Origin: Cercospora beticola
Taxonomy: Eukaryota > Ascomycota > Dothideomycetes > Mycosphaerellales > Mycosphaerellaceae
Length of the DNA: 64,000 nucleotides
Direction: 5' to 3'
NCBI RefSeq assembly: GCF_033473495.1
Contig: NC_088936.1
Coordinates: 558,001 to 622,000, forward strand
Shown: positions 1 to 64,000 of the stretch, in pieces
Layout: every line of letters starts with the position of its first letter
How positions within the stretch are numbered: position 1 is the stretch's first letter
Notes under the pieces: model-generated
What the model was told of the DNA's origin: nothing
What the model saw: the letters and a program-made list of their open reading frames with translations, nothing else
Databases searched by the model: none
Position numbers and translations under genes: made by a program

Positions 1-1134
1 ACAGGCGGCAAAGCCATCTTACTTTCTTTCTCCTTCCGCGACAAAGTATCTGGGAACGCCGATGACTTATAAGCACGTTCTCCAGCAGGTCCAATCGGTT
101 CCTCAACAGCAGGTTGTTTTCGCTCCTCCGCAGCAGACCAGTGATATTTGGAGAGGTTCGAGTTGACTTTTGCACTGAGCTTCTTCTTCTGCTGCAAAGA
201 CATTTCAGCCCAAGTATCATGACCGGGGTTGATCACCGGCAGTGCCTTCTGGGTGACGGGTATCTCGGCAGCTGGTCTGGTGAGTTTCCTGTCTCCATTC
301 TTTCTGCACACTCGCCCATCCACGTCTTTAATGTAGTCACAAGCTCTCCCTTTGCCTTTGTCCGGCTTGGACGAAAGAGCAGAACGCCAGTAGGCCAGAG
401 ATCCGTCTTGAGTGGATGCTGGTGCTGAAGCGGTCTTAATGAGACCATTGCCTTCGGTGGGTCGCTCGAGACCTGACCCAGGTGGTACTTCTTCGCTGTG
501 GACACGGACCGATTCAGCAGGAGTACCATCTGATATTCTTGGGGCGTATGGCGACGACATCAGGTCCGTAGATGAGCCAGTTGAGAATCGCTCATCTTCA
601 GCCGAAGAAGTATCAGGAATGATACCAGGTCTCGGCACAAACCGCTCAGCAGTAGTCTTCTCCGGCGTGGTAACATTCGTCCAGCTTTCACTATTGCGGT
701 CGCTGTTGGAAGGAGAGCCCAATCGTGATGCCCAGTCGATGCTGACAGACTGTCCAGTACTGGTAGACAAAGCGCTGCGGTCACCACGATAGCCGCTAGC
801 ACTTGATCGCATTCGATTTGGTGCCTTGCTCGGGCCAGCCTGACAATCTGCATCAATGGCCCTGCAGTCATGCGCGCCAGCAGAGACCGCTTGTCGAATT
901 ACTTCTGGTTTTCCATGGTCTTTCCTGATTACGACATCATCTGTCTTGCTGCGCTCACCAATCTTAGGGCGCGAGAACCGAGTGATCAGCTTTGGGAGAC
1001 TTCTTTTGAGCCTGCCCAGTCGACTTGACTCATTGCTACTTTTGCGAGGCGATGCAGTCGCACTGCACAGATCAGCATCAGCAATCTTTCTGCTATTTCA
1101 TCTGCAGGACGCACCTTTGGCTATCTCCAGCCAT
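1..1134 (-). CDS. Unknown basic, Ser-rich protein, 3' end beyond window
   Basis: Partial gene, open to the left edge. A long minus frame runs from 1062 to 1 without a stop, but it has no good start of its own and is closed upstream by TGA. A start ATG at 1134-1132 with a 20-nt first exon (1134-1115), then an intron at 1114-1063 (GTGCGT donor, CTGAT branch, TGTGCAG acceptor, 52 nt), joins it in frame. The protein starts MAGDSQSATASPRKS and continues with a basic stretch (RLKRSLPKLITRFSRPK), then a long low-complexity Ser/Thr/Pro-rich region. The visible C-terminal part holds a Lys-rich segment with QQKKKLSAK. No catalytic domain is visible in about 360 residues. It may be a disordered regulatory or scaffold protein. 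The coding frame is well supported by composition; the tiny first exon is an inference from splice signals, and the alternative is a start at ATG 808. Confidence 0.6.
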
Positions 1135-1660
1135 ATTTGGCTATGAAGGTATATGAACACCCGTGCGACGCGCTGCTGTGAATATAATTGTGAGAGTGTT
1201 GTGAGATCATGCCAGGCTTAGTGTTTGAAGACAGTGGGAGAACATGGAGGGAAAGAGAGAGAAGAAATCCCAGCAATGCCACAACTCCGCCATGCAAGCT
1301 GAAACGACCATTGAGCGCAGGGAGGCATTGGCACAGCCAGGTCTGGAATCGATGATAGCAGCAGAACTTCTTCCGAGCTCTCCGATCTCATGATTGAGGA
1401 AATCGAAGGCAGTAAATGTCGCAGGTCCCGATGGTTGAACAGGCAAATGCAATTATGCTGTTCCTGATTCGTTGCGTTATGCGTAGTCTACTGTATCCTT
1501 GGCGCTTCACCCCACGTATGACAGAACTCGACCAGATTTCGCAGTGTGCTCGAGCGCAAGCTGCAACTTGGACAGAGAAGGGTCTGGACTCAGTGTCCGT
1601 TTGCAGATAGCAAAACACCAGCTGCGGCACGTTTGGTGCTCCGAAAAAAGTCCGTCGTGA
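1135..1660. other. Intergenic, no convincing gene
   Basis: Between the truncated gene and the aldolase. A 49-codon plus ORF starts at 1243 and a short open stretch lies around 1355-1470, but they are in different frames and no splice pair with a branch point links them. Nothing else is recognisable. Confidence 0.4.
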
Positions 1661-2612
1661 TCAGTACTCAGAAGTTGAGCCCGTCGGAGCTGAAGTGCTG
1701 CTTGTGCCCGCCGCACGTTCTTTTGCCTGCTGAGCAATCAATACACCACCGCTGGTGCCAAGTCGACTGGCTCCAGCTTCGAGCATCTTGATCGCATCGT
1801 CATAAGATCGGATGCCACCAGAAGCCTTGACAAGCATCTGATTTGGCGTTGCAGTATTAGGTACTGGATTACGGGCAAGATATTCACAAGCAGCCTTCAT
1901 GAGTCGCACATGAGGCACTGCAAGATGTTAGCTTATGATGTGCAAGACTGCTGTGCGATTGTGAAGAAGAACTTACGTGTTGCCCCATGTCCATGAAATC
2001 CAGAAGCAGTCTTGATGAAGTCCAACCCAGCAGCCGAAGCCAGCACCGCTCCAGCAATAATCTGCTGATCGCTAAGCTGCGACGTCTCAAGGATGAGCTT
2101 GATGAGCGTTGGGTGTGGTGCGGCTGCTCGGATCGCTACCAGCTCAGCGTAGATAGTCTCGTATCTGCAAAGCTGTCAGTATGTGTCCCGCAGAGTCATC
2201 TCCGTCGGTAGTCTCACTCCTGCTTCTGCAACTGCGGCCAATTAACAACCATATCCAACTCTGCAGCACCACCCTCAAGACTAATCTTCGTATCCTTCAA
2301 CTTCTCCTCAAGAGTATACGTCCCCTCATGAAAGCCAACCACACTCGCAACATTCACTCCGCTGCCCTTTAACGCATCAACGCATTGCTTCACCCATTCA
2401 GGTCTCACGCAGACAGAACCGAATTGGTGTTCTCTGGCCTCTTTGCATAGCTCATCGAATTGGCTGCTCTTGCTGTCGAGCTTGAGAAGAGTGTGGTCTA
2501 CCGTGCTGGCTACATCTGGTATATCATATTTCTTGCTTTCGTCGATTTTCAGGTTCTTTTCTACGTCGACAATGAGCCGCTGCCATTCTTGGTTCGTGTA
2601 GGGTGAGGTCAT
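1661..2612 (-). CDS. Deoxyribose-phosphate aldolase (DeoC family)
   Basis: Three exons: 2612-2218, 2164-1977 and 1917-1661, with introns 2217-2165 (GTGAGA...TTTGCAG, branch CTGAC) and 1976-1918 (GTAAGT...CTTGCAG, branch CTAAC). The product is 279 aa. The family cleaves 2-deoxyribose-5-phosphate to glyceraldehyde-3-phosphate and acetaldehyde in deoxynucleoside breakdown, in the cytosol. Class I aldolase motifs are visible in order: TVDHTLLK (D39), a Lys/Glu stretch with LILETSQL (about 155-162), DFIKTASGF with the expected Schiff-base lysine K183, and VKASGGIR with the second essential lysine K225, followed by GASRLGTSGG binding the phosphate. The N-terminus is about 25 residues longer than the bacterial enzymes. 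No sign of damage. The start is the only ATG in frame upstream of the first motif. Confidence 0.93.
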
Positions 2613-3051
2613 GGTGGGGTAGTTCTGTGTTCGTGGTTGGAGGATTTGCTCGACTTCGAGGAGGTGTCGTTCAGTCGTTCAGGAATGGGTAGGGACAGAG
2701 GATCAGCAGGGCAAGATAGCGTGGAGGTTTGGACGTGGTCAACATTTTGGCAGATTTGTTGCGGCTATATGCAGGTACGGCGGCTCAAACGTGGTGGTAG
2801 AGCTAAGGTGAGGAAGCACATCGGAGCCCGCCACACCTTCCCTCGTCACGAGCATGCCAAGCCGTTGCCAACGATTGATGCGAGCACAAACAAGCAGTAT
2901 CTATATTCGAGGAAAGCAGAAGTCGGGATGGTGTTCACATTACTTTCATCTATTCGTTATCATGTTCCTTCTGCCAACGCTCTGCCTGCGATGCTGCCGC
3001 CCCAGGAACGAAAAGAGAAACAGCTGGCTGTGCTGTTCTCCATGGACCACT
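2613..3051. other. Intergenic, nothing recognised
   Basis: Holds the promoter of the aldolase gene on the right of its start and the 3' flank of the lipase. The open plus frames here have no domain and are antisense or chance frames. Confidence 0.5.
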
Positions 3052-4305
3052 CTACGAGCCAACAGTAACGTTCTGAATCTGACATCCAGTCGCGTTGTAC
3101 GTGCCTCCAAGCACACTGTCCAGAAACTCCACAGCCTGAGGCTGGTTGTTGGTCGCCTCTCCTCCATGATTGCCAACAGTGTTGCGATCATACCTGATCG
3201 TCGCTCCAATACCGCAGAATCTCTCAATCAACGCGTCTGTATCATTGACAGGCGAGATTTCATCTTGAATTGCCTTGTACGCATACACTGGCATCTGAGG
3301 CACACCATGGTAGCCCATGATACCGTCGCGATTGATGACACGCTGCGAGATCGGTGCAAAGAGCGTGTCCAGTCCTCCTTCGAAGTAGTTTGTGATGTCT
3401 TGGCCATTAAACGCCCCGATGGCTTCTATGAGTGTTTGGTTCCTGGCCATCAAGAAACCAGTAGCATTATATTCGCCTTCTTCTTTCAGATTGTCCAAGA
3501 GGAATTGCTCGAGTTCGGGATATTGGCTCGCGAGTCCTAGGATACCGGCAGGAATGAGACCAGCGAACACGCTGCCAGTGCCAGCGAGCAGGACACTTGT
3601 GACGTTGGGTGTAAGACCTCCCAGGGCGACACCTGCAAAGTCGAGATCGTGTGCGTACTGCACTTGTAGCTCTGCAGCCCATTCACTTGCCAACGCGCCT
3701 CCGCTGTATCCCCACATTGCGTATCTCGTGCCATTTCTGAGACCGAATCCAGAGTTCAGTACTGCTCGGACAGAGTCGAGTGTCGCATGGCCAGAAATGA
3801 TACCAGCAGTGAAACTAGCCAAAGGTCCCTCGTAGTCTGGAACATTCACGTACCACCCTTTGCCGAGTGCTTCTCCAATATCGGGAAGACCAGCGCCGTA
3901 CAAGGCGTAAGATGGACTGGCGTCGAGATCGGCGGAATCGTATGGGATTTGGTACGACAACAATCTATCGTTGCCGAACAGAATTGTAGTGTTGGGCACG
4001 AAGAGAGTCGTCACTGCCCAAGTCGGCTGATACTGCGAGTCTGTCGTCCGGTAGAGTATGTTGTACGCCGCACTGGAGTTGCCCTGCACCTCCGTGATAT
4101 TGCCAGGTGCCAACCTGACTCTGAGAATTGCTCCAGGCGCTGCTTGCTCAAAATTGGCTGGCGCTGTGTACCAAGGATCTTGCTTCGGCGGCAGAATATC
4201 GACAGCAGGTGAAGACTCCCGTAGGAGTTTAGTGATAGGATTCGTGTACCATGCCGCACTGGTAGCAGCAAGTGATGCTGTGATAGCTATACTGTTGAGC
4301 TTCAT
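3052..4305 (-). CDS. Secretory lipase (LIP family)
   Basis: Single exon, 417 aa. The N-terminus (MKLNSIAITASLAATSAAW) is a signal peptide with cleavage expected near residue 19. The body matches the fungal secretory lipase family (alpha/beta hydrolases of the Candida LIP type), which hydrolyse triacylglycerols outside the cell. The nucleophile elbow is GYSGG with S201. The likely acid is D355 or D357 in the SPVNDTD segment and the likely histidine is H380 in NHGGE. Several N-x-S/T sequons (for example NGT near 191 and NVT near the C-terminus) fit a secreted glycoprotein. Length is within the family range. It is isolated at the edge of a gene-poor block, a common setting for secreted enzymes. 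Substrate chain length cannot be read from sequence. Confidence 0.9.
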   Translation of the reverse strand: MKLNSIAITASLAATSAAWYTNPITKLLRESSPAVDILPPKQDPWYTAPANFEQAAPGAILRVRLAPGNITEVQGNSSAAYNILYRTTDSQYQPTWAVTTLFVPNTTILFGNDRLLSYQIPYDSADLDASPSYALYGAGLPDIGEALGKGWYVNVPDYEGPLASFTAGIISGHATLDSVRAVLNSGFGLRNGTRYAMWGYSGGALASEWAAELQVQYAHDLDFAGVALGGLTPNVTSVLLAGTGSVFAGLIPAGILGLASQYPELEQFLLDNLKEEGEYNATGFLMARNQTLIEAIGAFNGQDITNYFEGGLDTLFAPISQRVINRDGIMGYHGVPQMPVYAYKAIQDEISPVNDTDALIERFCGIGATIRYDRNTVGNHGGEATNNQPQAVEFLDSVLGGTYNATGCQIQNVTVGS

Positions 4306-6300
4306 CTTGGCTCCTGGAGGTAAGGATGCAGAGTAAGAGAGTTAAGGAAACACCAGACCGCGCCTACCTGTCTACGAAGGACACCCGCGTCTTTTGTGCA
4401 TCGAACACGCGTGCGCATAAAGTCAATTGCGCTTCGGTCATTGTTGCGATTTGTGCTGGTGAGGTCATCACAACCGCTCAAGCTTGACGCCGAGGCTTTG
4501 CGAACAACGGCTCATGCCCTGATTCGGCTAGCACGAACATGTGTTCCGAAGGATGATGCGGAGAGAACGAGGCGGGGGAGCGAAGAGCGAAGGATACGAG
4601 ATGGAGCGCGACTCGCAATTGGACGAGTCGCGATGCGGGCGGCGAAGTCGGTGTTGTGTTGTGGTATGTCAAGGAAGAGGAGTCAAGTCGGCAGGCTAAA
4701 ATGAAGGGCATTCCTGCGCTCCTTCATAATTTGAATAAGCAGCGTCCCGAGAAATTGACGCAAGCTCATTTTGCCGAGACTTTGCCGAACTTGCACAGTG
4801 CACAGTGTTCAAGACATGTTCCATCTTCGCATTCAACATCGCATTTCTCGATACAAGGCAGCCGTACACATCGTCTGCTGTATTGTAGCATGGAATCGTC
4901 TTAAAGGGAGTCACATAGCTCGAAGAGAAGTAGGCAGACAATGGTTCGGACATACTGAATCCTTCGCAGTAGGTACACGAGGACACGTCGCACCAGAGAC
5001 GATATTGGGTGACTCTTGATCGGTTCTATCTGCAGACATATCAGCGGACATCTGAGATTAAGAGCGTACCTTCGAATCAAAGCTGAGGATAGCAATCCCG
5101 GTCTCTGGCGTTTTTCTCAGACAAGACGATCCGCCACACAGTCGTCGCTCTCCGTGTATGATCGTCGTACTTGTGCAGCCATTCTGTGTGTCAGCTTGGT
5201 CTGACCAGACTCTTGAGTCCCAAGCCCCTTCAGTGCTACTGACTTCTGCTTTAGATCGACCCTCACCTCTGCGAGCTGTCCAATCTGGGCTCGATTGCCA
5301 GTACCCCAGACGAGAACGCGGGCAAAACTGTTCGCAATCTCATTCTGTGCTCGTCCGTTGTCGCGAAGAGAGTACCGCCTGGAGTCCGAGGAACGAGAGG
5401 GTCGTGGGTGAAGTCAATAGAAGCTTAGCTTGGCATGGTTCCACGTACCACATTTCGCTTACCAAGTGACTCCACCTTCTCTTTTCTTTGCGAGCATCGA
5501 GCAGGACTCGATACTTAGTGAGAAAGACCAGTTGTCAGTGCCTTCGTCGGCCTTCTGCGGATTCATCGAAAGCCGTTCGAAGGGCGGTGAGAAGACTCCT
5601 CCGCCAAGGGGTTTTGCGAAGCATTAATTCCGACGACAAGGGAGCCACGGCCTACTAGTTATGACAACAAGGGCCGATTCACGGTCCTCTTGAGCTAGGA
5701 GATGGCAGCAGCTCGGGACCGGAGGACAGGATGCCGGCTGAATGAGAGTCATAACTCAGGGGTGAAGAGGAGGAACTGGCATGTCGATTATCACGAGCTT
5801 GAGGAGGATTGTGCTGGTACGCGCAGCAACTACTTGAGGACTTGACAGCATACTTGGCGCTTATTCCTCGTGTATCGACTATCCGCGACTTTCCTGGTCC
5901 ACTATTCCAGCATGAAGCCAGTCTGAATCAAAAGCGCAAGGCTGATGCCGCTCCCACAGCCTTTGGCATAGTCGGGACGCTCTGAGAAGACCGGTCCATG
6001 ACAATGAAGTGCAAGAGATGGGACTGACTCCGTATGATGGCTTCGACAATCAGCGCACGATGGGAGCGCCCGGTCTCAGCTTCCCGGTGTTGATACGGAG
6101 AGACTAGCTGCGCACAACTAGCCAACATCCCGTTACCACGCCAAGTTCATCGGTCAAGAGCTGCTCTTCGACCAAGTACTCCCAATGTCCAAGATTCAAG
6201 AACCTGTCCGGACTATGTCCAATCCCATAGGCAACCAACTCTGATCTACGCCTCATCTTCCCCTGAAGGCCATCTCCAATCCCAGTTCACAATCTCGGGA
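4306..6300. other. Gene-poor stretch with one doubtful ORF
   Basis: No exon set with splice signals or recognisable domain was found apart from the 85-codon ORF at 4696-4953 listed separately. The region 5480-6300 is unique-looking sequence with stops in all frames. Confidence 0.4.
4696..4953 (-). CDS. Doubtful small ORF, 85 aa
   Basis: Uninterrupted ATG-to-stop frame starting MSEPLSAYFSSSYVTPF and ending ECPSF. Codon choice is not strongly biased, and no signal peptide, membrane segment or known motif is present. It could be a small gene, the remnant of a larger one, or chance. Neighbouring sequence gives no further exon. Confidence 0.2.
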   Translation of the reverse strand: MSEPLSAYFSSSYVTPFKTIPCYNTADDVYGCLVSRNAMLNAKMEHVLNTVHCASSAKSRQNELASISRDAAYSNYEGAQECPSF

Positions 6301-7679
6301 CGAGCACTGCACCAAGGGGCGTCTTGTTACAAGTTCTTTTCAGCGCCATGGATCGCTCTCGAGCAAACGCGTTGGTCTGTGAAGCCCGTCGCACGGCGTC
6401 AGGATGGCGAAGTGGCGAGGATCTGCGCATAGAGAGGGCGGTAAGGCGCGTGTCTCAGCAAAGCATGAGCGAGCGCGCGAAACAGCCGCCGTCTGGAGCT
6501 CTGACAGCGGCGAGACATGGATGCACGCGTCGCGGTAAAAGGTGAGCGCGCTCGCGGATAGACCTCCGATGATCAATCTTGAGGAGACACGGCGGTCCGT
6601 GAATTTGCGTGAGCTTTCCTGGTGCAACAAGTACAAGCTCCGTCCTGGCCGGATCCAGCAACCGTTATTTCCGGCGGAGTGCTCGCAACAAGCGCACATC
6701 GCTCGCTGTCATGCTGACTGCCATTGCGCAGCAGCTGATCGAGGGACGTCGATGATGAGTAAACACAGCAGGCGCTGGAAGAATGGCTCAGTGTTGTGAC
6801 TCTGAGGGAGTACAGCGAGGCGCGTGTTTTAGAAAGCGTGAGCGAGGGCATCGACCAATCGTATGGGCCGGGTCCGGCGGTGGGTCGTGAGGACACACGG
6901 GACGTGGTCAGAGCTAGGCGTGCTCGTGGAGAGACCTCTCGTGCAACCATCTGGCGGTGGAGGTCGAGCGTTCAGCTGGTAAGGCGACATCGTAGTGGTG
7001 TGACGTTGTGACGGCCGGGGCAGCCATAGACGTAAGCCTCGGTTTCACGACGGCAGGTTATAACCTTGAGATCGGCAGCGGAGCATGTGGCGGCGGCGAG
7101 CCGTGAATGAAGGTGCAAGAATGCGTCGAGATGAGGAGAAAACGCGCGCGTGAAAGAGCCTCACACCTGTGACTCTGACAATGGCGGCGCAGCATACAGC
7201 AGAGAACGCCTTACGACGCAATGGTACTCATGGCATCCGCAAGGTCGTTTTGAAGACCTCAGCTTCAGAGAAGCGATGCAGTTTTGGATGCAGTCCTTCG
7301 TTCACGATGATGAGACAGCAGACGAAGTGAGACGCGTCTCATGATCCTCAGAGGACAGACTGATAACAACAGCACGGCAGTGGTAGATGTGGCGGAAGGG
7401 ACGAGGGCGATGACAGAGAGACTCCCAGAGTTTTATGAGGAACAGTCGTCCTCTCATCGTGATCTGGGCAGTAACACCAACACGAAACCGCAAACCGTAC
7501 TGACGATTGTTTCTGATCGAAGGGCTCGACTGTGGGCTAGGAAGTAATACCAGCACGATGGCAGACAAATGCGTCTCACGGCGACAAATGAGAACTGTCG
7601 AGAAATGTGAGCGCGACGGGAATAAGTCCGGTGGCGGCGAGACACAAGCCGCAAAGCACGCTGTCGTTTGCTTTGGCTG

Positions 7680-7780
7680 AGAAGTTGTAAATCACAATCG
7701 ACGACTTGCTGTTGGTTGACGACTTGCTGTTGGTTGAGGAGTAATATCAACTGATGACCGTCGTGTGGAAAGTGAAAAGA
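7680..7780 (+). repeat. Dispersed repeat A copy with internal 18-bp tandem duplication
   Basis: Contains the GAGGAGTAATATCAACTG end of repeat A. An 18-bp segment (GACGACTTGCTGTTGGTT) is present twice in a row at about 7700-7717 and 7718-7735. Confidence 0.6.
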
Positions 7781-8869
7781 CAAGGGATTTGGCAAGATCC
7801 TGGCTAAGTTGGCTTCCGGAGGGATGGGCAGTCGAAGAAGAGCGACAGCCGCGGCGGCGGGGGATGCGACCGTCCACGGCAAATTTACGCTGAGTGCGGC
7901 CACGGGTTGGAGTGACATGCTCCTCATCGTCTCCAGACCCAGCGAGATTGATAGGTGAAGAGGCTCGACAACTAGAGGAGCCGACGGCAGGGAAATGAAG
8001 AAGTCTGGTCAAGATCTCCTGAGCTCTGTATGAAGAAAGCAGCCTTGCACGGAACACCTGCGCGAGGCCACGACGCGTAGCTTACTGGCAAAGTGCCGCT
8101 CAGCGATCAAATATCACAATGTCGCAAGTCCAAGGATCTGTCTTGTCTCAAAAAGACATCCAGCGCTTACTGAGGCCTCGCCCACCACCATCGGCAATCT
8201 ATGCCCCCGAGCACACATCCACTACCAGCTCGCCAGCTTCTGACGGGCACTGTCTTCCAGGTGGAAGTTCCCCGGTGTGCGCCGTACGTCTACATTGATC
8301 ATGCTGCCACCTGAGCGTACTTAGTCCGCGCAAGACATTCGGCCATTTCGCAGGGCTTACCCCAGCGCCAACAATACCTTCTCCTGGAATCCTCGTCCAC
8401 TCTCTGCACACAAGCTCGAAGTGAATGTTGTGCCGAAGTAGATCTTCCCAAAGGCTCTTCTCAGTGCCATGCTCTCCAACCGTGCGATCACTGGCGTGTC
8501 TTGACTGGAATCTCGCGAGTTCCGCTCACTCTCGGACGTCCATTCGCGCAAACGAGTCGCTCCAAGAGATTCCGCGGCGGGCGCTGATAAGATCGTCCAG
8601 TGGGGTGAATCTGCCCAGACATGCCGGCTGAGGCACGTGTCTCGAGAAGCGTGAGCGAAGGCACGTATTAGGTCTAGTGAGCGATGACGGTGGTGAGTCG
8701 GGAGTGGAAAACCCCAGCCTCAAAGACGCTGCGTAGTTCTGGTTGCAGCCCTTCTTCCACGATGATGTGACGACCCATGGAGTGAGTCGCGTCCCACGAT
8801 TCCCAGATGAGCACCGCAGCGGTAGATGTGGCGGTGGGAATGAGGGCGGAGGCGGTGAGCCACAATTGC

Positions 8870-9060
8870 AAAACATGCTGGTGTTTGTTTTGATTCAAGA
8901 GTTGTATGAGCAAGAATCGTCCACTAGTTGTGAGCTGGGGAGCAACACTAACGCGACCGCAAAGCATGCTGATGTTTGTTTTGACTCAAGTGTTGTATGA
9001 GCAAGAGTCGTCGACTGGTTGTGAGCTGGGGAGGAACACCAACACGATGGCAGACAGACG
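8870..9060 (+). repeat. Dispersed repeat A, two copies in tandem (91-bp period)
   Basis: Two adjacent copies starting at about 8870 and 8961 share CATGCTG.TGTTTGTTTTGA, TTGTATGAGCAAGA and GTTGTGAGCTGGGGAG blocks. Further diverged copies lie at about 7435-7480, 9140-9185, 9315-9420 and 11165-11290. They carry no coding capacity. Confidence 0.7.
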
Positions 9061-9314
9061 CGTCTCACGATGCTCAAAGGGAACTGTGAGCACGGCAGGC
9101 AGTCGGGAATATGGCAGTGGCGGTGAGACAGAAGCCAAATCATCCTGTTGTTTGTTTTGATTGTATAGTTGTATGATATACAACGGTCGAGCCTGTGGAA
9201 GAGCCTCACGCCTGTGACGCTGGCCGTTGCGACGGAGCGCGTAGCAAGTGGTGGTCCTGGTGGCCGATGATGTGACGGCTGGCGGATCGAGGGCGTGGTG
9301 GTGAGGCACAAGTC

Positions 9315-9420
9315 GCAGCATGCTGGCGTTTGTTTTGATCTTATTGTTGTATGAGATATGATCGTCGACTTGCTGTTAGTTGAGGAGTAATATCAACTGG
9401 CTGGTCGTGGGTGTACAAAG
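9315..9420 (+). repeat. Dispersed repeat A copy
   Basis: Shares GCATGCTGGCGTTTGTTTTGA, TTGTTGTATGAGATA.GATCGTCGACT and GAGGAGTAATATCAACTG with copies at 7.7, 8.9 and 11.2 kb. Confidence 0.65.
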
Positions 9421-9642
9421 AGAGAAGGGAAAGAAATATCGGGGGCGAGGCTCTGGTATGCTTGCACTGACGATGACGGACAGGCGCATCTTACGATGAC
9501 CGAGGGGAACTGTGAGCATGGCAGGGGCAGACAGGCAGCAGTGACAAGGGCAGTGACAGTGGCGGACGACGCGTGGCAAGAGGTGAGAACATGCACGCTT
9601 CGACTCTCACGATAACAGACTACGACCATGAGTTCGCCATCG

Positions 9643-10090
9643 GGACACCTGGCAGCAGCGCTCAGCACAGTGACGGCGAGACACGCGACGACGCTTCCTC
9701 GAGAGACACGACTCAAGCTGCCAGACAGCGACCACGAGTTCAGCAAAGCTACAATCGGCGGCAGAGATGAGTACAATGAGATGGAGATACGGCGTGATGA
9801 CAAGACGAAGTGGCCACCTCTCAGGATGGCAGATCGCTAGCTAGAGGCCAGCAGAGGGGCACCTGGCAGCAGCGACCAGGACCATGATGGCGAGACACGC
9901 GACGAGACGGCCTCGAGAGACACGTCCCACGACGCCAGAACTGCGACCACGAGGACGGTAGAGCTACACTCGGCGGCAGAGATGAGGACAATGAGATGGA
10001 GATACCGCGTGGTGACAAGACAAAGTTGTCACCTCTCAAGATGGCAGATGGCTACCTAGAGGCCAGCAGGGGAACACGTGGCGGCAGTGA
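9643..10090 (+). repeat. 214-bp tandem duplication, two copies plus start of a third
   Basis: Copy 1 begins at about 9643 (GGACACCTGGCAGCAGCG), copy 2 at about 9857 (GGGCACCTGGCAGCAGCG), and a third, truncated start at about 10071. Shared segments include CAATGAGATGGAGATAC followed by TGACAAGAC and a CACCTCTCA.GATGGCAGAT block. Copies differ by scattered substitutions, so the duplication is not recent. Confidence 0.75.
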
Positions 10091-10299
10091 TGGGCTCAGT
10101 CACGGTGAGATACAAGATGAGAGCAGGCACAACATTCAAAAGACTGGCACATTGCGAAGCAGAGAATGGTGGACAGCAGTAACATTGTACAGCTATCTGA
10201 GAGAACTAACTACAAGTACAGCTGGCCGGTGCCAAGCTGAGCGAAGGGACAGGGCGACGAGGGAGCGAAGGGCGGTCGAGGTAGGATGGAGCGACGGCG

Positions 10300-10450
10300 G
10301 TGAGGAGAACGCACGAAGGAGGAGGACGGCGGATGAGGAGGACGGCGGAGGAGGTGGATCGAGGAGGAGGACGGCGGAGGAGGCGGGTCGAGGAGGAGGA
10401 CGATGGAGGAGGGCGGTCGAGGAGGGCGGTCGAGGAGGAGGAGGTCGTCG
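10300..10450 (+). repeat. GGA/GGC-rich low-complexity tract
   Basis: Purine-rich imperfect repeats of GGAGGA, GACGGCGGA and GGCGGGTCGAGGA. All six frames stay open over much of it and give Arg/Gly/Glu-rich or Pro/Ser-rich strings. These frames are products of the repeat and not evidence of a gene. Confidence 0.7.
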
Positions 10451-11164
10451 TCGGTCGGGTGAGTCTGTCTCGGCTTCGCTGACGCCAGGTGTCACTTTCG
10501 TGACTCTGACCGCTACTGACGCCGCGCACCGCGTGAAGGTGCAGACTCGTTTGCGCAGCTGGTCACCGGCGCGGCCGAAGCCAGCCAGGACCATGCCCTC
10601 GGCATCCGAAGACGCCAGAGGGCTTACCCAACAACGATTTGGCCTTGAGACCTCTCGAAGTTGTATTGATGCGCGACGCCCCGAAGGAACGTCTGCTCAG
10701 CCGCCTGAGTCTGTATGTCGACCGGCAGCCAGAGCTTCCCCTGCATGATCAAAAGGCACATGCAGTTTGAGATTTAGCGTGAAAGGGCATCCGAAGACGC
10801 CACAAGTCACTGCATCCTGCGTTCACATCTAACGATGCGTGCAGGCTGCTCCCCCTTACATTGAGAACAAGTCTCGCCGTAAGTATAGCGAACCAGCTCA
10901 TGCGGCCTCATACCTGTGAGACGTTAGTACGTTTCGCCCTGTGGTGGCACGGTGAGGATGATGGGGATGGAGAGGGTATAGTTACTGCCGGTGAACCTGG
11001 ACACGCTGTTCGGAAGAGCGCCCACCTCGTCCGCGTCCCAAAAGCGTACGCACTCGCAGGGCAGAGTCAAGTCGTAAGACCCAAGCTTCAAAGAAGCTGC
11101 GTAGTTCTGGTTGCAGTCCTTCTTACGCCAAAGGCGAGAGAAGGACACCCTCGGAAGGGACAAA

Positions 11165-11290
11165 CCGCAAAGCTGCATGCTGATGTTTGTTTTGATTGAA
11201 GAGTTGTATGAGCAACAATCGTCGACTAGTTGTTAATTGGGGAGTAATACCAATTGATGACCGCCGTGTGTGAAGAGAAAAGGAAGAGAA
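11165..11290 (+). repeat. Dispersed repeat A copy
   Basis: Contains GCATGCTGATGTTTGTTTTGA, GAGTTGTATGAGCAACAATC and GGGGAGTAATACCAATTGATG, followed by GACCGCCGTGTG as at 7760. Confidence 0.65.
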
Positions 11291-11899
11291 TTGGGGGAGA
11301 AGAAAGGGCAGTACTTATGCTTGCAAACGAGCACAGAATCAACGCGTACCGAACTTCCTTGGGGGGCTGGGAAATCTGACATTTTCCATGTTCGCCGTGG
11401 TAGAGTGCAAAGCCAAAGGTTAGGAGGGCAACGCGGTATAGACGTCCAGCCGAAGCGACACATCGAAACGCCGCTCGAATTCCATCCCCAAAAGCCGACG
11501 GCCGAACAAGTCGCATCGAGGATTCTCGCTCCAGCATTCTCCTGGACTCCAAAGGCTTCGAAATGGTAAAGATATGAGTTGCAAAAGAGTCGAGGAACAA
11601 GGTGGGCGAGGACGTGATATATATATCGTTTGCCAGCTTTCACCCGAACCGCGGAAGCGAACTTGGTGGTCATATCAGCGGGCTTCTGAGTGGCTGCAGC
11701 AAGTCAAGCAGGTCACGCAGGACTTCACAAAGTCCCTTCTCCCAACCTCCTCCGCAACTGCCGCAGAGAACCGCAGAGAAACAGCACACGTCGTACGATG
11801 TTTGCTTTGGCTTGACCAAATTTCTGGCGCGCAAACCGAACTTCGATCCGAAGGAGGTTGGAGGATCACTCGCTGCAGAAGCTGCTGGAAGCAAAGGAC

Positions 11900-12000
11900 T
11901 GATCCTCCATTCTCATTGGCAGTACGATCAGTGATACGTCTCTGCAGTGCTCGCAGTGATCCTCCATTCTTATTGGCAGCACGACTGGTGATACGTGGTG
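11900..12000 (+). repeat. 57-bp direct repeat
   Basis: GATCCTCCATTCTCATTGGCAG at about 11901 recurs as GATCCTCCATTCTTATTGGCAG at about 11958, each followed by a matching GTGATACGT block. Confidence 0.7.
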
Positions 12001-13199
12001 CGTAGCATCCTGCAGCATTCGAGCGATGACATCTGCAATCGAGATGCAGCATAGGCATATGTGCAAAGATGACGCTGCTCGCTGCACGATCGAGACGTCA
12101 GTCTCTTGCAGTGGTCGTCTCAGCAGGGCAGTCGCTCGATGCGTAGTCAATTGGTGTGTTTCGAAGTTGCTGCGTCCTCCAAACACAGCTGCTCACGGTC
12201 GCAAAGTCTCGACGTCCGCACACGCTCGCTCAACCCCGACTGGACACGTCAGGGCAATGTTCACGTAGCACAGATAGCACAACTATCGTAGCATCTTAGA
12301 TAATATATCATCAATCTCGTCAAAGTACGCTGCTTGTTTGGCCGTGAAGTTCTGCACCATCACACTCGCAGTCTCACGGTCGCATGAATGCATAACGCCA
12401 AGTCTACGGTCGCAAGTCTTCCATGTGTGCACAGTCGACCACTTACCACCATGTAACGTGCGCTCTCGTGCCTCTACTATCAGAGTAATATGTGTGCTGC
12501 AGTTGACACCCATAGCACATGTATGTAGCGATGCATTTAACTCCTATCTCGTATACTACCCATCCTGCGTACACAACCATGCCCCCGAAGACCTCGAGCC
12601 GTACGATGTCCACGCCACTGGTCACGTCGCATAATACTCGCGCGCTCCTTCATCTTCATGCTGACTTCGCTGTCTTGCTGCCCTCTGTGACGCTCCTGGG
12701 GTGCTGGCTCCAGTCATTGTCCGCACCACTGTAGGGCCGCCTCCTTGCCACCCCTTTCCCTTCGAAAGCCATCGCGCGCTCAGAGGCAGACGCTTGCTTG
12801 TCGTCTGCTCTGCAGCACAAAGATGCGCTTTCGATCGACCGCAGCAATCACGTACCGAGGCGGTGACAGCGTTCTGCGCGAGGACTGAGTATTGGCTGCG
12901 ATGTGCGAAAGGGACATGCGACGGCTGTGCGATGGCGGACACGCGATACAGGAAGCAAAGATGCGCGGCGTCCGTATCGTGTGCGCACTCGCGAGATGAC
13001 CAGCTGGCACGGTTGCGGTCGACGTAGGCAGCTCTCGCTGCTGTATCGTCGGGAGTCTTTGAGGCGGCCATCTGTTGGCATTGTTGCATCGAATCTGGCG
13101 GGAGATGTAGCCTTTGCAGGTATACGGGTAGGGAAGAGTGTTGATAATAATATTCTTGTGGTCTCGTATTCTTTCGTGGCGGAAGGTCTTAAGGTAGTT

Positions 13200-14150
13200 G
13201 CTGCATAGGCAGTGTCACTTTCCAAATCTCAAGCATTTTGGAGATGGCAGGAATCAAGCAGATTCACCACACCAAATGCAAGACAGCAGCTACGGCTCCG
13301 AGGCTTTTCAGACTTCCTTTTGTTACCATTCTCAATCGGATTGGAGGTTATCAAGATCCCAAACCTCGTTGTCGCAGCATGGTGATCGCCTCACGACTTT
13401 GTGCTCATGTAACCCTAAGGGTTGTAGATGGACATTGGCCTGACTCGTGTACCGACCCTTCAGCCGCTTATTCGGACGGCCACCAAGATGCGATCAATCA
13501 TCAAAGAGTGCGCCAAAAGAGTCATCAAATCATCGACATATGTTGCTTTCTTGTGTTTGCGACCAGGATTTGGACAGCATGAAGTCGGAATATGCTCGTC
13601 GACGGGTAAGGCATCCTTGCATGAGCGCCGTGAGACATCTCTCTCCGCTCAGTGGCGGAAGCGGTGGCCTGTCTCAGGCAAACTCACCTCACTGCAGCAC
13701 TCGATGCGACGGCACATCCGGATTACACCTTTCGGAAGATTGGAAAGACGAGACACGGCCAAGATGGACGATGTCTGTTAGTCCATCGGACTCGACGCCG
13801 CACAGCGTGAGGACTTCCGCAGATGACCGCAACCACTCCAATCGAGCCTAGTGCCCATTCGTCAACTTCACATCCTCCTGCACGAACCCTGTCCTCTCCC
13901 CACATTCGACCCCTCCGCATCTGACGGGCGACAAAGAGGGGAGCCATGTCCCGGTATGCCAGGATACCAGGTCCACACGAATGGAAACAGCTCGAAGAGC
14001 GGCGAGCTGCTTCGTCGTACCCCTCATCTTGGTTGTCGCGAGCGGATGTTGTAGGATCAGATGAATACCAGGTAGTATTCTTCCTCACCTCACATTTCTC
14101 ACCTGCTTTCCTCTCTCTACATTTCTCTCAGCATCTGCATTGTATACTAT
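13200..14150. other. Intergenic, nothing recognised
   Basis: Several frames of 100-135 codons are open on both strands, but none shows a motif, signal peptide or plausible intron pattern. The right end is the promoter of the next plus-strand gene, with a pyrimidine-rich stretch at about 14085-14130. Confidence 0.4.
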
Positions 14151-14179
14151 CCATAGACCTCTAGAGCGCAGCTTTCACC

Positions 14180-15678
14180 ATGGCTACCGAAGTCCAACAA
14201 CAACCTCAGAGCCTCCCGGATCCTCAATCCGCGCCTGCCCAGCAACAGCAACCTGTCGACCCATCCGCTGCCCAAGGCGCCCAAATCCCTCTCACAGACT
14301 TCAATATCCCCTCCTTCCCACCCGAAGCCCGCGGCCTCCAAGCTCTTACGCTCACCAGCGACCTCAAAGTCGACGAATACCAAGAAATCCTCCAACGACC
14401 ATGGACCATCCCCACCACAATCCCCACGTCGATCGAATCCCTCACCCTCGAACTCTTCAGCATGGGCTACCCCAAAGGCTTCCTCTCCACCCTCGCCGAC
14501 CGCCTCCCCAACCTCAAAAGCCTCGTAATCTACTCCCAACTCTTCGCCGGAATCACCCCGGAAACCCAACAAGACGCCATAGAATTCTTCAAAAAGTCAC
14601 GAAACCTACGAGCTCTCCACCTCCTCGACGTCTTCGCCAAACCACACTTCTTCGAACGAGCGGCGAAATGGCTGAAGTATAACGATGGCTCGGAAGATGA
14701 GAGTCATGCCAGGAGGGGGTTGATGTTTTTGGAAGTGAATTATACTTTTCGTCATGAAGATGAGGATTTTATGGGGAAGATTCAGGCGACGGAGTTGCCT
14801 TTGCTTATTGGGCCCGGGTTGATTTCTTGTTCGTTCAATCTTGCGGAGCCAGAACATGTTAGTAAGGAGGAGGATGAGCAGGATCCGACTGTCATTGCGG
14901 GGGCGGCGGATAAGGAGGGGATTATGGCTTTTAATAAGACTTTGGCGAATGAGTTGATTGAGGCACTCACGGAAGGGGAGCAGGTGCCGAGGGTGAGATA
15001 CACGCGTTCTGAGACAGTTATGCTACGTGACTTTGTGAAGCTGACATGAAAATTGTAGGGACTTCGTGCATTGAACACCACACTGTATACCTTGACGCCA
15101 GAGCAGATTCGCAAGGTGCTAGACAAGCAAAAGGGTCTCATGGTGATGAGTCTAACAGCAGAAATCGAGCCCGGCGAGGAAACGAAGAAAGACTTGCTGA
15201 ATGCGATGGAGCTGTGCAAAGATCTGGAGCAGGTGGAAATCGTGGCCAACCCCAGTCTGAGGTTCTTCATGGGTGAGTGCATTTCATCACAACTTTCGTG
15301 CGCTGCATGCTGCGTATCTACGTGCAGTCTACAGATTGACTGTCAATCGGAAACCCGCACTCTCCGCTTGCCAATACCGAACGTCGAACATACTTCTAAC
15401 ACACTCGCAGAGGTCCAAAATCCTCGCAAACAGACGCTCGCAAAGACATTCCCCGACGTCTTCGACATGAATCGGCTCTCCGAGAAGTTGCCGAAGTTGT
15501 CGAGCTTCAAGGCAAATGTCCTTCGCACGAAGACACTTGGCGAAATCGAGTGGGAGAAAATCGAGTCGAAATGGAAGGGTGGTGTAAAGGTGAGTTGCCA
15601 TCCATGCAATGTCGCACGCATGCTAACAGCAACCAGGAAGGCAAAGGCTTGCCAGCGGGAATGGTGCCAGCGCCGTAA
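14180..15678 (+). CDS. Conserved-looking unknown protein, 415 aa
   Basis: Four exons: 14180-14992, 15059-15272, 15411-15589 and 15637-15678. Introns start GTGAGA, GTGAGT and GTGAGT and end TGTAG, TCGCAG and ACCAG; all junctions keep the frame. The N-terminus is Gln/Pro-rich (about residues 1-40). The rest is a mixed helical region with recurring Leu-rich stretches (for example LPNLKSLVIYSQLF and NLRALHLLDVF) that resemble an irregular leucine-rich-repeat or F-box-associated fold, ending in a basic KWKGGVKEGKGLPAG tail. No catalytic motif is seen. The ATG follows a pyrimidine-rich leader and has a good context (CACCATGG). I do not recognise a named family. Confidence 0.8.
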
Positions 15679-15691
15679 AGTATTTAGACAG

Positions 15692-16772
15692 CTAGTCAAT
15701 GTCTGACCAATCATATCCCTCATCTATGTCGTCCTGAACACCACGTGAGTTCGCCTGATCAAGGACGGAGGGATCGTCAGTAGCCGCTTTTCTAGCCTTC
15801 TCCGCCGCTTCAATCTTTTCAAAAAGCCTCTTCAACTGTTCAACGCTGCACTCATCGAGGGCATCTTTGAGCTGGCCAAGTTTCGCTTGCAGATTTGTCT
15901 CCTCTGAAACCGACAAGAAGCCCACTACTTCCGACTCTTCCACTGACTCACGAAGCCGTCGTAGCTCGCACAATCGCTCCGATCTGTCGCCGGTCCTTGG
16001 ACATTCACCACAATCACACTCAAACTCCTGCACAGTGAGAGATTCGAGTAGCTCAATATGCTGGGATGATTCCTCCAGAAGTAATCGCATTTGTCGCAGA
16101 GTATTGTATGCCGGCTTGGAGCTCCTCATGTCATCAATCAGCCGGATCCGATATTTATCTGGGATACTGCCGCGAAATTGAACGTCGTGAATGCCGCGCA
16201 ATCGTCGAAGCGGATACAAGATGGTAGCGTAGTCGGATTCTTCGACTTGCTCATCAATATCCACAACGATCGTGAGATGCTTCACCGAGTGGTTGTCCAT
16301 CAGGAAGGAGGCGAGTTTGATCAAGAATGTGTTGAGCAGAAAATGCGTGTCAGAAACAGTACTCTCCCTGTAATACAAATGAACTTCGAGTCGACGCACG
16401 CGGAGCAAGTGCGACGGGTAGGTGTCAAATTCACGAGTCTGCAAGAGCTCTCGCCCCAACAATGAGGAAGACTGTACACTCATGCCTTGGACCGCGAATC
16501 TGCACCTCGCCACATTCTCTCCGTAGAAGATATCAGAAGCTTCCTGCCGGACGAGCTTCATCGGCTTCGTCGATGGTCTCGGCAGATGCGGCCTTCTGAG
16601 TTCCACTTGCTTCTTGACCCGAAGCGGATTGCAGGAGGGCGCTGCCTGGATCGAGCACTCCCTGATCTCCGCCCGCTTGTGATAAGACGTTCGCCATCAT
16701 CCCGCCCGTATTGCCTGTGACTTGTGCCGCGGGTGCAGCCACTGAGTCGATGGGATTGCCAACTTCTGCCAT
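15692..16772 (-). pseudogene. Fungal unknown protein (EASDIFYGEN type) with a frame switch
   Basis: The 3' part (about 16630-15692) encodes roughly 300 aa beginning around RQEASDIFYGENVARCRF, a segment typical of large fungal families of unknown, F-box-like proteins, followed by a helical region, a Cys cluster (CDCGECPRTG) and an acidic C-terminus (DDIDEGYDWSDID). The natural start, ATG 16772 in a good context (CGCCATGG), opens an Ala/Gly-rich frame of 79 codons that stops at 16533, in a different frame from the downstream part. The two frames overlap. Possible donors between them (GTCTTA, GTGCTC, GTGGAA) are all weak, so either an unusual intron or a 1-nt frameshift separates them. Called a probable disrupted gene; a sequencing error is an equally simple explanation. 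Confidence 0.45.
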
Positions 16773-17152
16773 GGCGTGGTGCGAGTTGCTCCGGGGAGAG
16801 GTCAGCGCATGGAAGTCGTCTTTGCCTCAGTAGTGCTTCCGAAGTCTCGTCGGGACTCACGTCCGCGAGCCTGCTGAAGTGGTTCAGACGAAAGAGCGCA
16901 CAGGCACCAGAACGCGCTAGTGAAATCCGCGCGAACGAGACGCGCCAAGTGAAGCAGGAGCGTTGTGAAGTGGAACTCGCGTGACGCATCTGCTCAAGGA
17001 AGGAACAAGAATCACGCTTTCAATATTCGCCTCTATCTGTAGCAACTCCATGCCTTTCGTCGCTGCGATGCATTTCCGCTTTCTCTATCCTCCCGAAGTC
17101 ATCATCATTGCATACTCCAAACAGATCCGCGTCGAATCGCAACTTTCGCCTT

Positions 17153-18974
17153 CTAAGCGGAGCCGTTGCTCGTCGCCTTGCCCGCCTCGATCACGCCGCG
17201 AACACCTCCTTTCCCGCCCTTCTCCTTCGCCACGATGGTCAGTGTCAGGTCCGCCGCGATGTTGATCTGCACCTCGACTTGGCCCTTGGCTTTCACGCCC
17301 TTGATGGCGAACTCGGCAAGGGGCTTGCCAGTCTTGTAGACCTTCTCGCGGATCTCCTCGGGCTCGTCATCGGAATCGTCCTCGTCGCTGTCATCCTCAT
17401 CGTCATCCTTCTTGCCGTTCGTGGCTGGCTTCTCTTCTTGCGTGACCTTGATTTCTGACACGCCCTCTGCGAGCTTGACGAGCACATCACCACCTTGTGG
17501 GACGGGAATGAGTGCAGTTCTCCGTGCAGGAGCAGGAGTGTCTGCGGGAACAATGACGGAGAACTGATCGTCACCGGACACAATACCGATGGCGTTCTGA
17601 AGGTGGGGCGTCACCGTCACAACGGCTTCTGTGTTCTCCTTGACGTCGGCGGGCTCAAACTCTGAGATGAGCGATGCCTGGATGGCAGCTCCACGTGCGG
17701 TGAGCTCAGATGGGTTAACTGCAGATGGTGTGGTGCTTGGTGCAACCACGACAGTAGTCTCTGGGAAAGCGCTCTGCAGGTTTGAGGCGATCTTTGGGAT
17801 ATGTGAGGTACCGCCAGAGAGGAGGATCTGGTCCACGTCCAGGATATCGAGGTCGGCCTTCTGGACTGCACCTTGAATAAGACGGGTGAATGAGGCGAAG
17901 ATCTTGTTTGCGAGCAGTTCAAATCGTGTACGGTTGACTGTGAGTGTGAAGTCGATGCCGTCGATCAAGCTCTCAATGGAGAAGTTGGCGGACTGTCCAA
18001 TACTGAGTGCCTTCTTCACGGCTTCAGCTTCCAGTGTGAGCTTTGACAAGCTGCGCTCGTTTGTCCTGGGGTCCTTGGCATTCTTGTTCTTCTTCAAGAA
18101 CTCCTTTGCAGCGTACTCAATCAACACCTTGTCCAAGCTGGCACCTCCAAATTCGTAGTCGTGCGCAGTCGCGAGAGTGGTGTATATGCCATTTCGGCTG
18201 GCAAGAACAGCAATGTCTGATCGGGTGCCTCCAAGATCTGCAACAACGACAACCTTGTCTTGTTGTGCTGGGTTTGACTCGCCTGCAGACTGGATCTTGG
18301 CGTCGTATGCCAGAAGAGCAGCAACAGGTTCTGGGATGTACTGCAGCACCTCGATACCAGCATTCTTCGCAGCCACCGTCAAAGCCTCCTTCTGAGCATC
18401 GGTGAAGTCTGAAGGAACAGTGATGACAGCAGCGTTGATCTGCTTGCCCAAGTAGTCTCCAGCAGCCTGTGCTAACCGCCTGATGTGTCTTGTTGCAACT
18501 TCGCTGACACTCAATGTGCTCTTTTCACCTTCCTCGCCCTCTGCGACTTCCTTCTCTTGCACCTGGAATGCTGCTGTCTTTCCGCCGTCGTGCTCGATCG
18601 GGTGTGCGCTGGAGTGGTTCGCTGATGGGTCGATCTCCTTGAAGGACTTTCCGAGGAAATCTCTGAAAAAGGCAATGGTGTTGCGTGGGTTTCGGACAAT
18701 CTGGGCCTTTGCCTGTGCACCGTGGAACTCTTCGCCGGCAACGTATGAGAGAACAGTAGGAATTTGACGATCTCCATCAGGATCGGCTGTAGTAGAGAGT
18801 CAGTACGGCATGTCATGCAGCAGGTGGGAAATGTCTCAGCATACCAATCACCTCAGCCTTTCCATCTGCAGCGTTTGTGTAGGCGATGCTGGAGTACGAG
18901 TTGCCAAAGGAGATACCGATGACATTGCGGGAGTTCTCCTGCTCAGTGGCAGATGCTCCGTTGTCTGCGCTCAT
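17153..18974 (-). CDS. SSZ1: Ribosome-associated Hsp70-like protein Ssz1
   Basis: Two exons: 18974-18845 and 18786-17153, with intron 18844-18787 (GTATGC...CTACAG). Product 587 aa. Ssz1 is the atypical Hsp70 of the ribosome-associated complex with zuotin, helping nascent chains with Ssb at the tunnel exit. The nucleotide-binding fold is visible: NVIGISFGNSYSSIAY near the N-terminus (phosphate 1), VVVVADLGGTRSDIAVL (phosphate 2) and LLSGGTSHIPKI (adenosine). The C-terminal domain is short, as in Ssz1 rather than canonical Hsp70, and an acidic low-complexity segment (DDDEDDSDEDDSDDEPEE) precedes the last 70 residues. Yeast Ssz1 is about 540 aa, so this one is slightly longer because of that insert. 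It lies head to head with RRP40, 209 bp apart. Confidence 0.92.
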
Positions 18975-19183
18975 TTTGACGGGTGTGCAACGAGTGTTTG
19001 AGATGTCAAAAAGAAGCGATCTGCTCTCCTCCCGCAAGTTGTCGCAACAAATCCAAAAAAACGTACAGACCCTGGTCGGAAACTTCGGCTCGGTGTCCCG
19101 AAGCCCTAACCAGCCTATCAACATGAGCTATCAAGAACAATCTTGAGCAGAAGACATCACCATCTGTTTGCAAGGACATAGCA
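18975..19183. promoter_or_regulatory. Bidirectional promoter region SSZ1 / RRP40
   Basis: Only 209 bp separate the two divergent start codons. Both genes serve translation or RNA processing, which fits a shared promoter (inference). No TATA box is evident; short AT-rich runs such as CAAATCCAAAAAAACG occur near 19050. Confidence 0.5.
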
Positions 19184-19909
19184 ATGACCTCGACAATTCT
19201 CCTTCCAGGAGACCCCATACCCTCCGAACTCCTTCCAAAATCAAAGAAAGGCACCCTCACCCTCGGCCCTCACCTCCGACACCTCCCACCTTCAACCCTC
19301 CTCTCCACCAGCGCCGGCACCCTCCAAGTCGACCACAAAAAATCCGCCCTCTGGCTCGAACACTCCAATGGCCGCTATCTCCCCGCCGTGAACGATCTCG
19401 TCATCGCTCAAATCCACCACAGCAGTACAGATACCTACCACTGCTCTCTGACACCCCACACACCTTACGCCTTACTCGGCCAACTCTCCTTCGAAGGCGC
19501 GAGTAAAAAAACCCGACCACAATTGAAGAGTGGTGATTTAGTCTATGCGCGTGTATCGAAAGTGAATAAATGGGATGATACGGAGATCGAATGCGTGAAT
19601 TCGAATACTGGAAAGGGAGAGGGGATGGGGCCTTTGACTGGAGGGATGGTGTTTGATGTTAGTGCGGGGTTTGCCAGGAGGTTGATGTTGGGTGGGAAAA
19701 AGGGTGGAGTTGTGGTGCTGGATGTTGTGGGAGAGAAGCTGAAATTCGAGGTTGCGGTGGGGAGGAATGGGAGAGTTTGGGTGGATAGTGGGAGTGTGAG
19801 GGAGACGGTTGCGATTGGAAGGTTGCTTGTTAGGGCTGATGGGGAGGGGTGGGAGGAGGAGAGGCAGAGGGTGGAGGTCAAGAAGGCGTTGAGGGAGGTT
19901 GTGGGTTGA
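19184..19909 (+). CDS. RRP40: Exosome complex subunit Rrp40
   Basis: Single exon, 241 aa, the same length as yeast Rrp40 (240). Rrp40 is one of three S1/KH cap subunits of the RNA exosome, binding and threading RNA to the catalytic subunits in nucleus and cytoplasm. The order seen is an N-terminal strand-rich domain (TILLPGDPIP), an S1 domain at about 60-130 (VNDLVIAQIHHSS... LKSGDLVYARV) and a KH-like domain with the family GRNGRVWVDS motif near residue 200. Codon choice changes within the gene: C-ending codons dominate in the first third and G-ending codons later, also seen in other genes here. Start ATG follows CAGCAATG; no upstream in-frame ATG competes. Confidence 0.92.
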   Translation: MTSTILLPGDPIPSELLPKSKKGTLTLGPHLRHLPPSTLLSTSAGTLQVDHKKSALWLEHSNGRYLPAVNDLVIAQIHHSSTDTYHCSLTPHTPYALLGQLSFEGASKKTRPQLKSGDLVYARVSKVNKWDDTEIECVNSNTGKGEGMGPLTGGMVFDVSAGFARRLMLGGKKGGVVVLDVVGEKLKFEVAVGRNGRVWVDSGSVRETVAIGRLLVRADGEGWEEERQRVEVKKALREVVG

Positions 19910-20036
19910 GAGGGGAAAGTCTTTTTGCAAATGTCTACATGTGCTGGCTACAGGACGCAAAGGTGTGGCTACTGCAGGCGATAGAAGCGCCATCGAGGCC
20001 GAAGGACGCAAGGCTTTGCCCATATGCTGGAGTCTC

Positions 20037-21651
20037 TCATGGAAGAAGAACTGGACGCTCACCGTTGGGCGGCGTCCTTGTGCAGCAAGCTGCCGGAAGT
20101 CCATCGACCATCTTCCTCATCTCCAGCACAAGCTCTTCAAGACCCTCGGAGGCCTTGCGATCACTTCGCAACCAGTTTTGGATTGCCACCACCAGAATCT
20201 CAGGAGTCGTCTGAACCATGCATCTGCCACAATCGCTCCATCCTGGCATGATGCACGCAGCTTCGCGATGTACCTCAACAATGGGACCAGCGCGAGCGCT
20301 TTGGCGTACGCCGCCTGCCTCGCCATCATCGACTGTGCTGTCGCGCTTTGTGCTGACCTGCACATTCACGATGAAGTCCCGCTTGCCCTCCACTGTGCCA
20401 GGGACAGTTCCCCGACCGCCAAATCCAGCTAAAGGATCGCGATAACTGAAGCACCAATTCCTCACCATACCGAACCACTTCCCACCCTCATTGTGCTTGG
20501 TACTCAAGACCTCAGCCCACTTCTGCACCGCAACAAGTCCCGTCAATGGTTCTCTGGCTGGCGCGGAGCCTGTCTTCTTGACCACAGCTGGCGCGTTGGA
20601 TGGAGCAATATCCACCGCGAATGTGTTCTCGCCATAGTAGATCGGAAGAACAGCTCTTCGAATTTCTTTGCACACCATCGAGATGTCAGGCTGCTCTCGG
20701 CCTGCTTTGGTTGCTGGCCAGATACAAAGCTTTGTCTCGACCACGAGGAGCTTGTAGATGCGGATTTTGACAGTTTCGGGCTTTAGGAATGGGAAGATGG
20801 TTTTCTTCTTGTCTTCGCCTCTTTGAGAGGACTTCTCGTTTTGCCCGAGTGTCTCGCTCTCAGCATTTTCCGGGGCTTCAGCTTCCTGTTGCCGCTGCCG
20901 CCGGCTCCGCTGAACTTTCATCGAGACGAAGCGCGAGGTGAAAGGTATGTATGTCAGTTCTCCTGTTTTGCTGACCTGTAATAATGTAAGTCTCAACTCA
21001 GTCGATCAGATCCCAGAAGTATCATGATATGCAAGAAAGACATACCTCATATCCCGCCACCCGACTCTGCATCTCCAAGACTTGAATCAAACCGGGAGTC
21101 TTCGGTGTCTTTGCCTTGCGTTTCTTCTTTTCTTTATCCGCAGCAACTCTCTTCTCTTCTTGTTCAACGATCCCATCCTTGCTTTGACCCTCAGCCTCAT
21201 CGCCGCCTTTGCCATCGTTCTCGGCATCTTTGCTTTTCACTTCTTCCGATATCTGCTTCTTCGTCTCCTTCCTCGCCTTCCTCTCCGCTTTCCTCTCAGC
21301 CGCTCTCCTCGCCTCCCTCGTCTCTGCAGCTCGCAGATTCTCTTCCGCGTGCTGGGTCATCTCGCCTGGCGGCGGAAGAGAGGTGCGTTTGGTGAGAGGG
21401 GCGAATTGGCCTGGGTACGCGCCTGTGGGTCGAAGGTTCCCAGAGGGAAGTGCGGGACGTGGTGTGTGGACGTTGGACTTCTGGCGTGTGGTGTTGTTGG
21501 AGGCGTCGACAAGTTTGTGGTTACGGGAGGTGACAGGATCACTGTCAGAGGCGACAGGATCATTGCGGGAGGCGACTTTCTTGTTGTTACGGGAGGTGGC
21601 AGGTCTCTCGAATGGGAAAGGATTGTATGTGTGACGTGGTATGGGTGCCAT
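20037..21651 (-). CDS. Unknown fungal protein, RIYxLL/IYYGEN type, 514 aa
   Basis: Two exons: 21651-21046 and 20975-20037, joined in phase 0 by intron 21045-20976 (GTATGT...ATTACAG). The first half is disordered and highly charged (Lys/Glu/Ala-rich coiled-coil-like stretch around RAAERKAERKARKETKK). The second half contains KIRIYKLLVVE and RRAVLPIYYGENTFAVD, hallmarks of very large families of fungal proteins of unknown function related to F-box-like proteins. No catalytic residues can be assigned. The start is the first ATG, close to the 5' end of the open frame. Related in style, but not in detail, to the genes at 15.7-16.8 kb and 40.5-41.6 kb. Confidence 0.78.
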
Positions 21652-21907
21652 GGTTCATGAGGGAGTGTGGACGATCGGAGGTAGTGGTGTGTTCATAGAC
21701 GCGGTCGTGGTCGAGTACCAAGGTTATGCCTTCAGAAAGAAGTGAAGTGAATGCTCACTTCAGTGGTTTTCTGCCCATGAACAAAACGACTATGCCCAGT
21801 CAGGCATTTGACATCTGTTGTGCGCATGTGAAAGATCAAGTCGAAAATAGCATACTGAGACTCACGTTCTGTAATTCCGTTCGCGTATCTCAGCTCAAAG
21901 GCGGACA

Positions 21908-23309
21908 CTACCTCGCTATGGCAATCGATTCTCTCTCCAACTCATTCAAAGACTCTGCCGTCCCACGCTCCCTCCCCACATGAAACTGTGTCTGCTTTTT
22001 AATAATCATCTTCGTCGACTCATCACTCGCGATACTCCTCGCATCAAACCCCCCTCTCACTTGCGTATCATTACTCCCCTTATCCGGCCGAAAACTCTCA
22101 TCTTCAATAGGAGAAGACCCAGCAATCGTATCGCGATTCGCAGACTTCGTCAGCTTCTCTTTCATAGCCGATGCTCGTTTCCCTCGGTCTTTGGAAGTGA
22201 TAGCAGACATTGCGAAGCTGCTGCCTTTAGATTCTCCGGGGTCTTTGCGGCTTGCGCCGCCGATATGGGAGCCACCCATGACTGTTTCGCGGCCCATGGC
22301 GCCGTAGTTGGTGATGAAACCTGCTAGGAAGGGGCGAAGGCACGGAATTGTGGCTGCCATTATGCCGTAGAAGATTTCGAGTTGGGTGAGAACTATGGTT
22401 ATTGTGCCTTGGAGGGTGGGGTCGTCGGTGTCTTCAAGATCTCGGAGATAGACCAGACGAAGGATTATGACTGCGATTAGACTGTTCGAGTTGTTAGCTC
22501 AATTTCGTTCGATTCTGCCTGTGGCATTCGAGATATATCCGGAGAATGCTCCTGGGTAAGTTTAGACTCACGGCAATCGAGTTCCAAACGCAAATACCAC
22601 GCGGCTCTTATTCTTGAGTGAAGTCTGCAGATTCCAGACCAGCAGCAGGCTGATTCCGAACAAAATGAGCTCTGTGACGATGTCGAATACTGCCACCGCT
22701 GTTGCTCGTGCGAACAAGCTGGAGCACTGTTGGCCGTAGACTCTCCATGGTGCAGACAGATCGCACTTGAGGGCTACCAGAAATGCGGAGACAATGCCGA
22801 AGACCAGGCAGGATGCGAGTAGGCCTCGTGCCACAGCTTTGTGGAATCGGTCTGCTGAGATTCGCGCAAAGAGCAGCACGACTGACGCCTTGCTGGCGTA
22901 GATGGTGAAGACATAAAGGATGACTGCAGCGAGACCGAGCTCCTCGTTATCAGCCGCGTCCTTGTTTTTCCACAGGAGATGTCGTCTTCAAGCTCACCTT
23001 CTGCACCCGATCGATTGCAGCATCGCTGAGAAGTCGAATCGCAGTACCAAACCCGCTGTGAACTTGCGCAAACACAACTCCAGCTTGAACTATTGAGAGC
23101 ACGGTTGCTCCCGCCAGAGTAATATCATCGTATCGGAAAGGTGGGCTGACCTTCAGCCTGATCCAAGTTCGAATAGCGAATGCGATGAGTACCACGACAA
23201 GTCCAAATCCATTCGTGATGTATATCCAAGAACCACGGTGGTCCGCGTCGAGTAATGCCGCTGCAGGCTTGTAGCCATCAGGTAACGGAGTTGGTGAAGG
23301 CGTCGACAT
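21908..23309 (-). CDS. Rhodopsin-like fungal seven-helix membrane protein
   Basis: Three exons: 23309-22998, 22942-22572 and 22481-21908, with introns 22997-22943 (GTGAGC...ACGAG), 22571-22482 (GTGAGT...GAACAG). Product 418 aa. The N-terminus is outside, followed by hydrophobic segments including WIYITNGFGLVVVLIAFAI, TLAGATVLSIVQAGVVFA, AAVILYVFTIYASKASVVLLF, GLLASCLVFGIVSAFLVAL, AVAVFDIVTELILFGISLLLV, a further helix containing LIAVIILRLVY, and a last one around TIVLTQLEIFYGIM. This is the layout of the fungal rhodopsin-like integral membrane family (Pfam-type Rhodopsin_fungal), of mostly unknown ligand. The C-terminal tail of about 130 residues is Ser/Lys-rich and cytosolic. No CFEM domain, unlike the receptor at 49.7 kb. 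Confidence 0.8.
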
Positions 23310-24055
23310 TGATTACGGGTTGCATAGGCGCCCGCGGAAGCGGGTTGCGTGTGGGAAGCTCGCCAACACGCTGTATGAATGATGCTTTGTGCGACAGTAG
23401 AAAAGAGTCGCACGCTTACATGGCTGCGAGCGCGCAAAGATGTTGCAGGTGCATCGTCAGCAACGTGGAGTGCTCGTGCAGCAGCGTGGACAGTGGGCAG
23501 TTTTGTTCGAAGCGAGGTAGTTGGTGCTAGCGAATGCAAGCTAAGGCGCGAAGACCGAAGGATTGCATAGCTTTTGGTCGATCAGTGACGGGATGCCACC
23601 TCGTGCATCGGCGCGTGACCGAGCCAGGGGCCATCACAGTGCCTTCGACAGTATCGAGTACCGGCACTACAGAAAGCAGTCACGCCAGCCTTCAGGTGTT
23701 GCGGAGGCTAGAATGCCGTGAAGACGTAAAAAGATTGTCAGGTCAATGTGTGTGAAGCAGTCCGGCTTGAGCTAGGCTGTACAACGAGTATAAGCACGCC
23801 CGACTTTCAGGAACAATCTGGCCGAATGCACTCCTGACAGATGAAACATGCCAAATCAGCAATGTTCCATGCTGTTGGGTCGGAGGAGCGTAATGAAGTT
23901 CGGTATTTCTGCTGCAAAGATTGCGGACGAAGTCGTCCGTCTCTTGCTTCGAGGAGAGCTCTGGTCGCACGTGTCGCTACGAGCGTATACGATGTCTCGT
24001 CGACGCGAGCATGGCCGAGTAGGAGCGCAACAACAAATCTCCGTGGCGATTCTGG
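23310..24055. other. Intergenic, nothing recognised
   Basis: Short frames only; no domain, tRNA cloverleaf or repeat was recognised. The left end is the promoter of the rhodopsin-like gene. Confidence 0.4.
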
Positions 24056-24433
24056 CTATTGAAAAAGCCCTTGGAGAAACGGGATGCAAGCTGGACCAAT
24101 GTCGACTATTGTTGTGCAGATCCACAGCGGCATGGTGTGGCGTGGCTTCGAAGGATGCGACTGGGCGAGCAGTCGAATGTTGTGGGGATTCGGACGTGCG
24201 GTGGTCGGACGACGCACCCGCTCGAGCAGAAGAGGCACGTCGCTTGCAGTCGTTCGTGATGAAGTGAACATGGGTAACGTGGAGCAGATGGAAGAATTTT
24301 CGACGTCGTCAGAAGTTGAGTCGCGTTGTTGCCAAGACTTGCCGAGCGACTTCCATTTGAGTTGAGTTTTGGACTTCTGCACGTCGTCCGCGTTGTCACC
24401 TCCAAACGGCATGCCAGAACCACGCAACGACAT
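24056..24433 (-). CDS. Possible small unknown protein, 125 aa
   Basis: ATG at 24433 opens a frame of 125 codons starting MSLRGSGMPFGGDNADD and ending CIPFLQGLFQ. Composition (Asp, Lys and Ser in a sensible mix, few rare codons) is closer to the real genes nearby than most frames here, but there is no recognised domain. It lies alone between the rhodopsin-like gene and the permease. Could be a lineage-specific gene or chance. Confidence 0.3.
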   Translation of the reverse strand: MSLRGSGMPFGGDNADDVQKSKTQLKWKSLGKSWQQRDSTSDDVENSSICSTLPMFTSSRTTASDVPLLLERVRRPTTARPNPHNIRLLAQSHPSKPRHTMPLWICTTIVDIGPACIPFLQGLFQ

Positions 24434-24952
24434 GTGAGCTCTTTTAGGGCAGATCAGCTCGAATGCGGCAGAAGTGAGAAAGCAAACTTGATGAGAACCT
24501 GATGTGCTGCCTTCCCCCGAGCATCGGCAATCCGACGGCACAGTCGTCCCCACAGCTCCATCTCGCTTGACCAACAAGAAGCACCTCCAGCCATCTGCCG
24601 ACAGTTGTATACGATTCCGCGTGCTCAATCGGCGACCTTCCCTTCGACGTCTGCTTCCCGACCGAGTAGCTCGACTCGACCCTGCAGGTCATGCTCCCAT
24701 ATCAGCTAACCGCAGTGGCGCGTCTGTCCGGCTGCCGTTCTGGGTGATCGACAAACTGCGGATCCTTCACGCCACGCCTGCGCAGAGCGACTTTACTGTA
24801 GCACACGAAAACGGTAGGGGTCTTTCATTCTTGTTTTCCGTTCTGTAGAACTATGACCTTCGCTCCGACCACCATGTGCAACGAGACCTGAACATCATTA
24901 CTTTTCTTGAGACAGCGGCCATTTCTCTCCTTTTGCGTATCGCGCGGCCACC

Positions 24953-26786
24953 ATGGCAGGACAAGTTCGCGATGGATCTTCTTCACCTCCATCGAAGGAG
25001 GATGGACGAGTTCGCATGACTTTTGAGAGTACAGAAGAAGATGCTTACGAGCTGTCGGAGTATGCTGTTGCCAAGAAATGGAGAGGGACGCCGGCGGATA
25101 GGAAGGATATGTCGCAGCTGGGGCGCGTGCAACAGTTGAGGGTGAGTGGCGAACGTGTCCAGTTCCGTGCTGATGAAGCCTGATATGACTCCTGAATGAG
25201 ACGCGCTGATCAGATATCCAGCGAAACTTCCAATTCCTGTCCATCCTTGGATTCGGCTGCACACTCATCGCGACATGGGAAGTGTTGCTGACGACCATCG
25301 CCTCCGTCCTGACAAATGGAGGCACCGCCGGTGTGATCTGGGGCTACATTGTGGTTGTCTTCGGATTCAGCTTTGTGTACATGTCGATCGCCGAGATGAC
25401 CTCCATGTCTCCCACCTCCAGTGGCCAGTACGCATGGGTCAGTGAATTTGCACCTCAGCCAGCACAGAAGTTTCTCTCGTACCTGATGGGCTGGCTGTGT
25501 TTCACTGGCTGGCAATGCGCCATCACGAGTATCACTTACTTGGCCGGGACCATTATTCAAGGACTCATCATTCTCAACAACGACTCTTATGTTCCGGAGA
25601 GATGGCACGGAACCCTTCTTGTGATTGCGGTGGCCGCCTTTGCTGTTCTCTTCAACACAGTTCTGGCCAAGAAGCTCCCCATGGTCGAGGGCTTGCTTCT
25701 TATCCTCCATGTGCTCGGCCTCTTCGCAATCATTATTGTGCTTTGGGTATTGGCGCCTACTGCAAATGCGAAGGATGTGTTCACGCAGTTCACGAATGCT
25801 GGAGGATGGAACTCCAATGGCACATCCTTTATGGTTGGCCTACTCACTCCGATCATTTCCCTGATTGGATTCGACTGCGCAGTGTAAGATATTCCTGTCC
25901 TCTCATGTCCTTCCCTCTAGGCAAGCGTGCTAACCTAGTTGCTACAGACACATGGCCGAAGAAGTCAAAGATGCCGGCAAAACCCTACCGAAAGCCATGC
26001 TTTGGTCCTTCGGCTTCAACAGCGTCCTCGGCTTCCTCATGGCAGTCACCATGTGCTTCACCCTCGGCGACGTAGACAGCATCCTCGCAAGCAAAACCGG
26101 CTTCCCATTCATCCAAGTCTTCTTCAACGTAACACAAGTAAGCCCATCCCAACCACCACCACACCCATCAACCACAAACTAACATTCATCCTCCCCAGTC
26201 CTACGCCGGCGCCTCAATCCTAACCCTCATTCTCATCCTAACCCTCACATCCTCCGCCATCGCCGAAATCGCCACCGCCTCCCGCCAACTCTGGTCCTTC
26301 GCCCGCGACCGCGGAATGCCCGGCCACACCTGGCTCTCCCACGTCACCCCAGGCTGGAACATCCCTCTCAACGCAGTTCTAATCTCCCTCTTGGTAACCT
26401 CTCTCCTCTCCCTCATCAACATCGGATCCACAGCAGCATTGAACGCAATCCTCGCCTTAACAGCTGTCTCCTTATTAACATCCTACATCGTCGTTATTGG
26501 ATGCGTGTTGCTTAAAAGGCTGAGACGACAACCGCTGCCGAATCGGAGATGGAGTTTAGGGAGGTGGGGAGGGGTTGTGAATGCTATCGCGCTGTGTTTT
26601 TTGTTGATGATTTATTGTTGGATGTTCTTTCCTGCTGCTACGCCTGTGGAGCCCGAGAGTATGAATTGGGCAATTGTTATGTTTGTGGGGATTATGGCGA
26701 TTGCGACGGTTTGGTATTTTGTTAAGGGGCATGAGAGTTATGTGCCGCCTGTGGCGCTTGTTAGGAGGGAGGAGTGGGAGAGGTAG
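24953..26786 (+). CDS. Amino-acid/GABA permease (APC superfamily)
   Basis: Four exons: 24953-25141, 25222-25883, 25948-26137 and 26199-26786. Introns begin GTGAGT, GTAAGA and GTAAGC and end TCCAG, TACAG and CCCAG. Product 542 aa. It belongs to the fungal amino-acid/choline transporter branch of the APC superfamily (GABA permease and choline transporter type), proton-driven uptake at the plasma membrane. About twelve hydrophobic helices are visible; motifs include FLSILGFGCTLIATWE (helix 1), SPTSSGQYAWVSEFAP (before helix 3) and HMAEEVKDAGKTLPKAM (between helices 6 and 7), all characteristic of this branch. The N-terminal 60 residues are hydrophilic and cytosolic. Substrate cannot be fixed from sequence; GABA or another amino acid is more likely than choline, with moderate certainty. 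Confidence 0.9.
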
Positions 26787-27174
26787 ATAGTGAAAGAAGG
26801 CGGTGTAGAGGAGAGGATGAGGATGAGATAGAATTGTAGAACTTTCAGTTTCTTTTTGAAGTTCTATATGGCCTGTTCTAGACTTGTTTCTGTGCGCCGG
26901 CTATGGCAGATGATGGCATTGCAGTTCTGTGCAGCCTGCTCAGAAGAAAAGAGTTTCACATGCCTGTGATGCAACTACAGGGTACTTCACCTCGTGCAGC
27001 CTGTGCAAGAAAAACGCACTTTCGCCCAACAGCGCGATTGTGGCCGAGCTTTGAAATCTCTCAGCTCGTTTCCCACATGTGAGCTTTCTCGTGGAAGAAC
27101 TGACCAAAGTAGTGTCTTCTCTCAAGTGGCTACAGTGGTAGGTCGCACTCGAATCGTCACTTTGCATTCTGCCT
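26787..27174. other. Intergenic between convergent genes
   Basis: Contains the 3' ends of the permease and of the gene at 27175-27908. The first 60 bp are A/G-rich, including GATGAGGATGAGATAG. No other structure recognised. Confidence 0.5.
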
Positions 27175-27908
27175 TCAGAGAGCAGTACCGAACGCCAGCA
27201 CAATGATGGCCGAGCTATGAAAGAGTGTCAGTTTGCTTACCATATGAGTGACACATCAAGAACTTACCCGAGCAACGTCCAGTCCAAGTAAGCAGTACTC
27301 GCACCCGACTCGCCGTTCTGAGCACCACCAGTCTCATTGCCGGATCCCGTTCCGTTCGCTTTCGAAGTGCTGTTCGCACCACTGCCGCCAGTCTCCGTCG
27401 AGTTCGCCTCCATCGAAGCATCATTCGTAAGATTGGTCTGCAAACATCCCACAATCTCTCCCGATTCCGCATTCGTCATCACATAACGAAAGTTCGCATC
27501 CGGACCCTGCAGCGTGAAGACTTCCTTCGGGACGGCATCGAAGTTCTGAGGCGGCACATCGAGGTTGGAATTCAGACCGATTTGGCCTGGACTTGCTGGG
27601 CAGAGATATGCATTTCCGGATCCCATGCAGGGGTCTTCCGTAAAGTTGAAAGTGGTTTTGGAGTTCACTGTGAGTATGTAAGAGAGGATGACTGGACCGG
27701 AGTAGTTGAAGGTGCCGAAGACGTCGTAGCCGATGATGTTGTTGTCTGGTGTGATGGAGGCGGAGAATATGTCAGCTGTGATGGAGCTGTTGGAGATGCA
27801 GGTCGACGTGGAGCCTTCGATGGAGTAGAGAGCGCGCTGGGCGGTTGCGAAGGAGAGGAATGTTGCCAGAGTCGCGAGGACGAGCGCGTTGTGGAAAAGA
27901 CGCGCCAT
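27175..27908 (-). CDS. Secreted, probably GPI-anchored protein
   Basis: Two exons: 27908-27268 and a 40-nt last exon 27214-27175, joined by intron 27267-27215 (GTAAGT donor, CTGAC branch, CATAG acceptor, 53 nt). Without splicing the frame stops at once in the donor (GGGTAA). Product 226 aa. Signal peptide MARLFHNALVLATLATFLSFATAQ; the mature part has two pairs of Cys, six or more N-x-S/T sequons, and a Ser/Thr/Gly/Asn-rich stalk (residues about 175-205). The last exon supplies SAIIVLAFGTAL, which with WTLLG makes a hydrophobic C-terminus of the kind removed when a GPI anchor is added. Cell-wall or plasma-membrane surface location is inferred. Start chosen at the signal peptide; a farther upstream ATG (28148) gives a non-signal extension. 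Confidence 0.78.
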
Positions 27909-29240
27909 CTTGGATGTTCTTCTTGTCGTTGATGATGATGTTGTTTTGGTAAGGACTGGAAAATTTAGTTGTGCGACTTTAATGAGTTTGCAAAAGTGAG
28001 TATATGTGGCGTTGTTTGCTCTCTCAGGCGCCTTATGCAGGTGTGAGGCACAAACAGCGCCTAGAATGAAATTGCTCAAAGGGCCAAGGATTTGGTTCAG
28101 CCTACTTGGCGTTCCTTTTGGGACGCTTTGGAGAGAACAAACTTTCACTTGCTAAATTAGGCGCTGTGTGTGTCTTCACCGGTGAGGCAGAAGCGTTGCT
28201 TGCCTAGGTGGCACAGCACAGCCGTCGACGTCTTGTTCGTTCGTGTCAGCTGCCATCAACAGGCATTGAGCGCCATCGGCATCCGGCTCGAGAGGACTTC
28301 GCAATGCGTCTCACCCAGCCAGATGCGCCATCGCTTCGAGTGACCCTTCAGATCATGAATGCTGACGAGAAGAAGCATCGTGTTCACGAGTTGCACGAAT
28401 TGTCCACGGTGTGAGAGAAGAGGAGCATCGGCAGCGGAAGGATCGTGCCGCTCCGCAGACCGCCGCATTGACTGCTGCGTGGAAATTCGAGCAACCGACT
28501 TGCCACCTCAGGACGCAGCTACATGAAGAGTTCTCATCGATATCCTGAGGTCCAGTGCGTGCTCTCTTCCGCTCTGCGCGCTGTCCGCACGAGGAAACAC
28601 TTGCCCTGCGGAAGTTCCACCATTTGTGCCTCGAAGCTGATCGTCACATCCCCATGCGCTATCCACCCAGACCTCAGCTACACGGGCACTTCATCTGTGT
28701 GTACGACGCGTAAGCGCTGAGTAGCGAAACCCATGGGTACAGGACAAACGTATGAGAGGGGTGCATCATGCCGAGGCAGAGTGTCGTTGTTCAGCACAGC
28801 CCGCTCTGCCTCAAGCTTCACTTTTTCCAAGGGGCGTAGCTAGATCGAAACGGAACGAAACGAGACAAGACGACACCAAACGAAACAAGGTGAGAATTTC
28901 AACGTCCATTTTCAACTTGCTCAGCCATCGCGTACCGCTGATCGTCGAAATCGTCGCTGCTTTGATCGCACAATTCTGGTCACTTTCACCGGGTCTCCCA
29001 AGCACATGTAATGGAACCACGATGGACACTATGACCAAGACCGGACGAGCGCATGCGTTGAGTCGCCACGTCGATATTCCCGATATCCAATACTTGACAC
29101 AGCACTCGGGCATCCCGTGAGCTCTGCGTTGCAGACATCGCATTCGCGCATTTGCATGCGACAACAGTCGGCATCCGGCCCCTATCGTTCTATCGTTAGC
29201 TGCACATACACGACGGATCATCGAAAGACTGCCCTCACCT
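27909..29240. other. Intergenic, left flank of segmental duplication
   Basis: No gene recognised. From about 28980 the sequence resembles 30240-30500 and 32480-32700, the 3' flanks of the other two six-cysteine genes. A short tandem-like motif, (C)GAAACGAGAC/GACACCAAACGAAAC, lies at 28850-28890. Confidence 0.45.
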
Positions 29241-29510
29241 TCACAGACGATTGATCAGACTCGGACCACACATCTCTCCGGGGCACCCAAGCTCTATTCC
29301 TTGATCATTGATTGCGCACTCACAGTTGCATGGCACCCCGAGCCCGCACTAAGCAATCCTCGACGTCAGTTGCCACTGCCAGAGAGAGAGATACCTTTGC
29401 GGAAACTCGCTGCTTACCGTTCTAACGAATTGTCGTTTGTCCAGTGGCTCGGCCGCAGAGACGGCTATGAGTGCCAATATAATGCCAATGCACGTTTGAA
29501 TGGTCTTCAT
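29241..29510 (-). CDS. Small secreted six-cysteine protein, copy 1
   Basis: Two exons: 29510-29418 (signal and pro region) and 29348-29241 (cysteine domain), with phase-0 intron 29417-29349 (GTAAGC, branch CTGAC, CTTAG, 69 nt). Product 66 aa. Signal peptide MKTIQTCIGIILALIAVSA, then EPLDKRQ, a Kex2-type KR site, so a mature peptide of about 40 aa is expected. Cysteine spacing in the second exon is C-x5-C-x-C-x-C-x10-C-x4-C, ending GPSLINRL. A seventh Cys sits inside the signal peptide. A TATATATA box lies about 130 bp upstream at 29638-29646. The family is not recognised; a candidate apoplastic effector or antimicrobial peptide, by size and Cys content only. Confidence 0.75.
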
Positions 29511-29635
29511 TGTTCAATTGTAGGATGATAAAACGATCATGGCCGATTCGAATGCCAAGTGGTGTATTCGATTGTTGATCAATGCAATAGGTACCGATCA
29601 AGGTGGAAGTTGACATACAGAGACGACTCGCCTCC

Positions 29636-29648
29636 TCGTATATATAGG
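29636..29648 (-). promoter_or_regulatory. TATA box of copy 1
   Basis: CGTATATATAGG on the plus strand, repeated in the same place before copy 3 (33072-33082) and as GTATATGTAGG before copy 2 (30866-30876). Conservation among the three promoters supports it. Confidence 0.55.
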
Positions 29649-30503
29649 CAACAGTCGAGCCTGCGATCTCTTACATCCGGACATGAAGTTCGACAAAGAC
29701 TTCTTGCCGAAGCCAGCCGCGAAACACTGTTGAGTGATCGAACATCTCCTCAAGACCTTGGTGGCTCAAGCTGGTGGATGTATATCTAATCCAGAGTCGA
29801 TATGTTTACAACCAAGACCACCATTCTGCAGGGGTTTTAGCATCTAGACGTCCAAATGCACATGTAGCGCAAATCGTACTTCTAATCACCAGCGCCTAGC
29901 TGAGAGTTGTGCCAAGGAGATTAGTAAACCCTTTGAGACAGATGAAGTCTGATGAAACACCAAAGCTAACCGATTCAGTCTCGCGGCGCCACTTAGCTTC
30001 TTATAGGACGATGTGGGATTCCCGAGTTTGCTGTGCAAGACCGTCTTCTGCTCTATATGGACTCTGCTCCAGGTGTGCCGAAGAGATCACTATGTCTTGA
30101 GCCTTGAAAGCACTGTTGATCCATGTCGCAGGGCGATGATTCTATGAATGCGTCGTGGGACCACTGTAAAGGCTAGAGTTTCTGACGTGTCCGTCGAGCA
30201 TACGTTCGGCTCATTGCACGACGAGACCGGCGGTGTAGACTTCGGAGCAGACCACATATTATCCAACAAAGATCGAGGGGCAACCCATATTAGACGAGCG
30301 TATGTCTTTGGTTGCCAATCTGATGTTCCAACATCCAACCCTTGACACAAGACTGAGTCATCCCCTCATCTACAGACTGACAACACTGCATTCGGTTTTC
30401 CATAAGACAACAGTCTGCACCCGAACCCTATTGTTCTTTCATTAGCCGCGCATACACTGGCACGACAGTCATCGAGAGGTTGTACTCACACTCACGCCAC
30501 TAA

Positions 30504-30770
30504 TTATCCGTTGTACACGCAGCTCAACGGACAACCAATGTCGTTGCCTCGATTATCTCTTTCGCAATCACAGATACACTGTACAAGACCTCCAAGCCCA
30601 CACTTGATAAATCTTGACGTCAGTCGCGGCTATTGGGACCTGATGTTGAACGGAGACATACTGCTTACATTTCGAATGAGCTGTCGTTCATCCAGTCGGC
30701 CACCTACTGGGGACCCAGAGACGACTCCGAGTGCTAGTATGATGCCAAGGAGGGTGTGAAAGGTCTTCAT
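30504..30770 (-). CDS. Small secreted six-cysteine protein, copy 2
   Basis: Two exons: 30770-30669 and 30602-30504, intron 30668-30603 (GTAAGC, branch CTGAC, TATCAAG, 66 nt), phase 0. Product 66 aa. Signal peptide MKTFHTLLGIILALGVVSG, pro segment ending LDERQ, then the cysteine exon with spacing C-x7-C-x-C-x-C-x10-C-x3-C, ending VYNG. The pro site is ER rather than KR, so Kex2 cutting is less certain than in copy 1. The first exon is about 65 percent identical to copy 3 by eye, the second shares the CGLG opening, the CxCxC core and the GN(D)xGCP segment. Confidence 0.75.
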
Positions 30771-31791
30771 AGTGTGTTCGTAGAGACGTGAGTTGATTGT
30801 ATTCGGTCCAGATGCCAGATGGTGAATACGATTACTGATCAAAGCTGTAGGGACATTAGAGATTCTTTGTATATGTAGGCATCGGTTGAGCTCAGCATCT
30901 CGTGCCGCCGGACACGAACTTGCCGGGACTCCGTGAAACAACAGTAAGTGATCGACCACATGTATCTCCCAAGGGCGCATGGAGCGCCCGCGAGCCCTAA
31001 GCAGAGGGCGAAGATGCGACTAGGAAAGTGTGAAATCAACTTTCACACGAACGCGGTCACCTCTTCGCATTCAAGTTTCCCTGGGAACCAACGATCTTCT
31101 CTGCCCAAGCAGGCGACTTTGCGCGGGAAGCAAATGGTCGGAGCGAAAGCGAACCTACGAGTAACAGAGACGAGGTCAACACCCGAGAAGGTAAGGTATA
31201 GAGCCCGGTAGAGGGTCTATTAGCTCTTTCCGGCAACGATCGAGCGCGGCGCTTGTAGGGTGGGCGAGAGAGAGGCACAGCGTCGTGCAGTGTCGTATAC
31301 GTCGTCTCCAGGAGTGTTATCGCTCGTGGATTATAGTTCTTTCTTTACCCAGTCAATTTCTCGCCCTCTCATAGGACTCTCCTTAGGGCTCTTTTTAGGG
31401 CTCACGACGCCCTAGCCCGCACCGATGGCGATACTTCACAGCTAATACGAAAGCGGTGTCCACAGTTAAGACTAGCGGTTCACAAGGGCCTTGACCAAAG
31501 AGTCCCGAAAATCGACATGTCTTGTCACACAGCCAGCGACGCCTGACCTCACTGGCTATGACGTGGGCGTATTTGTTGCTGTCCAGCTGTGCCAAGGAGT
31601 TCAGTAAACTGGACCAAGTATTGGCGACGAACCCTCGGAGGCGGATGAGGTTTAGATGGCCAGAGACGGTGCAGTTCCGCCGTGCTACTTTGCCCCTGAT
31701 AAGTTGAGGCGTATTTGTGCTGCGTAGGATTATCTTCTGCGCTCCAGTGTCTTTGAACATGTTTTGCCGAAGATGTCACGCTCTCTTGGAA

Positions 31792-32226
31792 TCACTGTAC
31801 AAGCGTTCGCAGAGTGTTTCTACCTCCCAAGTCAGACCCGCGATTGCTGCGCTTCGGTGGTTGTGAGGTAGGTGCCTTGGTGCCTGCTCTCTGCGGAATG
31901 GGTCTGATGCCAAAATCGTGCGCTGGATTGTAGCCGGGCGACAACGCGTTGGTGAATTGTTTAGCCTGCACCTCTGCTCCTACGTAGACGATCGTTATAT
32001 GTTCGGAATCGTCTTCAGATAATCTAGAGGAAAGCATCTCGATTTTGTCGCTTGTATCGCGACGGAATCGTATATCTGCAAAAGGTCGCTGTCGCAAGTA
32101 TCTCCGAGTATACCCGAGTGCGCCCGCAAACGAGCAGTTTGCAGGTTTTCTAGCCCGCGCTTTCGCCTGCGCATAGGCAAGTTGTATATAGTCAGATTCG
32201 TCGTCGAAATATCTAAAGCTCATCAT
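31792..32226 (-). CDS. Possible 144-aa protein with an internal duplication
   Basis: ATG at 32226 opens MMSFRYFDDESDYIQLAYAQ. About 65 residues later the frame repeats the pattern as IEMLSSRLSEDDSEHITIVY followed by AEVQAKQ, so a roughly 29-residue unit (E-M-x-S, acidic pair, I-x-x-x-Y-x-x-A) occurs twice. The C-terminal 40 residues are basic and Ser/Pro-rich. The open frame extends upstream without ATG to a non-standard start at 32295, so a missed first exon is possible. It sits between copies 2 and 3 of the six-cysteine family. No family recognised. Confidence 0.4.
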   Translation of the reverse strand: MMSFRYFDDESDYIQLAYAQAKARARKPANCSFAGALGYTRRYLRQRPFADIRFRRDTSDKIEMLSSRLSEDDSEHITIVYVGAEVQAKQFTNALSPGYNPAHDFGIRPIPQRAGTKAPTSQPPKRSNRGSDLGGRNTLRTLVQ

Positions 32227-32701
32227 CTCGACTTCGTTCGGCTTACGTTGTGATGGTTCTGTATCGTGGACAAAGCAAAAGTGACTCCTCGGCACGGTAT
32301 GGCATCAGACGCTTCGCGAGAGGAACCCAAAACCTGAGGCACCAGCTCACTAGAGGCAAGAACACTCACAACCTCACAACCACTCAAAACGAGCCAAGGC
32401 ACGCGCCTTACTGGAGTCAGACAGTTCTGGCCATGTCTTCTGAGTTTTTCAACCGCAGGCCCCGAACATTATCGATCTGCAATGCAACACGAACGAGCGC
32501 ATACATCCAGCTGGTCATATACAATATTTCTGACGTCCAATCTTCGATGCAGTGCTCGCACACCCACGGACTCTAGACTAACGACAGTACATTCACATGT
32601 GCACTCGATAATGCTCTCTATCCGCTCCTTGCTGTAGCACCATTAGCTGCGCGCATACACCGGCTATTCAGTGGATTTTCTCTTACTGTTTTTGCAACCA
32701 A

Positions 32702-32961
32702 TTATTTTCCGACCACGCAGCGCTCCGGGCAACCAAGGTCGTTTCCCTGATCGTCTATGAAGCATGGGCAGTTGCATGGCACATTGACACCACACTGTAG
32801 AAACCTCGACGTCAATTTCACTGCTCACGGCAGATCTTGGCGAAGACCATGCTGCTTACTATTCTGACGACTTGTCGTTCGTCTAGCGATTCGGCTAACG
32901 GCGAGCCTGAGGCGACTGCGAGTGCCAAGATCATGCCAATGAGCGTTTGAATGGTCTTCAT
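32702..32961 (-). CDS. Small secreted six-cysteine protein, copy 3
   Basis: Two exons: 32961-32860 and 32794-32702, intron 32859-32795 (GTAAGC, TTGACG branch region, TTCTACAG, 65 nt), phase 0. Product 64 aa. Signal peptide MKTIQTLIGMILALAVASG, pro segment ending LDERQ, cysteine spacing C-x5-C-x-C-x-C-x10-C-x3-C, ending VVGK. Matches copy 1 in VPCNC and copy 2 in GND.GCP, so the three form one family. TATA box TATATATA at about 33074-33081, 113 bp upstream of ATG. Read in the unspliced frame the first exon runs into SSMVFAKICREQ and would lack the cysteine domain. Confidence 0.78.
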
Positions 32962-33071
32962 AGTGCGGTTGCAGGATGTTGGGCTAACCGTCCGGTTCGA
33001 GTACCAGGTGGTGTTATGGCTTGGGCTACCACTTCGAAGGGAAAGGTAGCAAAAAGGGAGGCTACGATTCC

Positions 33072-33082
33072 TAGTATATATA
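33072..33082 (-). promoter_or_regulatory. TATA box of copy 3
   Basis: AGTATATATAG, at the same position relative to the start codon as the copy 1 box. Confidence 0.5.
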
Positions 33083-33481
33083 GACATCAGTTCAGCTTGC
33101 GAGGTCTCAGCTCCAGATATGAACTTATTGCTGGCGGGCTCGGTAGCCTTCCCAGCCGGTCATAAATTCCGTGCCGTATTCATCCGTGAAACAATGCTGG
33201 GTTATGCGGCGGTCCCGCAAGAATCTGGAGGCTATCGGTCAATAGCAGCACCTCATAGCTAATTCGAGGTCGATGTTCTGAAGCTAAGCCAAGCGTTTCG
33301 CAGGTGCTGTAGCATCTAGTCGTGAGAGCCGACGTGTCTGTCTGACAAGTCACACTTTTGACCACAAGCAATCAGTGAGCTGGACTATATCCTGCTGATA
33401 AGTGTGTTCGAGGCAGATGGAGTCTGCATTACCCAAGCTAACCGACTCAGTCTCGCAGCGCGACTTAGCTTCTTAGGGCTC

Positions 33482-34107
33482 GCTCGATGCGCGCACAACG
33501 AACTTATGCAATGCAGCGATGCACGGCCGATGGACGGCTGTTCATGAGTCTCTAGATCCGAGTAAGTGTAAGCTGCGAGATGGATTGATTATCATGATGC
33601 GACCGGTGCACCGATCATTTCAGAAATACTTCTTCGAGAATGCCTTGAAACCCGCATGAACACATAGTTTCGCATCGAAATGCAGCAACGTATTGGTCCC
33701 GGGGATAACGATGCACCGAGCGCGCTCTTGCAGGATGAGCTGAGATTCTGCATCTGCTGCACAAGACCATCTTCTACGGCGTCTCTGCGAGGGTTATGCC
33801 GACGACATCGCCCTGGCTTGATTTGATACCACTGTCGCTCAGTTCCGAACGGCGGCTGGCCTATAACTCGACTCCGGATTGCTGCAAAGACCAGAGTGAA
33901 TGGTAGTCTTGTCGGCAATATGTTCTGTTCCTTGTACGATGTTACAAGAGACGTGTGCTTAGACTTCGAGGCGGAGATTGGCATTCTTGCCAATTCATAT
34001 GCTTGGCATCGGCTCAAAGTTCATCCTCCCCTGCACACTTTCCAGGTCGTGTCAGTTTCGCGTGCACTTACATCACCTTTCTAATCGCCCGCAACCAACA
34101 CGATGTG
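33482..34107. other. Intergenic, right end of duplicated region and Gpi2 promoter
   Basis: The part 33720-33850 still resembles the 5' flanks of copies 1 and 2 (TGCACAAGACCATCTTCT against TGCAAGACCGTCTTCTGC at 30032). An open plus frame continues upstream of the Gpi2 ATG but contains no conserved sequence. Nothing else recognised. Confidence 0.45.
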
Positions 34108-35604
34108 ATGTCGCAGCACCACCAGCTTCACCCTCTCACCACCATATCGCACCAGTCATCTCGCAATAGCAGCGTGCACAGTGCGTTCCGCCGGCGCAGC
34201 GAGCAGCACCTCCGCCCCGACGATGCCTTCTACCACTCTCCTCCGAGGAACAACTCCTCGTCCTTGCTCCGCACCGATACCATAACATCGCGCATGTCAC
34301 AATCGCAATTGCACAGTGGACAGCAGAGATCGAGTCGCGAGAAGCGTCGAGGTAGAAGCTCTTCGCGGAGACGTGCTGCTCTTACGCCGAAACCACCTTC
34401 GAACGGGCAATGGAAGAAGCTGTTGTGGGTGAAGCAGTCCTACCCCGACAACTACACGGACGAGGAGACATTCCTGGACCATCTTCAGATGAACCCCAAG
34501 CTGAGACCCTACGAATTCTGGCCGCTGGTGGCAGACAGCACGATCATCGTGCAACATGTCTGCTCCGTCCTGATCTTCGTTTGCTGCTTCGCCGCCATTT
34601 TCAGCGGCAGAGTCAAACCGGAAAGTGTAGTGGGCTGGGCGACTGGGTGTACTGTCATTGCATGGGGTTTTAGAGACAAGTGGCAGGGCCGGTCAAAGCA
34701 CAGTGACGAGGATGACGGTGAAGAGGGCAGTGCCGGTGGAATTGACGGGGACGATGAGAAGAGCTCGAGAGGAAGCGAAGAATATAGCGCGGACTATGGA
34801 AAGCCGTTCAAGGAGATCTCCGAGATACCCATCACTGCTGCAGTGCCAAGCAGGATTCACTCGAGAAATCCTTCGACGACCTCAATTGCGCTGAACGGTG
34901 GCATGTCCAGTTCTGCTTCGCCCAGCTCACCGACTAGCGATGCGCTACCCGCACCGCCGAGCATTCCATCATATATCCCGCCCTATAACAGCAGGAAAAC
35001 ATCGATGCTGTCTCCACGAATGCAAGAACGACTCACAACTGCGAAGTCTGCCATTCTCATCTACTGCTCGCTCCTCGGCCTGTCACCAATTCTCAAATCT
35101 CTCACACAGTCTACCTCGAGCGACTCAATCTGGGCACTCTCGTCGTGGCTTCTCATCCTCAATATCTTCACTTTCGATTACGGCGCTGGACCCGAGGCCA
35201 AATTTCCTGCGTCGCTCAGCACGAACGCCGCTCTCATGGCTTCCACAGTCCTTGCTTCCCGTCTTCCTAGCACGACTCACGTCTTTTCTCTCACACTCTT
35301 CAGCATCGAAGTCTTCGGCCTCTTTCCCGTCTTCCGCCGACATCTCCGTCACCACTCTTGGACGGGCCACGTCTGGCTGACAGTCTTCTTGGTCGTTCTC
35401 GCAAGTGGTGGCTTGGGCATGACGATATCTGGAGGAGGCTGGGGCTGGGGTGCGCTGGGTGTCGTGATGGGCACAGTTATCATGGGTCTTGGGATGGGAC
35501 TGACGAGTTGGTGGCTCATCGGGTTGCAGAGGTATAAGAATGAAATCTATGGACCCTGGGACCCGGCGAGGCCGATATTAGGTGGAAGAAGAGGTTGGTC
35601 GTGA
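34108..35604 (+). CDS. GPI2: GPI-GlcNAc transferase subunit Gpi2 (PIG-C)
   Basis: Single exon, 498 aa from ATG 34108. Gpi2/PIG-C is a membrane subunit of the ER complex that starts GPI-anchor synthesis by moving GlcNAc to phosphatidylinositol. Family hallmarks: WKKLLWVKQSYPDNYTDEETF before the first helix, LIYCSLLGLSPILKSLTQSTSSD, and the hydrophobic C-terminal half (helices around WALSSWLLILNIFTFDYGA, AALMASTVLASRLPSTTHVFSL, VWLTVFLVVLASGGLGM, ALGVVMGTVIMGLGMG), ending in the conserved RYKNEIYGPWDPA. A Ser-rich N-terminal extension (about 80 residues) and an acidic/Ser-rich loop between helices 2 and 3 make it longer than yeast Gpi2 (about 280 aa), as usual in filamentous fungi. The open frame extends upstream to 33955 but ATG 34108 is the sensible start. 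Confidence 0.92.
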   Translation: MSQHHQLHPLTTISHQSSRNSSVHSAFRRRSEQHLRPDDAFYHSPPRNNSSSLLRTDTITSRMSQSQLHSGQQRSSREKRRGRSSSRRRAALTPKPPSNGQWKKLLWVKQSYPDNYTDEETFLDHLQMNPKLRPYEFWPLVADSTIIVQHVCSVLIFVCCFAAIFSGRVKPESVVGWATGCTVIAWGFRDKWQGRSKHSDEDDGEEGSAGGIDGDDEKSSRGSEEYSADYGKPFKEISEIPITAAVPSRIHSRNPSTTSIALNGGMSSSASPSSPTSDALPAPPSIPSYIPPYNSRKTSMLSPRMQERLTTAKSAILIYCSLLGLSPILKSLTQSTSSDSIWALSSWLLILNIFTFDYGAGPEAKFPASLSTNAALMASTVLASRLPSTTHVFSLTLFSIEVFGLFPVFRRHLRHHSWTGHVWLTVFLVVLASGGLGMTISGGGWGWGALGVVMGTVIMGLGMGLTSWWLIGLQRYKNEIYGPWDPARPILGGRRGWS

Positions 35605-35819
35605 TCTGTAGAGAGAATCATGATACCCCTGAATTAACGGAATGGAATGCTTGATACTTCATGATTCTACGATCGCCGACTGCAGTGCTGTCGGTCTCGT
35701 GCTGCGAGCGAACTGGATCATATCCCGGCGCTTACCCAAATGAAAGCTGCACTCAGTAAAGGGGCCATACAATAGATCACAGGAACGCAATAGTCCCAAA
35801 GATGCGCGTCGATGGGCAA

Positions 35820-35967
35820 AACAATCGCCCTCGACACACTGTTTGCAACAGCGTGCAACACATCTCATGCTTTGCAACCATGGTAGACGAAGAAGACTGT
35901 TGCTTGGCTCAGCATCGACCCGCACCGACGACTCACGAGTCGTACCGCTAGACCAAGGACGATCGTT
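35820..35967 (-). repeat. Structured repeat, reverse copy R2
   Basis: On the minus strand the 5' arm AACGATCGTCC (35967-35957) pairs with the 3' arm GGGCGATTGTT (35830-35820) using G-U pairs. An inner hairpin, arms ACGACTC and GAGTCGT, lies at 35943-35928. TTGGTCTAGCGGTA after the 5' arm fits a Pol III A-box, and GGGTCGATGCT about 45 nt later is B-box-like. Confidence 0.6.
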
Positions 35968-36092
35968 GAATGTTGCGGCTACAAGCCAGTATACATTGGT
36001 CGTATCGATCTGGCAGTCTCAAAAAACGAATAATAGGCAACGACGGTCTTGAACGGCAAAGGGTTTGCTTGGAGAATGAGTACTGGGGGCAA

Positions 36093-36242
36093 AACAATCG
36101 TCCTTCGCCTTCCGGCAACACTGACGCATGCACACCAGATCGACTTCTTGGTCTCAAAGTCGGCGTACGCGTACTGGACTTTGCTCTCAGCACCAGGTAT
36201 ACCAGCGACTTACGGAGTCTACCACTCACTAAGGACGACGTT
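36093..36242 (-). repeat. Structured repeat, reverse copy R1
   Basis: Minus-strand 5' arm at 36242-36229 (AACGTCGTCCTTAG) and 3' arm at 36106-36093 (GAAGGACGATTGTT) pair over TCGTCCTT/AAGGACGA. Inner AAGTCGC followed by the self-complementary GGTATACC. TTTTGCCCCC follows the 3' arm as in other copies. Confidence 0.58.
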
Positions 36243-36368
36243 GGAAATTGGTGGTAGTAGCAAATATATGAGAGTTGAGATGGTCGGCAGACTTGAGAGA
36301 AAAGGATAACAAAAATTATAGGCTAGGCGATAAAAGGTGTTGCGTGGAATTAAAAAGGGAAAGAGCAA

Positions 36369-36517
36369 AACAATCATCCGTGGCTTCGTGTGCACCGGGA
36401 TTTCGACTTCCGTCGGGACTGTTCGCTTGATCCTGTGGGAGCGACGTCTTGAGCAATCGACTCAGCGCCAAATTCTAGGCGATTTGTGAGCTTACCACTG
36501 GGCCATGTATGATGGTT
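36369..36517 (-). repeat. Structured repeat, reverse copy R3
   Basis: Minus-strand 5' arm at 36517-36503 (AACCATCATACATGG) and 3' arm at 36383-36369 (CCACGGATGATTGTT). Compared with R1 the arm core is ATCAT/ATGAT in place of TCGTC/GACGA, a paired change. Length 149 nt. Confidence 0.55.
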
Positions 36518-36706
36518 GTGGGACCAGATTTGTGTGAGCAAGTGAAGGCTGAGTGAACGTCAGGAGATGATTGAGTCAGCGCAGCACGCGTGATGGTGTG
36601 CTACTTCCGCCTTGCAGCTTTGCATGCTAGGTCCTATGTTCCCTGCAATAATCGGCCATTGAAACGAGGGAATATGCTGCGGGATTGGACTATCATCATC
36701 GTACAC

Positions 36707-39170
36707 CTAGATGATTCGGATGACAACACGCTCTGCATCGAGTGGCAAGAAGTCGGGAAGTCTTGTAAAGATCCCAACCCTTTGGCAAGTCGCCGCTTTC
36801 TCTCTGGACTCCCGCAGTATCAGTCCACTGAGTCTGTAAGACTCATTCCCAATCGCTTCATCTCTGAATATCGGCAGGAGATATATATTATCTTGACAGG
36901 TCTCAGGCGTGTCAAATGCCAAGAGACAATCGGGCTCGCTGTACTCTGGGTTGGATTGGGTCATGTTTTGATCATGAATCTCTCCAAGTCTTTGAGTGTG
37001 TAGCGGGAAAAGAGCTTTGAGATCCTCGTGTCTTAGTCGATAAATCCGTGTTCGATCTTCATTCTCGATCAAGGGGTTGGGGTACCTGGAAGTCCGCCGA
37101 CTAGGACCGCTGTGAGCATTCGAAAGAGCATCGAAGGTGAGAACGCCGTGTTCAAGCAGGATGATGGGCGCCTCAATGTCGAGCGAGCCGTCTTTGACTT
37201 GTCCAAATGGATTGTGGCCATCGATTTTAACTTGAACATCGAGCAAGGCTGCCACTGGCTCCGACGTAGCGCTCGGGTCCTCCCAGTGAATGGGTCCATC
37301 GCACGATACCCATGACCAAGAAGGCGCCTGGTATCCAAATGCCTGCATGGCTCCTCTACTTGTCATTGGAGGATGCCAAAGTAAGGTCTCCAAGATGTCC
37401 TCACGCCAGTGACCCGCGAAGTAATGGTTCTGGGGTGGGGAGTTCCCATAATGTTTCGCCAAATGTATCGCTGCCAGACCCGAAAGTGCAGGAAGCCGGT
37501 CTGTGGATTTTGTTAAACGGCAAGGCGTATAATCTTGCACAATCTGAGTCCAAGATGAAGATCTGCTCCCTCCCCATGACACCATCCAGTCTTCGTTCTC
37601 AGCTCGCTCGTGTTTTCTGCAGCTCCAGTACATTTGTTTGCCCCCGAAGAGTACACTCCTGCGGGAGAGGATACGCTGCGAGATCAAGTCAGCAAGACTT
37701 CTATTCATATTTCCGCTACGTATCTTGAGATACGCCCTCACCTCCTGGAAAGCCCAGCCGCGCTTCGTTAAAGGTTCTCGCTCGAGTACATCGTCCAGTG
37801 ACCGACTTCTCGAAGCTTCGTCAAACAGGAATATTGGTTTTCGGCCACCGTCAGTCTGTACTGATCCACAAAAAACGCCCAAGTGGCTGGTTGCACGTCC
37901 CTTGAGGAAGCCATCATGGACACTGGTCGATCTCGATGCCATCAACGTTAGATGTGCGTTTTCATAGATGGTACTCATCATCGCGCTCTGTTCTTGCCAG
38001 TCCCTGTTTGCATGCTCGTCTTCGCCTTGAAAGATACCTGTGCAAGCACATTTTGTCAGCTATTAAGAAGGCATATAATTAGCGAGTGATGTCGTACATA
38101 ATGCATCGATCCAGAGGTAGCGTATACCCAACGCACGCGTAAGCTGAATCGCGTCTTGCGTAGTCTGCGGTAGTACATCGACCTTGACTCCACGAAGCAA
38201 ATCTGAGTACGTGGATTGATTCAGTGTGTACTGGCCCGCAGTTCCCCAACAGTAGCTGAGCGCAACGTATTGCGCAGTGTTCGTGACGTCTTCATCAACT
38301 TCTGCAGCCCTGCCCGATGGCCTTTGAAAGACATGATTAGCGCTTTCGATGAGGTGGACTACGTCGCCGGCTTGTGCCATCTCTAACAGCCTGGTCGGCA
38401 ACTGCAAACTGCTTTTCTCCGAGCAAATGTGACATTCGGTACGGCAGAGCTCAAGCCATTGCTGTATACGATCAGATATTTGGTCGATACCAGGACTGTG
38501 CTCAACAAGCCTCTTGAGCGGCTGGGTGTCACTGTATGCCACGTCCTTGAGCGGAACTCAATCGTCAACTAGATGTAAAGGCGGGTCAGACTGGACATCT
38601 TATCTCATGGCAATACATACAGTGGCCTGCACTCAAGTTGGCCCATGTCCTTTGTAAATCGTGATCAGTCATTGCAATCACTTGTTTCTTTTCCGGATCG
38701 AACACGATGGTCAATGGCGTGTCCAAGAAAAGACTTTGCATCTGCCTGTGTCGAACGAAACAATCTTGGATGAGTTTGCAACAACCACAGTGTAGACTAT
38801 TGCTGGCCAGTCTCCCAAATGTTGTCTTCACGTATCCTTCTGGCGAAGCTAAGAAATCCGCTGCATAAGGGTTGGATCGGGTCATGCGATTAGTGTTGAA
38901 CAGTCGGCCAATGTCCAGGGCCTGACAGTCTGCACATAGTGCAGCGTCGAGCTGTCTAACAGTCTCGTCATCGAAGTTGCTTGCTAGAAGTGGCTGCTTA
39001 TTGTACGTGATTGCAGCAGAAATGGCTGACCGGCTTGTGAGAGCTGCAGATTGGGCAGCAGGATCAGACAAGTCAGACTGATTGCCCTGTTTCGATTTTG
39101 ACGACTCGTTGCGATGGTGCAGCCTGTCTTTGATTCGTGACCTCAGCTGGGCAATGTTGAAAGGTGGCAT
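36707..39170 (-). CDS. HET-domain (heterokaryon incompatibility) protein
   Basis: Three exons: 39170-38621, 38556-38098 and 38037-36707, introns 38620-38557 (GTATGT...ATTGAG) and 38097-38038 (GTACGA...GCACAG). Product 779 aa. HET-domain proteins trigger programmed cell death when incompatible hyphae fuse; the domain is related to TIR-type death effectors. The N-terminal region has paired Cys motifs (CADCQAL, HCGCCKL), common before HET domains. The HET domain runs from about residue 260: [51 protein letters not shown], and GWAFQEV. The C-terminal 300 residues are family-typical but without a named domain (no NACHT or WD repeats). The first intron acceptor was chosen because the earlier TCTAG leaves a stop in frame. 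Start ATG 39170; an upstream in-frame ATG at 39278 is possible. Confidence 0.85.
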
Positions 39171-39631
39171 AGCGATGCGCCTGCGTGTGGTCAAGACGAT
39201 GATGGGCTGAGCCGAGCGATCGAAGTGGATGTGACGATTGTGGCTTCCAGCTTGCCAAGTTAGGCGCATCTGCTGCATCCACCTTCTGGCGCTTCACTTG
39301 CATACGATCGTACATCATTGCGTGTCTCCACGAAAATATTCAAGTCGCCTAGGTGCATGCAGTCAAAGCGCACCGCTCTTTCTTCCCGTCTGATACTCTT
39401 CTGCGAGAAGTCGCCGCCGTTCGGCTCATGCTTTGTCCTGGATCCCAAATGGTAGATGCCCATGAATGTCATGGTTTCACGGGAGATATAGTGACTGAAA
39501 TGTTGATTAAGGAACGTACTACGGAGGTACGAGAATCTACGCAAGGTACGAGAGTAAATGCCAAGAACAGATGACTGCCTGAGGCACCACTGTTCGTCAA
39601 GTCATTTTCGCCACAATCTCGATCGACCACT
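39171..39631. other. Intergenic, promoter of HET gene
   Basis: Short open frames only. Nothing recognised apart from the expected promoter of the HET gene on the left and the 3' flank of the cupin gene on the right. Confidence 0.5.
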
Positions 39632-40171
39632 TCAAGAGTCTTGCTCTCCTCCAGTACCATCATCCGCAACGAAATCATACTTCGCCCTCGGACTCTGCGC
39701 AATGAAGAACACGAACTCCTCCTTTTCACTCTTGTTCACAACACGATGGACGTCTTCTGGCCCCACGGCCAAGAAACTTCCCGGCTTCATCTCAAAATCC
39801 TGCTTTACGCCATCTTTGGTCCTCGTTTCGATTACTGCTTCGCCAGAAAGCGGCATGAAGTAGTCCCAGACGTGCGAGTGTTTGTGGATGGGAACTTCGC
39901 CGCCGTTGGGAGCGAGTCTGATGACGGTGAATTTCACTTCTCCGGAAGAGTGGATCAAGGTAGGATGCCAGCCACCTGGCTTTGAGGAGACACGAGGGAC
40001 TGAGAGGAGGGAGGGCACGAAGTCTGGTTTGGTCGCGTTGGTGATGGGTCGCGACCGCTGGTGAAGAAGAGTCGTGGCAAGTGACAATGTGTTCCTGTCG
40101 GCATTGCGGGTCGTTCGACTGAGCATCAGAGCCGTAGCTCTGACCCAAAGTCCCCTTGAAAGCTGCTGCAT
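39632..40171 (-). CDS. Single-domain cupin protein
   Basis: Single exon, 179 aa from ATG 40171. The first 35 residues are basic and Ser/Arg-rich without acidic residues (RGLWVRATALMLSRTTRN), compatible with a mitochondrial presequence (inference). A cupin_2 barrel follows: motif 1 around EVPIHKHSHVWDYFMPLSGEAV (H-x-H and a later acidic or aromatic position) and motif 2 PGSFLAVGPEDVHRVVNKS with the third His. These three His usually hold a metal. Many such proteins are of unknown substrate, ranging from dioxygenases to isomerases. An upstream in-frame ATG at 40252 would add residues with no presequence character. Confidence 0.75.
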   Translation of the reverse strand: MQQLSRGLWVRATALMLSRTTRNADRNTLSLATTLLHQRSRPITNATKPDFVPSLLSVPRVSSKPGGWHPTLIHSSGEVKFTVIRLAPNGGEVPIHKHSHVWDYFMPLSGEAVIETRTKDGVKQDFEMKPGSFLAVGPEDVHRVVNKSEKEEFVFFIAQSPRAKYDFVADDGTGGEQDS

Positions 40172-40521
40172 GGTAAAGCCAATCGACAGATGCCAACTAG
40201 GTACCCGGTCCCGATCTTGCGCTACGCAGAAGTCGGTTTTCCACGGGACCAATTGATGAGAAACTTTGCACGCACTGATTACTCTGTGTGAATGCTATAT
40301 TCTTGAGAGAAGAATGTGAGTCAAGGCTACACGATGCACCAGTAGCTCAACCCATCGATCAATGTCGGTCAGCTTGAACATAAGCTTTTGTTCCTGGAGC
40401 TGAACCTGGACCCTCGATGGCAAAAGTTGGGCACACCTGCGTCGATCGTGTCTTGTCCAGTCGCAACGACATCTCCCACGTTGAAGAATTTCAACCATAC
40501 ATCTCTAGCTGTTCCGAAGCC

Positions 40522-41610
40522 ATGCCCGAGTGGATCAACCCAACCAAATTCCTCAATCGGCCGCCACGAGGGGAACTACCACTTGAGATTGAACTTCATT
40601 CCGCCAACTCCCAACTCTCCTCCCCTCTCTTCAGCAAGCTTTCCGGCGAATTGCGTTCCCTCATCTATTCTTTCGTCTTCCCACCTCAGACAGTTCATGT
40701 ACATTTAAAAGCATGTCGCGCCAATGACCGATGGACCAGAGCCCACATTTCCCAACAGGAGTGCTGGCCTCTTGACGGCGACGAAGACCCTACCGCAACA
40801 CCAGAAACATACGAAGCGCGAAGCTTCATGAAAACCACATCTCACGCTTGCTCGTTCCCGCATGATTGGGAAAGGCAATACGCTCTGAGCAATCACCCAG
40901 AAGCGATTCCGCAACAGTATCTCAATAAGAATGGGCGGCCATCTCTGTAAAGAGGACCTTGCCCAGAAGCTATCAGTCCACCTTTTGACCCGCACGGCCT
41001 TTGCCCGGTTGGTCCAGAGAAGCAGAAGGATATTGGCGAGTTCAAGTGTGAAAATGTCAGGCTTGAATTGAGCTTATTACACACTTGCCGAAGAATCTAC
41101 TTGGAGACGTGGTTCCTGCCTTTTGCCAACTTCACGTTCGAGTTCATGTCTCCGTATCCGGGTGTGCCCAAGGACTTTGCGACAGCTATGCTGTTTGAGC
41201 ATCAAGCCCGGGCGATCGAGAGAATACATCTTCCCAATCTGCAATACTGGTCTGATTATGGTGGCGTTGAGGGAGTGTTTCATCATCTTCCAGGATTGAA
41301 GCATTTGCGAGTCACATTTGAGCACGGAGACGGTTTAGAAGGGTGTAGGGAGGATTGGGAGAAGGTGTGCAAGCCCGCGAATTTGCGGAGTGTGGAGGTC
41401 GTTGTAGGTAATGATTATAATCCGCCACCAACTACTACAAGGTTAGTGAGAAGAAAGAGAGCGGTGGCAGCAGAGAGGATCCTTCTGGGGGAACAAGCTT
41501 GGCAGAGAAGACAACTCGTCGATGCCGGAAAAGAGCAAGGAGACTGTTTTGCACTCGAGCGAAACGTCCTGATTGCACCAAAAGACAGGAGCAAATATTG
41601 GACAGTTTGA
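40522..41610 (+). CDS. Unknown fungal protein with stop-containing intron
   Basis: Model: exons 40522-40916 and 40977-41610, 342 aa. The two halves are in the same frame but separated by TAA at 40948-40950. Removing 40917-40976 (GTATCT...TATCAG, 60 nt) restores an open frame and drops the stop. The donor GTATCT is weak and the intron length is a multiple of three, so a nonsense mutation is the alternative. The first half has SPLFSKLSGELRSLIYSFVFP, the second LLHTCRRIYLETWFLPFANFTFEF and HLRVTFEHGD, the layout of fungal unknown proteins of the LxELRxxIYxxV type. An in-frame ATG at 40417 lies upstream; 40522 was preferred but the choice is uncertain. Confidence 0.6.
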
Positions 41611-41855
41611 GGAGTCCATGATGCTTTGCCGGTGATTTCTGGAACATGTTCCCGATTCCTGCATCTCAAGCGAGCTATGGGGTGAGAACCTGTCGCAGTG
41701 GCTGAGTGAATATACACTGTCTCATCTGCGACGGACCGACAGTAGCCTGAGACCTATTCACCGTTCACTAGCAGCGGCGATATATCTACTGGCATGCGCA
41801 ACTAAGTGAGAGCACAACCTAAGATCACGAAAGCGACTTCCTCGATGGTCTGTAA

Positions 41856-42359
41856 TTCGCAGTCGCACTGTCCGCGGGCAGATGCCAATCCGGGCAGGAG
41901 GCAGGCAGCTCAGCGCATCGACAGGACTTGGGTGCCGGTAACAGGATTCAGTGGAAGTCTGCAGATTTCAATGTATGTCCCAACCAACACTACACGGCAG
42001 AAGCTCGCACAGGCGACGCCGCTTCATCAAACACCAGCCAGCAGCAGAGCAACCAAAATCGAGAAGATGTCGACTTGCCCAGCGAAGAACGAACGCCGCA
42101 ACTGCACAACGACAACAGTTTCCTCTCGGCGCGCGATACTGCTGCAGAATCTCACAAGCCCAAATCTTCCGAAAGCAACCAGAAAATTCCTGCACAAACC
42201 ACGAGGGAATTCATCGATCTCACCGGTACGCAAGCCACCACTACCCGCATTACTGAAGATGAATGGAGAAAGAGAATCGGACTGCCTGCAATCAAGAGGA
42301 CGGAGGTGGACTTGACCAAGGAGAGTGACAAGCATGACCCGTCGAACAAAGCTCGATGA
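41856..42359 (+). CDS. Coding-like segment with SUMO-interaction-like motifs
   Basis: Open frame with no ATG of its own, so a 5' exon must be missing or the frame is chance. The last 120 residues are hydrophilic with REFIDLTG and TEVDLTKESD, both of the V/I-D-L-T type that binds SUMO, and WRKRIGLPAIKR between them. No splice donor with a good acceptor could be found to connect a start such as ATG 41845. The protein would be small and disordered. Weak evidence overall. Confidence 0.3.
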   Translation, partial: FAVALSAGRCQSGQEAGSSAHRQDLGAGNRIQWKSADFNVCPNQHYTAEARTGDAASSNTSQQQSNQNREDVDLPSEERTPQLHNDNSFLSARDTAAESHKPKSSESNQKIPAQTTREFIDLTGTQATTTRITEDEWRKRIGLPAIKRTEVDLTKESDKHDPSNKAR

Positions 42360-42941
42360 AGATACACTTCTTTTGTTGGCGAGGTGATATGACGGGACAT
42401 TGGAAGAGCTTTTGAGCTGGAAAGAGATGATGGAGGAAAGGGCACGATGACAACTCTGCGTTCAAGCCGTGGGCGCCTGGCGCAAAACCATTGATTCTTC
42501 TCATCGACCTCGGTATTGTACAGTCATCGCAGTTGAATACTGTTCGGAGGAAATCGTAGCTTCTTTCATGAGAGTCATAGAATTTTGAGTCTATCGTTCT
42601 GGAGATCGAGAATGGAAGTTATCAATGGGAGGAGGCAGGCAAAGGATTGGAATGAATAAGAAAACACATGTTGCCTGTAGGCGTAAGCAGCATCTCAAAC
42701 GACCCCAACACAGACCCACTGTTCCTGCCACCTCTAACAAGGTTTCCTCAGAAGTAGGCAGGCATGCCTTCCGATTCGCCCGACATGCATACAGCTCGGG
42801 AACATTGCACCTGCCTCAAACAACAACCCAGAAGCAACGACAACATCTCCTCAACTTCAGTGTCATCTCAACTTCGTTCTTGAACACACCACCTCAATCC
42901 AACCCAATCCCGCAACCGAACGTACATCAAGCCTCACCATC
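42360..42941. other. Intergenic, promoter of the reductase gene
   Basis: No gene recognised. The part 42800-42940 is pyrimidine-rich (CAACCCAGAAGCAACGACAAC then CACCACCTCAATCC), as expected of a leader. Confidence 0.5.
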
Positions 42942-44245
42942 ATGTACCCCGCCTCGCCCCGCACCAACGCTGAAAGCTGGGGTGACGTCTTCGCAGCCAA
43001 CAAGAATGTCGCCGCCTGGGCATTGAAGCCAAACACCAGACCTCTTACAGTCTCATCAGCTCCATATACCAAGCCGCCGAAGGATCATGTTGTCATCAAA
43101 GTCTTTGATGTGGCGATCAACCCTATCGACTGGATTCTGCAAGATGATGACATCTTCAAATTGAAATATCCTACAGTCTTTGGAAGTGATGCTGCGGGAG
43201 AAGTTGTGGAAGTCGGAGAGGGAGTTGATGATTTGAGATTGGGTCAGAGGGTGATTGCGTAAGTTCTATCACATCCGGTTGATGAGTTCTCGATGAAGTG
43301 GCTACATGTGTTTGCGAGTCAATGCCAACGGACCAGCTCTCTCGCCTCCTATCTACGAAAAGTCCAATCACAAATCCTCTCACTAACATCTGCAAACAAC
43401 AGCCACTGCGTGCGCTCAGACTCCGCCGACCTCCCCATAGGCTCAACTGGTGCCTTCCAAAAATTCGTCGTCGTCCAACGACAAGCCCTCTGTCCGCTCC
43501 CAAGCGACATCTTCTCCTCTGTGGGCGTTGTCCTCCCCCTCGGAATCTCCACCGCATCCGCCGGCCTCTATCAAAAAGATTTCCTCCAATTGCCACTTCC
43601 ATCAAAAGACCCCAAACCCCTCGACCGCGTCCTCCTCATTTGGGGCGGAAGTTCTTCCGTGGGATGCTGCGCCATTCAGTTGGCTATTGCTTCCGGTGCC
43701 ACAGTAATTACGACCTGTAGCCCAAAGAACTTCGACTACGTGAAGAAATTGGGTGCCGCAGAAGCGTTCGACTATCGGGCCAAGGATGTCGAGGATCAGG
43801 TTGTAAAGTGGTTAGATGGGAAGACGGTTCTGGGAGCTTACCATGCTGTGGGCGCTGATGGAGCTGTACAGGCTTGTGCGAGAATCGTGGATCGGAGTAA
43901 GGGAAAGGCGATTGTCGTTTCTGTGAGAGGTATCCCGGATGATGAGAAGATCCCGAAAAGCGTGAGGATGAGGCAGAGTGAGTTTCCTTTTACTTGCTTT
44001 TCGGCTCTTCGATCGAGACTAGTACTAACAGTGACTTTCTAGTATCCGCATCGAACATCTTCACGAACGAAGTCGGGCCGTTCATCTGGAAGGAATTATT
44101 GCCTGCGGCTCTCAAGTCGAAACAAATAGTTCCTGCTCCCGAGCCACAAATTGTGGGCGAAGAGTTGCGCTCCGTGCAACTCGGCCTTGACACGCAGAAG
44201 AAAGGCGTCAGCGCGAAGAAGGTCGTGGTCTCTTACATCTCGTGA
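42942..44245 (+). CDS. Zinc-type alcohol dehydrogenase-like reductase (CipB/ToxD-like)
   Basis: Three exons: 42942-43258, 43403-43977 and 44043-44245, introns 43259-43402 (GTAAGT...AACAG) and 43978-44042 (GTGAGT...TTCTAG). Product 364 aa. Medium-chain dehydrogenase/reductase: GroES-like N-terminal half (KPPKDHVVIKVFDVAINPIDW, VFGSDAAGEVVEVGEG, LGQRVIA) and a Rossmann half with VLLIWGGSSSVGCCAIQLA near residue 170. The Cys and His zinc ligands of true alcohol dehydrogenases are not present, as in the fungal enoyl-reductase-like CipB/ToxD branch. Reaction and substrate cannot be assigned; NADPH-dependent reduction of an activated double bond is typical of relatives. The C-terminal GVSAKKVVVSYIS is family-typical. 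Confidence 0.86.
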
Positions 44246-44366
44246 GCAGCCTGAAAGGAAGAGGGGAAAAGGACTCAAACGACGTACGAAATAATGACAT
44301 TAAAATCTCATATCCCTCATCAAAATTTCATCAAGCTCTTTTCTTTTCTTTTTTCGTAACGCATCA

Positions 44367-46041
44367 TCACAGCTTCGGCTCATCAGAAATCTCCCCACTC
44401 TCCAACTTCCTCTCAATATCCCTCGTCTTCCCATGCAAGCCCAAAGCATGCGCCAACCCAGCCTCCTGCTTCAGCGTCTCAATCTGCCACCTCCCAAAAC
44501 TATAATTCACGGGACTCTCTCCACCCTTAAAAACACACAAATCATACACCAAACCTCCCAACAGCGCCCCTGTAATCGTCGCTCCCCAAGGACCCCAAAG
44601 CCACCAATGTTGCCTCGCAGCGAAAATGTCAGTTGAGTATCCGACTGTAATCGCCGCCAACCGTGGCCCAAAATCCCGCGCAGGATTGAAACAGCCTCCT
44701 GTGCTGAACGCGAGCGCCATTGATACAGTAGTCGACAAAAGCCCAATAATAAAGGCATGCATACCCGCTCCAGGAGGAGAATTATGACTATCACCCAACG
44801 CCATAATCGCACAACCGAAAACTGCCGTTCCCAGCATTTCTGTGAAAAAAGCTGTAGAATTCGATATCCAGTCTTTCGGTTGCGTGTAAAAAGCTTTACC
44901 CGTGGATTCCGCGATGAGAGCTCCGTCCAGATGCATGATGTCGTCTCTGTAAATCGCAAAAGCTAATATCGCGCCTGTGAAAGCGCCAAGGAGTTGGACG
45001 AGGATGTACACAGGGACTCGCCGCGCTGGGAACCCGCGGAAAATGGTGAGCATTATGGTGAGAGCTGGGTTGAGAAAAGCGCCGGAGCCGCCACCGGCGA
45101 TGTAGATGGCGATCATGACGGCGAAGCCTGTGGTCCAGTAGGTGGATTGCATGTCACCGGTCGCGTTTTCGGATGTTATGATGTTGAGGTTTACGGAGAC
45201 GGCGAGGAAGATGAAGACGGTTGTGCCGAGCCATTCTGCGAGTGGTCGTTGAAGGTGTAGACGGACGAGGGCCCAGTGGTTGAAGGGACGGTCTTTGGGG
45301 TCGAGGTCGGCAGCTATGGCTTCGTTGGCGAGGGTGCCGCGGCGTTGGCCTTTGGAGTCGAAATGAGAGACGGTGCGTTCTTGGATCCAGGGTTGGTAGG
45401 ATTCAGACTTTTCAATGGACTGGGGATCGTCGTCGTCTTCGTCGGTTGGTTGTTCTTTGATCTTCTCCAGGGTACTCGTTTCGGGATCGACTGTCGAAAG
45501 GTCAGCAGGTGCCATCTATTGAACGTCTGCCATACTTACAAGCATCTGGTCTCGGATCGCGAGGATCTCGTTTTCCTTTTTTCGGATTCCGCTTGTGCTC
45601 AGCCGACTCACGTCCTTGTTGCTCAGCTGCGGGAACCTGTGGTGCAGCTTCGGCCTCGCCCTTCTCCGGAGCGGGTAAATTTTGCGGCTGTTGACTCTGC
45701 TTAGGCTTCTTTGCACCCCATCTCACTTTGTGAGGAAAGGTACCCGCGAGCGAGAAGCTCTCATTTCTTGGCTTTTCGGTCTCCATCCACTAAGACTCGT
45801 CCGAACTCATCAGCACATCTCTCAAGATCGAAGCAGCTCTCGCAAAAACCCTTACAGGATTGGCGGAGAAGTAGTCTTCGTCGTAATATGTCCCATGCGG
45901 GTCGTGATGCCCTGACTGCTGGGCAGGCGGACCAGCCAGGCTATAATCTACATCGTGACTGACTGTCGTCCCGCCCGTTCTGGTCGATCTCAAAGTTGAC
46001 GTGCGTCCTTGGGCCGACGGCCGTGAGTGTCGAGTTGACAT
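44367..46041 (-). CDS. Aquaglyceroporin (MIP family) with long N-terminus
   Basis: Three exons: 46041-45856, 45789-45540 and 45490-44367. Intron 1 is 45855-45790 (GTAAGG, branch CTGAT, TCTTAG, 66 nt, phase 0, with an in-frame TAG at its 3' end). Intron 2 is 45539-45491 (GTAAGT, CTGAC, CGACAG, 49 nt). Product 519 aa. The junction NP/WMETEKPRNESFSLAGTFPH reproduces a pattern I recall from N-terminal regions of fungal aquaglyceroporins. The pore domain has six membrane segments and two half-helix motifs, FLNPALT and FNPARD; the first Asn-Pro-Ala and second NPA are intact, with D after R in the second as in glycerol facilitators. Glycerol or water flux at the plasma membrane is expected. A 382-residue start at 45515 is also open but would drop the N-terminal region. 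Confidence 0.85.
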
Positions 46042-47200
46042 CACCTGAGCTGGAGGCAAGGGATGAATGAAGTGAGGAATGTACAACTTACTCCTGTGGC
46101 TGCCACCGCTATATCAATGGCAGCATGGCCGATGGAGCGACGCGCAGCGCGCCACAGTATGATTGAGGAAAACGGTGGAGTGGCGAAAGGTGATGCTGGG
46201 TTATGTCGAACAAGTGGGTCGGTTGAAATGTTTTCGATTGATCCCAGCTACCTCCGTAGACGCTCGAATACTCAGTGCACCGGAGTGAGACATTATTGCT
46301 CCGCTTGTGGTCCGTACGCGTGTCGAAGTCATGCTTGCACACTTCGATCGCAGCACGCTATTCCTCGCCATTAATACCAAACGCGGCTTCGTGGATGTGA
46401 AATTGTAGATGTACGAGGAGCAGAGTACATCGATCCATCGTGGTCACATCGGGCCGAAGATGGAGTGTGCCGGCATCCCGACAAGTTGCAGATAGCAGAA
46501 GGCGCTACAGGGCACCGGCCACTGTTCCTGTCAGCATATCGCGATCTGCAGAGCGTGGATGTAGTCAGCGCTGTGATTGAGAGCACAGGGTGACAGAAGT
46601 ATGACTGCACATGGCCCACAACGCGCACTACCGGTCCGCTCCGTCCGTAGAGTCGATCGTGGTTCATTGCTTCACGGAATTATAGGTGTCCCAGTTTCTG
46701 CCTATTTCCCCGAGGAACACATGATATGACATGAGCGTTCGCATCAATTCCCTCGAGTCATGGCTGGGAACTGGAGAAGCGCATTTGTCACTGACTGAGC
46801 TCGGAGAACGAGTACTCAACTCGCTGGGAAAGTCCACATTCGAGACAAGGCGACGCTGCAGCTCTTGTCTTCCCAACCTGTTGCAACGAGCACAGTCGCG
46901 CAGTCCGAGAGTCATAGTTCGAATCCGTGACCTTGAAAGTCGGGCCCGTTCTGCTGACAGAAATTTAGTTGCACATGGGCAAGTCAACACGGGCTCGAGC
47001 ACTGTGCACCTGCCGAGTGCTATGCGAACCCGCAGTCTGCTCCAGCCACGGTTCCCAGCCGTCTGGTGATAACAGTGCGTCGAGACATCGAATGAGAAAC
47101 CCGCCTCGCGGAATGAATGCTGTCCCATCTCGTGTGCTGTCAAGTGACCATAGTGCGCGACATTCAGTCCAATATCGCGATCGTCGGAGTATCACTCTCT
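46042..47200. other. Intergenic, nothing convincing
   Basis: A minus frame at 46664-47143 (up to 159 codons) has a plausible C-terminal composition but no motif or start in good context. A sequence AGTTCGAATCC at about 46910 resembles a tRNA B-box, yet no cloverleaf can be drawn around it. Confidence 0.4.
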
Positions 47201-48378
47201 TCACATATCGGCCGTCTTGCGTCGGAAGAGGTTGAAGAAGCCTCCACGCTTCTTCTTGGGTGCCGCAGTGTCCATCTCATTGAAAGGCCAACCATTCTTG
47301 GCTGCTTCCTTGTTGAGCCTGGACATCTCATCGAAGTCGACAGGCTCTGCCCACTTGTGGAGGGGGATTTCTCCCAGCTTGGTCGCGTCGGAAGCCTCTG
47401 AGTAGAAGGTCGGCGTGGGCTTATTCGCTCTTCGCGGTGGGTTAGCCCTCGCAGCTGATGACAATTCCCATGGCAGTTGACGATGCGTAGGTTCTGCTGA
47501 TCGAGGGGCGGACGTGAGCAGTGAGGTGGACTGCTTTCTTCGAGGCTCGGGCTGTGCGTGCAATGAGAGCTGAGACCTGGTGTACGTTGCAGGCGGCGGT
47601 GGGTGCTTCGGTTCTCGGAGAGCTGGGAGCTGCGTTGCTGAGGCGACTGCCAAATTGGCGGTTGACTGTGCGGCCGTTGATGTCTCGGTACTCCCACCTT
47701 TTGTCGCCTTCCTCTTCTTGCGCTCGCCAGATCGCACCATTGCGACTTGTCCCGGCTTCGAAGAATCGGCAATCACAACCCGGGCAAGAACAGGACCCCG
47801 CGCTCTTGCTCGCTTCGAAACAGACCTGTGCCTCGCTGGCGATCGAAGGTCCGAGTGACTGACTTGCTGCGGTACGCGAGGCGTCTTCGAACGCATCATT
47901 CTGTGGTAGAGCTCCCGTAGTGCGCGACAGGTATCGACCCGAGACGCATCGGACAGGGCCGTCAATGATTGATAGTCCAATGGCGTCTCTTTCTTGTCCC
48001 TCGCAAGAAAGGCGTTGATGACGGTGACGAGGCCGGTGTTGAGCTTGAGCAAGACCTCAGCGAGAGCCGTGTTCGCTACAACTGCGGGAGTTGTCAGGAT
48101 GACAGCACTCGGATGAGGACCGGAGACTTACCATCGCCGTGAGCGAAGTGCTCGCCGACTGCGGAAATGCTGCGCTGATACTCTCGCCCGATGTCCTCAG
48201 GCCCTCTCCTCAGGCTTGACACCAGCTGCACCTCATCATCCCGGCCCGTCTTGTCCTGCTTCTTCGTCCGACTCTTCTTGCTCCTGCGCAACTCCCGGAA
48301 CCTCTTGAACACGTCCAGCCCGCTCGTGAAGGAAGAGATGATGGAGACCACGCAGCTAGACACGCTCGCGTTTGCCAT
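47201..48378 (-). CDS. Unknown fungal protein, 375 aa
   Basis: Two exons: 48378-48132 and 48081-47201, intron 48131-48082 (GTAAGT, CTGAC branch, CCGCAG, 50 nt). The N-terminal 110 residues are helical with SSCVVSIISSFTSGLDVFKRFRE and, after the splice, VANTALAEVLLKLNTGLVTVINAF; the middle 180 are basic, Ser/Pro/Arg-rich and disordered; the C-terminus has a conserved-looking YSEASDATKLGEIPLHKW segment followed by GWPFNEMDTAAPKKKRGGFFNLFRRK, a basic-hydrophobic tail that could bind membranes (inference). The layout (short helical head, disordered middle) recurs in filamentous fungi as a protein of unknown function. Start ATG is the first in frame after a stop. Confidence 0.75.
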
Positions 48379-49741
48379 ATTGGACTGCTCGGTCAGCCTC
48401 TACCTGTTCGCAAGTGAGAAGTGCTTCAGCAGCCGGTGCGGAGAGCAGTATGTTCCCTCTCAAATCGTGACTGCTCGCACATGTGCTACGCGACAGACAA
48501 GTAAACAATCTAGGCGTGTTTCAGCGATGCGCTGTCTTCTTCCTGTTGACCTACGGCACCCGAGCAGGCAAGCGAGGCAATGAGGTGCATAGATAAGGCA
48601 GACGGCCAGCAGGCCAGCCTTTGCATAGCATGCGAGGATATCAATACGCGAAGCCTCGAACCAGTTCGAACTGCACGAAAGAATGCTCCGAGGCGCCTGG
48701 TCAGTCCAGTCAACACTGAGCTGCTGCAGGTCCAGCGAACAGGAACAGAGCCTGCTGCAGCTGTTGTCCTGCTGCCCGAGTCCATTGGATGAGCGGTGCA
48801 GCTGTCGCGAACCCCTCCTCCACAAACACAACAGCTCACCAAAGAGGAATGGCGCCAATTTCTGCTGACTAAGATTACGCGCGGGTCAAAAGGTCTTCCC
48901 GGAGTCTGGACATGCTCTCCTCTTCTCCGACATGAACAAAGTGAGCGATATCACAGCATCGCCACCAGCGCACTCTCGACGACTGCTAAGTTGCGTCAAA
49001 GTCAGTAGACGTTCCAGCGCTCTACATACCACATCGGGCAGGTGAACTGTCGAGCATTGGCACTGATGAGATGCTACATGGCGACTCCAGCGACCACTAT
49101 GGGTGATGCAAACATGATACAAGAAATATCATAGTAAGCGTCCGATCATCATACTTCGAGCTCTAGCCGGAACTCTTCAGGCACCGCCTACTACTGACAA
49201 CCAGGTCACTTGGCGGACGCTTGTTGTAGCTGCATGATCACGTCGGCTTGCCGAGATTTGCTGTATGCAGGTCCGACTCAACTCTACAGAACAGATACGC
49301 CTCACGACCAAAATACATACAGACAACCTCTCCTGGCAACCTTATACTGGTGCGCCTTTCTCACTTGAGCAGACAACCACAACGGCGACGGACCCTATTA
49401 TCTACAACGTGTATCCGAGGGTCATGGCTAAAACGGAGGCCTGTCCGACACTGACTCAGCTCCTGCACTTCCCCATGCCGATCACTGTGCTTCGACTCAA
49501 GCACCAAAGCAGAATCGCCGACTCGAACTGTGCCGGATCTGCGATGATGTCCAAACTAGACCATCACTGCTGCAAAAGCAGTGCCCAAAAGCGCAACCGC
49601 CCACTGAGATGACCCGGGAGGATCATGAAGCACTACGGCTCATATACAGCCACCCGTTCCCTCTAGTACTGCGTCCTGTCGGAGATTTTGCTTCCCACGT
49701 TTGCTCTATTGCTCGGTGGTACGCTTGTGCGACACACCAAC
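48379..49741. other. Intergenic, nothing recognised
   Basis: Left side is the promoter of the 47.2-48.4 kb gene, right side that of the CFEM receptor. Open frames of 60-130 codons show no motif. No repeat was recognised. Confidence 0.45.
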
Positions 49742-51489
49742 ATGCGGGCTATCTTCGCCTTTCTCGCCTGCCTGGTCTACCCAAGTCTGTTCTCTTCAGT
49801 CGCTGCCAGCGAATACAGTCTGAAACCTCGCCACGATGTCAATCTCACAGCCGCCGCTGCGCTTCCGCAATGCGCTTTGGAATGTGGCAGTAGAATCTCC
49901 ATGGCGTTCAATTGCCCGATCACAGAGCCGTGCTTCTGCGAAACGAGCGGACCTAAGATCGATGCCACGGTAGCATGCCTCAAGGAATCGTGCGATATCC
50001 GAGGTTCTTTAGCCTCGCAAAGATTTCAAGCAGAGACATGCGGGTTCCCATACCGCGACAAGTCGTGGAGGATTGCATTGGTCTCTTACATCCTCTACGG
50101 CATCGCAATGGTGTTCGTGATTGCGAGATTCATCTCCCGCTTTCCGAGACTTTTAGGAGCTGGCTTTGGTGCCGATGACTGGACAGTTGGGGTATGTGTG
50201 GCGCCTATGACAGGCATGACTGTTGTGGCCTACTACGAATACTATTACGGTTCTGGTCGAGATGTTTGGACTGTCCCCGTTGACAATCTAGAACCTTTTG
50301 CGCTGGTGAGTCTTTTCCGCCTGTTCATCCAGAAACAAATCTGACTTCGAAAAGTGGTTCTTCGTTGGCCAGCCGCTATACGTAACGGTCACCTACCTCT
50401 CGAAACTGTCACTCGTGTTTCTATACCTTCGGATCTGGCGCGAGGAATCTATGAGCTCGTTCCGAATCACTTGCTGGATTGTGGCAACTAGCCTTATCAT
50501 GTGTACCATTGGATGTGTCCTCGCATGCATATTTCCTTGTCAGCCAATCAGCTATGCATGGCGACAGGTCTTACCAGGAGTTACTGGAAAATGCTCGAAT
50601 CGCACAGCTGCCGCCTTCGCATTCTCGGGTATCAATATTGCGTACGATGTGATAGTCCTGCTCATCCCTATCCCACGCTTCATCGGGCTCAGCATTCCAT
50701 TGCATAAGAAGATCGGGTAAGTCCTACCTCTAACCCTCAGTCTAGCCTTTCGTAACTACTGACAAATTTCGCTACAGCGTCTGCTCCTGCTTCCTTGTTG
50801 GATTTGCTGTAACAGCTTGCTCAATTATCCGTCTTACACACCTCTTCGCCCTCACCGACTCCCGAAACCCAACATGGGATTTCGCCGAGCCTGGCTTCTG
50901 GTCTCTCATCGAAGTCTACACCTGCATGATCTGCTGCTGCACCCCAGCAATGGCCGGTTTCCTCCACCGTCTCTACAAATACGGTTTCGAAGGCCGCTGG
51001 GAAAGCTTCAAGAGCTCCATGCTCTCCTCTCGCCGCTCCGACTCACAACTCATGTGGCACCCCGAAACTCACGGCAACGATCCTCAACGAAACTGTCAAG
51101 GAGACGACGTCCTCGTCGACGAACGCGGACACGTCGTTCTCGATGAAAACGGACGCGTTATCCGCCGAAGTCGCATCGGCCGTCAAACTCACCAATATTC
51201 TTCTAGCGGACGCATTCCCGACGATATGCTGCACGTCGAGAAAGCTCTGCCGAAGAGCAGTCCAGAGAAAGCTCGCTTCGCGAGTCTTGATGGCACGAGC
51301 TCGATGGATGAATATGAGAAGATTGATGATCGGGAACGGCCGTTGGAGGGAATTGCGAGAATTCCGAGTGATGCGAATATGATGGAGACGGTGTTGCAGC
51401 ATCCTGGTGCTGGGCAGCCGATTGTGAGAATGAGTAGTGAAGAGGAAGAACAGGTGCTGTTTGAGGCGAGGAAGAGTCAGATGCCGTAG
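49742..51489 (+). CDS. CFEM-domain seven-helix receptor (Pth11-like)
   Basis: Three exons: 49742-50305, 50355-50716 and 50778-51489, introns 50306-50354 (GTGAGT...GAAAAG) and 50717-50777 (GTAAGT...TACAG). Product 545 aa. Signal peptide MRAIFAFLACLVYPSLFSSVAAS, then a CFEM domain at about 35-105 with Cys in the family pattern (LPQCALECG, FNCPITEPCFC, VACLKESCDI, ETC). Seven membrane segments follow, from IALVSYILYGIAMVFVIARF to the last one around WSLIEVYTCMICCC, with the Pth11-type WFFVGQPLYVTVTYLSKLSLVFLYLRI after helix 2-3. The C-terminal tail of about 180 residues is long, Ser/Arg/Glu-rich and cytosolic. Pth11-like receptors sense surface or host cues; ligand unknown. Start chosen at the signal peptide, an upstream ATG at 49688 only extends it. 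Confidence 0.87.
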
Positions 51490-51741
51490 GGATGTGGACA
51501 ATGAATGTGTCAGTTATGAGTTTTTCGTTTTGTATGAATGAATTGGACGGGGTGTATGATGCTTGATACCAAATGCTGCAATATGTATCGGGCCGTGTAT
51601 GAAACATTAATGATATCAAGTGAAGTATCATACTGCGTCGACAAACAATGTGCTATGAGCTATGCAAGTAAAGACAGCAATATTACCTTGTCCCATGCGT
51701 TCTATGAGTGTTCATTTGATTGTTGCTTATGCACCTATAGC

Positions 51742-51895
51742 AACGAACGCCTTGGCTTCTTTGGTCTATACCATAGGTCGTCCGTCGATGGCGGACGCTT
51801 GTAGATTTCGTGAGTCTGCTACGTGTGCGGCCGAGGCGTCGTGATGTACTCGCCACAGTGGTAGCAGTTGCCGGAAAGAGCTTCAGGCCATTGTT
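51742..51895 (+). repeat. Structured repeat unit 0
   Basis: 5' arm AACGAACGCCTTGGCTTC and 3' arm ending CAGGCCATTGTT at 51884-51895. Shared TTTGGTCTAT box and TAGGTCG. Inner hairpin GTCCG/CGGAC at 51780-51796. The most diverged unit of array 1. Confidence 0.5.
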
Positions 51896-52253
51896 TTGCC
51901 CTTCTATATCCAGTTCTATTACATCCTGTTTCTTCTTGTCTTTTCTTGTTCGTTATACTGCGAGGAGACTCCTAGAACCATTTGCCAATTGTTTTGGCGA
52001 ACGAGCAGATACCGTGTGGTTTCTTTTTTGGACTACATATCTGAGTCAGCTGTAAGCATTTTGTTGAACAGTTGTCACTTCCAAGAAGTTCCGCGCTCAC
52101 TTGCCACTGACTATACCTTGAGTTACCGCAGGTAGATAATGTTCCATCGCTGCTGACTTTCGATCTTGTTGCTCGCTCCAAGACAGCCCTGGGATCCTTC
52201 AGTCGATCTGGGCCTAAGCAGGTACTATATATGGTCAAGCAAGGCCGCTAATC

Positions 52254-52400
52254 AACGATCGCCCAGGCACATTGGTTTAAGTAATAAGTCTTCAGTCTGA
52301 CTGCCGCTGCTTTCATGATCGAGCGATCTGGCTACCACAGGCTCCAATCGGCCTGAATTTGGCTGCTTCCCGGGACGATCGTTGTGCCTGGGCGATTGTT
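52254..52400 (+). repeat. Structured repeat unit 1 (reference unit)
   Basis: 5' arm AACGATCGCCCAGGCAC (52254-52270) pairs along 17 bp with GTGCCTGGGCGATTGTT (52384-52400), one G-U pair and no mismatch. Inner hairpin CAGT/ACTG at 52293-52303. TTTTGCCCC follows and a run of seven T at 52419-52425. Core length 147 nt. Confidence 0.72.
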
Positions 52401-52514
52401 TTGCCCCTTGCACTATTATTTTTTTGCCACTCACTCGCATGATTTTGGCAAGATGCTTCAGCTGGCCCGAAGCCCGGTCGGCATACATATACAACTGAAC
52501 CACATAATCACACG

Positions 52515-52663
52515 AACGATCGCCCAGGCACTTCGGTCTATGCAATAAGTCGCCAGGGTAACTGTCGCTTGCTTGCATCGTTGGACAGGATGGGTTGGCA
52601 CAGGTTGCAATGGGCCTTTGGTGGCGCCATGCTTGAGGACTCCGTTGTGGCTGGGCGATTGTT
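52515..52663 (+). repeat. Structured repeat unit 2
   Basis: 5' arm 52515-52531, 3' arm 52647-52663 (GTGGCTGGGCGATTGTT), 17 bp with one mismatch and a G-U. ATACATATACAACTGA lies about 40-25 bp upstream. Inner CAG/CTG hairpin (CAGGGTAACTG). Eight T at 52677-52684. Confidence 0.72.
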
Positions 52664-52776
52664 TTGCCCCATTCACTTTTTTTTGGCCGGCACTCGCTCG
52701 TATCATTTTTGCGAGATGCATAGACTGACTTTGGCTATGTCAGCATACATACACAGCTTAACCACACCGTCAAACG

Positions 52777-52928
52777 AACGATCGCTCAGGCACATTGGTC
52801 TATGCAACAAGTCGTCTGCATGGCTGTCGCTTGCAGCGTTTGCTCACGATATTAAGAGGCAGAGGTCACAGTGGGCTCACTGTGAGCCTCTTTGAATGCA
52901 GCGCTCCCATCGTGGCTGGACAATTGTT
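52777..52928 (+). repeat. Structured repeat unit 3
   Basis: 5' arm AACGATCGCTCAGGCAC (52777-52793), 3' arm GTGGCTGGACAATTGTT (52912-52928). Outer pairs hold but two inner positions are C/A mismatches, so this copy may be decaying. TTGGTCTATGCAACAAGTCG box present. Confidence 0.6.
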
Positions 52929-53042
52929 TTGCGCCTTTCACTCGTCTTTTGCCATTATTTCTAGTACTAGTTCTGCAAACGGGATAAGCTCTGTGCTTTC
53001 TCTTGCCAGTAAAGATATACAACTGAGCTGCAGCGCAAAATG

Positions 53043-53189
53043 AACGATCGTCCAGGCACATTGGTCTATGCGATAAGTCGGCAGCTTCGCTGTCGCTTGC
53101 ATACCATCCGATGCATCGCAACGTCCAAAGTCAACGACAGGCTTCGGAGCGTCGCTGCGTCCATTTGTCACCATGGCTGGACGATTGTT
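53043..53189 (+). repeat. Structured repeat unit 4
   Basis: 5' arm AACGATCGTCCAGGCAC (53043-53059) and 3' arm ending GGCTGGACGATTGTT (53189). Compared with unit 1, C to T in the 5' arm is matched by G to A in the 3' arm. Inner hairpin CAGC/GCTG at 53082-53092. Confidence 0.7.
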
Positions 53190-53306
53190 TTGCTGCTTTC
53201 GTTCTTCCCTTTGCTCTTTTGACTCTTGTCATCCCCAGGAGACAGATTGGTCGTAGTCCAGGATCTCCAACCACCCAATATTAAGCATTGAATCTTGCAT
53301 CAGTAC

Positions 53307-53460
53307 GACCGATCATTCAGGCACTTTGGTCTATGCAATAGGTCGTCGTCAAATGGCCGATGCTTGCAGATGAAGTTGATCAAGTTCTTGCACAAGGCGA
53401 ACTGTTTCGCCTGTGATGATAAGATCCTGAGGACTCGTCAATGTGTCTGAGTTGATTGTT
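53307..53460 (+). repeat. Structured repeat unit 5
   Basis: 5' arm GACCGATCATTCAGGCAC (53307-53324), 3' arm GTGTCTGAGTTGATTGTT (53443-53460). GATCG of unit 1 has become GATCA and CGATT in the 3' arm has become TGATT. One-nt bulge. TTGGTCTATGCAATAGGTCG conserved. Confidence 0.65.
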
Positions 53461-53580
53461 TTGCTTCATCTTTCTCACTTTTGATAGATTTTGGTACATG
53501 CGAAAGCGACAGATCGAACACACTTTGTGTCTCTCCTAGTCTCGGTGATACAATATCTATGGCAGTAACGTGCTTCTTCT

Positions 53581-53732
53581 AACGATCGTCTCAGGCACTT
53601 TGGTCTATGCAATAAGTCGTTCGCCATCAGTAGACGCTTGCACGCAATTCTGTGTAGGCTTCGGGACAAGGCGGAATCTTCGCCTTCCCGGCTAATTTGA
53701 CGGGGTCACTCCAAATGTGTGAGAAGACTGTT
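53581..53732 (+). repeat. Structured repeat unit 6
   Basis: 5' arm AACGATCGTCTCAGGCAC (53581-53598), 3' arm AATGTGTGAGAAGACTGTT ending 53732. TCTCA/TGAGA pairs, adjoining positions imperfect. Conserved TTGGTCTATGCAATAAGTCG and GACGCTTGCA. Confidence 0.6.
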
Positions 53733-53739
53733 TTGTCTT

Positions 53740-54089
53740 ATGAGCTCTTTATTTTGCATTTTACATTGTTTCCGTTCACATGTATGTGCGTTTCCAATCG
53801 ATGTGCAACATTGTGACGAAGTTACTAACTCATACACTACACCTCCGCTTGTCAGTGACGCTTCTCGGGCGAAACCTCAAGCACCTTGACCATTGTGATA
53901 GATCATCGACATTTCTTGGAAGCCGACACTTATGACCTTGTTCAGTCTCCAAGGGCTCGGTTGTCGCTTGCCAATATTCCGAGCGTTCCATTCCTCCTGA
54001 TCCCTGACAGTCCTGACACTGTCCATCCGTGTGGATCCATCGAGTGCGAACCACCCTCGAACTCCGAAGCCCTTCATCAAGGCAAAGCG
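53740..54089. other. End of array 1 and 3' flank of secreted-protein gene
   Basis: Unique sequence after unit 6. The frame reading through here is an extension of the shadow of the gene on the opposite strand. Nothing else recognised. Confidence 0.4.
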
Positions 54090-54939
54090 TCATTGATCAG
54101 GATAATACCTCGCAGAAATAATATGCAAGACCTGTCCCACAGCCGCGGTCACACAAGACTGCACAGCAGCCCCAGGTCTGAGACTAAACTCACTAGACCA
54201 CAAAATCGCTTCTGGTCCGGAATTCCCAATCCTCTTACCGCCGATCTGAAACCAGCTGTCTTTAGGGGCAACAAGGTAGTCGTCTGTAGCGGGAGGATCG
54301 GGACCGCCTCGCACATTCGTATTCAGTTCCATCGACCCTGCCCTCTGGCCATTGTTATTAAAGCCCGCAGCACATTGTGTGACAGGTTCCCTCTTCTTCG
54401 CAGCACTGATCACCCACTCCCGTACCTGATTTCTTTTGACACAAAAGATGTCTGTGGCTTCGTCGCCAAACTGATTGAATCCGCTACGCTCGATGCATTT
54501 GGAGTCTGGAGGACAGTTGCCATCGATTTCTTGTGTGCGCGCTTGGTCGTTGCTTGCGGCGCAAATCACGGTGTAGGCTGTGTCGGAGCCGCTCTGACCC
54601 ACACGGTGGCAGAAGGCTGTGCGGGCTTTTCGTTAGTCGAGTGTGCATCGCTACGATGCTGATCGGATGGTATATAACAGGGGTGAAAGGGGGTTCTCCC
54701 ATGCCTGAGTCTAATCTCCAGGTTGCGTCCCGGAGTCGATTCGTTATGCCACGGCACACATTGATGCTGTAGATGCCAGCGGCCTTGCGCTTTCGCAGAC
54801 TGTCGTGTATTGTGGCGTCCGTTCCATTACTTGGGTCAATCCCTTGATCATCTGCGACAACGAGGTCGGCGGGAAGGGCAATTGCCTGAGCTGAGAACAG
54901 GAGAGCAAAACTAGCGAGAAAAAATATGAGCGACTTCAT
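54090..54939 (-). CDS. Secreted Cys-containing protein between the repeat arrays
   Basis: ATG 54939 opens a signal peptide, MKSLIFFLASFALLFSAQA, then ALPADLVVADD and a dibasic LRKRK segment, and AGIYSINVC. The second exon (from about 54627 to 54090) encodes HRVGQSGSDTAYTVICAASND, NCPPDSKCIERSGF, DEATDIFC and further, ending SARYYPDQ; it contains eight or so Cys. The intron is placed roughly between 54760 and 54627 with a CTAAC branch and a GCACAG or AAAAG acceptor, but the donor (GTGGCA or another) is uncertain. Roughly 230 aa. No family recognised; a candidate secreted effector or killer-like protein by general features only. It lies between two repeat arrays, on the strand opposite to their 5'-3' direction. 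Confidence 0.55.
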
Positions 54940-55807
54940 TTTGCTGCACGCTGTAGTGCTGGTATCTGACCTGCTTCTTCCAAGTGCAGTGTTCGCCCAA
55001 GTACTTATACTCCACCGTGTATCAAAACAGCATCGCGAGTCCTATCCGTCACGTCGCAAGCAATACGATGTCAGCGAGGGAGTAGGAAAAATATTGAAGT
55101 CTGTTTCTCGTAAGTCTTACTCTTGCAAAGCACGGCACATCGTCGTTCCGGACTTGTGTATGTAGTCGAAGCAGTTGTGCACGTACAGTCCGTACCGACC
55201 CGAGGAGTGTGCTTAGCGGAACTTCGCATGACAATCATCGCATTCTGTACGACACATCCCATATCTGATTCTGAAACTTTATACATCAGCTGTGTATACG
55301 GATGCCCATCTATTCATACCGTCCTTTGCCTCCTAACCTTTGCATCGAAGATGAGATGAGTACGACGGCTCAACGATTATTTTGCCTCCTCCAGTCGAAC
55401 ATGCGTCACATTGCGAGAGTATCTTTTGCGAATGGGTACTCATCTGTGCGGCGCGGTGTCTCTTGGCAGCGCAGCGCTTACGTTCGATGGAGAAAGCCCT
55501 GGATATTTGAGTTCGGCGCTAAATACGTACATACTAGATACGGAAGTAGCTCTTCCCGATTACCTTAGAGGGAAGCAGGAATCTAGTGTAAACACATTGG
55601 GCACTCCTGCGATCTTACACATATTCTCTCGAACGAGCTTACTGCCAATAGCTTCCTTAGCTCGCAAGGCTAACACAATGCAAACCAGGCCGTGCAGTCA
55701 GAAATGCACGTTATACGGTCCATATCTCGATGAGACTTCCGTCTCCGTATCTTCGGCTTCCCTCCTGACCGTGAAAATACATATACAGCCTCCAAAGCGC
55801 AGCTTTC
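54940..55807. other. Intergenic, promoter and decayed repeat material
   Basis: Contains one isolated 3'-arm-like block (GGCTCAACGATTATTTTGCC at 55368-55387) without a matching 5' arm, probably a decayed unit. A plus frame at 55411-55821 is open but has no motif. Confidence 0.45.
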
Positions 55808-55959
55808 AACGATCGCTTTAGGTTCAAAGCAGTAAGTCGCTTGTCGCTAAGCGAGTGCGTGCTTTACAAGTGATACCAATGCTCTTAAGCACATTGTAGT
55901 TCCTAACGGGCGTACGAAATTGGCTTGTTCATCCCGCTGACGAGCCTGAGACGATTATT
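55808..55959 (+). repeat. Structured repeat unit 7
   Basis: 5' arm AACGATCGCTTTAGG (55808-55822), 3' arm CCTGAGACGATTATT (55945-55959). Inner hairpin TCGCTT/AAGCGA at 55837-55854, a six-bp perfect stem. TTTTGCCC follows. ATACATATACAGCC lies about 25 bp upstream. Confidence 0.65.
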
Positions 55960-56073
55960 TTTGCCCGCCATTTGTCACTTCTTTCGCTCTTCTTCAAGTC
56001 CTTAGATGTGCTCCTTATCTTTTCTTAGGTCATGCCCCTGAAGATACACATACGATCACTCTGACAACACCGT

Positions 56074-56242
56074 AACGACTAGCCCGGCCTCTTTAGCTCA
56101 AGCAATAATTCGCCAGCATCAAATCCAAATGGCTAGCGTTTGCAGACATATCGACGATATGGCTCCGGCCCCTGCGACATGAATTCTGAGGTCGCTGCGC
56201 CGGCGTGCGACGTCGTTGCCTACTGAGGCTGGGAAGTTTGTT
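56074..56242 (+). repeat. Structured repeat unit 8
   Basis: 5' arm AACGACTAGCCCGGCCTC (56074-56091), 3' arm GAGGCTGGGAAGTTTGTT (56225-56242). GCCTC/GAGGC replaces GGCAC/GTGCC of unit 1, a two-sided change. TTTAGCTCAAGCAATAATTCG box. 169 nt, the longest copy. Confidence 0.65.
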
Positions 56243-56361
56243 TTGCTCCTTAAGATAGCCTTTTGCACTCCCAGAATCTTTACCTCTCTGCCCCTTTTGT
56301 ATGCCCGAAGCATCGTCCATAGTGCCAGCTCTTATGTACGAATGTTCATTGAAACCCCTTC

Positions 56362-56519
56362 AACGATCGTCTCAGCCTCCTTAGCTCAAGCAATAAATCG
56401 TCAGCCTAATGGCCAACGTTTGCAAGTTCAATGGCACGCTCAACAGTCCTATAGAACAACACTTGATGTTGCGGGCTCTGATTGACTCGCTGTGGGTCAA
56501 CGAGACCGAGGCGATTGTT
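56362..56519 (+). repeat. Structured repeat unit 9
   Basis: 5' arm AACGATCGTCTCAGCCTC (56362-56379), 3' arm GAGACCGAGGCGATTGTT (56502-56519) with G-U pairs and two mismatches. TTAGCTCAAGCAATAAATCG box and inner GCC/GGC hairpin at 56404-56413. TTTTTGCCCCC follows. Confidence 0.65.
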
Positions 56520-56663
56520 TTTGCCCCCTTCCACTACCTTTCTGCATCCTCCTCTGACATCTTTGCTCCTTCCACGCCTCCACCCATGCATTCTTCTTTT
56601 TGCTTTTCATCAGCCACGATTGACCGCATCAGCTCTCATACACAGTCCTAATCTTCGCCTCTC

Positions 56664-56829
56664 AACAACCGTCTCAGCCTCTTTGGCTTAATCAGTAAGT
56701 CGCCAGGCTGCGAACTGGGCAAATAGCGCTTGAGAATACTAGATTGTCACACTTGCATTTTCCATGCGACTTCTGTCGCGGTAATGCAGGTACTCAGGAT
56801 TCACAGCTATCGAGTTTGGAACGATTGGT
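56664..56829 (+). repeat. Structured repeat unit 10
   Basis: 5' arm AACAACCGTCTCAGCCTC (56664-56681), 3' arm region TTTGGAACGATTGGTT (56814-56829), partial pairing only. Inner CCAG/CTGG hairpin after AAGTCG. Conserved GGTTTTTGCCC end. Confidence 0.55.
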
Positions 56830-56972
56830 TTTTGCCCTTCCTCATTCTCATTTACCTTTGTTTCTTCTTTCCAACCTTTCTTGCCCTCGATCGCCGTTCA
56901 CGCGGTTCTTTTCTTTCTCAGAGCCGGTGAAAAGCACCATCCTTCATACACACCATGACAACCCCCTCTTCC

Positions 56973-57129
56973 AACGATCATCCCAGCCTCCTTAGCTCAA
57001 GCAATAAGTCGCCAATCGCAGAACCTTGCACTGAGCGCTTGCGACCAATACCAGACATGGGATTCTCAAAACGCAAGCTCTTGTGTTGAGAGTATGCATC
57101 TCCGAGCTGACAATGCTGGGATGGTTGTT
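56973..57129 (+). repeat. Structured repeat unit 11
   Basis: 5' arm AACGATCATCCCAGCCTC (56973-56990), 3' arm GCTGGGATGGTTGTT (57115-57129). CATCCCAGC/GCTGGGATG is a nine-bp perfect stem whose sequence differs from that of units 1 and 9. TTAGCTCAAGCAATAAGTCG box. Confidence 0.68.
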
Positions 57130-57149
57130 CTACTTTTGCCTCACCAGAT

Positions 57150-57531
57150 ATGGCTTTCGGACATTTGAACCTCATCATTTCATCAACGAACTAGATTCGT
57201 GTCTTGCGAGCTGTATTTTGCTATCATGGATCCATCGTAGGACATGACAGTCGGCGAACGAGTAGAATAAAAAAGAAAGAGGGAAAGGGATGTGCCACAC
57301 TCATATCCATTCGTTTGATTATACAACAGTGCAGGAAGTGAAGGTAGCAGGCAGCCGTCAGTAGTAATAATACAACTTCAACCAATCTTTCGCTCCAGCA
57401 CCCAAAGCAAACAGAGTACCCAACGCCGAATGTCATCCCACCCTTCATGATTCATCAGAGCAACGAACGCGCAATAATGATACTTCACTTGTGTTTTCTT
57501 TCCTTCCATCAGCCACCTCTTCCCCCCAAGT
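57150..57531. other. Intergenic, 3' flank of ApsB-like gene
   Basis: Short region between the last repeat unit and the stop of the ApsB-like gene. No gene or repeat recognised. Confidence 0.4.
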
Positions 57532-60500
57532 CTACACCTCCCGTCCCGCCATCTCCTCCTCGAACTCCTCCGGGACCCTATCCTCAACGACAGACGCACT
57601 CCTCTCCATCTCTCCCTCCAGTCGGCTTCCATTGTTTGCTCTTTCTCTCTCCAACATTGCTTTTAACTCCTCGTTCTCCAATCTTCCCTCTTCCAGTCTC
57701 TTTCTTGCCCCTTGGCGGTCCAGCAGCCTCGCCTCGCGCTCAGCCTTCAGTCTCCTTTCCAACTCCTTCAACCGATGAACCCATCTAGTCTCATTCGGAG
57801 CAGGAGCGGCTGGTGGCGGAACGATGATCTGCTGACGCGTAGGTGAAGGCTGTTGATTCTCCTCGCTGTGTCGTGACATGTACGACAACTGTTCAACAGC
57901 CGAGGTGGAGTTGTGACGAAGGAGATGGGAAAGTGCTTGTCGAGCAGGACTTTTACCGACGCCGCTGATACTACCAGCGCTGGAGGCGGTACGAGAGTGG
58001 AGCGGCTCGCCGGAGAGGGCTTGATTGTGTGCATTAAGCATTTGCTGCGCCATGGCGCTTGGGTGTTGCCGGTGGAATTTCAGCTCCGTCTTAAGGAGCT
58101 TCAGCTCCGATTTGAGTCTGCTGATTTCCTCACTGCTCTTTGCAGAGTAGGACTTGCCTCGTTGCGGCATCTCTGGACGGGAGGCGGCTTCTTGCGCTGC
58201 AATACGCTGCTGTTCCTCGAACTGTTGTTGAGCCTCAATCACAGCTCTTTCGAGGTGGTCCATACGGCGAGCCCGCAGCTCCAAGTTGTGTTCGAGAGTC
58301 TGGTAGTCTTTCCACAGATCTTTCTCGATTGTCCTGATGCGCTGTTTGAAGCCACCAATGACCGCTTCAATGGTCTTGACGGCACTAATGACGTTCTTGT
58401 TGAACGCTGGGAGATTTTTGTGAATAGACTCGACAGATGGCACCTCGCCATTGACCAGGCTGTGACGCTGAGCGAAGTCCGCGCCGCACAATGTGGACAG
58501 CCGGTTCCACAGAGCCAGGAGAAGGTTATTTCGTTCGTGCATCTGCTCGCGATACTTCTGTTCAAGCGCAGACATCTTCCGCTTATCTTGGTTGTAGAGC
58601 GTCTCAAGCTCCAGCATCTTGGACTCCTGCTGCGCGATAGTACGCATGTGTGTTGCCTGTCCGCGCGAAGACTTCTCGAACGACTCCAAGTCATGCTTGC
58701 GCTGGTTGCGTTCCTTCTCAAGCAGGTCTGACAGTCTTCTAGACTCCAGACTGGTGCTTTCAAGTAGACCGTCACGGTGACGAAGAAGTCTATCCTTGTC
58801 CGAGAGATCCATCTTCGCCTTGTCCAGCGTGTTGATTGTCGTCTCCAGCTCGCGTTGCAGCTTTTCGATGTCGCCCAGCAGGCTCTGACGCGTGCCTTCT
58901 GGGTCGCCAAGAAGGCTGCGCAGACTCTGCTCCAGCTGCTCGAGCTTGGACTTCTCGCTACTGAACTCAACCTCCTTCGCCGAAAGCGCTCTTCTGAGCC
59001 TTCGAATCTCGTCTTTGGCTCTCGTGTTCTCGGCATTGAGGTCATCGAGCACCTTCTGAACCTCTTCCTTAGATTTGTTCTCGAGGGTGTCGCGTTGTCG
59101 GCGTTCCTCCTCCATGCTTTCAGTCAGTTCGCGCAGTTTCTCCTGCTCGTCTTGGATGGTTGCATGTGCCGCATTGAGTGAACCTTCCAACTCGCCAATC
59201 TTGATCTTGTCACCCTCTTGCTCTTCTCTGAGGAATGTGATCTCCGAGTGCAGACTTTCCTCGGTAATCTCGAGCTTGCGGTTCTTTTGATCGAGCTCAT
59301 TGCACTTTTGCTCCCATTTCGTGATTTCTTCTTCCGCCTCCGCGATCTGTTGCTCGAGGGTCTCGATCGTGCGCATGTTATGCGTCTTGACATCGTCCAG
59401 GTCGATGACTCGCGCTGTGATGTCGCGCAACTCGGCCTGTAAGCCCTGGTACCCCTCTGTCGTGGTCTGTAGCTTCGACTGTGTCTTCTCGAGCTTGTTA
59501 TATGTGTCTTCCAGGTTCTTCTCTAACTTCTCTCGCTCCTGGTCGAGCGCATTGATCTCTTCCAGAGCTTCCTCCTTAAGATTTGCGAGTTCCTGCTCTT
59601 TGTCTTCACCAAAGGCAAGTAACTCATCTCGCTCCTGCTGTAGATTCTTGATATCTTGCTGCTGTTCTTCGAGCTCCGTTTCCATCTGCTGATAGTCGCT
59701 CTCCAGCACTTGGATGTAATTCAGATATTGGTTATACTTGCGGTCGAGCTCTTGATATTTTAGTCTCTGTTCCGCGTTGGCGTCCCGCAGTTCGCCTTCC
59801 TTTTTGTGCCAATCGTCTCGTTCGGCTTCGGTCACTGCTGTGTGATCGCTCTGCCGCGACTGCGCTCTCTGGTGGGCGCGAGAAATGGATCGCTCGAATA
59901 TGCTTTCACCTGCCACTGATCTCCCGTCGCCCTTCCGTTGCAAAAGCTTCAAGCTTTCGATTTCCTCTTGCAATCGCTCACGTTCGCGATTACGAGATGT
60001 TAACATGCTTGTCTGTGCTCCAAGGCTGCGGCGTAGTTCGTCATTCTCATGCTTGAGTTGCTCGATGAGATCGTTCTGTCCGCTCTCAACACCATTTACC
60101 ATGTCTTCTTCGGCGGCTGACTCTGCCTCGTCAGCTGGTGGGGCACGACTGCGGCGCCGAGGAGTCTTGAGGTTGCGATCCACCATGCGACTAGCCGAAG
60201 GAGAGGCTTTCTCCATTTGTAGCTTTGTGAGCTCGGCCCTCAAAGCACTGAGCTCATCCTCAGCTTGCTCACGGCGACCAGTCTCCGCATTGAGTAGGTC
60301 CTGCCACATGTCTTCCATTTCTTTCATGCCATTCGCATCTTGACCACGTTTGCCGGCCATTCCGCGCATGTGCTCTGCCATCTTGCGCTTCTCAAGCTCT
60401 TTGTCCATGATTTCCTCTCGCAGCGTGGTGACTTGCTCTTCCAGGCGATCATTTTGCTGGTGCAGATACAAGATCTCCTCGTGCATTTGCGCTTGCAGAG

Positions 60501-61320
60501 TCGGATTGTCATCCTCATCATCTCGTACCGTGCTTTTGCGCTGTGATTGTGCTTCTGCCAGAGCTTCCTCCTGCTGTTTCATGCGCATTTCCATGTCACG
60601 CATCTTCTTGCGCATGCTCGCATTTTCCTTGCGCTCACTTGCAAGATCTGTCTGCAGCTGCACATTGGTCTCGACGAGTTCTCGAATGCCATCCTCGCTG
60701 CGGTTCTGTAACGCCTGGTCTAGGAAATGGATTTTGAGTTTCAGATCAAAGTTCTCCTTGGTGAGAGCATCGATCTTAGCGTTCTGCTCCTTCAGCGTGA
60801 GCGTTCTACGTGGTCGCGCATTCAGACGGGCTTCGCCATAGCCTCCAGAAGATGCAGGTCGTCGATCGGGGGATAAGTCGCGTGTTTTGAGGCGGAAGTC
60901 GCGTGCTACGGTCTCGGGAACCTGTATTGATTTGACTCTGCGGATGACGGCTGTGTCGAGAGCATTGTCGAGGTCTTCTTCATACTCGCGGTATCGTTTC
61001 TGCTCCGGCGACAACGCGCGAGGGGTGCGAGGATCGTTGGCTGCGGCCAATTCTTCGGGCAGCATGGTGTTGTTGGTGGATGCAGTGTGCACCGTCGACA
61101 TGGACGGCATGCGGTCCATCAGCGACAGGCGCGAGAGGGAGCTGCGATCCAGGTCGGAGGGGGTGTTACTGCCCCCATTGATATGGATTTGCGCATTCGG
61201 GGCCGCATTGTGGGCGGCGGCGCGTTGGGCTAGCGGGGAGTCGAGGAAGGTCGACTCGAGGGCGGGCGGGGAGAGGAGTTGGCTGCTTTCGAGCGACGGC
61301 GAGGCGTCTTCGGCGGCCAT
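57532..61320 (-). CDS. ApsB/Mto1-like microtubule-organising coiled-coil protein
   Basis: Single exon, 1262 aa from ATG 61320 (MAAEDASPSLESS). ApsB of Aspergillus and Mto1 of fission yeast recruit gamma-tubulin complexes to non-spindle-pole MTOCs, such as septal ones. The centrosomin motif 1 (Cnn_1N) is plain: LTLKEQNAKIDALTKENFDL followed by KLKIHFLDQAL (about residue 175-210). Nearly all the middle is heptad coiled coil (Glu/Lys/Gln/Leu-rich). Near the end, NETRWVHRLKELERRLKAER resembles the Mto2-binding segment. The N-terminal 120 residues are Ser/Pro-rich. An in-frame ATG 45 bp upstream (61365) would add 15 residues. An orthologue of a known family, expected in one copy. Confidence 0.88.
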   Translation of the reverse strand: MAAEDASPSLESSQLLSPPALESTFLDSPLAQRAAAHNAAPNAQIHINGGSNTPSDLDRSSLSRLSLMDRMPSMSTVHTASTNNTMLPEELAAANDPRTPRALSPEQKRYREYEEDLDNALDTAVIRRVKSIQVPETVARDFRLKTRDLSPDRRPASSGGYGEARLNARPRRTLTLKEQNAKIDALTKENFDLKLKIHFLDQALQNRSEDGIRELVETNVQLQTDLASERKENASMRKKMRDMEMRMKQQEEALAEAQSQRKSTVRDDEDDNPTLQAQMHEEILYLHQQNDRLEEQVTTLREEIMDKELEKRKMAEHMRGMAGKRGQDANGMKEMEDMWQDLLNAETGRREQAEDELSALRAELTKLQMEKASPSASRMVDRNLKTPRRRSRAPPADEAESAAEEDMVNGVESGQNDLIEQLKHENDELRRSLGAQTSMLTSRNRERERLQEEIESLKLLQRKGDGRSVAGESIFERSISRAHQRAQSRQSDHTAVTEAERDDWHKKEGELRDANAEQRLKYQELDRKYNQYLNYIQVLESDYQQMETELEEQQQDIKNLQQERDELLAFGEDKEQELANLKEEALEEINALDQEREKLEKNLEDTYNKLEKTQSKLQTTTEGYQGLQAELRDITARVIDLDDVKTHNMRTIETLEQQIAEAEEEITKWEQKCNELDQKNRKLEITEESLHSEITFLREEQEGDKIKIGELEGSLNAAHATIQDEQEKLRELTESMEEERRQRDTLENKSKEEVQKVLDDLNAENTRAKDEIRRLRRALSAKEVEFSSEKSKLEQLEQSLRSLLGDPEGTRQSLLGDIEKLQRELETTINTLDKAKMDLSDKDRLLRHRDGLLESTSLESRRLSDLLEKERNQRKHDLESFEKSSRGQATHMRTIAQQESKMLELETLYNQDKRKMSALEQKYREQMHERNNLLLALWNRLSTLCGADFAQRHSLVNGEVPSVESIHKNLPAFNKNVISAVKTIEAVIGGFKQRIRTIEKDLWKDYQTLEHNLELRARRMDHLERAVIEAQQQFEEQQRIAAQEAASRPEMPQRGKSYSAKSSEEISRLKSELKLLKTELKFHRQHPSAMAQQMLNAHNQALSGEPLHSRTASSAGSISGVGKSPARQALSHLLRHNSTSAVEQLSYMSRHSEENQQPSPTRQQIIVPPPAAPAPNETRWVHRLKELERRLKAEREARLLDRQGARKRLEEGRLENEELKAMLERERANNGSRLEGEMERSASVVEDRVPEEFEEEMAGREV

Positions 61321-62506
61321 GATGAAGTGGAATCCGATATTTCCCAGCGCATCGCCGGCGGGCAATTGCAGTTGCGTAGCGGGCGGAGGCAGCGGGCGAC
61401 TCTGCGTGGTCTTCTACACCAGCGAGAGAGCGCGCTTTCCAAACGACGTCGCGTGCACCTGCAGGAGCTCGTTAGCGCCATGCACCTGCACCCGTTGGCC
61501 TGCCTTACCATCGTGTCTGCCGTAACTTTATCTGGGGTTGTTCTGTCGATCTTGCGGGCAATAGCAGTGTGTCGTCTTCTTCTGGCTCGATATTGTATAC
61601 CGTCCTGTAGTGCGGTGTGCGAGACGAAGCCATCAGGACACGGACGCGACAAGCTTGACGAAGGCCCCCATGTCATCCTGCGTAAAGTCGCGGAATTGTT
61701 GGCAGCACCACTCCCGACTTCACCTCCCTGCACCCGCATGTCGCATTGGGCTACGAGACTAAGGGGAGGCGAGTCTACATCCTGTACGCACAACTCAATG
61801 CAGAAACCAGCTCCTGAATTTTGAAGAGTAGGCTAGTTACTGTCTGCTATGGAACAGTTATTCCCGTTTCAAGAAACATTGGGAGGCGTGCATGAACAGG
61901 AAACGGCATGCACGCACATACCACCATCGCTTCAATCGTCCATACCATTCTTTCGTCAGACATGCAGGCTCCACGTGATAAAGGACAGCAGTCGCCAATT
62001 TGGAGTACTTCAGGCATGTTCAAAAATAGAAGCTTTTGTGATCAACCCTAAACATGCTGGTAATGGAGCGAATGGATCGAAGTCGAAGCCTCGATCAGAC
62101 AACACCGCTCGCTTGCCTCTCTTTCAAATGTTGGTGAATCAATACTTCCTATTTGTCCGATCACCTTAGGCGGAGGCATATCCTCCGTCTGTCTAGAGAA
62201 CTGCGGCATTGCCGTGCTCTGAGAGGCAGCAAACGCACAGCCATCGCATTTCGCCTCGAGGCCCAATCGTTGTTCTTCTGCAGATGTCGCGCAGAACCAC
62301 TGTCGCGCTCGATAGTGTACAGTACATGTACACAGCACTTCCTCATGAAGGTGTGCCCTCCTCTGTCGCAAGACTGACGTTCGCCAACACATCTAGGTCG
62401 TTTTCTCGACTTGTCTTTCTCTTAATACAGAGACTTCAGATCGTTGCGCGTGTGCACGTCGTTTCAGTGCCACCATCTTGGATATCACTTCCCAATTCTC
62501 CATCAA
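61321..62506. other. Intergenic, nothing recognised
   Basis: Promoter of the ApsB-like gene and 3' flank of bL31m. Open plus frame at 61279-61824 is mostly antisense to the coiled-coil gene and its leader. No other structure. Confidence 0.45.
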
Positions 62507-63111
62507 TCACTTCTGTCCTCCTTTCCCTTTCCCGCTCTTCTTCGCTTCCTCTCTCGTCCCTGCCGCCTTGCCCTCTTTCTCCCCCTGCTGTCCAAAGCCG
62601 CTGATCAAATCCAACAAACTATCATCTGATTCCTGCTGGCTCAATTTTTCTTCACCCTCTAGCACCTAAAAGCAACCCAAGTTAGCATTGAATGTCCGAC
62701 CACGACGTGCTTCTTCCCAATCCTTCATCGACACACTGAAGCAGGAACAGAATATGAACTCACCTCCTCACCCCCATCACTCATACTTTCCGCATCATAT
62801 CCTCGCCCAAATCTCTGTCGAAACTTTCTTAACCTTCCAGCCTCGTCCTCTTCCACATTCAACAATTTTTGACTTGAAGGGTTCCACATCGCATTGTTTT
62901 TCGTATCTTTTGCGCTTCGGTATATGGGCGCAGGGCTCGTTGTGCGGTGAAGGAATGTGGATCCATCGGAGAGTGTGACGAGTTGTGTGAAAGTGTAGGG
63001 TCGTTTCGGTCGACGGAGAAGGGTCGCGTGTCGGACTTGCTGATGGTTGAGGCTACGGGAAGAAGATTCGCAAGCGGAGCAGAGAGGTCGGGTCGCGCGT
63101 GAGGAGAGCAT
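62507..63111 (-). CDS. Mitochondrial ribosomal protein bL31m
   Basis: Two exons: 63111-62764 and 62665-62507, phase-0 intron 62763-62666 (GTGAGT...TTTTAG, 98 nt). Product 168 aa. The N-terminus is basic and hydroxylated (MLSSRATRPLCSACESSSRS), a mitochondrial presequence. The core RPKRPYTFTQLVTLSDGSTF followed by LHRTTSPAPIYRSAKDTKN and LWNPSSQ-like NAMWNPSSQKLLNVEEDE is the fungal bL31m (yeast Mrpl36) signature in the large subunit of the mitoribosome. The second exon is a Lys/Glu/Gly-rich tail ending GGQ K with no structural motif and may be disordered. Divergent to the gene at 63317, 205 bp apart. Confidence 0.85.
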
Positions 63112-63316
63112 GGTGGGTATTGTTCGCGTCGAAATGTTATCACAGGAGATGAATAGACGGCATTGGGAGATGACCACATGCGGTGATGGATGCGGAGAGC
63201 GGGAGTGCCAAGACTTCGAGGTCGAGAGCATGGGGGATCGTTGACTTCATCTGGAGCTTGGTTCGATGTTTCTTTCCTCGTCTCCCCTGCACACCTCCCA
63301 CTGATCGATGACACGG
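63112..63316. promoter_or_regulatory. Bidirectional promoter bL31m / 63317 gene
   Basis: 205 bp between divergent starts. No TATA box. The pairing of a mitochondrial ribosomal protein with the neighbour suggests, without proof, a mitochondrial role for the latter. Confidence 0.45.
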
Positions 63317-64000
63317 ATGAGTGTGGCTTCGCGCCGCTTCTATCGAGCCTTCTACGAATGGACACTACTCACTTCGCCCGCCGAAGTGGGTGCCGAACGA
63401 ACTTGCAGCCATGGCTTCCACTCGACCGCCGCGAATCGCAAAGCGTTCCTTAGAAAATCGAGGCGCCATGCACAGCGAGAACATGGCAGAGAAGTTCTAC
63501 GCGCGCCCCACGATGAGAGACAGTGGACACAACACTTCGACTCGCCACGAGAGCGAACAGCCATTGGAATACCGGATGCAGAGGAAAAGCTTCAGTTCGC
63601 ATACGAGGCAGCAATTGGAAGACCTCTCCCCAAAATGCGCGAACTTCAAAAGTATATCGAGCGATGGAAGAATGCTCCGGTACACCAGGCCACAGACAAA
63701 CCATTCAATACGCTGCAACCTTGGGAAGAAGTCGTGAGATATCGCTCGGAAATGGGGATAATGCTCGAGGTGCCAGTGCTGGACCAGGACCTTGAGCGGC
63801 TCAAAGGAGAATATAGATCTGGGTTGGAGACACTCGTCTTGTCGTTCGATTCGAGGATAGAAGTGCAGCAACTATCAGCGCCTGTGAAAGTTCAAGGTCT
63901 GGAGGACGCGAAGATTGTTTCTGTGCTCGTCTCAGGGACGTATCTGGCAGTTGCTCGGACGTTTCATGAGCTTCTGGCGTACAAATCAGATATCGTGATA
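63317..64000 (+). CDS. Probable mitochondrial protein, 3' end beyond window
   Basis: Open frame from ATG 63317 (MSVASRRFYRAFYEWTLL) through 228 codons to the right edge without a stop. The N-terminus has Arg, Ser, Tyr and Phe and no acidic residue before W15, like a mitochondrial presequence; a basic stretch NRKAFLRKSRRHAQREHGRE follows near residue 38-60. Later segments such as EEKLQFAYEAAIGRPLPKM and KPFNTLQPWEEVVRYRSEMG, then LVLSFDSRIEVQQL, are well formed helices and strands. I do not recognise the family. Frames in other phases here are shorter and lack this composition. Certainty on coding is good, on function low. Confidence 0.7.
   Translation, partial: MSVASRRFYRAFYEWTLLTSPAEVGAERTCSHGFHSTAANRKAFLRKSRRHAQREHGREVLRAPHDERQWTQHFDSPRERTAIGIPDAEEKLQFAYEAAIGRPLPKMRELQKYIERWKNAPVHQATDKPFNTLQPWEEVVRYRSEMGIMLEVPVLDQDLERLKGEYRSGLETLVLSFDSRIEVQQLSAPVKVQGLEDAKIVSVLVSGTYLAVARTFHELLAYKSDIVI

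Follow-up and report, generated by a model that had tools for sequence, protein, structure and literature searches.

A large tandem family of candidate Pol III-type genes for predicted three-way-junction RNAs in Cercospora beticola

Several described RNAs offer points of comparison for the repeated units analysed here. Adenovirus VA RNA I is a viral RNA of ~160 nt specified by one or two genes with A and B boxes; vault RNAs and nc886 are small RNA polymerase III (Pol III) transcripts whose A box is close to the 5' end and which have both a terminal stem and a U-tail; and the Y RNAs, also made by Pol III, combine a terminal stem with a U-tail. In fungi, milR-1 of Neurospora is described as being made by Pol III from TATA-like promoter elements, with no predicted A or B box (PMC3547838). 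Intergenic structured RNAs of a length similar to that of our units are found among the 17 conserved fungal RNAs presented by Gao et al. 2021 (PMC8216456). The units in the genome of Cercospora beticola are modelled as RNAs of ~156 nt folding into a predicted three-way junction of stems P1, P2 and P3. An Rfam search gave no match on any unit, and none of the papers listed by the literature searches describes the family, judging by titles and abstract openings. An earlier note on this DNA, made from the sequence alone, did not recognise the repeats as a known RNA class or transposon.

The window, that is, the whole 64-kb stretch of DNA under study, was scanned with R2, a covariance model built on 72 units (training alignment A4), which retrieved 15 matches at E<=1, of which 12 are on the plus strand and the other three on the minus strand (35.8-36.5 kb). 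This is the figure of 15 cores, reverse copies included, that the earlier note had given, and all twelve plus-strand units lie where it had placed them. Nine of the 15 units (eight on the plus strand and one on the minus strand) belong to A4 and the remaining six do not, as indicated below; a further model, R1, drew on 10 of the 12 units on the plus strand of the window, omitting U8 and U11. The features of the window are the following.

51742..51897, plus strand: U1, candidate gene for a three-way-junction RNA; R2 43.5 bits, E 1.5e-9; outside A4
52254..52402, plus strand: U2; R2 67.3 bits; P1 arms 52254-52271 / 52383-52400, 94% complementary
52483..52492, plus strand: TATA-like element ATACATATAC of U3, -32 to -23; read in the sequence, with positional enrichment
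52515..52665, plus strand: U3; R2 73.1 bits
52777..52930, plus strand: U4; R2 62.3 bits
53043..53191, plus strand: U5; R2 79.4 bits; P1 arms 53043-53058 / 53174-53189
53307..53462, plus strand: unit 6 of the array (U6, distinct from the U6 snRNA); R2 53 bits; outside A4
53581..53734, plus strand: U7; R2 73.2 bits
55777..55786, plus strand: TATA-like element ATACATATAC of U8, -31 to -22; read in the sequence
55808..55962, plus strand: U8, box 7 nt shorter; R2 42.6 bits; outside A4
56074..56244, plus strand: U9; R2 62.2 bits
56362..56523, plus strand: U10; R2 82.1 bits
56664..56834, plus strand: U11; R2 56 bits; outside A4
56973..57131, plus strand: U12; R2 65.4 bits
35818..35967, minus strand: unit with TTGGTCTAGCGGTA, which by its consensus we take to be a tRNA-type A box; R2 78.2 bits; in A4 (part of locus L039)
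36091..36242, minus strand: unit; R2 52 bits, E 1.1e-11; outside A4
36367..36517, minus strand: unit; R2 43.5 bits, E 1.4e-9; outside A4

Contiguous plus-strand units start 261-309 bp apart, in agreement with the 260-305 bp proposed before, and longer start-to-start distances separate U1 from U2 (512 bp) and U7 from U8 (2,227 bp). The order of blocks within the units is also as had been claimed, and the terminal arms, said to be reverse complements over up to 17 bp, reach 18 nt at 94% complementarity in the best pair, that of U2. Three units are imperfect, U8 with 7 nt of the box missing, U11 with an altered 3' arm and U12 with its T-run a few bases downstream. Outside the units, an Rfam match to SNORD50 at 54401-54459 scored 19 bits (cut-off 42).

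The family extends far beyond the window. At least 112 units were found at 20 places of the 36-Mb genome, on 8 of 10 contigs, every cluster keeping to a single strand with a typical unit spacing of ~280 bp. For the set of 109 units used in most counts, only R2 matches with E<1e-3 were retained, leaving aside matches truncated at locus ends (each belonging to a unit already counted), antisense matches overlying sense units (E 0.0018-0.04), one match that covered only an inner part (E 0.049) and, at E 0.0021-0.033, four likely units with weaker scores; same-strand clusters of at least two units hold 108 of these 109. Three extra places, located by a 5' pattern and outside the training set, gave full-length R2 matches when 733 bases were searched (E between 4.5e-16 and 4.5e-21). 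The 12-base 3' pattern CGATTGTTTTGC was counted 34 times genome-wide, versus 3 for its reversed control, and gapped patterns gave 38 versus 0, 8 versus 0 and 33 versus 5, with weak separation for less specific ones (11 versus 5 and 21 versus 14). The occurrence of the units is beyond chance. BLAST with one unit as query recovered only that unit and its neighbour, and 1.5 kb of the array searched against the genome only matched itself; searches on primary sequence are nearly blind to this family because most of the sequence has been lost to divergence, with P1, P2 and the P3 hairpin retained. One specific pattern had no match in the viral contigs and bacterial and archaeal genome contigs searched with it.

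In the model, P1 is a terminal stem of 15 pairs that ends at the U-tail, and P2 is a short hairpin lying in conserved sequence, in which a bulge of 3 nt and a bulged U are predicted. Across the 72 units of A4, 83.5% of P1 and P2 cells can pair, versus 73.0 +- 0.6% after shuffling and 28-48% in slid controls. Both sides are changed in 211 cells, versus 87.5 +- 9.5 in shuffles; pairs that show at least one double change (17) are no more numerous than in shuffles (16.5). A4 comprises 72 of 83 units and is biased towards well-formed ones, since the 11 omitted include, besides U1, U6, U8 and U11, seven weak R1 matches (10.6-21.4 bits); in this MAFFT alignment the 3' strand of P2 appears shifted in the rows from C5:4.57 Mb, and P1 is off by one column in some rows. 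A separate alignment that contained an antisense row was set aside. When a tree-aware null was applied to 111 units (108 of the 109 plus three further ones), the five best of 5,253 column pairs were all predicted base pairs, only three pairs having E<=0.05 (200 simulations). The earlier note would have been refuted by an absence of significant covarying pairs in a larger alignment; this outcome did not arise, and its proposal of structured RNA genes is supported. Moreover, G-U cells outnumber A-C cells in P1 and P2 (295 versus 92, or 215 versus 74 with the first eight columns removed); therefore, the constraint acts on the sense RNA, beyond the DNA alone. We are highly confident that the units are real structured RNA genes. 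We reject a protein-coding repeat, the longest sense ATG-to-stop frame having a median of 9 codons and a maximum of 35, and also a tRNA: ARAGORN (bacterial code) reported none in the window or in 48 loci, and the 30 tRNA matches that Rfam listed in the genome all lie off the units.

Signals of the Pol III type surround and punctuate the units. A TATA-like word lies at -33 to -19 in 76 of 108 units, versus 11 and 8 in two control windows, and 65 of 83 units have an A-box-like block scoring 11 or 12 of 12, with 41 at +21 and 20 at +13. A T-run stands directly 3' of the 3' arm, and 106 of 109 units have T4 between -8 and +14 relative to the modelled end. Internal T4 was counted in the middles of 8 units, versus 20.2 +- 3.7 in shuffled ones, and internal A4 in 17 versus 13.6 +- 3.1; only this depletion restricted to the middle is strand-specific, because over whole units A4, C4 and G4 are likewise rarer than in dinucleotide shuffles. 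A motif search of unit interiors and downstream sequence revealed no B box. In the same genome, the gene for U6 snRNA shows a similar promoter layout for a different RNA, with TATATT at -29, an A-box-like block at +20 and a terminal T-run (numbered from where its Rfam match starts, one match in the genome). On these sequence signals the units are very likely Pol III genes, and we infer that Pol III would transcribe them.

The middle of the units, which the earlier note described as variable, is indeed variable in sequence, and it is predicted to form a centred hairpin that the note did not describe; this hairpin and the Pol III-type signals are what our analysis adds to it. P3 is modelled as an irregular hairpin of ~75 nt; its centre stays fixed, and its sequence diverges at the pace of the spacers. 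In the 106 of 109 units used for these counts, 16.0 pairs fall on the central axis versus 5.9 in shuffles, and 85 units have at least eight such pairs versus 31 in shuffles, the spacers serving as a further control (4.5 pairs; 19-20%); in the window, 4 of the 15 units have fewer than eight. Compensatory change in P3 is unsupported among close paralogues (12 ordered pairs), in which 3 of 8 double changes and 16 of 37 single changes were still paired, the slid control being 0.36.

Taken together, a large family of ~156-nt RNAs transcribed by Pol III and working as scaffolds or decoys read by their shape is the proposal that we favour as a whole, and we regard it as probable. The RNA would accumulate as a stable species, its U-tail possibly under La-type protection; P2 could offer a specific docking site to a protein, and P3 could be a generic double-stranded rod recognised by shape. 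Because the rod would be read in this way, it is tempting to speculate that the RNA offers a double-stranded-RNA-binding protein a scaffold or decoy, much as adenovirus VA RNA does, with the dose supplied by many tandem genes. Taken by itself, this shape-read role is tentative, and we would give it somewhat less than an even chance. A Pol III-type family of at least 112 genes with no Rfam match, in a genus that includes crop pathogens, would, if transcribed, amount to a large unrecognised class of structured RNA in a fungus.

The main competitor of this proposal takes the units as small-RNA precursors, Dicer cutting P3 (or P1) of a Pol III hairpin gene into a unit-specific milRNA; the shared part would then be housing only, and the free evolution of P3 would yield a repertoire of small RNAs. 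P3 is private to each unit and, by the usual yardstick, of the length of a precursor hairpin. The Pol III-made milR-1 of Neurospora, with its TATA-like elements, is a fungal precedent (PMC3547838), and Dicer is reported to cleave the terminal stems of adenovirus VA RNAs (PMC4140831). Against it, P3 does not appear unusually stable, since 83 middles fold only a little better than shuffled sequence (mean z -0.90, with 20% of them below -2), and the exact matches that the middles make elsewhere in the window, or with one another in antisense, are no longer than in shuffles. We consider both the precursor function and the repertoire rather unlikely. About equally doubtful is the broader notion that more than 100 Pol III genes share an invariant housing (promoter, P1, P2 and terminator), on which most copies carry a private, freely evolving hairpin; if true, it would constitute a diversifying library of short double-stranded RNAs on one frame, milRNA-like or a defence or effector repertoire. 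To our knowledge, no RNA gene family presents private hairpins on one standard frame. The opposition of constant housing and free hairpin makes a direct test of shape versus sequence reading possible.

Copies that keep a common frame and each have a variable part of their own would also suit snoRNA-like guide RNAs, the variable part pairing with many targets. Nonetheless, most of that part is occupied by the unit's own hairpin, ACA is absent from the last 9 nt and C/D boxes from near the ends in all 109 units, as expected of neither H/ACA nor C/D snoRNAs, and no Rfam snoRNA model matches a unit, making a guide function very improbable. The inverted-repeat arms, the internal A-box-like block and the spread over 8 of 10 contigs could likewise be those of a SINE-like or MITE-like transposable element, its terminal inverted repeats only resembling an RNA stem. 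Target-site duplications of 2, 3, 4, 5 and 8 nt, however, remain at the level of shuffled partners; no tRNA fold was found, no A5 run follows within 20 nt downstream in any of 109 units, 108 of 109 are clustered on the same strand, and a terminal repeat of DNA predicts neither compensatory changes nor the bias of G-U over A-C, so that we hold a mobile origin to be very improbable. Pol III promoters set in arrays are able to serve as boundaries, and the TATA-like and A-box-like blocks enriched at fixed positions could be DNA sites only, TFIIIC/TFIIIB arrays marking chromatin boundaries with transcription as a by-product; the covariation of P1 and P2 as RNA, the G-U bias and the preserved axis of P3 speak against this reading, to which we assign a similarly small likelihood. 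A splicing-related RNA such as a spliced leader, evoked by the tandem genes and by GTAAGT in P2 of 55 of 109 units, is extremely improbable, since 27 of 109 carry ATAAGT, without the GU, the preceding sequence varies between copies, unlike a leader exon, and Rfam has no match on the units.

Returning to the favoured scaffold or decoy, the described systems resemble the family in different respects. The fungal RNAs of Gao et al. 2021 are set apart by their description, the words 'polymerase III', 'tandem' and 'copies' being absent from the main text (PMC8216456). The Neurospora milRNA genes, milR-1 and others, are fungal hairpin genes read by Pol III and, for milR-1, TATA-like as here, with no tandem family sharing a three-way junction in the description of them used here (PMC3547838). 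The Y RNAs are alike in terminal stem and U-tail, and no Rfam Y RNA model matches a unit; a search of the genome for TROVE/Ro60 gave no match at E<=0.01, its positive control being found in 1 of 14 prokaryote genomes. Vault RNAs and nc886 share the terminal stem, the U-tail and the A box, whereas the family has no detected B box and no Rfam vault match; a search for the major vault protein (MVP) in the genome, run without a positive control, gave no match. VA RNA I, a Pol III RNA as our units are proposed to be, resembles them in form only, with no homology according to Rfam: the units are predicted to share its arrangement, in which a terminal stem, a short stem-loop at the centre and a longer apical one meet at a three-way junction. 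In contrast to this viral RNA, the family, in which no B box was found, combines TATA-like elements with an A-box-like block and comprises at least 112 nuclear genes.

The twelve plus-strand units (U1-U12) of the earlier note, RNA-gene-like repeats of about 156 nt, are real and lie where it placed them, in two arrays at 51.7-57.1 kb of the window; the minus strand carries three further units, at 35.8-36.5 kb. In the genome examined (36.07 Mb, 10 contigs), a covariance model of 10 window units (R1) retrieved members from many other loci, and a second model of 72 units (R2; MAFFT alignment A4) identified 109 distinct units (threshold E<1e-3), which fall into 17 clusters if one solitary unit is counted as a cluster. 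Three more places, outside the training set and reached through a 5' pattern match, of which about 240 nt each were read, also matched R2 (E 4.5e-16 to 4.5e-21). The family thus amounts to at least 112 units at 20 places on 8 of the 10 contigs of this one fungal genome, a count taken as a lower bound because the search relied on patterns and DNA only and a few pattern matches were left unread. False positives were gauged on 30 loci, most of them chance pattern matches: these gave 5 R2 matches, confined to three loci (L046, L047 and L059; E 9e-17 to 7e-7), 2 of the 5 belonging to the training set. Rfam returned no match over the whole window at curated cut-offs, one match in the array region at E up to 5 (off the units and judged to be chance) and none in 12 other loci at E up to 1; likewise, no account of the family stood among the papers listed by literature searches, in a library without bioRxiv preprints and without the bulk of subscription journals.

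Protein-coding genes noted beside the window arrays are:

49688-51489, plus strand, fungal rhodopsin-type domain gene (PF20684), apparently intron-split, ending just before the array
54090-54939, minus strand, small protein gene, apparently of two exons, between the two arrays
57532-61365, minus strand, microtubule-organising protein of ApsB/Mto1 type (domains Cnn_1N and Mto2_bdg)

One piece of the first gene exceeds the curated PF20684 cut-off, one falls below it and the last has no match; the small protein has, by eye, a signal-peptide-like start and neither of its pieces matched Pfam; the ApsB-type protein is 99% identical to a Cercospora kikuchii protein, which marks the fungus as Cercospora-like.

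Inside clusters, strand is kept in all 92 neighbouring steps, 72 of which span at most 340 bp (median of these, 282.5 bp). Another 8 steps measure 503-588 bp, about twice the period, as if members had decayed or been missed. Examples of clusters with such gaps (530-588 bp), which suggest missing or weak members, are:

C2:1411821-1413437 (cluster G000)
C5:4566005-4569180
C7:2209700-2213469

A weak R2 match does occur in the first of these gaps (locus L044:1360-1510, E 0.0064). Three stretches of the window resemble decayed units by eye, all absent from the R2 matches at E<=1:

51975-51998, between U1 and U2
53868-53985, directly after U7
55370-55390, before U8

Sequence comparison across the family establishes a terminal stem (P1), a short bulged hairpin (P2) and a centred hairpin of about 75 nt (P3), which together form a predicted three-way junction. 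In A4, the 72-unit MAFFT alignment, 83.5% of P1 and P2 cells are paired, versus 73.0 +- 0.6 in shuffles and 28-48% when the helices are slid by 1-3 columns; cells changed on both sides number 211 (87.5 +- 9.5 in shuffles) and the covariation score reaches 0.373 (0.209 +- 0.008), while pairs with any double change, 17, stand at the shuffle level of 16.5 with no excess. The proposal that the repeats are structured RNAs is supported by a tree-aware null, in which substitutions were re-thrown on the tree of a separate alignment: with 83 units and 60 simulations, the four pairs exceeding every simulated value were all helix pairs, and with 111 units and 200 simulations helix pairs were the top 5 of 5,253 (E 0.010, 0.035, 0.050, 0.215 and 0.585). 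Within P1 and P2, G-U cells outnumber A-C cells (295 versus 92, or 215 versus 74 once the first eight columns are dropped), a bias that speaks for a constraint on the sense RNA. By eye on A4, the outer helix of P2 is 4 bp long and differs from cluster to cluster; next comes a bulge of 3 nt, in most cases GUA or AUA, followed by AG/CU, then a bulged U, then a CG/YG step to which 3-4 further pairs are added. Of 109 units, 55 have in P2 the usual 5' splice-site word GTAAGT, whose presence in this conserved stem is probably chance, and 27 have ATAAGT there.

The middle of the unit, earlier regarded as variable, does vary in sequence like the spacers, yet it mostly folds as one centred hairpin, P3. 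Over 80 neighbouring unit pairs, its excess identity over shuffles (0.031) is close to that of the flanks (0.027 and 0.029), compared with 0.063 in the upstream 36 nt, 0.180 in the 5' block and 0.130 in the 3' block; middles of neighbouring units are, then, no more similar than spacers. Relative to the midpoint, the hairpin axis falls at about -2 to +3 nt, with 0 and +2 as the peak positions, and pairing reaches a half-span of about 33 nt. Central-axis pairs average 16.0 per unit versus 5.9 in dinucleotide shuffles and 4.5 in spacers of equal length, and at least 8 are formed in 85 of 106 units (31 in shuffles; 19-20% of spacers). Four of the 15 window middles fall below 8:

36091-36242, 7.0 pairs
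36367-36517, 1.4 pairs
U8, 5.9 pairs
U10, 0.2 pairs

Central pairs are more numerous on the sense than on the antisense strand (Wilcoxon p=0.0006), and the sense-antisense energy difference of middles is -1.76, versus -0.92 +- 0.33 when shuffled. Stability itself is only slightly above shuffles (mean z -0.90), and compensatory change in P3 could not be shown between close paralogues.

The units also bear, as judged from their DNA, Pol III-type signals, the upstream ones lying in sequence 5' of the first unit base that was included in neither R1 nor R2. A TATA-like word occurs at -33..-19 in 76/108 units, against 11/108 and 8/108 in two control windows, and in 51 of 82 the best TTCATATA match has its first base between -31 and -29. 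In 65 of 83 units, 11 or 12 of the 12 A-box letters are matched (mean score 10.78 versus 9.66 in shuffles); 41 units have their best match starting at +21 and 20 at +13. No B box was found inside or downstream of the units. Four-T runs close 106 of 109 units. Over whole units such runs are scarce (11 versus 26.4 +- 4.0 in dinucleotide shuffles), but so are runs of four A (22 versus 37.9), G (12 versus 25.2) and C (8 versus 14.4); therefore, only the depletion within the middle, where four-T runs occur in 8 units (20.2 +- 3.7 in shuffles) and four-A runs in 17 (13.6 +- 3.1), counts as strand-specific evidence. A comparable layout is seen at this genome's U6 gene: numbered from the first base of the Rfam match, TATATT lies at -29 and an A-box-like block at +20, and a T-run is present as well. 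In Neurospora, milR-1 is transcribed by Pol III from a gene that has TATA-like elements (PMC3547838), and this precedent makes a family of small-RNA precursors the main rival explanation for the units.

As for the mode of action we favour, each unit would probably be transcribed from AAC to a U-tail, which would be protected, and the RNA would fold into the three-way junction, where a protein may recognise P2 and P3 would act as a rod whose sequence is irrelevant. Such an RNA would resemble adenovirus VA RNA I in form and not by homology.
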